Positions 1 to 31,661 of a DNA stretch of 31,661 nt are shown in pieces. The notes below the pieces were generated by a model. That model was not told the DNA's origin. It saw only the letters and a list, made by a program, of their open reading frames with translations, and made no database searches. Numbering within the stretch: the stretch's first letter is position 1; every line of letters begins with the position of its first letter. The DNA is taken from positions 1 through 31,661 of IMG/VR virus record IMGVR_UViG_3300008448_000384. The stretch is one strand, 5' to 3'. The translations under genes were made by a program, and so were the position numbers. Source of the DNA: a virus.

Positions 1-10
1 ACACACTGTT

Positions 11-29
11 ATACAACGCAATACAACGC
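11..29. repeat. Short direct repeat upstream of gp32
   Basis: ATACAACGC occurs at 11-19 and again at 21-29, one helical turn apart, in the gp32 leader. This is seen directly. T4 gp32 represses its own translation by binding its leader, so a repeated AT-rich leader element could matter, but no pseudoknot can be shown because the window starts here. Its function is unknown. Confidence 0.35.
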
Positions 30-46
30 TTATATGGAGAAATACA

Positions 47-949
47 ATGGTAGACTTTTCACAACTTAAGAAAGCATCTTCGCAGTCACTCGATAAACTT
101 ACTGCTGAACTTAATAAGCTTTCAAATCCCCAAGAACAGAAGAAGGGTGATGATCGTTTCTGGTCACCTTCAGTAGATAAAGCTGGTAACGGTTACGCAG
201 TAATTCGTTTCCTTCCTGCACCAGCGGGGGAAGATATTCCGTTCGTTCGTCTCTTTGATCATGGCTTTAAGGGACCATCGGGTAAATGGTACATCGAAAA
301 CTCTCTTACTTCAATCGGACAGAAAGATCCTGTTAGCGAGTACAATAGCTATCTGTGGAATCTGTCATCAGATGATAATTCAGAGTCTCGTAAGCAAGCT
401 CGTGCACAGAAGCGCCGCCTTCATTATATCTCTAACATCTATGTTGTTAAGGATCCTGCTAATCCTGAAAATGAAGGAAAGGTATTCTTGTTTAAGTATG
501 GCAAGAAGATCTTTGATAAGCTCAACGATCTAATGAATCCTCAGTTTCCTGATGAAGCTCCTATCAACCCGTTTGATTTCTGGCAAGGAGCTAACTTCAA
601 CTTGAAGATTCGTAATGTTGAAGGCTATCGCAACTATGATAAGTCAGAGTTCAGCGCAACTTCTGCATTGCTTAGTGATGATGAAGAACTTGAAAAGTTG
701 TGGAAGAAAGAGTATACTCTTCAGACTTTCCTTGCTCCTGAAAACTTCAAGAGTTATGATGATTTGAAGACTAAGCTCAACACAGTCCTTGATGTTGCTG
801 CTGCGACTTCTCGTAAAGCTGAAGAAGAAGATGTGCCGTGGGCTCGTACTTCAGTTGCTCCTCAATTTAAATCTTCACCTTCTCCTAAGATTGAAGAAAG
901 TGAAGAAGAGGAAGATGAGATGGAATTCTTCAAGAAGCTTAAGGCTTAA
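47..949 (+). CDS. 32: gp32 single-stranded DNA-binding protein
   Basis: This protein coats single-stranded DNA in phage replication, recombination and repair. It has 300 residues (T4 gp32 has 301). The T4-like core is clear: AVIRFLP (51-57), FDHGFK...GKWYIEN (70-85), VKDPANPENEGKVF and a following KYGKKIFDKLNDLM segment. A basic/Ser patch (KKASS, residues 8-12) resembles the T4 cooperativity motif. The last 20 or so residues are strongly acidic, as in the T4 tail that recruits partner proteins. The start is supported by GGAGA at 36-40, 6 nt before the ATG. One oddity: T4 binds zinc with one His and three Cys, and here His72 remains while the CPVC pair reads DPVS (94-97) and the first Cys is Ser86. 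The gene is followed directly by a terminator. Identification is secure. Confidence 0.97.
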   Translation: MVDFSQLKKASSQSLDKLTAELNKLSNPQEQKKGDDRFWSPSVDKAGNGYAVIRFLPAPAGEDIPFVRLFDHGFKGPSGKWYIENSLTSIGQKDPVSEYNSYLWNLSSDDNSESRKQARAQKRRLHYISNIYVVKDPANPENEGKVFLFKYGKKIFDKLNDLMNPQFPDEAPINPFDFWQGANFNLKIRNVEGYRNYDKSEFSATSALLSDDEELEKLWKKEYTLQTFLAPENFKSYDDLKTKLNTVLDVAAATSRKAEEEDVPWARTSVAPQFKSSPSPKIEESEEEEDEMEFFKKLKA

Positions 950-956
950 ACTTAAA

Positions 957-982
957 GGGGGCGAAAGCCCCCTTCTTTTTTA
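957..982 (+). terminator. Rho-independent terminator after gp32
   Basis: A GGGGGC stem arm (957-962), a GAAA tetraloop (963-966) and GCCCCC (967-972) are followed by TTCTTTTTTA. The 6-bp all-GC stem with a GNRA loop and T-tract is a strong terminator 8 nt after the gp32 stop. It overlaps the stop codon (980-982) of the convergent minus-strand gene. On the minus strand the stem is followed by only a short TTT, so termination in that direction would be weaker. Confidence 0.93.
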
Positions 983-3900
983 TGCAACCATAGATCCGCC
1001 AGCTGCTCTTCTATTCATACTCATGCTGTTACTGCCTGTACTCTCAACAAGAGATCCAGCAATTCCAGAAGCCAGTTGTTCAGCAAACCCGCCTTGTGGT
1101 ACAGCTGACATTGCACCACCCTCAGCATTTCCACCACCATTCGGTACTGTATGACCAGCTTTTTCACCAGCTCCACCAGCAACAACAATCGGTGGCTGCG
1201 CTGAACTTTTTGATAGTTCGACATCTGTTGATCGTCTATTAAGATCTGCTCCAGTCTCTACTGGTGTTGTTGCAGGTCTAGCAGTATTTTCTGCTGGTGG
1301 ACATGGAGCTCCACCGCCACCACCTGCTGGAGAAGCTGCAGCCATAGAACCACCACCTCCTGCACCACCACCGCTAGCACCTTCTGAAGGCATACCACTT
1401 CCACCACCGCCACCGCCTGCTCCTCCGGCAGGACTAGGTGCAGCAGTTGCACCACCACCCTCAGCACCTGCAGGTGCTGCATCTTTTTGGCCACCAGCTC
1501 CTGCTGCTGCCATTGCATCTGGGCTACCACCACCCTTGTATTCCCAATGCCACGGTTCGAATGGTTTTTGAAGTGGTCCTTTAAATCCAAACTTAGATGC
1601 GTTTTGGACCATCCACTTATAACCAGGGCTGTTTTGATTGCTACCAAAACTCATATCAAATGCAAGTCCCCAACCATGATTTGACTTGCCTGGAGTAGCA
1701 GCTAGATTTGGCTTTCTTCTCTTAACATCAACCTGCGCAGCATAAGATCTATAAGAGTCTGTTATGCCAAGATCTACTTTATCTTTTGCTGCAGCTGCTC
1801 TCATTGCTTTAAATGCATCAGCTGCTACTGGTTGAGCTTTATGACTTCCTACACCAACAGGTGCAAGAGATGATGGTGGCAACATACCGTTTTGACCTGA
1901 CTTATCACCAGCAGCAAGACCAGCTCCCTCAGTTGCTGGTCCAGTTGGTCCTGATCCTGGAGGAGCAAGTGCTGGTGGTCCTTCTGTAGCTCCAGGAGCG
2001 CCTCCAGCTCCGCCAGCAGGACCGGCACCTCCAGTACCTCCAGCACCGCCAGCCGATCCGCCAGCACCGCCTCCGGCTTGAGGAGCTCCTGGTGGCATAA
2101 AGCCTTCCATTGTACTACCTGGCGCAGAACCCGGAGCTGCAGGACCACCAGCACCACCAGCACTTGGTGATGGGGCGGATGTAGCACCACCACCTTCAGC
2201 TCCGGGTGCAGCAGATCCAGCAGCGCCACCGGCTGCTCCTAAATCTTTTTGTTCTTTATACTTCTTAAACTTTGCTTCTCTATCTGAGAGCCCGTTGAAA
2301 CCACCATTAATAAGTCTTGTTACTAATCTTGTATTTTCAAAGTCTCTTACTTTTGTCTTTACACGTGTATTCCAGTAAGCTATAGCAAGTTTTGCTGCTA
2401 TATCTGGTTGAGAAGCCAAGTCTGGATTATTCTCTAAGTCTACACCAATCTGTTGACCAAACGATCTATAGTTAGCACGACCAGTTAGTTGTACATACCC
2501 TCTACCTCTAAACTTATAACCATCACCTGGCTGTGTGTTACCTAAGTCTTTTCTTCCTTCATATCTTTTTTGTGTAGACGTTGGTCCCCAAATTTCTTGA
2601 AGATACTTGAAGTTACCACTTTCGTGCGCCATCTGTGCCATGAACTGAGCTAACTCAGTATCTTTTATACCAGCAGTTTTTGCAGCACTTAATAATGATT
2701 GTTCAGAACCACTTCTAGGTGTAGCACCTTTATCACCACCGGCAGAAGGTGTAACAGCACTTGGAGGACCAGCCTGTGTCGCTCCACCAGCTACAGAAGG
2801 AGTAGTTGCACCGCCAGCCGCAGGAGGTGTTTCACTGCTGCCACCTGCTGGAGCAGGTGTTGATGGTGTTGCAGAGTCACCGCCAGCAGCAGGAGCAGGT
2901 GTCGATGGCATTTCTGCTGCTCCGGTCTGAGGTTCACCAGACATAGATTTTTTCATCTCTTCGGCTGCAGATTTTTCAAACTCTAGATTTGATGCATCTG
3001 GCGTACCGCCATATAATCTTATGAATGCTTCTACTAATTCTGGACCAGAGCCACTGGTTTGCCCGCCACGAGCTTTAGCAACTTGACCAAAAGCCCATGT
3101 TCTAAGTTTCGAGATCTCTATATCTCTGTTATCTTTAATACCAGCAGCAGATACCGCTGCTCTTAAACCTTCCATAAAACTATTAAAGTCTTTAATTTTA
3201 CCAGATTTAACTGCAGCTATAAGATGTTCTCTTGGATCTTTAGAACTGATAGCAGCGTCTCTCATTACGACTTCTGCTTCTCTAAAATCTGCACCAGTAT
3301 CATATCTTTCTTCTGGAAGCGGATTAGTTTTCTGATCAATAGCAGATTGCGCCATTGCAGCATCTTTAATATCAACAAATGTCTGTTGAACAGTATCAAT
3401 TTTTCTGCCATCTTTAAGCGAAATGATGTTGCCTCTTATACCAACAACATCATTTTGCGTTAGATTAAATTTCTTTAGAAGCTCAGTTGGTGAAAGCTTC
3501 TTTTCTGGTATTGGTTTATCTGCAAATTGCTGTCTCTCAGCTTCTGGACCTTGTATGACTTGTGATCTAGCACCACCAGTTTTAAGAGTCTGATCAAATT
3601 TTTCTGCTTCTTCTGGTTTTTCTTTTCTAGATCTAGCAGCATTATATGCAAGATAACCAAGACCACCGACAGCAGTTGCACCTAATACATAAGGATTTGC
3701 CATCATAGCTAAACGACCTGCACCCATTGCAAGTCTTCCAGCAGAACCTAAAAAGCTACCTGCTCTTGAAGCTAAACCTGCTCCTCTTGCAGCCCCTCCT
3801 GCACCTCTAGGCGCAGGTCGACCTCTAGCTCCTCTACCTCTACGATTAATATCAATATCAATATTTGGTCCACCACCATTATCTGGTGGACCGTCATCTT

Positions 3901-4486
3901 GAGTTGGCACATATGATTGAGAAGTATCACCACTAAAAGCAGAAGCTTTTCTATCCATCATCATTCTATTAAGCATATTTTCCATTCTCTCTTGTGAGAA
4001 TAGAATATCTTCTAGCTTTTGATCTATAGCTCTAAGACTGCCTTTCATACTTCTAAGCATATTAGCATTATTTGCATTGCTATTTTTTATATCTGTTAAT
4101 TGTTTAGAGGTTTTTTCTGTAGCCGAATCTGATTTAGATTTGGTAGCATTACTTTCTTTTTTATCACCTCTATTCATCGTAGCTATCTTACCGAGAGGTC
4201 CAAACTTCTCAGCAATAGCTTCTTTACCAGCGGCTTTGGCCATCTGACCGATACTAGGACCGGTCTTACCTTTTATTTTATCGCTTGCTCTTTGTCCTAA
4301 TATACCAAACTTATCACCAATAGCTTCAGCAACAGAAGCTCTTGCCATTCCTCTGACTCTTTGACCGGTAGATAAGTTGGCTTCTGAATTATCCCAATTT
4401 CTGGCATTTCTAGTACTTTCCATGCGACTAGCACGAGATTCTACTTGTCTCTGTCTTTCTGGAGTACGCTGCTTTTTATCTGCCAT
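980..4486 (-). CDS. Tail-associated peptidoglycan hydrolase (GH19 + M15), tape-measure position
   Basis: This 1168-residue modular virion protein has several visible regions. The N-terminus is basic and followed by a coiled coil (around 125-175). A Gly/Ala-rich hydrophobic stretch lies at about 248-283. A GH19 chitinase/lysozyme-like domain spans about 595-745, with AHESGNF (catalytic-type Glu622) and YKFRGRGYVQLTGR from 657. An M15 D,D-carboxypeptidase/endopeptidase-like domain spans about 890-985, with SNHGWGLAFD (His937, Asp944) and EPWHWEY (Glu977, His980), the usual zinc-ligand and base pattern. Long Gly/Ala/Pro/Ser linkers separate them. It follows gp26/gp51, where T4 has gp27, gp28 and the tape measure gp29, so I infer a tape-measure-like tail protein that also cuts the cell wall at infection. 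I see no convincing gp29 sequence match. It could instead be a hub-attached lysin only. The start lies inside the end of gp51 (11-nt overlap), with GAAG just upstream. Confidence 0.8.
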   Translation of the reverse strand: MADKKQRTPERQRQVESRASRMESTRNARNWDNSEANLSTGQRVRGMARASVAEAIGDKFGILGQRASDKIKGKTGPSIGQMAKAAGKEAIAEKFGPLGKIATMNRGDKKESNATKSKSDSATEKTSKQLTDIKNSNANNANMLRSMKGSLRAIDQKLEDILFSQERMENMLNRMMMDRKASAFSGDTSQSYVPTQDDGPPDNGGGPNIDIDINRRGRGARGRPAPRGAGGAARGAGLASRAGSFLGSAGRLAMGAGRLAMMANPYVLGATAVGGLGYLAYNAARSRKEKPEEAEKFDQTLKTGGARSQVIQGPEAERQQFADKPIPEKKLSPTELLKKFNLTQNDVVGIRGNIISLKDGRKIDTVQQTFVDIKDAAMAQSAIDQKTNPLPEERYDTGADFREAEVVMRDAAISSKDPREHLIAAVKSGKIKDFNSFMEGLRAAVSAAGIKDNRDIEISKLRTWAFGQVAKARGGQTSGSGPELVEAFIRLYGGTPDASNLEFEKSAAEEMKKSMSGEPQTGAAEMPSTPAPAAGGDSATPSTPAPAGGSSETPPAAGGATTPSVAGGATQAGPPSAVTPSAGGDKGATPRSGSEQSLLSAAKTAGIKDTELAQFMAQMAHESGNFKYLQEIWGPTSTQKRYEGRKDLGNTQPGDGYKFRGRGYVQLTGRANYRSFGQQIGVDLENNPDLASQPDIAAKLAIAYWNTRVKTKVRDFENTRLVTRLINGGFNGLSDREAKFKKYKEQKDLGAAGGAAGSAAPGAEGGGATSAPSPSAGGAGGPAAPGSAPGSTMEGFMPPGAPQAGGGAGGSAGGAGGTGGAGPAGGAGGAPGATEGPPALAPPGSGPTGPATEGAGLAAGDKSGQNGMLPPSSLAPVGVGSHKAQPVAADAFKAMRAAAAKDKVDLGITDSYRSYAAQVDVKRRKPNLAATPGKSNHGWGLAFDMSFGSNQNSPGYKWMVQNASKFGFKGPLQKPFEPWHWEYKGGGSPDAMAAAGAGGQKDAAPAGAEGGGATAAPSPAGGAGGGGGGSGMPSEGASGGGAGGGGSMAAASPAGGGGGAPCPPAENTARPATTPVETGADLNRRSTDVELSKSSAQPPIVVAGGAGEKAGHTVPNGGGNAEGGAMSAVPQGGFAEQLASGIAGSLVESTGSNSMSMNRRAAGGSMVA

Positions 4487-4667
4487 TTTTCTTCGCTTTT
4501 TGTTCGTCTTCTAATCTTTTAAGATATTCATTTAGAAGTGTAACATAGATATCACGTTCGAATGGTATAATATTTTCAACTTCTTCTATCGAATATTTAT
4601 GATGCTGAGCCAAGCTAAATATTGTCTTATAGTAATTCTCAAGTGTATTATGGCTCAGCGAAACGTA
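4476..4667 (-). CDS. 51: gp51-like segment, expressed as -1 frameshift extension of gp26
   Basis: This is an unlisted 63-codon frame. It carries ENYYKTIFSLAQHH, YSIEEVENIIPFERDIYV and a charged helical tail, ending in TAA at 4476-4478. The PFERDIYV core is what I recall of the gp51 family in T4-like phages. In T4, gp51 is a catalyst of baseplate-hub assembly encoded next to gene 26. No ATG, GTG or suitable TTG precedes the conserved part: the frame is closed by TGA upstream and contains only one TTG, after the conserved YYKTIF. The frame is entered exactly from gp26 by a -1 slip on seven Ts (4667-4673). The fusion would have 235 + 63 = 298 residues. It overlaps the next gene's start by 11 nt. 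An unusual start such as CTG at 4658 is the main alternative. Confidence 0.8.
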   Translation of the reverse strand, partial: YVSLSHNTLENYYKTIFSLAQHHKYSIEEVENIIPFERDIYVTLLNEYLKRLEDEQKAKKNGR

Positions 4668-4673
4668 AAAAAA
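4604..4673 (-). promoter_or_regulatory. -1 ribosomal frameshift signal between gp26 and gp51
   Basis: Read on the minus strand, the gp26 codons GAT TTT TTT contain the heptamer T-TTT-TTT (4673-4667) in the X-XXY-YYZ phase needed for -1 slipping. After a 7-nt spacer (4666-4660) comes GCTGAGCCA (4659-4651). Its exact complement TGGCTCAGC lies at 4612-4604, giving a perfect 9-bp stem around a 38-nt loop. The zero frame stops at TGA 4657-4655, inside the first stem arm. These elements are seen directly. Their joint role as a programmed frameshift site is inferred from known slippery-site plus stem designs. A sequencing indel in the T-run is the alternative. Confidence 0.8.
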
Positions 4674-5371
4674 TCGTTTAACGTAGAGAGCACAATCTTC
4701 CTGTCATTACCAAGAGAGTTCTTATAATTTATTTCATATCTCACTGATGGAACATTATTAAAGAAGTCTTTAATGCTATCATAGACTTTAACCGGAAGGC
4801 TTTCTAAAAACTCATTAAGTTCTTTATCAGTAGCATTTTTGATATCGTGTATTTCGTCTCCAACAAATATCTTTTCAATACATGATTTAATCACATAATC
4901 TACAAGCTCGTTTAAATTGTCAGATTTTAAAAGCATTTCTTTATCATCATACATCTTTGCAGAAGGATGTCTTAATTGTATATTAATCTTATCATCAACC
5001 TTGATCATGTTTGATACAGATTCTGGAAATACAACTTCAACTTTATCTAGATCTACAACAAAATCATAGATCTTTTCATCTTCATTATCAACATATGAAA
5101 CATTGCTAGAGTTGCTGATAGAAAATGCTCTTATCTTTAAGAAGACATATTCAAGATCAAAGATAGTAAAATCATTAACGTTTGCATTAGGTGTTACTAT
5201 GCAATTATTTACTACTTGTTTGATAGCCGTAAAGATATCGATATCTTCTTTACTTTCTTTAGCAAAGAGAAGTATCTTTTCTTCTTTAACTAGCATTGGT
5301 CTAAGACGAATCTTCTTCTTAGTAGATGGAATAGTCACGTCAATAGTTGGGTGTGTAAGCTTAGGTAACAT
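4655..5371 (-). CDS. 26: gp26-like baseplate hub subunit (T4 baseplate protein family)
   Basis: The 238-residue protein begins LPKLTHPTIDVTIPSTKKK and continues IRLRPMLVKEEKILLFAKES, the N-terminal pattern of the T4 gp26-like baseplate family (T4 gp26 has 208 residues). Acidic and amphipathic helices dominate the rest, with no signal peptide or membrane span. In T4, gp26 belongs to the hub pathway and its gene sits beside gene 51, and the same neighbours occur here. The start is supported by GGAG about 9 nt upstream. It lies 23 nt after gp48, so the block is one transcription unit. The end overlaps the frameshift signal, so most ribosomes should make this 238-residue form and some the longer gp26-gp51 form. 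By position before the tape-measure-like gene it may act as a tail assembly chaperone, which is inference. Confidence 0.85.
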   Translation of the reverse strand: MLPKLTHPTIDVTIPSTKKKIRLRPMLVKEEKILLFAKESKEDIDIFTAIKQVVNNCIVTPNANVNDFTIFDLEYVFLKIRAFSISNSSNVSYVDNEDEKIYDFVVDLDKVEVVFPESVSNMIKVDDKINIQLRHPSAKMYDDKEMLLKSDNLNELVDYVIKSCIEKIFVGDEIHDIKNATDKELNEFLESLPVKVYDSIKDFFNNVPSVRYEINYKNSLGNDRKIVLSTLNDFFTFR

Positions 5372-5394
5372 TATATTTCTCCATTATTAAACTA

Positions 5395-6276
5395 TTATCC
5401 AAATTGGCCTGATAACCAATATTCTAATTCCCAAAAACTTAGTTTTAAATTAACGCTTTCAGGTGCACCATTCTTAAAGAACGATGGTACACCAGAAGCA
5501 GTGTAGTTTACTGAGACATCTGTACATACACAAGGTTTAAATTTATAAAGATAATCAGTTCCAACAAATGATATATTAAATACTTTTGGAAATGTGAAAT
5601 AAGTTCCACTAAATGCTATACCTGGTGCTGACCAATTATTTATTTGATTAATCATTTTTTTTAATTCATCAGATTCTGTCTGTGATTTAGGTGCAAGTTT
5701 CCAATTCATTTCATGTTTTTTATATGAAGGACCTTTAAGCATGATAACTTGAAAATTGTTTTTAGCCATACCAAATATTTGACCAGCAGCCCCAGCTACA
5801 TTAGAACCACCCGTCATTTTACTAAGAGCATTTCCAAAAGCAGAAGCAACAGCACCAGCACCTATGCCTGCTGCCATCGCACCAACATTTTTTTCAGTTG
5901 CTTCATCACTCTTTAAAGCTCCTGCTCCAGCAACCGCAGCTGCACCAAGATCACCAAGAGTATCAGGTGAATATTCAATATGATTAGCATCAGTTATTCC
6001 TGCAGGAATAGGTAATACTATTTGTCCTAATGTAGTCGTTTTTGATACTTCAAATGCATTAAGTCTTTCGAAAGAACCAACACCTATACTTACAAAAAAT
6101 CTAGGTTCATCTTCTAAAAAGTTATATCTTTGTGGTGAACCGGTTGCTTCTTTTTGTTTTTTACTAATATCATCTACTGGTGTTGTAGATGATACACCAA
6201 CAGCCGGTGTAGCTACACCCGGCGCTTCTGTTTTTTGTGTTGAATTAGACTGATTAGTCTGTAAATTAGATGCCAT
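5395..6276 (-). CDS. 48: gp48-like baseplate tail-tube cap
   Basis: This 293-residue protein (T4 gp48 has 364) is the likely protein that sits on the baseplate hub and starts the tail tube. A Ser/Thr/Pro-rich, probably disordered N-terminus (1-45) is followed by RFFVSIGVGSFERLNAFEVS. An Ala/Gly-rich segment comes in the middle (about 108-165). A beta-rich C-terminal half contains NNWSAPGIAFSGTYFTFPKVF, FKPCVCTDVSVNYTASG and a closing LKLSFWELEYWL strand, as in tube-like folds. It is the first gene of the minus-strand block, upstream of gp26. AGGAAAAA lies just before the ATG. A late-type octamer on the minus strand (6364-6371) would give a leader of about 80 nt. The call rests on fold pattern and neighbours, and gp54 is assigned to the other tube-like protein at 7329. 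Confidence 0.75.
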   Translation of the reverse strand: MASNLQTNQSNSTQKTEAPGVATPAVGVSSTTPVDDISKKQKEATGSPQRYNFLEDEPRFFVSIGVGSFERLNAFEVSKTTTLGQIVLPIPAGITDANHIEYSPDTLGDLGAAAVAGAGALKSDEATEKNVGAMAAGIGAGAVASAFGNALSKMTGGSNVAGAAGQIFGMAKNNFQVIMLKGPSYKKHEMNWKLAPKSQTESDELKKMINQINNWSAPGIAFSGTYFTFPKVFNISFVGTDYLYKFKPCVCTDVSVNYTASGVPSFFKNGAPESVNLKLSFWELEYWLSGQFG

Positions 6277-6285
6277 CTTTTTTCC

Positions 6286-6293
6286 TATAAATA
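6286..6293 (+). promoter_or_regulatory. T4-type late promoter octamer for gp4 operon
   Basis: An exact TATAAATA lies in the 22-nt gap between the divergent genes. T4 late promoters carry this octamer at about -13 to -6. That rule puts +1 at 6299, the A of the gp4 ATG. No Shine-Dalgarno sequence lies between the octamer and the ATG. In AT-rich DNA such octamers also arise by chance, but the intergenic position supports function. Confidence 0.65.
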
Positions 6294-6298
6294 CTCAT

Positions 6299-6739
6299 AT
6301 GTTACATCAAGGCTACTTCAAACCAAAAAATCCTCAAAAATATAAAGGCGACCCGACTAATATTATTTATAGGTCAGGGTGGGAACTTAAATTCATGCTT
6401 TATGTAGATTCTCATCCAGAAATATTAGAATGGGGAAGTGAAGAGTTTTCAATACCATATAGATCACCGATAGATGGTAGAATACATCGCTATTTTCCAG
6501 ATTTTTATATCAAGAAAAAAGTTAAAGATGGAAAATCACAAACTCTGGTTGTCGAGATTAAGCCTCTTAAACAAACTGTAGAACCAGAAAAGCAAAATAA
6601 GAAGACAAAGAGATATATTAATGAAGTCATGACTTGGGGAATAAATAGCTCTAAGTGGAAAGCTGCTCATGAGTTCTGTAAAGAACGTAATTGGCAGTTT
6701 CTTATTTTAACAGAAAAAGAGTTGAACATAAAATACTAA
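6299..6739 (+). CDS. 4: gp4 (gp50) head completion protein, nuclease-like fold
   Basis: This 146-residue homologue of T4 gp4 (also called gp50) works with the neck to finish the DNA-filled head. HQGYFKPKNPQKYKGDP matches the start of the T4 protein, which fixes the start at 6299. RSGWELKFM (25-33), EEFSIPY (48-54), HRYFPDFYIKK (63-73) and VVEIKP (84-89) follow. Asp68, Glu86 and Lys88 form a PD-(D/E)XK-like, TnsA-type nuclease triad. Nuclease activity is inferred from the fold, not shown. There is no ribosome binding site, and the late octamer is 5 nt upstream, suggesting a leaderless message. The next gene starts at the last base of its stop (TAATG). Confidence 0.92.
   Translation: MLHQGYFKPKNPQKYKGDPTNIIYRSGWELKFMLYVDSHPEILEWGSEEFSIPYRSPIDGRIHRYFPDFYIKKKVKDGKSQTLVVEIKPLKQTVEPEKQNKKTKRYINEVMTWGINSSKWKAAHEFCKERNWQFLILTEKELNIKY
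6364..6371 (-). promoter_or_regulatory. T4-type late promoter octamer for the gp48 block
   Basis: TATTTATA on the plus strand reads TATAAATA on the minus strand. With the T4 late spacing, transcription would start near 6358 and run through the 5' end of gp4 in antisense to reach gp48, about 82 nt away. It lies inside gp4 coding sequence, so a chance match cannot be excluded. It is the only exact octamer I found just upstream of the minus block. Confidence 0.5.
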
Positions 6740-7329
6740 TGGCATATATTTTTCAAAAATTATCCAAACAGGCAGGTAAAGCAAACATCTCTCAGAAAGA
6801 TGTAGCAGATGCTCGCGAGTGGTTCAGGACAGAAGCAGGTAATATAAAGAAAGTAAACACAAATAAACTGATGCAGACTGCTTTCGATAGTCCACAGATG
6901 AGTCCAGCGTCTATTGGTCAGATGTTTATGTTTTTTTATGATCCAAAAACAAAAGATAGTTTGCCATACTATGATAGATTTCCATTAATATTTCCTATTA
7001 ACTTTTATAAAGATGGATTCTTAGGAATTAATCTTCATTATATACCACCATATACAAGAGCCAAGTTAATGGACTCTTTGTATTCTACTATAAATAATAA
7101 GAAATATGATAATACAACTAAACTTAAGATTAGCTATGAACTCTTAAATGCTGCTGGTAGATTTAAAGAATTTAAACCTTGTATAAAGAGATATTTGTTC
7201 AGTCATGTTGTATCAAACTTTCAGTATGTAAGTCCTGAAGATTGGGACAAAGCAATAATGCTACCAACAGAAAGATTTGTTGGTAAGTCAAAAGATAAAG
7301 TTTGGGCAGACTCAATGAGTAAGATCTAA
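6739..7329 (+). CDS. Conserved T4-like morphogenesis protein, function unassigned
   Basis: The 196-residue protein starts MAYIFQKLSKQAGKANI. An upstream in-frame Met at 6691 exists, but I take the ATG that shares its A with the gp4 stop. It contains SIGQMFMFFYDPKTKD, LPYYDRFPLIFPI and KDGFLGINLHYIPPYTRAKL, a strongly patterned aromatic/proline core that looks conserved. No membrane span or catalytic motif is evident. In T4, gp4 is flanked by gp2 (DNA end protector) and gp53. Here gp53 is clearly identified further on at 8067, so this one is not gp53. A gp2 or other head-tail joining role is possible from position only. The stop overlaps the start of the next gene (TAATG). Confidence 0.75.
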   Translation: MAYIFQKLSKQAGKANISQKDVADAREWFRTEAGNIKKVNTNKLMQTAFDSPQMSPASIGQMFMFFYDPKTKDSLPYYDRFPLIFPINFYKDGFLGINLHYIPPYTRAKLMDSLYSTINNKKYDNTTKLKISYELLNAAGRFKEFKPCIKRYLFSHVVSNFQYVSPEDWDKAIMLPTERFVGKSKDKVWADSMSKI

Positions 7330-8063
7330 TGTCATTTAATGTACAAAACTTCGTATCAAGAATAAATGAAGCTGGCGGCTTAGTTCAGAACAACAAGTTT
7401 CGTTTAACTATAACACCACCTACTATTTTAAGTAGTAGTCAAAAATATAACGAAGACACTAAAGCAAGTATAACAAGCGGTGCTAGGACTTTAGAATATT
7501 TTTGTGCAAGTGCATCTATCCCTGGTGTTAATTTAAATACACATGAAATTAGAAGATATGGTTATGGTCCTATGGAAAAGAGACCATACTCCGTATCATT
7601 TGCTGATGCCACATTTAACATTTATTTTGATGCAAAAAGAAAAAATTACGATTTCTTTCAAACATGGGTAAGTAGTATTATGGACTATGATGTCAATAAT
7701 AGTACTAATAGTAAATTTTTACTAGAATACAAGTCTGAATACAGATCAACTATTGATTTAGAAGTATTTGATAATTCAGGTTTTATAGTCGCTCATTATG
7801 TTATGGATGAAGCTTTCCCAATATCTATTGGTGATATACCATTAAACTGGGGAGATACAAATAGCATCATAAAAATACCAGTTACATTTACATTCTTCAC
7901 TTGGAGAAATGAAAGCGTTCAAAATTCTTCTAGATTTGAAGAAGTATCTTCGAGAGTACCAAATATATTTGGTGAAGTAGTAAAACAAACACAGGTTATT
8001 CCAGCTACAGGCAGTGTATTGAATGGTGATTCTAACGCTGTACAAAATTTTGGAGATTACTGA
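7329..8063 (+). CDS. 54: gp54-like baseplate tail-tube initiator
   Basis: The 244-residue protein has the tail-tube-type beta architecture: FRLTITPP, EYFCASASIPGVNL, YGYGPMEKRPYSVSFADATF, YDFFQTWVSSIMDY, an EVFDNSGFIVAHYVM...AFPISIGDIPLNW segment and IIKIPVTFTFFTW. Similar strand order is seen in T4 gp54 (320 residues) and gp19. gp54 sits on the gp48 platform and starts tube assembly, and gp48 is encoded divergently nearby. The short tail after residue 200 is polar. Because the tube protein gp19 shares the fold, a tube-like role is the alternative, although the neighbours (gp4, gp53, gp27) are baseplate-side. The start overlaps the previous stop by one base. Confidence 0.72.
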   Translation: MSFNVQNFVSRINEAGGLVQNNKFRLTITPPTILSSSQKYNEDTKASITSGARTLEYFCASASIPGVNLNTHEIRRYGYGPMEKRPYSVSFADATFNIYFDAKRKNYDFFQTWVSSIMDYDVNNSTNSKFLLEYKSEYRSTIDLEVFDNSGFIVAHYVMDEAFPISIGDIPLNWGDTNSIIKIPVTFTFFTWRNESVQNSSRFEEVSSRVPNIFGEVVKQTQVIPATGSVLNGDSNAVQNFGDY

Positions 8064-8066
8064 GTA

Positions 8067-8954
8067 ATGGAAACATATTTTACTAAATTCCCAAATACTG
8101 TGTACAATGATACATCTTGTACAGATATAACAAAAAGAGTTTCTATCTCTCAAAAAATCTTGAGAAGAAAAAATCTGTTTTATCTATATGAGATTGAAAA
8201 TGATTTAAGACCAGATCAAGTTTCAAATTATTATTATAATGATCCTGCATATGAATGGCTAATATACTTACAAAATGAAATCATAGATCCATACTATGGA
8301 TGGTATATCTCTGAAAATGATTTTAATAATATGATAGTAGATACATATGGATCATATGAAAAAGCTTTACAAAAAATAAAATATTATCAACTTAATTGGT
8401 TTGGCGAACTTTCAGATATATCTGTATCTTTTTATAATAATAATTTACCGGATGTTTTAAAAAAATATTATGTACCAGACTATGGAGCTGGTGTTAAAAT
8501 CGTTTCTTATAAACTCAGGGAAGAAGATTGGATAGTTAATACGAATAAAATAATGAAATTAAATTTAAGTTCATTTATAACTTCAAATGTAAATGGCAAC
8601 TCATTTACAACCAGTGAGATTGTAAATATCAAACAGAACTATGCAACATCTGAAACTACAGCTAATGCAGAAGTCGTTGTTGCTAATAGCACGGTAGTAA
8701 CTATTAAAAATGTAGAAGGCAGTATAGCTAATAATTTTTACGTGGTACAACCTTCAACAAATACTATAGCTCAATATACTAACAGCGAAGTCATATCACA
8801 AAACATACCAAGTGATGAAACGATATATTGGACTGCAATCTCTTGTTACGAATATGAAAGAAGAAAAAATGAAGCAAATAAGACTATTAGATTGCTTGAT
8901 TCAAACTTTGCATTAGAAGCCGCTGAAAACTTAAGAGTAAAGTTATTGGATTAA
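8067..8954 (+). CDS. 53: gp53 baseplate wedge subunit with inserted module
   Basis: This 295-residue protein has 196 residues in T4. The wedge protein joins neighbouring baseplate wedges. The diagnostic N-terminal half has LFYLYEIENDLRPDQVS, YYYNDPAYEWLIYL and DPYYGWY (74-80), the last exactly as in T4 gp53. Its C-terminal helix (YERRKNEANKTIRLLD, then NLRVKLL) matches the T4 ending. About 75 residues between them (roughly 170-245) are extra. This stretch carries a SEIVNIKQNYATSET...AEVVVANSTVVTIKNVEG pattern like the small beta modules in gp7 and gp8 downstream. The start follows gp54 by 3 nt. The insertion could add a surface feature to the baseplate. Confidence 0.9.
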   Translation: METYFTKFPNTVYNDTSCTDITKRVSISQKILRRKNLFYLYEIENDLRPDQVSNYYYNDPAYEWLIYLQNEIIDPYYGWYISENDFNNMIVDTYGSYEKALQKIKYYQLNWFGELSDISVSFYNNNLPDVLKKYYVPDYGAGVKIVSYKLREEDWIVNTNKIMKLNLSSFITSNVNGNSFTTSEIVNIKQNYATSETTANAEVVVANSTVVTIKNVEGSIANNFYVVQPSTNTIAQYTNSEVISQNIPSDETIYWTAISCYEYERRKNEANKTIRLLDSNFALEAAENLRVKLLD

Positions 8955-8958
8955 CAAC

Positions 8959-10197
8959 ATGAGTATGCCAACACCTGGTGAAGTTACCATAAGACAATTA
9001 TCTGTAAATGGTACAGACTTATCACCTTACGTCTATGAACTATCGATTTATGAAAGTCTTTTTAAACCCTTTAGAGCTGCTGAAGTTACCATTACTGATA
9101 CAAATAACGTAATGAAAAACTTAGAAATAAAAGGAAATGAAGACGTAGAGATGAGTATTGAATGTGCTGGTGAAATATACACAGGAAAGTTTAAAGTATT
9201 ATCACCAGAAAATGGTAACTCTTCTCAGAATATGAGAGTGCAAGGTGTAAAATTAAATCTAGTTAGTGAGATTTTTTTAAAGAATAAAACTACTACTGTA
9301 CAGAAATCATTTAAAAATATAACCGGTTCTGATGCTGTAAAAAAGATATTTGATGAACTTGGTGTTAAAGGTAACCTTGATGCATCTAGCAGTAAAGGTA
9401 TGATAGGTGAGAATGAGCCTTATATAGTTTCTAACTTAAATCCATTTGAAGCAATACATGGTATAAGAACTAGAATAACCGGTGACAAATATAAGACTGG
9501 AGCTTATTGTTTTTTTGAAGACAAAGAAGGAAACTATATCTTTAAACAATTAGAAGAGTTGTTTGATAACATGTCACCAGTAGCAAAGTTTACACATAAG
9601 TCTACGCAAGGTGGAAATATAAAAGACATGGAAGGTCAGAGTTATAATATAATTGGTTTTCAAGAAAAAACATCTTTTAGTCCTGGCGGCAGGTTTGATA
9701 TTGGTGATGTCATGAACTCTAGAAAATCTGCACAGGTTAGCACCTATAGTACTTCAGAATCTAAGTTTAATAAAGGCCAAGTAAAAGATCCTGCTGAAGG
9801 AAAAAAAGGTGGTGAGTTTAAAGTTAATGATAATTATGGCAGTAGTGGTAAACCAAGATCTACAACTGTTATACCACATGATAAGAGATTAGAAAAAAAC
9901 TCAGTACAAGCAGAGAAGAGTGCAGAAGAACAAAGATATGTTCAAGAAGTAAAAAATGGTCCTCAATGTACTATACAAGTGTTGATGGACTCAGGTATAA
10001 AGTGCACAGTTGGTAAAGCTGTCTCAGCAGATATATCACAACCTATAGGTGATATGACTAATGCGCAATCCGGAAATCCTATTGGTGGTGATATGCTAGT
10101 AATAAACTTAAGACACCACATAAAGATGTATAATGCTAAACCTAAAGCTACTACTATATTAGAGTTAGCTAAGGGTGGGTATAACAAAGGAACTTAA
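8959..10197 (+). CDS. 27: gp27-like baseplate hub protein
   Basis: The 412-residue protein (T4 gp27 has 391) is encoded just before the gp5-type OB protein, as expected for the hub that carries the spike. It starts with GEVTIRQLSVNGTDLSPYVY, a beta-rich domain. GKFKVLSPENGNSSQNM and ITGSDAVKKIFDELGVKG follow, then NPFEAIHGIRTRI and YCFFEDKEGNYIFKQLEEL. This order (tube-like beta domain, then a helix and FEED-type strand) fits gp27 and VgrG N-terminal hubs. A Gly/Lys-rich flexible stretch (about 255-325) precedes a last beta part. In T4, a gp27 trimer holds the gp5 trimer. It has a 4-nt gap from gp53 and 3 nt to the next gene. Confidence 0.8.
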   Translation: MSMPTPGEVTIRQLSVNGTDLSPYVYELSIYESLFKPFRAAEVTITDTNNVMKNLEIKGNEDVEMSIECAGEIYTGKFKVLSPENGNSSQNMRVQGVKLNLVSEIFLKNKTTTVQKSFKNITGSDAVKKIFDELGVKGNLDASSSKGMIGENEPYIVSNLNPFEAIHGIRTRITGDKYKTGAYCFFEDKEGNYIFKQLEELFDNMSPVAKFTHKSTQGGNIKDMEGQSYNIIGFQEKTSFSPGGRFDIGDVMNSRKSAQVSTYSTSESKFNKGQVKDPAEGKKGGEFKVNDNYGSSGKPRSTTVIPHDKRLEKNSVQAEKSAEEQRYVQEVKNGPQCTIQVLMDSGIKCTVGKAVSADISQPIGDMTNAQSGNPIGGDMLVINLRHHIKMYNAKPKATTILELAKGGYNKGT

Positions 10198-10200
10198 TTA

Positions 10201-11184
10201 ATGAATTTTTTCTGGGCAGAAATAGTTGATGTTGAGAATGATGATGAAAAATCTGGTCGTGCTAAGATTAGAATCATGGGTGATCAGACTGAGCTTAAAG
10301 ACAGCGAATTAAGATATGCTCGTCCACTATTTCCAGTAACTAGTGCTTCTAAAGATGGAGCTGGTGCAACTCCAGCTTATCAAAAAGGTACACGTGTTCT
10401 TGGTATGTTTATTGATAACGATAAACAGATACCATATATTTTAGCTACTGCGCCAAGCGCTGGTAAACATGGCAGTTTAAGTCAAGAGAGTAGAGATATC
10501 CCATCTGGTATATCTAAAGATCCTGGAAAATTTAATATTAAGACAGAAGATCTAAGATATATTGTATCTGCTACAGGAGAAAGAAAACTTGATACTAAAG
10601 GACTAACTTCTTTTGCTAAGAAAGAAGCAAATGGTCCATCTAAGTTTGGTGATCTAAAAACACTTGGAACACAAGTGCCTACTGGTGCAAATGCTATAGA
10701 TCAAATAAAAAAAGTTGATCCATCAAATGCAGCCGGAACACTCGGTGCTGGAGCTCTTAGCATGATGAAGGGTTTGCAGAATTCACCTGCAGGCAAAGCT
10801 TTGAATATGGTAGGTGCTGCAGCGTTTCAACAAGTTTTAAAACAAGTAACACAAAATAAAAAAGAAGATAATAATAATAATTTACTATTGCAACTAATCG
10901 CTCTGCTGGAATTAGTTAATCAAGTTATTAAAACAATCGATTCGATAAACCCCAAAGATGCGGCGACATATAGATCTAATTCTAGTAAGATCATAAAATC
11001 TACTGAGACATTAAAGAATCAAATACTATATACACAACAATGTAATTTGATAGTAGATCTCGGCACTAAGATCGCAGATACTGGTTCAAGCAAATTGCCA
11101 TCTCACGTTGATTTAATTAAAACAAATAGCATAAAACTAAGAGAATCAATATCTGCACAGATACAAAGTTTAAAGAAGGTATAA
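10201..11184 (+). CDS. 5: gp5-like spike OB-fold protein without lysozyme domain
   Basis: Residues 1-95 of this 327-residue protein form a gp5/VgrG-type OB domain: FFWAEIVDVENDDEKSGRAK, RIMGDQ, LRYARPLFPVTSAS, KGTRVLGMFIDNDKQIPYIL. The rest is Ala/Lys/Asn-rich and helical, ending in a likely coiled region. T4 gp5 (575 residues) joins OB, lysozyme and beta-helix in one chain. Here no lysozyme motif is present, and the needle is the separate next gene 1 nt downstream. The protein likely sits on gp27 and anchors the needle trimer. Lytic function is probably supplied by the minus-strand GH19/M15 protein, which is inference. It is odd for its long helical tail, which has no T4 counterpart. Confidence 0.82.
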   Translation: MNFFWAEIVDVENDDEKSGRAKIRIMGDQTELKDSELRYARPLFPVTSASKDGAGATPAYQKGTRVLGMFIDNDKQIPYILATAPSAGKHGSLSQESRDIPSGISKDPGKFNIKTEDLRYIVSATGERKLDTKGLTSFAKKEANGPSKFGDLKTLGTQVPTGANAIDQIKKVDPSNAAGTLGAGALSMMKGLQNSPAGKALNMVGAAAFQQVLKQVTQNKKEDNNNNLLLQLIALLELVNQVIKTIDSINPKDAATYRSNSSKIIKSTETLKNQILYTQQCNLIVDLGTKIADTGSSKLPSHVDLIKTNSIKLRESISAQIQSLKKV

Positions 11185-11185
11185 T

Positions 11186-11713
11186 ATGGCTATTCAGAGA
11201 GACGATGAAAGATTACCAGAAACTACTTTTAATGCAAAGTATTCTAAAGTAAATGTAACAGAATCACCTGGTGGACATAGAATCACTATGGATGATACTG
11301 ATGGTGCAAAAAGATATAGAGTTGAACACCCGTCTGGAACTTATACAGAGATATCAGATGATGGTAAATCAGTAGAAGTATGTGTTGGTAATAAACAAAA
11401 CTATTTAAAAGGTGGTCTAACACTAACAATTCAAGAAAATGGCGATATAAAGATAGGTGGTCATGCAAGATTAAGTGTTGGAGCAGGAGCACATGTTGAG
11501 ATTGGTGGAGATGCATCTATCGCAGTCGGTGGTGATGCTCTGGTTCATGCTCATGGCAATTTAAAGATGGCAGGAGAAGACGTCTATATTGGAGCTCGTG
11601 GAAATATGGATCTCAATTGTTCTGGTAACTTTAATCTTCTTGTTGGTGGTAGTACAAACATTGCTTCCGATGGTAACATGACACAGACAGCTCCAAGGAT
11701 TGATCTGAACTAA
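11186..11713 (+). CDS. gp5 C-terminal-like beta-helix spike needle
   Basis: This 175-residue protein starts DDERLPETTFNAKYSKVNV, then GGHRITMDDTDGAKRYRVEH and HPSGTYTEISDDGKS. A long array of short GGDA/GNMD-type turns follows (GGHARLSVGAGAHVEIGGDA, then further GGDAL, GNLKMAG, GARGNMD and GGST turns) to the end. This is the repeat pattern of the trimeric beta-helix in gp5-C and VgrG tips. It should form the membrane-piercing needle below the OB domain. In T4 it is covalently part of gp5, whereas here it is its own gene, 1 nt after the OB gene. The PAAR tip gene follows one short ORF later. The stop overlaps the next start (TAATG). Confidence 0.9.
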   Translation: MAIQRDDERLPETTFNAKYSKVNVTESPGGHRITMDDTDGAKRYRVEHPSGTYTEISDDGKSVEVCVGNKQNYLKGGLTLTIQENGDIKIGGHARLSVGAGAHVEIGGDASIAVGGDALVHAHGNLKMAGEDVYIGARGNMDLNCSGNFNLLVGGSTNIASDGNMTQTAPRIDLN

Positions 11714-11910
11714 TGGCACACTTATTCGTCATATTAAAAGATGGTATTCTTTTTGAATACGATAAATATGAAGATATACCTGATTCTTTTGATAATGTAA
11801 TAAAATTTATACCAGAAGTACCTGATGGTCCTCATACACATGAACAACACAATGAGATTGATAAGTGGAATCATAGATTACAAGAACTAATGAAGAGAGA
11901 AACAAAGTAA
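11713..11910 (+). CDS. Small uncharacterised protein in spike operon
   Basis: The 65-residue acidic/aromatic protein reads MAHLFVILKDGILFEYDKYE, then FDNVIKFIPEVPDGPHTHEQ and a Lys/Glu-rich helical end (WNHRLQELMKRETK). It is locked between the needle and PAAR genes by TAATG overlaps at both ends, which argues for real translation and coupled expression. It has a His-rich centre (HTHEQH) but no known domain that I recognise. It might help assemble or load the spike tip, judging only from position. Confidence 0.7.
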   Translation: MAHLFVILKDGILFEYDKYEDIPDSFDNVIKFIPEVPDGPHTHEQHNEIDKWNHRLQELMKRETK

Positions 11911-12200
11911 TGCCAGCAGTAACTAGACAAGGCGATGCAGATGTTGCACACTGTTCCGGCATGGTAAGGAGTGGTTGTTCTGGTGATGTGTTTGTTAATG
12001 GTATTGGTGTAAGTAGACAAGGTGATAATAATACATCACATCTTCTTCCGAGTGATGATCCTTGTCCTTCACATAGTGCGCCAATAACTACTGGTTCTAC
12101 AAAAGTGTTTATTAATGGTAAAGGTTGTGGTAGAGTTGGAGATGGAATTTCAGGCTGTACATCTGTAGCAGCTGGCTCAGGAAACGTATTCGCAGGATAA
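11910..12200 (+). CDS. 5.4: PAAR-type spike tip protein (gp5.4-like)
   Basis: This 96-residue protein (T4 gp5.4 has 97) makes the sharp, metal-bound cone at the end of the spike needle. It starts PAVTRQGDADVAH, then VFVNGIGVSRQGDNN, then a His/Cys-containing middle (His44, Cys52, His55) and VFINGKGCGRVGDGISGC, a typical repeated PAAR pattern. Cys15, His14, Cys73 and Cys83 are further candidate ligands. It sits after the needle gene, as expected for its partner. The start shares a base with the previous stop, and the gap to gp25 is 4 nt. Confidence 0.93.
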   Translation: MPAVTRQGDADVAHCSGMVRSGCSGDVFVNGIGVSRQGDNNTSHLLPSDDPCPSHSAPITTGSTKVFINGKGCGRVGDGISGCTSVAAGSGNVFAG

Positions 12201-12204
12201 TTAA

Positions 12205-12624
12205 ATGGCACGTTCAGACAGATACACCGGTTTATCAGATAAACCAATATTCTATGCAGACTTTACAAATAATCTAGATTTGAATCCTTTAACTGGGTAT
12301 CTGGCCAAAACTACTAACGAGAACGCAGTTAAGAATTCAGTTAAAAACTTAGTACTAACAGGTAATGGTGAAAGATTTTTTAATTCAACTATTGGTTCTA
12401 AGATGGCTACATTATTATTTGAGCCAATAGATCCAGTTACAGCAGAATTAGTAAGAACAACTATTGAAGAATCTATTGAGAACCATGAACCAAGAGCCAG
12501 ACTTGTTAACATTGATGTTCAACCTAACGCCGAAAATAATGCTTACTATGTAAAAGTCGTATTTAAAATCATAAATATACCTGAAGAGATAACATTAAAT
12601 TTAATTTTAAATAGAGTAAGATAA
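12205..12624 (+). CDS. 25: gp25 baseplate wedge/sheath initiator
   Basis: This 139-residue protein (T4 gp25 has 132) starts sheath assembly at the baseplate and is shared with type VI secretion. The start region DRYTGLSDKPIFYADF and FNSTIGSKMATLLFEPID are followed by the helix ELVRTTIEESIENHEPRARL with the conserved EPR core at 95-97. It ends in a beta hairpin (VKVVFKIINIPEEITLNL). It is placed after PAAR and before gp6, with TAATG coupling to gp6. The upstream AGGA is weak. Confidence 0.95.
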   Translation: MARSDRYTGLSDKPIFYADFTNNLDLNPLTGYLAKTTNENAVKNSVKNLVLTGNGERFFNSTIGSKMATLLFEPIDPVTAELVRTTIEESIENHEPRARLVNIDVQPNAENNAYYVKVVFKIINIPEEITLNLILNRVR

Positions 12625-14417
12625 TGGCAAACAGCTCATTAAACCTAGTAGGTTTAGATTTTAATACATTAAAAAATGACTTTAAAAACTTCTTAAGATC
12701 ACAAGATACTTTTAAAGATTATGATTTCGAAGGTTCTAATATTTCGGTATTAATGGACCTACTTGCTTATAACTCTTATAAGAATGCTTTTTATCTTAAT
12801 ATGGCTGTGTCAGAAGCTTTCTTAGATTCTTCCCAGCTTGAAGCTTCTGTGCTTTCACATGCTAAAGAATTGAATTATGTTCCTAGATCTGCTAGATCTT
12901 CAAGATGTAAAATACGAGTTGATTTTCAAGCTTCTGGAGATACACAGCCGTACTTAATTGAGAAGGGTTCTTCATTCACATCTATCATTAAAAATGATTC
13001 TGTTATCTTTACTATTCCAGAAAGTATTACGGTTTCTTCTCCTAATACATCTTTTAATTTCGAAACATATGTGTATGAAGGTATCTATTTAAAAGAATCT
13101 TTTATAGTAGATTATAATCAAGAAAATCAAAGATTTATAGCTACAAATAAAAATATCGATACAGAAAGTTTGACAGTTACTGTATATGAAGATGGCAATG
13201 ATGTAGGAGAAAACTACTCATTAGCTTCAACACTTTTAGGATTAAGCAATACATCTAAAGTGTTTTTCTTACAGGCTAGTGATCTAGGAAATTACGAAGT
13301 AATATTTGGTGATGGTATTATTGGTAAAAAGCCAAAAGATAGATCTACTATCATATTAGACTATAGAGTTTCTAGAGGAATTATAGGCAATGGAGCTAAA
13401 GATTTAAGTATAAACTTTGATCCAACTGGTGGAGATTTATTAGAAACTCCGAGTTTAACTGTATTAGAAGAATCTATTGGTGGATTAGAAAGAGAATCAA
13501 TTAATTCAGTTAAGTACTATGCTCCTAGGCACTTTCAAATACAAGAAAGAGCTGTAACACCTTCTGATTATGAGATCATATTAAAGACACAGTTTCCGGA
13601 AATCAATACTTTATCTGTTTATGGTGGCGAAGAAGTTGATCCTCCTAGATTTGGTAAAGTATTCATAGCTATCGATGTTTCTGATGTAGAAGGTATACCG
13701 GAAAATAGAAAGAACGAGTATTATTCTTTCATAAAAAGAAGATCACCACTGTCAATTGATCCGATCATAATCGAACCTATATTCACATATATTTCTGTCA
13801 CAAGTAAAGTCAGATACAATATCAATATATCTAAAGCTACACCTGAAAGATTAAAATCACTAGTAACTCAATCTATTACAAATTATAATACTGAATATTT
13901 AAATGATTTTAATACTACACTTAGATATAGTAAATTTAATTCTTCTATAGATAGTTCTGATACAAGTATTGTTAGTAACTTAACAGAGTTACAGATCTAT
14001 AAAAAGATTAAATTACAGCTGGGTGTAGGACAAAACTATGATATTAATTTCAACGTTCCTTTAATTAATGATCTTCCGGAATTACCAGATCAATATCTAG
14101 CAACAGATAGACACACTATAACTAGTTCAGTATTTACATTCAACGGTATTGAATGTTTAATAGAAGATAATAGCAGTGGAATATTAAAAATAGTTCAACT
14201 AATAGGCGATGTGCATAAAAAAATAATTGATATTGGTACAGTTAATTATGATACTGGAACTCTTAAACTAATTAATTTTATACCAGATGCATTCCAGGGA
14301 AATGACTTCAAAATATATGCAAAACCAAAAGACAATGATATTAGTGTTGGTAAAAACACTATATTAACAATTGAATCTTCCGAGATTAAAGTAAGTATCG
14401 AGCCGGTTAGAGTATAA
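12624..14417 (+). CDS. 6: gp6 baseplate wedge protein
   Basis: This 597-residue protein (T4 gp6 has 660) forms the wedge ring core. The N-terminus has LDFNTLKNDFKNFLRSQDTF and ISVLMDLLAYNSYKNAFYLN, typical of the gp6/J-type wedge family. It is followed by SHAKELNYVPRSARSS, YEVIFGDGIIGKKPKDRSTI and VTPSDYEIILKTQFPEINTL, the last two being the classic baseplate J-like motifs. The C-terminal part is beta-rich. It shares one base with gp25 and one with gp7 (TAATG at both ends). Identification is secure. Confidence 0.95.
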   Translation: MANSSLNLVGLDFNTLKNDFKNFLRSQDTFKDYDFEGSNISVLMDLLAYNSYKNAFYLNMAVSEAFLDSSQLEASVLSHAKELNYVPRSARSSRCKIRVDFQASGDTQPYLIEKGSSFTSIIKNDSVIFTIPESITVSSPNTSFNFETYVYEGIYLKESFIVDYNQENQRFIATNKNIDTESLTVTVYEDGNDVGENYSLASTLLGLSNTSKVFFLQASDLGNYEVIFGDGIIGKKPKDRSTIILDYRVSRGIIGNGAKDLSINFDPTGGDLLETPSLTVLEESIGGLERESINSVKYYAPRHFQIQERAVTPSDYEIILKTQFPEINTLSVYGGEEVDPPRFGKVFIAIDVSDVEGIPENRKNEYYSFIKRRSPLSIDPIIIEPIFTYISVTSKVRYNINISKATPERLKSLVTQSITNYNTEYLNDFNTTLRYSKFNSSIDSSDTSIVSNLTELQIYKKIKLQLGVGQNYDINFNVPLINDLPELPDQYLATDRHTITSSVFTFNGIECLIEDNSSGILKIVQLIGDVHKKIIDIGTVNYDTGTLKLINFIPDAFQGNDFKIYAKPKDNDISVGKNTILTIESSEIKVSIEPVRV

Positions 14418-16909
14418 TGGAAGTTGTACAAAAAAAGATTTCAAACTTCATAGAAAGTCAATTTCCTTCTATCTATAGAGAAGAAGGACCAGTTTTTATT
14501 GAGTTTGTTAAACAATATTATAGATGGTTAGAACAAGAAAACTCTTTAAAACATTCAAGAAATTTTTTCGAGTATAAAGATCTTGATGAAACTACAGATC
14601 AATTCTTAGTTTATTTTAAAGAGAAATATTTAAAAAATATTCAATTCGAAACAACTACTAATACTAGACAACTCTTGAAGCATACACTAGATCTTTATAG
14701 ATCTAAGGGTACCGAAAGAGCTATAGACTTAATGTTTAAACTAGTTTTCGGTGTTCCTGCTGAGATATATTATCCAGCTGAAGATGTATTTTCATTATCT
14801 TCTGGTGTTTGGAAAAAACAAAAATATTTAGAATTAAACTGCAGTCCACATAATTATAAGTTAACCGGAAAAACAATCACAGGTCAGACTAGCAAAGCTA
14901 CTGCATATGTAGATGCAATAGTCAGAAAACGTATTAAAAATGTATTGGTAGATATAGCTTATATTTCTTCATTAAATGGCAATTTTATAACAGATGAAGC
15001 AGTCAATACTGCAGAAAATATATTTGATAGTGAAAAAAAACCTCATATTATAGGTTCATTAAATGAAGTTTTAGTTAGCACATATGGTGTTGGCGCCGGA
15101 TACAATATTGGTGATATAGTAAATCTTGAATCTACCTTTGGAGCTGGTGCTAAAGCTAGAGTAAGTAATATTGCTAGTACTATTGGAACTGTAAATTTTG
15201 AACTAATAAATGGTGGATATGCGTATACAGCAAATGCAGAAGTATTAGTATCAGATAAAGTGTTAACATTAAGTAATGTTGTAACTTCAAATATAAGTAC
15301 CAATAATTATTTCGAAATATTTAATAGTGTTGTACAACCATTAGCTAATATAAATTTCTTAAACTGTACAGGTGTATTTACATCTGGAGATTATATCTAC
15401 ACATATCACCCAAATAATGCAGTAAGGGGTGAAGGAAAAGTTATATCGTCTTCTACAAATACAGCTACAAATGGTCAAATATTCATTATTAAATATTCTG
15501 GCAACTTACAAGCAAATGCATTCTATACAACAGGAAATGCTGTATCTGCTAATCAATCAGTATCAAATGGTTATGCAGATAGAACAGCAACCGGAAATGT
15601 GATTGGTACTTCAAGTAATTTAATACTATACACTGTTAATAGCAATAATGTTTTTGTTGCTAACAATATTGTGTATCAGGTTGATCCTGGCTCTAACACT
15701 GTCATAGCTAATGGTACAATAATAAAATATGTAACTACCGTTGGTTCTAATGGCATATTAACAGTATCTGACAGTCATGGTGTATTTAGAAGAACATTGC
15801 CACTTTATAGTAATAACTTAATTGCTAACATTGATTCTGTTGAAATAAAAATTGGCATAATAGATCCAGCTTTTTCTTTCTCTAGCTATAGCAATAATTA
15901 TTTCTATTCAAACACAGAAAATTATAATACTACTGCTGTAGTAAAAAGTATTAGTACCGGAAGCGGAGCTTCTTTTAGCATATCAAATGATTTAATCTAT
16001 ACAGAATATGTTGATATAAACACAAATTATATTTCAAGTGTATCATCTAATGCTCTTAGTGGTGTTTATAACTTTACTGCTTTACCGACAGCAAATTTAA
16101 CTACAGTAATTGCGAATGCATTAACTTATACAAATAATCAGATTGGTAAAATAAACGCTCTTAGAGCAATTAATCCAGGATCTAATTATAGTGCTCCGCC
16201 TTTCGTACTTGTATATGAACCAAAAACATATCGTTATTTAAAACAAGATGCTATACTAAACATAGCAAACGTTACTTCCAGCTACGCAGTTGGAGAAGTT
16301 GTAACTCAAGATAATAATAGTTCCAGAGGCATAGTAAAATTTGCAAATACTACAACGTTGATTTTAGAAAGATTGAGATTTAAAGACACAAATAATTTTA
16401 CTATTACAACGAATAGTTCAACTAGAATATATGGTGAAACAGGTGGTTCATTTGCGAATGTTACAAACGTTCAAATACAATTTACTTCAGATTACTTAGG
16501 ATTTAATGCAGTCATTAACGATGAAACACAGACTTCAATAGGTGCAATAAGTGAGTTACAGATACTAGACTCCGGATATGGTTATAAAAAATTAGAATCC
16601 GTTACCATCACATCAACAAATAATGATTCTATTGCTACTGGAACTGCTGTGTTAAAAACACATGGAGAAGCTAGTGGATTTTATAAACAAAATGATGGGT
16701 TCTTGAGTGATACTAAGAAGCTGTTTGATGGTTTATATTATCAAGATTATTCATATGAAATACAGTCTTCTGTAAAACTTAATAAATATGAAGAGATGCT
16801 AAAACAGGTCCTTCACTTGGCCGGAACAAAGTATTTTGCAAGATTCATTTATTCTGATGTATTAAATGCACAAATTAATATATTAGATACAGATATAACG
16901 GTAGAATGA
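14417..16909 (+). CDS. 7: gp7-like baseplate wedge protein, N-terminally short
   Basis: The first 170 residues of this 830-residue protein match the C-terminal third of T4 gp7 (1032 residues): FVKQYYRWLEQEN, LLKHTLDLYRSKGTERAI, then FKLVFGVPAEIYYP and a GQTSKATAYVD strand. The N-terminal part of T4 gp7 is absent. Instead a long C-terminal extension carries repeated beta modules (YGVGAGYNIGDIVN, LRAINPGSNYSAPPFV, YAVGEVVTQDNNSS, LDSGYGYKKLESVTI). A final helical part (LNKYEEMLKQVLHLAGTKYF) closes it, followed by a short strand. It is a wedge ring partner of gp6 and gp8. It overlaps gp6 by one base and gp8 by 4 nt (ATGA). Confidence 0.88.
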   Translation: MEVVQKKISNFIESQFPSIYREEGPVFIEFVKQYYRWLEQENSLKHSRNFFEYKDLDETTDQFLVYFKEKYLKNIQFETTTNTRQLLKHTLDLYRSKGTERAIDLMFKLVFGVPAEIYYPAEDVFSLSSGVWKKQKYLELNCSPHNYKLTGKTITGQTSKATAYVDAIVRKRIKNVLVDIAYISSLNGNFITDEAVNTAENIFDSEKKPHIIGSLNEVLVSTYGVGAGYNIGDIVNLESTFGAGAKARVSNIASTIGTVNFELINGGYAYTANAEVLVSDKVLTLSNVVTSNISTNNYFEIFNSVVQPLANINFLNCTGVFTSGDYIYTYHPNNAVRGEGKVISSSTNTATNGQIFIIKYSGNLQANAFYTTGNAVSANQSVSNGYADRTATGNVIGTSSNLILYTVNSNNVFVANNIVYQVDPGSNTVIANGTIIKYVTTVGSNGILTVSDSHGVFRRTLPLYSNNLIANIDSVEIKIGIIDPAFSFSSYSNNYFYSNTENYNTTAVVKSISTGSGASFSISNDLIYTEYVDINTNYISSVSSNALSGVYNFTALPTANLTTVIANALTYTNNQIGKINALRAINPGSNYSAPPFVLVYEPKTYRYLKQDAILNIANVTSSYAVGEVVTQDNNSSRGIVKFANTTTLILERLRFKDTNNFTITTNSSTRIYGETGGSFANVTNVQIQFTSDYLGFNAVINDETQTSIGAISELQILDSGYGYKKLESVTITSTNNDSIATGTAVLKTHGEASGFYKQNDGFLSDTKKLFDGLYYQDYSYEIQSSVKLNKYEEMLKQVLHLAGTKYFARFIYSDVLNAQINILDTDITVE

Positions 16910-18954
16910 TGGCAACTAAATTAGTAACTATACATAATAAACACCATGTTGCAACTCAATTTATAGAGTCTGTTTCTGAGACAACTAATACTGCATATTA
17001 TGTATTTGTTGGTGATCAATATGATAGAGCAGAAATTAGAGACATATCTACTAGTGACAGAGATGTTATATTTGATACTTATCAAAACATGATAATGGGA
17101 AAACGTGTTACACCTAACGACGTAAAGTTAGCTATTAGAAATATACCATATGTTTCTAATACAAAATATGCAATGTATGATGATACAGATACATTATTGT
17201 ATACAAAAGATTATTATGCCATAGTTAATGCTTCTTCTTATTATCACGTATATAAATGTTTAGATAATAATGGAAACACATATTCTACTATTACTCCTGA
17301 TATATCACATATTTCTGGAGCAAATACTGACGTGTATGAAACATCCGATGGTTATCGTTGGAAATACATGTATTCTGTATCTGCAGCAGATAAAAACAAA
17401 TTTTCAAATCAAGATTATTTTCCAATAGTAGCAAATACATCTGTAATTAATTACGCAGTAGCCGGCTCTATCAATATCATCAATATTATTGATCCTGGAA
17501 AAAGATATGATAATTATACAGAAGGAACTTTTATTGGCAGTCAAATTAAAGTAAATGGTAATTCTACTTTATATGAAATTTCTAATAATTCATTAAGTCT
17601 ATCTAATGGATTTTATACAGATTGTTTAATCTATATTTCAGGTGGAACTGGATTAGGTCAGTTTAAAAAAATAACTAACTATTTCACGAATTCTAATGGA
17701 AATTATATAGAATTAGAATCTGCATTTACTATTTCACCTACAAATGGTTCCGAATATGAAATATATCCAAGCATTAAAATAACTAGTTCTAAAACAGAAA
17801 CAGTAAATGCTGTAGCAAGAGCTTTAATAAACAGCAGCTCAAGTAATAGTGTATATAGAATTGAGATGCTCGATCAGGGTGTTGGATATACCTATCATAC
17901 TGCTGTTATAGAAGCTAATTCAATAGTAAAAGCTGCTAATGGATTTGTTGAAGCAAATGTTAGACCAATATATTCACCTCCAGGTGGTCACGGTTCAAGC
18001 CCAGAAAATGAATTATATAGCACATCAGCAATAATAAGTGTTGAATTTTCAAATAATGAAAGCAATACAATACTAACTTCAAATAAGTTTAATCAAGTAG
18101 GTCTATTAAGAGATCCTCTGTTCAATAACGTTAAACTAAATTTTGATACAATTACTGGATCTTTGACGTCAGGAGAAAAGATAGTAAAAATAGAACCAGT
18201 TAGAATTAATATAAATGCTATTTCTAATTCATCAACTGCTAATATTATATGTAGCACAGCTGACTTTGAGAATCAAGTAAATGTCGGTGATAAACTACTT
18301 TTAATGAAGTCAGATTCTTCTGACTACTCTCTTGTAACAGTCAATTCAATTGTTAATTCTTCACAGATAACGTTAACATCAAATAGTAATTTTACTTCTA
18401 ATAACGCTTGGATATACATACCGAATATTACTTCAAATGCATACATATCAGATATCATTCAAGCTAACTCGGTGTTATTATCAAACACTCAAGGTATATT
18501 TGCTACTGGCGATGTGGTCATAGGTGAACAGTCCGGAGCTCATGCAAATATTAGTACTATTACTATTAGCGATGTATCTAAAGGATTTAATACATTTATA
18601 CAACTTAATAAGTTTATTGGAAATGTAGTTTCTGGTACTTTTAGCGAAAATGAAATAATATATCAAACTAACACGACCGTTGCAAAAGCTGCTCTTCATT
18701 CCACTATAAATACAGTTAGTAATGGTGTGATACTTTATGTTTCAAATACTACTGGCAATTTTCAATTTGGTAATGTTGGTAATGTATCTTATACGGTAAT
18801 TGGTTCAAATAGCACTGCTATAGCTCATGTATCCAATTCTTATATTGGAGAACTAGTATATGGATCTGGCGAGATTTTATATTTGAATAATATTGAAGCG
18901 GTTGAAAGAAGCAATACACAAAAAGAAACGTTTAAAATAATTTTTGAATTCTAA
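16906..18954 (+). CDS. 8: gp8 baseplate wedge protein with inserted beta modules
   Basis: This protein has 682 residues; T4 gp8 has 334. The N-terminal half holds YYVFVGDQYDRAEIRD, YQNMIMGKRVTPNDVK, YHVYKCLDNNGN and SDGYRWKYMYSV, equivalent to the T4 YVWEYLFEI area. The last residues (RSNTQKETFKIIFEF) match the T4 ending. Between them lie about 350 extra residues of small beta modules (IIDPGKRYDNYTE, MLDQGVGYTYHTA, GEQSGAHANI and a VNVGDKLLLM domain). The start is ATG 16906 (ATGA overlap with gp7) or the next codon, ATG 16909; sequence alone does not decide. It forms gp8 dimers in the T4 wedge. Confidence 0.9.
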   Translation: MMATKLVTIHNKHHVATQFIESVSETTNTAYYVFVGDQYDRAEIRDISTSDRDVIFDTYQNMIMGKRVTPNDVKLAIRNIPYVSNTKYAMYDDTDTLLYTKDYYAIVNASSYYHVYKCLDNNGNTYSTITPDISHISGANTDVYETSDGYRWKYMYSVSAADKNKFSNQDYFPIVANTSVINYAVAGSINIINIIDPGKRYDNYTEGTFIGSQIKVNGNSTLYEISNNSLSLSNGFYTDCLIYISGGTGLGQFKKITNYFTNSNGNYIELESAFTISPTNGSEYEIYPSIKITSSKTETVNAVARALINSSSSNSVYRIEMLDQGVGYTYHTAVIEANSIVKAANGFVEANVRPIYSPPGGHGSSPENELYSTSAIISVEFSNNESNTILTSNKFNQVGLLRDPLFNNVKLNFDTITGSLTSGEKIVKIEPVRININAISNSSTANIICSTADFENQVNVGDKLLLMKSDSSDYSLVTVNSIVNSSQITLTSNSNFTSNNAWIYIPNITSNAYISDIIQANSVLLSNTQGIFATGDVVIGEQSGAHANISTITISDVSKGFNTFIQLNKFIGNVVSGTFSENEIIYQTNTTVAKAALHSTINTVSNGVILYVSNTTGNFQFGNVGNVSYTVIGSNSTAIAHVSNSYIGELVYGSGEILYLNNIEAVERSNTQKETFKIIFEF

Positions 18955-18963
18955 GGGGTTTAA

Positions 18964-21900
18964 ATGGCTATCGAAAAAGATCTCAACGTATCTCCATATT
19001 TCGATGATTATGATGAGACAAAGAACTTTCATCGAGTTTTGTTCAAGCCTGGTGTTTCTGTCCAGGTTAGAGAACTCAACCAAATGCAAGCCATACTACA
19101 ATCACAGATCGAAAGATTTGGGAATAATATCTTCAAGCGCGGTACTATTATAGATGGATGTAACTTTAGCTATACTAATACTATTAAATATGTAAAGATT
19201 CTTGATACTGATATTGATAATAATCCCGTATCAGTAGACTACTTGAATCAAAGTTTCAGAGTAAAAAATGCTAACAACGTTGTAGCTAGAATCATTAACG
19301 TATCAGATGGTTATGAGAGTACAGATCCGGATCTAAAGACACTTTATCTTACATATATTAATGCTGGTGCTTCCGGAAATGAATATAGTTTTTCTTCAGA
19401 TCAAGAACTAACAGTATATTCAAAAGATTATAATTTAGGTTCTATTATTATTAACAATGGTGGTATATCATTTTCTAACTCAGATAGTGTTATCATCACA
19501 TCTGCTATAGTTGTAAATACATCTACCGGTACATTTACTAATGGCCAATATATAATCGACCAAACTACTGGCGCTAACGTAGAGATTATTGAAGCTGATA
19601 ATACAACGCTGGCTTCTTCAGGTTATGTCATATTAAAAATAAAGCCGAGAGATGTTGTTCTAGCGAACTCATCTGCTACATCTAATAGTTGGACTATAGC
19701 AGCAAATTCAGAAATAAGAAACACAGGAAATACAGCTGTTGGTACAGTCGTAGGAAAGATTGGTTCTGGAGCTTCTGCAGTTCTAAAAACAACAGCTGCC
19801 GGTAAGATTAATACTATAGATGTAGTACAAAGAGGTATAAACTATAGCATAGCACCAAATATTAGAGTAAGATCTATAGACAACAGCGGCGGTTTGGCTG
19901 TACTAGATTTGGAAGCTAGAAACTTTGTTCAAAAAATTAAAGTCGCTTCTGGAGCGTCTGCTACGGGTAATAGCTATCAATTTGGTGTAGGCGAAGGTAT
20001 CATATATCAAAAAGGTCACTTTATTAAAGTGTATCCTCAAAATATCATAGTATCAAAATATAATAATACACCGAATAATATTTCGGTAGTTTTTGAAACA
20101 AAAGAAGATATTATTAATTCTAACATCGATACTAGTTTACTTGATAACGCTCTTGGTACTCAAAACGAAACTGCTCCCGGCGCAGACAGATTAAAGCTTA
20201 CTGCCAACTTAGTATTATCTAATACAGATATAGCAGAATCAAATGCAGAAGCTTATATACTTACTAGCTTCTCTGATGGTTCGCCATATAAACAAAATCA
20301 ATTTACTGCTTATAACGTCATAAACGATGAGATGGCAGAAAGAACCAGAGATGCCAGCGGCAATTATGTTTTAGACCAGTTCAATGTCACTACGAGATCA
20401 CCAGCAAATAGTTCTTTTGAAGGAAATACTATTTCAGTTGTTGTAGATCCTGGTAGAGGTTATATAAACGGTTATAGAGTAGTTACTGATGCAAACTATG
20501 TTCAGGATATCAAAAAAGGTACTGATACAGTTGTAACAAATACTTTTAGTATCAGCTTAGGTTATCAAAATTACATTAGAATATCAGATGTTGCTGGCTT
20601 ATTCCAATTTAATACTGGTGATCAGTTAGAACTCTATGATACAGCAAGAGACTATGTTTCTAATTCATCGTTGGCTCTAGCAGAAACAATCGCTCCAGCA
20701 GGAACCAAAATTGGTTATGCTAGAATGAGATCAATGACCTTAGAAAATGGTGTGCCTGGCACAAGTTCTGCAATCTATAGATTATATCTTTTTGATATTG
20801 ATATGGATTCTGGTAAAAACTTTAAAGATGTTAAGAGCGTTTATTATAATGGCGCTGCTGCTGATGGCATTGCTGATATAGTGTTAGATCTAGATCCAAC
20901 AACAGCTGTAGACATAGCAAATATTAAGGGTAGAGGTAGATTAATATTTGATACTACAAGATACCTTAAAAATGCTAATAATATTAAATATATCTATAGA
21001 ACCATAGTATCAAACGCTTCTCTTAATTCTACTTCAGGAAGTATTACACTTTCATTATCATCAACACCAGATGAGTTTTTCCCATATTCATCTAATGCTA
21101 CATTAAGTGATGAACAACTTAGAGAACTTTATGTAGCTCCTGCTCAAGAAGGCATGATCGCCAATGTAGCAATCACTGGTAATGCAGCAGCTACAACTAC
21201 TTCAGCAAATCTTGTTGGCACCGGTACTTCTTTTATTACAGACCTCAGAATCGGTGATTATGTTTATGTCTATGCAAATAGCACAGCATATGATAAAAAA
21301 CTAGTAATTAATGTTGTAAATAATACTTTTATTCAATTAAATTCAAACTTATCATTTACTCAAGCTAATTCAAAAATCAAGAGATATTTTCCTAGATATA
21401 TCTCTATTCCGTTTGGTGATAGAGATGGTTATTCTGCAAACGTAGATGCTAATAATAATATTCTAACTATTAATATGGGTCTCGCTATCCAATCACCAGG
21501 TAATTCTAACATGATAGTTGGCTATAATGTTAGAAGAGATGGTGCAGCTCAAGGAACTAAGACTGCTGATAGAAACTTATTTGTCAAACTTGCTATGGCA
21601 AATAATGAAGCAAATAACACTGGTCCTTGGCATCTCGGTGTATCAGACATTTTTAGACTTAGAAAAGTTTATCTAGGAACAAACAGTTCAGTTAATACAA
21701 GTAGTACTGATGTTACTGATTATTTCTATGTAGATCATAATCAAACAGCAGATTATTATGATCAGGGTTATCTGTATGTTAAGCCTGATATCTCGTTTAG
21801 ACCAAACACTACCAACTGGCTGTTAGTACAGGTTGATAGATTTAATACGTCAACAAACGGTTATTATACACCTGTGTCTTATTTGACAGCAAATGCTGCG

Positions 21901-23139
21901 CAGATAGCAAATGTTGATTCAAAAGCATTAAGTGCATTAACAACACAGATAAACACTCTTGAAGTTCCAGAATTAAAAACTGATGTAGGTATCTACTATG
22001 ATCTATTGACAACATTTGACTTTAGACCAGCAGTCATATCTTCTGCAACACTAACAACAAACTCGGAAGCTGCAACTGTAAATCCACCAAGTAACACTAC
22101 TCTTAATATTGGTTCTTCTGAAAAGAAATTTCCATATCCAGGAACAGTATTAACTGGCACTATTGAGTATTATGTTGGAAGAACAGACGTTGTAACAGTT
22201 AATAAAAATAATACGATTACAATTAAGACTGGTACAAACGGTGAAAAAGCAGATAAAAAGAGATCAGGTACTAATAGAGACAGTATAGATATTTCCCTAT
22301 TAAGTATTCCTGCTTATCCAACTATTGCACAAAATCCATCTGCTAATGTACAAACAATTTTAGATAAAAAAATTGTAAGTGAAAGATATCTTACAAGCAG
22401 AGTTAATAACAAAATAGTTAGAGATCTAATTAGTAATGGTGAGATTAAAGAATCTCAACCAAAAGCTTATAAAATGAAAGATATCGCACGTATAGATCAA
22501 AGAGTGCGTAACTTAGAATATGCTGTTTCATTGAGCTTAGCAGAAAGCCAACTCAAAAACAAAGTGATTCCAAGTTCAATATCTCCAGATATTAATAGAT
22601 TTAAGTATGGTTTCTTTATTGATGATTTTACAAATAATAATCTTAGTGATACTAAGAACCCAGAATATACATCTTATCTAGATGCTGCTAATAGACAATT
22701 ACATCCTCTTACAGAACTTTTGAATGTTAGCTTAGATACTGGTGATGTATATGATTTTCCATATACAGAAGTAGCTATAGTATCACAAAATATTGCTACA
22801 GAACCAGTAGTAATTGTACCTCAACCTCCACCTCCAAATGATGATGGAATAGTAGTAACACCTGATGGTGGCGGCGGAGGCGGCGACGTCATAGTCATTA
22901 CTGAGGATGGTGATCCGGGAGATGATCCCGGAGATTATATAGATGGTGGCCTGACCGGTCTACCACTACCAACAGATGAACCTGATGGCGGTGGTCAAGT
23001 CACAACACCTGATGTAGATGATAATACTGATAGCTATCAGTGGGCTGATTCACCTCACGGCGATCCAGAAGATGGTGGTGTAGATACCGATGATGGTGAA
23101 GATGACGATGATGATGATGATGATGACGGCGATGAATAA
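18964..23139 (+). CDS. Large DUF4815-type baseplate/tail structural protein
   Basis: This 1391-residue protein starts EKDLNVSPYFDDYDETKNFH, then RVLFKPGVSVQVRELNQMQA and LQSQIERFGNNIFKRGTII, the N-terminal signature of DUF4815 proteins in marine T4-like phages. It holds beta modules (VQRGINYSIAP, a GTGTSF...RIGDYVYVY domain near residue 745). A more helical region comes late (around 1150-1200). From about residue 1288 it becomes a Pro/Gly/Asp linker (PQPPPPN, GGGGGGD) ending in an Asp-rich tail. It likely links wedge and fibres, in the place held by gp9/gp10 in T4, but I see no gp9 or gp10 match. AAGGGG 7 nt before the ATG gives strong translation. No frame problem is seen. Confidence 0.85.
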   Translation: MAIEKDLNVSPYFDDYDETKNFHRVLFKPGVSVQVRELNQMQAILQSQIERFGNNIFKRGTIIDGCNFSYTNTIKYVKILDTDIDNNPVSVDYLNQSFRVKNANNVVARIINVSDGYESTDPDLKTLYLTYINAGASGNEYSFSSDQELTVYSKDYNLGSIIINNGGISFSNSDSVIITSAIVVNTSTGTFTNGQYIIDQTTGANVEIIEADNTTLASSGYVILKIKPRDVVLANSSATSNSWTIAANSEIRNTGNTAVGTVVGKIGSGASAVLKTTAAGKINTIDVVQRGINYSIAPNIRVRSIDNSGGLAVLDLEARNFVQKIKVASGASATGNSYQFGVGEGIIYQKGHFIKVYPQNIIVSKYNNTPNNISVVFETKEDIINSNIDTSLLDNALGTQNETAPGADRLKLTANLVLSNTDIAESNAEAYILTSFSDGSPYKQNQFTAYNVINDEMAERTRDASGNYVLDQFNVTTRSPANSSFEGNTISVVVDPGRGYINGYRVVTDANYVQDIKKGTDTVVTNTFSISLGYQNYIRISDVAGLFQFNTGDQLELYDTARDYVSNSSLALAETIAPAGTKIGYARMRSMTLENGVPGTSSAIYRLYLFDIDMDSGKNFKDVKSVYYNGAAADGIADIVLDLDPTTAVDIANIKGRGRLIFDTTRYLKNANNIKYIYRTIVSNASLNSTSGSITLSLSSTPDEFFPYSSNATLSDEQLRELYVAPAQEGMIANVAITGNAAATTTSANLVGTGTSFITDLRIGDYVYVYANSTAYDKKLVINVVNNTFIQLNSNLSFTQANSKIKRYFPRYISIPFGDRDGYSANVDANNNILTINMGLAIQSPGNSNMIVGYNVRRDGAAQGTKTADRNLFVKLAMANNEANNTGPWHLGVSDIFRLRKVYLGTNSSVNTSSTDVTDYFYVDHNQTADYYDQGYLYVKPDISFRPNTTNWLLVQVDRFNTSTNGYYTPVSYLTANAAQIANVDSKALSALTTQINTLEVPELKTDVGIYYDLLTTFDFRPAVISSATLTTNSEAATVNPPSNTTLNIGSSEKKFPYPGTVLTGTIEYYVGRTDVVTVNKNNTITIKTGTNGEKADKKRSGTNRDSIDISLLSIPAYPTIAQNPSANVQTILDKKIVSERYLTSRVNNKIVRDLISNGEIKESQPKAYKMKDIARIDQRVRNLEYAVSLSLAESQLKNKVIPSSISPDINRFKYGFFIDDFTNNNLSDTKNPEYTSYLDAANRQLHPLTELLNVSLDTGDVYDFPYTEVAIVSQNIATEPVVIVPQPPPPNDDGIVVTPDGGGGGGDVIVITEDGDPGDDPGDYIDGGLTGLPLPTDEPDGGGQVTTPDVDDNTDSYQWADSPHGDPEDGGVDTDDGEDDDDDDDDDGDE

Positions 23140-23140
23140 T

Positions 23141-23148
23141 ACTAAATA
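23141..23148 (+). promoter_or_regulatory. Possible weak late-promoter variant
   Basis: ACTAAATA, matching 6 of 8 bases of TATAAATA, lies in the 38-nt gap after the DUF4815 gene. The start it predicts (near 23154) would leave a short leader with GAGGAA (23165-23170) before the ATG at 23178. It is also part of a near-palindrome (TACTAAATAGTA). Chance is a fair alternative. Confidence 0.25.
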
Positions 23149-23177
23149 GTATGTTAAGAAGAACGAGGAAATTATAA

Positions 23178-25901
23178 ATGTCAAAAGCCTATATTAGTCA
23201 GTATAAAAACCCTTCAAAATTCAAGTTGAAAAATACAACTGTTGAAATACTGATTTATGGTTTAAAACCAAATACTGAACATAAGTTCTATGAAGAAGAT
23301 GTTACTGACATAACACAACATACTTTACAGGTTAAAAAAAGCACTAATTATCAAGCTGTATATAATAATCATCTTAATAATAATAAGAGTCAGAATAAAG
23401 ATTCATCTGGAAATGCTATTCCATATAATGCAGATCATATTAATAGAAAAATATTTTTTGATGATTATAATTTTAGTGATACTAATACTAGAAAAGATGA
23501 TGTAATAACGATAGGTGAGATAGGTGATCCATTAGTTACAGATGAAAATGGTACTCTAGCATTTTATTTCTTCGTACCCGAAACGAATACTAGTCAAGAA
23601 CTAAAAAAGACTAAATTAAAGTTCGATAACTTTGGTGCTTTTTTAAATAAAAAGTTTATAGTAAAAACTCCTGACGGTACAAGTAAAAAAACTTTAATTC
23701 TTGGAAGAAGTTTACTAAAAAACTATAATATTGATACTATTGATAATAACTCATTTTCAACTGTTGGAGAACCTGCTCCTACTTTTACTTTAGCTCAAAC
23801 GTTTTTTATTGATCCTTCAGTAGTAAAAAACGCTACAGAAGTTAGTATTAGTAGTGTAGAATTATTTTTTAAAGAAAAACCAACTCCTAAAAGTGTTGGT
23901 GGCTTGAAAAGCCCAGGTGTAACTGTTTTATTGGTTCCATGTAAAAATAGATTACCGGTCATAAGCAGTCTCGGTTCTATGCCATCTGCAAGACTAGAAT
24001 ATGATCAAATAAATACAAGTACAGACGCGTCTGTTTCTACTAAGTTTGTATTTGCAGACACCATTCCTACTAAAACAAATACAGAATATGCTATAGTTGT
24101 AAGATATGATGGTAACACACCTGAGTATAAACTATATACAGCAAAAGAAAATGAATGGTTACTAGGTACTAAAACTCTATCTAGTGGTGTAAACGGTCAA
24201 TATATTGGTAATTATTTTACTTATTCTGCTTATACTAGTAATTGGATATCATCAGCAAATATAGATTTAAAATTTAATATTAATGCTGCCAGATATGCTT
24301 ATGAAGGTACTGCTATTTCAAATGTTACTGCTCTAGAAGTTAGAAATAAATCTTATGAATTCATGCATTTTAATGAATTGAACTCGACTACAAATTTCTA
24401 TGGTAATGAAAAAGTTTTTCAGGTAAAATCAAACTTATCAGGAACACTCTCTGTAAGTAATAGTTCTACTACTGTAACCGGCAATGGAACTACTTTTGAT
24501 ACGACATTTTTACAGGGTTCAGATTCAGAATATATTGCTATTAATAATGGAGCAAACGTCGAACTAAGGGAAGTAGTAGGTGTAACATCTAACACGATAC
24601 TAACTATCGATAGACCTACTTCATTTACAAATACGACAAGTACTTTTTATAAGACACCTGTTGCTTGGGTTCATTCACTTAAAAATTCATATTTAGACGG
24701 TGGTAGAGCTAAACTATTAATGCTTTATTATTCACAGGCAAACAGCGATCTATACTTTACTAATAACTCTACTATAGTTGGCGATCAATCCGGCGCTTCA
24801 GTTTCAAACGTTAATATAGTAGATTTTAAAGTAAACAGAATGGTTGCTGCTATTGATACTATTGCTCCTGCACAAGCTACATTTGATGCAGAAGCAAAGT
24901 TTAATTATACTCTAGCGACAAACGGAGATGTCATAGTTGATGCTACTCCTTTCACGCAACCTATTAGAATGTTCAACGAATACTTCTATAAAAAAGAAGA
25001 CGCTATCGTCGTGCCATCTAGATCTCGTGAAATAGTAACTATTAATACATCTCCAATATATGCGTATGAACAGAGTAACGCAGTAGCTATTACTATAACA
25101 CCATCATTTAACAATGATTTTGTTGCACCAAAAATGCAGAGTAATCTAGCTAACATCGTGTTGTATCGTTATGTTATTAATGACGATGATACAAATGAAA
25201 ATACAAAATATGGTAATGCTTTTAGTAAACATATAACTACAAGAATTAATCTTGATCCACAAGTATCTGGTGAAGATTTATTAGTTTACATTACTGGTTA
25301 CAGACCACAGGGTACAAACTTTAGAGTTTATGCAAAACTTTATAACAATAAAGATAAAGATGCGTATGACGATAAAGATTGGAGTTTGTTAGAGTTTAAG
25401 TCTTCAGCAAGTAAATTATTTTCTTCTACTACATCTGATTTGATTGAATTTACTTATGGACTTCCGCAATATCCAAACACAACATTTACTTCAAATGGTG
25501 TTGTAACTACTACAATAAACCAAACAAATGTTATTGGTGTAGATACAACGTTTACTACAAATTTTGCTAATAATGACTTAGTTAAAATATATCCAGCGTT
25601 ATTCCCAAATACTTATGAAATAGCAGTAGTATCAAATGTAGTTAATAATACTTTAATAACTCTACAAACAGAGATATCAAATGTAAGTGTTGCTGGATCT
25701 GGTCTTAAAATAGATAAGTTAGGTTATAAGTATCAGGCTTTCAATAATAAAGCAAATGATAACGTTGCTAGATATTATAGTTCTAGCATGACAGAATTTG
25801 ATAAGTTTGATACATTTGCTCTTAAGATAGTATTCTTATCAAATGATCAATACATTACACCGTTTATAAGTAACATGCGAGCTGTGGCAACATCTACATG
25901 A
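23178..25901 (+). CDS. Tail/baseplate structural protein of marine T4-like type
   Basis: The 907-residue protein starts SKAYISQYKNPSKFKLKNTT. It carries VTDENGTLAFYFFVPETNTS near residue 115-135, then a strand-rich region with AQTFFIDPSVVKNATEVSIS and SVELFFKEKPTPKSV, a layout I associate with fibre-anchoring structural proteins next to DUF4815 genes. It has two copies of a small domain of the form VTGNGTTFDTTFLQGSDSEY (about residue 430 and 780) and one GDQSGASVSN module. No enzyme motif is seen. A baseplate-fibre junction role is probable, but no T4 equivalent could be named. It overlaps the next gene by 4 nt (ATGA), and a GAGGAA site precedes the start. Confidence 0.8.
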   Translation: MSKAYISQYKNPSKFKLKNTTVEILIYGLKPNTEHKFYEEDVTDITQHTLQVKKSTNYQAVYNNHLNNNKSQNKDSSGNAIPYNADHINRKIFFDDYNFSDTNTRKDDVITIGEIGDPLVTDENGTLAFYFFVPETNTSQELKKTKLKFDNFGAFLNKKFIVKTPDGTSKKTLILGRSLLKNYNIDTIDNNSFSTVGEPAPTFTLAQTFFIDPSVVKNATEVSISSVELFFKEKPTPKSVGGLKSPGVTVLLVPCKNRLPVISSLGSMPSARLEYDQINTSTDASVSTKFVFADTIPTKTNTEYAIVVRYDGNTPEYKLYTAKENEWLLGTKTLSSGVNGQYIGNYFTYSAYTSNWISSANIDLKFNINAARYAYEGTAISNVTALEVRNKSYEFMHFNELNSTTNFYGNEKVFQVKSNLSGTLSVSNSSTTVTGNGTTFDTTFLQGSDSEYIAINNGANVELREVVGVTSNTILTIDRPTSFTNTTSTFYKTPVAWVHSLKNSYLDGGRAKLLMLYYSQANSDLYFTNNSTIVGDQSGASVSNVNIVDFKVNRMVAAIDTIAPAQATFDAEAKFNYTLATNGDVIVDATPFTQPIRMFNEYFYKKEDAIVVPSRSREIVTINTSPIYAYEQSNAVAITITPSFNNDFVAPKMQSNLANIVLYRYVINDDDTNENTKYGNAFSKHITTRINLDPQVSGEDLLVYITGYRPQGTNFRVYAKLYNNKDKDAYDDKDWSLLEFKSSASKLFSSTTSDLIEFTYGLPQYPNTTFTSNGVVTTTINQTNVIGVDTTFTTNFANNDLVKIYPALFPNTYEIAVVSNVVNNTLITLQTEISNVSVAGSGLKIDKLGYKYQAFNNKANDNVARYYSSSMTEFDKFDTFALKIVFLSNDQYITPFISNMRAVATST

Positions 25902-26167
25902 CAACACAAGAAGAAGATGTAAAAAAAGATAAGAAAAAACGAAAAAAAATGTTTCGGAAAAAGTATACTAAAACATCTGCTACAGGTATGTTTAAAGATA
26001 AGAAGACCGGATTCATAATAAATAGAAATAAAAATGAATTATTGTTAACGAAAGCGGCAGTACAAAATGCTAAAAAACAAATTGAAGCTGCTGAAAAAGT
26101 GAAAAATCTAGAGAATCAAATAGAAGAACTAAAAAACATTTTAATTAAAGTCGTAGAACGGAATTAA
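25898..26167 (+). CDS. Small basic coiled-coil protein
   Basis: The 89-residue protein has a very basic first third (KKDKKKRKKMFRKKYTK), a middle TGMFKDKKTGFIIN and a heptad-like C-terminal helix (KQIEAAEKVKNLENQIEELK). It is coupled to the previous gene by ATGA, and its stop is 3 nt before the next fibre gene. It may be a fibre-assembly helper or structural peptide. No family is recognised. Confidence 0.75.
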   Translation: MTTQEEDVKKDKKKRKKMFRKKYTKTSATGMFKDKKTGFIINRNKNELLLTKAAVQNAKKQIEAAEKVKNLENQIEELKNILIKVVERN

Positions 26168-26170
26168 TTT

Positions 26171-27316
26171 ATGTCTAAAACACTTTCATCTATCAATACA
26201 GCATCTGACACATTCCAGAACTGGGTTGATAGAACGAATGCTATCATTACACTTATAGACACTGAAGTAGTTACTGCTAATGCGGCTGGAGCTCTAACTT
26301 CTGGTAATGGTTTCGTAAATGGCCACTTTGGAGCAAACACCCTTGTTGCTACAAATATTAAAGGCGGCAACGTTACTACAAATAGTGTTATAACTTTTCA
26401 AACAAATACTGCATTTAGTGCAAACGTTTTAATTAGTCAACAGCTAGCTGTAACTAACTCTGTCGCTTTTTCTAATACGCTTGTAGTAACGGGCAATACT
26501 ACTTTTTCTAATACTCTAGCAGTAACAGGTAATACTACAGTTTCTAACACTCTAGTAGTAAATGGAAGTGTAACGTTCGCAAATACACTAGCAGTAACAG
26601 GTAACACAGCTCTTTCTAACACGTTGGCAGTAACAGGCAATACTACACTTTCTAATACGCTTGTAGTAATTGGTAACACAACTCTTTCTAATACTTTAGC
26701 AGTAACAGGTAATGCTACATTTAGTTCTAACGTTTCAATTAGCCAACAGCTAGCTGTAACTAATTCTGTTTCTTTTTCTAATACTTTAACAGTTGTTGGA
26801 CTTGCTAATGCTTCTGGCGGTCTCAATACAACTACAGCAAATGCTACTACAGGCATTAATGTTGGTGCTAATGTTAATATAACAACTTCTCAGATAAATG
26901 TGGGTAACTCTTCTGTAAATGTAGTAGTTAATTCATCAATGATAGTTCTGAACAGCAGTAATGTTGTTACAGTTTCTACTTTAGCTTCTTCTTTAGGATC
27001 TTTTGTTAATTCAAATACTATTACTTTTACTGGAACTTCTTCACAAGTAATGGATAGTGTAACATTATCTTCTACTAGATCAGCCGAATATCTAATATCA
27101 GCGAATAATAATACAGCAAATGCATATCAAGTTAGTAAAATATTAGTCATACATGACGGCACAACGGCGTATGTGACTGAATACGGAACAATGTTTACTA
27201 ATACTTCGGTTATTGGAATATCTGCTGGAGCAAATGCTACTCATATGTTTATTAATTGTACTCCTGTTTCGACAAACACAACTGTTAAGTTTACTCGATT
27301 TGCACTGGGTGTATAA
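26171..27316 (+). CDS. Repeat-rich tail fibre protein
   Basis: The 381-residue protein starts MSKTLSSINTASDTFQNWVD, a fibre-attachment-like helix. From about residue 100 it becomes a run of 12-residue repeats of the type SNTLAVTGNTTL, seven in direct series. They lie between two copies of ISQQLAVTNSV. The end (VSKILVIHDGTTAYVTEYGT, then CTPVSTNTTVKFTRFALGV) is a compact beta tip. This is the usual layout of trimeric phage fibres: anchor, shaft repeats, tip. The first part shows no chaperone or enzyme. It is likely a side or short fibre involved in adsorption. Confidence 0.85.
   Translation: MSKTLSSINTASDTFQNWVDRTNAIITLIDTEVVTANAAGALTSGNGFVNGHFGANTLVATNIKGGNVTTNSVITFQTNTAFSANVLISQQLAVTNSVAFSNTLVVTGNTTFSNTLAVTGNTTVSNTLVVNGSVTFANTLAVTGNTALSNTLAVTGNTTLSNTLVVIGNTTLSNTLAVTGNATFSSNVSISQQLAVTNSVSFSNTLTVVGLANASGGLNTTTANATTGINVGANVNITTSQINVGNSSVNVVVNSSMIVLNSSNVVTVSTLASSLGSFVNSNTITFTGTSSQVMDSVTLSSTRSAEYLISANNNTANAYQVSKILVIHDGTTAYVTEYGTMFTNTSVIGISAGANATHMFINCTPVSTNTTVKFTRFALGV
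26471..26722 (+). repeat. Seven tandem 36-nt repeats in fibre gene
   Basis: Units begin at 26471, 26507, 26543, 26579, 26615, 26651 and 26687, each coding 12 residues (SNTLxVxGNTTx). Bases vary mainly at third positions, so the units are old or under protein-level constraint. A similar longer element, AATTAG(T/C)CAACAGCTAGC, starts at 26431 and 26737 on either side. The repeat number can change by recombination without breaking the frame. Confidence 0.9.
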
Positions 27317-27318
27317 AA

Positions 27319-27648
27319 ATGGCAACTAAAGCAAACTTAGTAATAGACCAAGGAACAACTTATACAACTGATCTAAACTTGACTGATGAAAATGGTGATC
27401 CTCTAATTCTTTCTGGTTATACTGCAAATTCACAGATTAGAAAACATTATACTTCATCAAACTCTGTAGTTTTTTCTACATCTATAAATGCAACTGCTGG
27501 AGTTATAACTCTCTCATTGACTGCAAATCAAACAGCAAATATGGTTGGTGGAAGATATGTATATGATGTTGAATTAACAGATGCTTCAAATTCTATATCA
27601 AGAATAGTTGAAGGTATAGTTACAGTCACACCACAGGTTACTAGATAA
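27319..27648 (+). CDS. Small beta-sandwich fibre-associated protein
   Basis: This 109-residue protein reads ATKANLVIDQGTTYTTDLNL then TDENGDPLILSGYTANSQIR, followed by ITLSLTANQTANMVGGRYVY and DVELTDASNSISRIVEGIVT. This is the pattern of small immunoglobulin-like/BppU-N-like domains often seen next to phage fibre genes. It has no membrane span. It lies 2 nt after the fibre gene and overlaps the next start by one base. It may be a baseplate or fibre decoration protein, inferred from the fold pattern. Confidence 0.75.
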   Translation: MATKANLVIDQGTTYTTDLNLTDENGDPLILSGYTANSQIRKHYTSSNSVVFSTSINATAGVITLSLTANQTANMVGGRYVYDVELTDASNSISRIVEGIVTVTPQVTR

Positions 27649-27920
27649 TGGTTAATATAGTAGTTTCTGCAAAGAAGTCTATAAGAGTGTCAGCTAATGT
27701 AACAGGAGAAGTCATTCAATCTTCTACTCCAGTTACATTAAAAAATACAACTCAAATTAGTACTAATGCTGGAAGATTAGATCAATTAGCCGATGTTTTA
27801 GAACCAGAAACACCACAGGATGGTTCTACTTTAGTATACAATGCAAATACAGATACATATGAGGTTAAAAAAGTGAATTTGAGTGAAGTAGAAGGCACTC
27901 TAGAAGGTGGAACGTTCTAG
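27648..27920 (+). CDS. Small fibre-linked protein ending in GGTF
   Basis: The 90-residue protein starts VNIVVSAKKSIRVSANVTGE, then polar strands, then DQLADVLEPETPQDGSTLVY with YEVKKVN and an EGTLEGGTF ending. Its last part resembles the end of the next fibre (GSDGYVL...LVYGVLDGGSF), suggesting a shared terminal module. The start shares a base with the previous stop. It is possibly a fibre adaptor, with no specific function known to me. Confidence 0.75.
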   Translation: MVNIVVSAKKSIRVSANVTGEVIQSSTPVTLKNTTQISTNAGRLDQLADVLEPETPQDGSTLVYNANTDTYEVKKVNLSEVEGTLEGGTF

Positions 27921-27922
27921 AA

Positions 27923-27930
27923 TATAAATA
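27923..27930 (+). promoter_or_regulatory. T4-type late promoter for the 676-residue fibre gene
   Basis: An exact TATAAATA lies in a 35-nt intergenic gap. With T4 late spacing, +1 falls near 27936, leaving about 20 nt of leader with GAGGGA at 27944-27949 before ATG 27956. The octamer, spacing and ribosome site agree well, making this the best-formed promoter in the window. Confidence 0.75.
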
Positions 27931-27955
27931 ATTAAAAAAAATAGAGGGACCACTA

Positions 27956-29986
27956 ATGGCAAACCAAATTCAAATTAAAAGAAGTACTACTACAGCAACA
28001 CCAACTTCTCTTGCTAATGGTGAATTAGCTTGGTCATCTAATGGTGATGTACTCTTCATCGGTGCAAATGGTGTTGTAGAACCAATCTCAGGCAAAAGAT
28101 ATCCTGGTACTCTTACTGCTAACCAAGCGCTAGTTGCAAACGCTACTTCTGGCATAGATAAGATTATCGTAGCAAACCTTGTTCCTACTGCTGTATATGC
28201 AAATGGTGCATCTGGAACTGCCGGTCAAATCCTTACTTCTAACTCATCAGGCGGTGTTTATTGGTCAGCTCCCGCGGCAACTACTTCTGGCGCCAATACT
28301 CAGGTACAGTTCAATGATGATGGTGCCCTTGCCGGTGATGCTGACTTTACTTTTAATAAAACAACAAATACACTTACAGTAACAAATATTGCTGGTAATG
28401 GTGCTTCTGTTACCTCTGTTAATGCTGTAACTGTTGGTGGAAATACTGCCTCTGATTTAAATACATATGCAGACAATAAAGCTGCAAATGCTTATTCAAA
28501 TGCAATGTCAGATACACTATCAAGAAATGGTAGTTATAGTGGAAATAATACATTTGCTGGTACAAATACCGTAATCTCATCAAATCTATTTGTTACAGGC
28601 ACTATTAATAGATCACCAACAATTACTCTTGGCGGTGACCTTTCTGGTTCTATAACACTTACAGATCTTACTGGTGGTACACTTACTGCAACTATTGCTG
28701 CTGACTCTGTAGCTCTTGGTACAGATACAACAGGTAACTATGTTGCCTCTATTACAGCTGGTGCTGGTATTTCTGGTTCATCTTCTTCAGAAGGTGGAGC
28801 AGCTACTATTGCTGTAGTTGCAAACAACGGTATAGTTTCTAACTCTTCTGGTGTGTTTGTAAACAGTCAAGACGGTCTTACAACAAACTCTACAGGTGTG
28901 TTCGTTAAGGGCGGTACCGGTGTTACAGTAAATGCTACCGGTGTTCATATTGGTCAAGCAGTAGGTACTTCAGATAACGTAACATTTAATGATATTACTA
29001 TCAACGGAAATACAATTATTGGTAGTAACAGCAGTGATGTTGTTTCTGTTAATGGTAGAATTAATACAGCACTAGTTCCAGCAGCTAACGTTACATATGA
29101 TCTTGGTTCAACAACAATGAGATGGAAAGATCTTTATCTTTCTGGCTCAACACTCGTTCTTGGTAACGTTACTCTTTCTGATGCAACTGGAACACTATCA
29201 ACAAATAATGCTTCTATTAGTGAAAATCTAACAGTATCTGGTAACGCAGTATTAGGTAGTAACTCATCAGATATCGTTTCTATTAATGGAGCAGTTAATA
29301 CTGCTATTACGCCAAGTGCTAACGTAACATATGATCTTGGCACAAATACATCTCGTTGGAGAGAAATTCACGCTGCTAACGTTCACTCAGTAGATGGTTA
29401 TTTCGATGGGAACCTTCAAGTTTCTGGCAACCTTGTAGTTCTCGGTGAAGCATTAACAGTTAACGTTGCAACTCTTGCTGTTGAAGACTCTCTCATCCAG
29501 CTTGCAACAAATAATACATCAACAGACCTTCTTGATATTGGTTTTTATGGAAACTATCAGGTAGCTGGTGGTGCTCATGAACATACAGGTTTATTCAGAG
29601 ATGCTTCTGATGATGGCATTTTCAAAATATTCTATGGTCTTCAAGATTCTCCAACAACATCTGTTGATATAGCTGGTACAGGATATACACAAGGCACATT
29701 ACAGGCTTATCTTAAGTCAAATGGATTAATATCAAATGCAACACATGTTGCTATTACTGCTAACTCAACAGTAAACGTAGCAATTACAGCAAATACATTA
29801 TCATTAGCTACTGCACTTGCAGCTACAGATGGTGGTACTGGATTTGATACATATAATAGTGGTGACTTACTAGTAGCGAATACCGGTAATACTCTATCAA
29901 AGCTCTCGCTTGGATCTGATGGTTATGTTCTTCAGTCAAACGGTTCAGCTCTTGTCTATGGCGTACTAGATGGTGGATCATTCTAA
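27956..29986 (+). CDS. Tail fibre protein with duplicated modules
   Basis: The 676-residue protein starts ANQIQIKRSTTTATPTSLAN, then GELAWSSNGDVLFIGANG, a fibre-attachment head. It carries GTAGQILTSNSSGGVYW at residue 87, a GGDLSGSITLTDLTGGTLTA strand set, and a pair of similar 78-residue blocks starting GSNSSD(V/I)VS(V/I)NG at residues 356 and 434. Both contain ANVTYDLG and an RW(K/R)(D/E) segment. The C-terminus has SLIQLATNNTSTDLLDIGFY, HEHTGLFRDASDDGIFKIFY and ends YGVLDGGSF. It has its own late promoter. The role is probably host recognition. It is less AT-rich and more regularly coded than the small genes before it. Confidence 0.85.
   Translation: MANQIQIKRSTTTATPTSLANGELAWSSNGDVLFIGANGVVEPISGKRYPGTLTANQALVANATSGIDKIIVANLVPTAVYANGASGTAGQILTSNSSGGVYWSAPAATTSGANTQVQFNDDGALAGDADFTFNKTTNTLTVTNIAGNGASVTSVNAVTVGGNTASDLNTYADNKAANAYSNAMSDTLSRNGSYSGNNTFAGTNTVISSNLFVTGTINRSPTITLGGDLSGSITLTDLTGGTLTATIAADSVALGTDTTGNYVASITAGAGISGSSSSEGGAATIAVVANNGIVSNSSGVFVNSQDGLTTNSTGVFVKGGTGVTVNATGVHIGQAVGTSDNVTFNDITINGNTIIGSNSSDVVSVNGRINTALVPAANVTYDLGSTTMRWKDLYLSGSTLVLGNVTLSDATGTLSTNNASISENLTVSGNAVLGSNSSDIVSINGAVNTAITPSANVTYDLGTNTSRWREIHAANVHSVDGYFDGNLQVSGNLVVLGEALTVNVATLAVEDSLIQLATNNTSTDLLDIGFYGNYQVAGGAHEHTGLFRDASDDGIFKIFYGLQDSPTTSVDIAGTGYTQGTLQAYLKSNGLISNATHVAITANSTVNVAITANTLSLATALAATDGGTGFDTYNSGDLLVANTGNTLSKLSLGSDGYVLQSNGSALVYGVLDGGSF
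29021..29488 (+). repeat. Two 234-nt duplicated fibre modules
   Basis: Blocks starting at 29021 and 29255 code similar 78-residue sequences (GSNSSD...NTA...ANVTYDLG...RW). The second diverges after the RW motif, so the end coordinate is approximate. The copies have drifted at DNA level but remain clear in protein, consistent with an old duplication in the fibre shaft. Confidence 0.7.
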
Positions 29987-30003
29987 ATTGAAGGATTTAT
30001 ATA

Positions 30004-30531
30004 ATGATTAATGATGAAAATAAAGAACAATATGCTCTTGCTTATATACAGAAGCAAGAGCACTATATCACAGAGCTGATAAGAAAAAATATAGATTTAG
30101 ATATCAAAGTTAGTATTCTTAACAACTCTGTGATAGCACTTAATAATTCTTTAAATGAATCAGAATTAAAATTTGAAGAATCACAGAAAAATGTAGGTAT
30201 TTCAAATGATATTATGGGTCAGGCTACTAATTCTATAGAAAGTTTAACTATTAAAAATAAAGAATTATCTGATAGAATTGATCAATTAACTAAAACAATT
30301 AGTAATCTGCAAAATGAATGTGATAAATTAAAATCAGATGCTGGATCTTTAACATCACAGAAAGATCAAGCTAAAAATCAATTAAATGATGCTGAACGTA
30401 CTATTGAAAATCATAAAAGAGAATTAGAAAGACAGACACAAGAACTTCAATCTTTGTATAAAGAAAATGAAGATCTTAAGGCAAATATAAATATAAAAAA
30501 ACCTTCTAAAAAGAAGGATGATAATTTTTAA
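30004..30531 (+). CDS. Coiled-coil protein between fibre genes
   Basis: The 175-residue protein is charged and mostly helical: ENKEQYALAYIQKQEHYITE, then heptad-rich stretches (IESLTIKNKELSDRIDQLTK, then a series of ELERQ/EELQ-type helices) with a basic end (KKPSKKKDD). No beta or enzyme motif is seen. The length and continuous heptads suggest a trimeric or dimeric rod, or a fibre chaperone. GAAGGA lies 8 nt before the start. An exact late octamer lies in its last codons and may serve the next gene. Confidence 0.8.
   Translation: MINDENKEQYALAYIQKQEHYITELIRKNIDLDIKVSILNNSVIALNNSLNESELKFEESQKNVGISNDIMGQATNSIESLTIKNKELSDRIDQLTKTISNLQNECDKLKSDAGSLTSQKDQAKNQLNDAERTIENHKRELERQTQELQSLYKENEDLKANINIKKPSKKKDDNF
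30486..30493 (+). promoter_or_regulatory. Possible late promoter octamer before the 244-residue fibre
   Basis: An exact TATAAATA lies in the end of the coiled-coil gene. The predicted start near 30499 leaves about 64 nt before ATG 30563, including an inverted repeat and the palindrome at 30533-30546. The AT-rich coding context makes chance plausible. Confidence 0.4.
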
Positions 30532-30532
30532 T

Positions 30533-30546
30533 CCAGTATATACTGG
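30533..30546. promoter_or_regulatory. 14-nt perfect palindrome CCAGTATATACTGG
   Basis: CCAGTATATACTGG equals its own reverse complement and fills nearly half of the 31-nt gap before the fibre gene. It could be an operator, a cruciform or a short mRNA stem just upstream of GAGG (30555-30558). No T-tract follows, so it is not a normal terminator. Confidence 0.6.
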
Positions 30547-30562
30547 TGAATAAAGAGGCCAT

Positions 30563-31297
30563 ATGGCAAATACAACTATTCAGCTTAAGCGCTCATCTGT
30601 AGCGGGAAAAACACCTAATACAGTTACACTCAGCACAGGTGAGCTGGCTATTAATCTTACCGATAAAAAATTATATTCTTCAGATGGTACAAATATATTT
30701 GAACCTGCAGGTAACGTTACAAATATCAACATTACCGGAGGAATAAAAGCTAATGGTTCTTTTGGCACTGCTGGACAAATTTTAACAAGTAATGGTACTG
30801 CTACTTATTGGTCAACTGTTTCAGGTGGTGGCGGTTTTACAAATGGTCAATCCATATCCGTAAACAATTTTGTAATTACTGGTGCGTTTACTGCTAATAG
30901 TTCTAATGGCACATCAGGTCAAGTATTAACAAGTAATGGTACTGCTACCTATTGGGCATCAACAATTGCTCCAAGAGTAAATACAGCAACTTCCACTGCA
31001 ACTCTTGCGTGGAATAGTGATAATTATGAACAGTATCAACTTACTGCTTTGGCAGAAAATTGCACAATATCTGCAGATTCTGCTACACCAGTAAATGGAA
31101 GAAAAATCATTTTTAGATTTGAAGATAATGGTACAGCAAGATCTTTAACTTGGACTAATGGCGTATCAAATTCGTTTAGAGTTATAGGAACTACTCTTCC
31201 AACTACAACTGTGGCAAACAAAACAGCATATGTAGGCGCTATATATAATTCCACAGATAGTCGTTGGGATGTTATAGCTGTAGCACAAGAAGCATAA
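30563..31297 (+). CDS. Small tail fibre/fibre-tip protein
   Basis: The 244-residue protein starts ANTTIQLKRSSVAGKTPNTV, an attachment head like that of the 676-residue fibre (IQIKRS...GELA). Two copies of GT(A/S)GQ(I/V)LTSNGTATYW follow at residues 68 and 116. The C-terminal domain (LAWNSDNYEQYQLTALAENC, RKIIFRFEDNGTARSLTW, YVGAIYNSTDSRWDVIAVAQ) is a compact beta domain typical of small phage fibre tips. GAGG (30555-30558) is 4 nt before the ATG. It may compete with, or add to, the larger fibre in adsorption. Confidence 0.85.
   Translation: MANTTIQLKRSSVAGKTPNTVTLSTGELAINLTDKKLYSSDGTNIFEPAGNVTNINITGGIKANGSFGTAGQILTSNGTATYWSTVSGGGGFTNGQSISVNNFVITGAFTANSSNGTSGQVLTSNGTATYWASTIAPRVNTATSTATLAWNSDNYEQYQLTALAENCTISADSATPVNGRKIIFRFEDNGTARSLTWTNGVSNSFRVIGTTLPTTTVANKTAYVGAIYNSTDSRWDVIAVAQEA
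30764..30957 (+). repeat. 144-nt spaced fibre repeat
   Basis: Copies begin at 30764 and 30908 and code GT(A/S)GQ(I/V)LTSNGTATYW. The stretch AACAAGTAATGGTACTGCTA is identical in both. A diverged third copy is in the larger fibre gene at 28214. This marks a shared exchangeable fibre module. Confidence 0.85.
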
Positions 31298-31308
31298 AGG
31301 AGAATATT

Positions 31309-31521
31309 ATGGAAATGATTAAAATTGATTTTACAAAGACAAGCGAAGATGGTGTGTATTCTTTTTCTGATGCCTTGCATTTACCAATCAATCATTCATA
31401 TACAGATGAAGAAATTGAAGCAATGAAGCAAGCTAGATTTGACAGATGGTTAGATATGATTTTAAATCCTCCTGAACCTGTGGTGGAAGAACCCGTTATT
31501 CAAGAATCTTCTTCAGAGTAA
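31309..31521 (+). CDS. Small acidic protein after fibre gene
   Basis: The 70-residue protein reads MEMIKIDFTKTSEDGVYSFS, then DALHLPINHSYTDEEIEAMK, a helix and an acidic Pro/Glu end (PPEPVVEEPVIQESSSE). The start at 31309 is preferred over the upstream in-frame ATG at 31264 because AAAGGAGAATATT gives a strong ribosome site and removes overlap with the fibre. FSDALHLP...YTDEEIEAMKQARF looks like a conserved small protein in marine T4-like fibre clusters. Its function is unknown, and an assembly or host-range accessory is possible. Confidence 0.8.
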   Translation: MEMIKIDFTKTSEDGVYSFSDALHLPINHSYTDEEIEAMKQARFDRWLDMILNPPEPVVEEPVIQESSSE

Positions 31522-31526
31522 TTATA

Positions 31527-31661
31527 ATGGCAAATAGATATTGGGTCGGCGGTACCGGCAACTGGAGTGATACTGCTCGGTGGTCAGCGACATCTGGTGG
31601 CGCGGGCGGCGCATCTGTGCCTGGCACGAACGATGCTGCAATCTTTAACGCCTCATCTGGA
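31527..31661 (+). CDS. GC-rich fibre/receptor-binding-like protein (partial)
   Basis: This is the first 45 codons of a gene cut by the window end: MANRYWVGGTGNWSDTARWS, then GGAGGASVPGTNDAAIF. The WVGGTGNWSDTARW start is a repeated surface-protein motif of the type found at the head of beta-helix fibre or adhesin proteins. My hand count gives 78 G+C of 135 bases (58%), much higher than neighbouring genes, with GGC/GCG-type codons. This suggests recent acquisition. There is no clear strong ribosome site (only AGAG near the previous stop). The product is probably fibre-like, but only the start is visible. Confidence 0.65.
   Translation, partial: MANRYWVGGTGNWSDTARWSATSGGAGGASVPGTNDAAIFNASSG

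Follow-up and report, generated by a model that had tools for sequence, protein, structure and literature searches.

The tail assembly chaperones of T4-like phages, the products of T4 genes 26 and 51, were reportedly identified by Vladimirov, Gautam and Davidson (Virology 2022;566:9-15). The abstract of that work is said to state that frameshifting is apparently conserved in several T4-like groups, and that genes 26 and 51 serve in the group to which T4 itself belongs. The slippery sequence of phage lambda differs from the one described here.

Lambda G/GT, as presented in part of a 2016 review (PMC5009743), consists of a short chaperone and a long form extended by a -1 shift near the end of the first frame, both acting on the tape measure protein. 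The same part of the review gives G-T frameshifting as widely conserved in long-tailed phages, with the exception of T4. Two later papers, of 2024 and 2025, refer to the 2022 work in single passages: the first, the PRFect paper (PMC10885494), cites it for T4-like phages that, in place of frameshifting, have one gene for the short form and a fusion gene for the long one, and the second, the phage Adele paper (PMC12846349), cites it for poly-T slippery sequences in T4-like TAC-N genes. As far as these citing passages tell, the central idea, that gp26 and gp51 are chaperones and that T4-like phages frameshift, is already published. An earlier reading of the present sequence had proposed gp26/gp51 as the T4-lineage counterpart of the G/GT system and as something not seen described; by the account of the citing papers it had already been reported for T4-like phages.

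The stretch of DNA analysed here (the window) is a 31,661-nt viral sequence from IMG/VR. Its gp26/gp51 locus has the same genes and the same short/long logic as the T4-like TAC-N/TAC-NC of Vladimirov et al. 2022. To judge from the title of that paper and the citing passages, what goes beyond it is this phage, a survey of stimulators resembling Shine-Dalgarno sequences (SD-like) or forming stems, and the Ackermann-type exceptions. A full-text search of the literature other than Vladimirov et al. 2022 yielded no title or abstract describing SD-like or stem stimulators or the cyanophage sites.

Anatomy of the gp26-gp51 junction

The features of the junction, all on the minus strand, are as follows.

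4655..5371, minus strand: gp26 (TAC-N), putative zero-frame short tail assembly chaperone, 238 aa (T4 baseplate family PF12322, E = 2.9e-49; phrog_150, E = 1.6e-51; predicted fold, pLDDT 91)
4667..4673, minus strand: slippery heptamer T TTT TTT in gp26 phase (gaT TTT TTT acg), read directly; TTTTTT followed by T, C or A in 282/318 loci
4660..4666, minus strand: spacer ACGTTTC, 7 nt, read directly
4651..4659, minus strand: presumed stimulatory stem, 5′ arm GCTGAGCCA, holding the gp26 stop codon (pairing and folding)
4604..4612, minus strand: presumed stimulatory stem, 3′ arm TGGCTCAGC, within gp51 codons (pairing and folding)
4476..4703, minus strand: -1 frame with a gp51-type tail (TAC-C) that extends gp26 from about 4667 (phrog_634, E = 3.7e-26; C-terminal end of phrog_150)
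4476..5371, minus strand: gp26-gp51 fusion (TAC-NC), 298 aa, the expected product of a -1 shift (translation; T4 gp51 is built alike in a single frame)

The gp26 frame ends with a TGA at positions 4657-4655, and the heptamer starts sixteen bases ahead of it. The arms GCTGAGCCA and TGGCTCAGC form a perfect 9-bp pairing with a 38-nt loop between them. The sequence-only reading had placed a -1 site between gp26 and gp51 at this T-TTT-TTT, followed by a 7-nt spacer and a perfect 9-bp stem (4651-4659 with 4604-4612) enclosing the zero-frame stop. Direct reading confirms the phase of the heptamer, the spacer and the stem, and shows the stop to lie in the 5′ arm.

The -1 open reading frame opens at 4703. 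Its only ATG, GTG or TTG is an internal TTG at 4613-4611 and none of these codons lies ahead of the gp51 core, which bears out the claim that the gp51 frame has no ATG, no GTG and no usable TTG. CTG (4658-4656, at the gp26 stop) and ATT codons are present. The tail also matches the C-terminal end of phrog_23772, more weakly than that of phrog_150. After a -1 shift the fusion ends at the TAA at 4478-4476, and translation across the shift gives 298 aa, in agreement with the product of roughly 298 residues that had been predicted. T7 or A7 runs are frequent in the window (21 runs of seven or more); thus such a run by itself is no proof of slippage.

We put the probability at about 0.95 that a single gene makes a short and a long chaperone here by a -1 slip at T TTT TTT aided by the stem. 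This reading draws on the anatomy, on a slippery site and a -1 frame that are both conserved, on the pairing and folding of the stem, on homology to T4 gp26 and gp51 and on a likeness of predicted fold. From these we infer the slip in cells, its efficiency, the part played by the tRNAs and the binding to the tape measure protein, in the following form. Gp26 would be TAC-N, the short chaperone, and correspond to lambda gpG. The majority of ribosomes would terminate at the gp26 TGA. A minority would slip back one base on T TTT TTT, where both tRNA-Phe could re-pair on UUU, aided by the 9-bp stem 7 nt downstream. They would then continue in the gp51 frame and produce the 298-aa long form TAC-NC, the counterpart of gpGT. 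Both forms would cover the tape measure protein, the product of the next gene, bring in tail tube subunits and then leave.

Conservation of the slippery site

A gp26 match is found in 577 phage records. A first set consisted of 77 IMG/VR relatives, 29-100% identical. Further scans of other clades and isolate records were added to give a joint set of 318 loci; for two of these scans the best 80 loci of each were taken. In one scan, one of the two search patterns included the residues DFF, so that FF was favoured there at the residue level and not at the level of the codons.

In the first set an in-phase TTTTTTT or TTTTTTC starts 7-16 nt ahead of the gp26 stop in 76 of 77 loci, and the 77th (L062) is cut off. 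The joint set, with the best 80 of each of the two scans included, has an in-phase TTTTTT followed by T, C or A near the gp26 end in 282/318 loci. The 36 loci that do not have it comprise 13 of T-even type (gp51 already in one frame), 21 of Ackermannvirus type and 2 that are truncated. Alignment of related gp26-51 junctions thus turned up the conserved slippery site that had been expected, with its exceptions accounted for. Twelve isolates carry the heptamer: the Synechococcus phages S-PM2, ACG-2014h and S-CAM4, the Pelagibacter phages HTVC008M and Mosig (where it lies 31 nt ahead of the stop), Sinorhizobium phiM12, Caulobacter Cr30, Ochrobactrum OC, the Vibrio phages D525 and Bakedbeans, and the Straboviridae PX29 and S13 (the S13 record is marked unverified).

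One could suppose that an indel from sequencing or assembly lies in the T7 run and that gp26-gp51 is really one uninterrupted gene, as homopolymers are prone to error. The identical junction on three separately named IMG/VR contigs (L001-L003, one of which may be the window's own source) argues against an indel, as does the heptamer ahead of the gp26 stop in 282 loci, 12 isolate records among them, and we regard this explanation as hardly credible.

The 282 heptamer loci are redundant and reduce to 238 unique junctions, to 140 clusters at 70% and to 57 clusters at 50% amino acid identity. The 140 representatives at 70% identity all come from loci with the heptamer. In them the six T do not vary, and the seventh base is C in 84, T in 54 and A in 2. 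Two loci (L206 and L231) read TTTTTTA, by which the slippery site is kept and the second Phe is lost. In the rest of the same genes Phe is encoded by TTT in 70% of cases; for Asp, Asn and Ser (AGY), 69-78% of the codons have T as their last base. For the two synonymous positions, chance agreement is expected in about half of the cases, and agreement of all 57 clusters has a probability of the order of 1e-16 by our own arithmetic, with the 50% clusters taken as independent and the T-even and Ackermann types excluded. The slippery device in gp26 looks real and widely conserved.

Other FF pairs inside gp26 show the heptamer context in 4/132 cases, a comparison in which the codon of the preceding residue may be unable to end in T.

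The fixed T also bear on transcriptional slippage, by which the T7 would give rise to mixed mRNAs joining the two frames. A seven-base homopolymer can slip and the window has a G+C content of 34%, whereas in many relatives the run stops at six T, with C (84/140 representatives) or A (2/140) as the next base. A fixed codon phase of the form X XXY YYZ with a free Z, together with an SD-like element or a stem at a set distance, is what is expected of ribosomal slippage. Slippage of the polymerase is thus a very improbable source of the long form.

Evidence for translation of the -1 frame

A gp51 profile match was found in the -1 frame of 277 of the 282 heptamer loci and none was found in 5. For 233 of the 238 unique junctions, those long enough for analysis, the -1 frame was followed from the heptamer. 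It stays open for a median of 64 codons and falls below 45 codons in 3/233; among control -1 runs inside gp26, 0.08% reach 45 codons.

The position of most variation also points to translation of this frame. The window's spacing class has 37 unique junctions, and with L005 (at a contig end) omitted these give a 36-row alignment. Upstream of the heptamer, the entropies at zero-frame codon positions 1, 2 and 3 are 0.87, 0.63 and 1.51, with the peak at position 3. Downstream, in the same zero-frame phase, they are 0.58, 1.33 and 0.69, and the peak corresponds to position 3 of the -1 frame. The most variable codon position therefore changes phase across the heptamer, from the third of the zero frame to the third of the -1 frame.

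Alternatively, gp51 could be a separate gene, entered by reinitiation or from a non-canonical codon (CTG or ATT) near the gp26 stop, with the heptamer incidental. The region in which a start codon could serve was taken to begin where the -1 frame opens and to end 24 nt beyond the gp26 stop. It contains ATG in 85/233 junctions, GTG and no ATG in 6, TTG and neither ATG nor GTG in 56, and none of the three in 86, the window's junction included. The absence of a gp51 start, noted for the window, thus extends to 86/233 junctions and not to the 85/233 with an ATG near the gp26 stop. The 12 isolate records with the heptamer list gp51 as a separate or a hypothetical gene or leave it unannotated, and none gives a joined frameshift gene; the S-PM2, phiM12, Cr30 and Mosig records annotate gp51 from such ATGs and the ACG-2014h and S-CAM4 records leave it out. 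In the window a CTG lies at the gp26 stop. In phages with a start in this region reinitiation could make a separate gp51. With 86/233 junctions having no start, reinitiation cannot be general. A separate gene also leaves unexplained why TTTTTT is fixed, why SD-like elements lie at 8-10 nt and why T-evens lack the heptamer, and the fused architecture present in T4 gp51 speaks against it. A separate gp51 with an incidental heptamer is therefore improbable, and the frameshift is preferred.

Probable stimulators of the frameshift

Folding of the RNA of window positions 4666-4590 gives a minimum free energy of -15.65 kcal/mol (z = -2.84), equalled by 3/200 shuffled sequences, and this minimum free energy structure is the 9-bp stem. 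In the 36 rows of the window's class, 80.6% of the cells of the stem are paired, 27 cells show two-sided change and the covariation score is 0.210 (shuffled mean 0.138); each of these three values was matched by 0/500 shuffles. Other measures are less striking: the number of pairs with two-sided change is 4 (99/500 shuffles as high) and that of further pair types is 10 (28/500). Slid registers of the stem pair in 19-39%. RNAalifold proposed no consensus structure for the same 36 rows, so the stem claim rests on pair counts and folding z-scores. As to a stem conserved in related junctions, there is a pairing and covariation signal in the window's class, while some members show poor or out-of-register pairing.

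Downstream folding in 138 of the 140 representatives has a mean z of -1.42, compared with -0.46 in control windows of gp26. By spacing class, z is -2.59 in 22 representatives of the window's class and -1.14 in 97 of the -10 class.

Upstream of the heptamer, at a distance of 7-12 nt, an SD-like 5-mer is present in 66/140 representatives compared with 1.1% of control positions. The element is GGAGG or GAGGG, with a peak distance of 8-10 nt, and cyanophages are among its carriers. The Glu codon of the upstream EG motif is GAG in 56/80, compared with 25% of Glu codons elsewhere and 21/103 in other EG pairs. The 5-mer is distributed unevenly over the spacing classes (1/22 in the window's class, then 0/8, 6/10, 58/99 and 1/1), and for the window's class the SD-like test gives nothing. 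Where structure is most strongly indicated the element is almost missing, and the class that has it keeps a weaker structure signal. It is likely that the stimulators are of two kinds, a downstream stem in the window's class and an upstream SD-like element in many relatives.

T4, T-even and Ackermann types

The sequence-only reading described gp26 and gp51 as separate genes in T4. This is true and yet incomplete. PF12322 matches T4 gp26 (208 aa; 8.8e-64) and also the first 201 residues of T4 gp51 (249 aa; 3.9e-52), and the C-terminus of T4 gp51 matches phrog_634 (1.2e-23). T4 gp26 is thus the PF12322 domain alone, and T4 gp51 is a PF12322 domain joined to the gp51 tail. Compared with each other, the two align weakly (161 residues with 20% identity; E = 2e-6 in this pairwise comparison), and on sequence grounds they are paralogues. 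T4 gp51 has a gp26-type domain as well as the same tail; it is more than the missing tail alone, being the whole long form read in a single frame, and T4 gp26 is the short form. T4 would thus do with two genes what the window's phage does with one.

T4 26 and 51 are divergent genes with no heptamer, in contrast to the one heptamer-bearing frameshift locus of the window. The end of T4 gp26 reads GLKEFFELL, with the Phe codons TTC TTT. The heptamer is absent from all 12 readable gp26 ends of T-even type, the 13th (L087) being cut off. In RB43 a gp51-type gene is followed by a gp26-type gene in tandem.

The Ackermann-type loci show a gp51 match in the -1 frame in 18 of 21. None was found in L096, L098 and L293; in L096 and L098 a -1 open reading frame of the gp51 kind is visible by eye.

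A quick, unrooted tree with many weak branches places T4-type gp51 in one clade (95, starred). T4-type gp26 forms a single group apart from the copy in RB43, whose branch is long and sits beside gp51. The frameshift and Ackermann types lie across a branch with support 94 from the T4 types. Four Ackermann-type sequences, of the 21 loci, join the heptamer-bearing Bakedbeans and L282 (100, starred). By this grouping the heptamer has probably been lost there. We infer the direction of change between frameshift and T4 types, which an unrooted tree cannot prove.

These types may be forms of one orthologous site. The heptamer would have been kept across T4-related phages while its stimulator changed, SD-like in many lineages including cyanophages and a strong stem with no SD in the window's lineage. 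In the Ackermannvirus type the heptamer would have decayed to a shorter TTTTC/TTTC context that may still permit a one-codon slip. We give this history about even odds.

Relation to tail assembly chaperones

A Foldseek search of the confidently predicted gp26 structure against the PDB gave no significant match, with 2OB9 third at E = 0.64. Structural realignment ranks 3FGX (Z = 8.5), 2OB9 (Z = 7.9) and YqbN 3KLU (Z = 6.9) above the next two (5.1 and 3.7); 3FGX and YqbN are presumably phage chaperone relatives. 2OB9, the HK97 tail assembly chaperone, superposes on residues 1-85 of the predicted gp26 at 3.1 A over 83 residues. The gp26 of the window has about 150 more residues and is 8% identical to it. 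In the model, the gp26 fold appears to resemble that of the HK97 chaperone.

The annotation of Acinetobacter phage AM101 names gp26, gp51 and gp28 as tape measure protein assembly chaperones. In the part of a 2010 review (PMC3004832) that deals with these proteins, T4 gp51 is not in the particle, and genetic studies place T4 gp26 in the hub. The latter counts against a pure-chaperone reading, as a pure chaperone would not be a hub component. The likeness between lambda G/GT and the window's pair is one that has no demonstrated sequence relation. The tail chaperone reading of gp26/gp51 is well supported. Comparative evidence (the conserved heptamer, the -1 frame, the stem and the fold) supports a programmed -1 shift, the fusion of gp26 with gp51 and the analogy to G/GT.

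Neighbouring genes

Two genes flank the pair.

980..4486, minus strand: large protein of 1168 aa at the position of a tape measure gene; GH19 and VanY domains (position; domain search)
5395..6276, minus strand: baseplate tail tube cap homologue, upstream neighbour (phrog_230, E = 6.8e-45)

The first 11 nt of the 980..4486 gene are also the last 11 of the gp51 frame, so that a large gene directly follows the pair, as had been claimed in the comparison with lambda; its identity is positional. BLAST of its product gave nothing at E = 1, either against T4 gp27-gp29 or against ten genes located downstream in isolates, and matches were obtained in 5 of 11 sampled IMG/VR relatives. No strongly hydrophobic segment was found in it on the Kyte-Doolittle scale. 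With no BLAST match to T4 gp29 and no such segment, its tape-measure role remains a matter of position. Records of two relatives name the corresponding large gene tape measure, and by position and synteny with records using that name the 980..4486 gene would be the tape measure gene.

Significance

The findings bear on the annotation of a gene pair that is widespread in T4-related genomes. They tie the poorly understood T4 "hub assembly" proteins gp26 and gp51 to a general tail chaperone mechanism, a link made in 2022, to which a clear new example and family-wide statistics on stimulators are added here. If the history of a single orthologous site is true, these phages would provide a natural series for the turnover of recoding signals, finally resolved by gene duplication in T4.

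Tape-measure-position and hub-type genes in the window

The large gene that follows the gp51 frame, and the hub/lysozyme region, are as follows.

980-4486 (-): Gly/Ala/Pro-rich protein of 1168 aa in the tape-measure position, with a GH19 domain (chitinase/endolysin-type) as well as a VanY domain (D-Ala-D-Ala carboxypeptidase-type)
10201-11184 and 11186-11713 (+): gp5-type hub/lysozyme, two adjacent open reading frames with matches to phrog_430

The gp5-type hub/lysozyme appears to be divided between these two neighbouring frames, whose matches cover the N-terminal portion and the middle of phrog_430.

gp51 in isolate records and related loci

A joined frameshift gene is annotated in none of six isolate records: four (S-PM2, phiM12, Cr30 and Mosig) start their gp51 gene at an ATG further downstream, and two (ACG-2014h and S-CAM4) give no gp51 annotation.

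In the T4-type contig L093 (positions 3001-3746), the gene 51 frame is broken near residue 120 and the length of the match is not divisible by three. This represents either a sequencing error or a broken gene.

At the 21 Ackermann-type gp26 ends (loci L095, L096, L098, L266-L281, L293 and L317), the slippery heptamer is shrunk, e.g. to GAGATTTTCAT, CCTTTTTCA, ACTTTTCA or CATTTCA. The -1 frame here also holds a gp51-like tail, with a profile match in 18 of the 21. This tail may be entered by a one-codon slip, or via another start.
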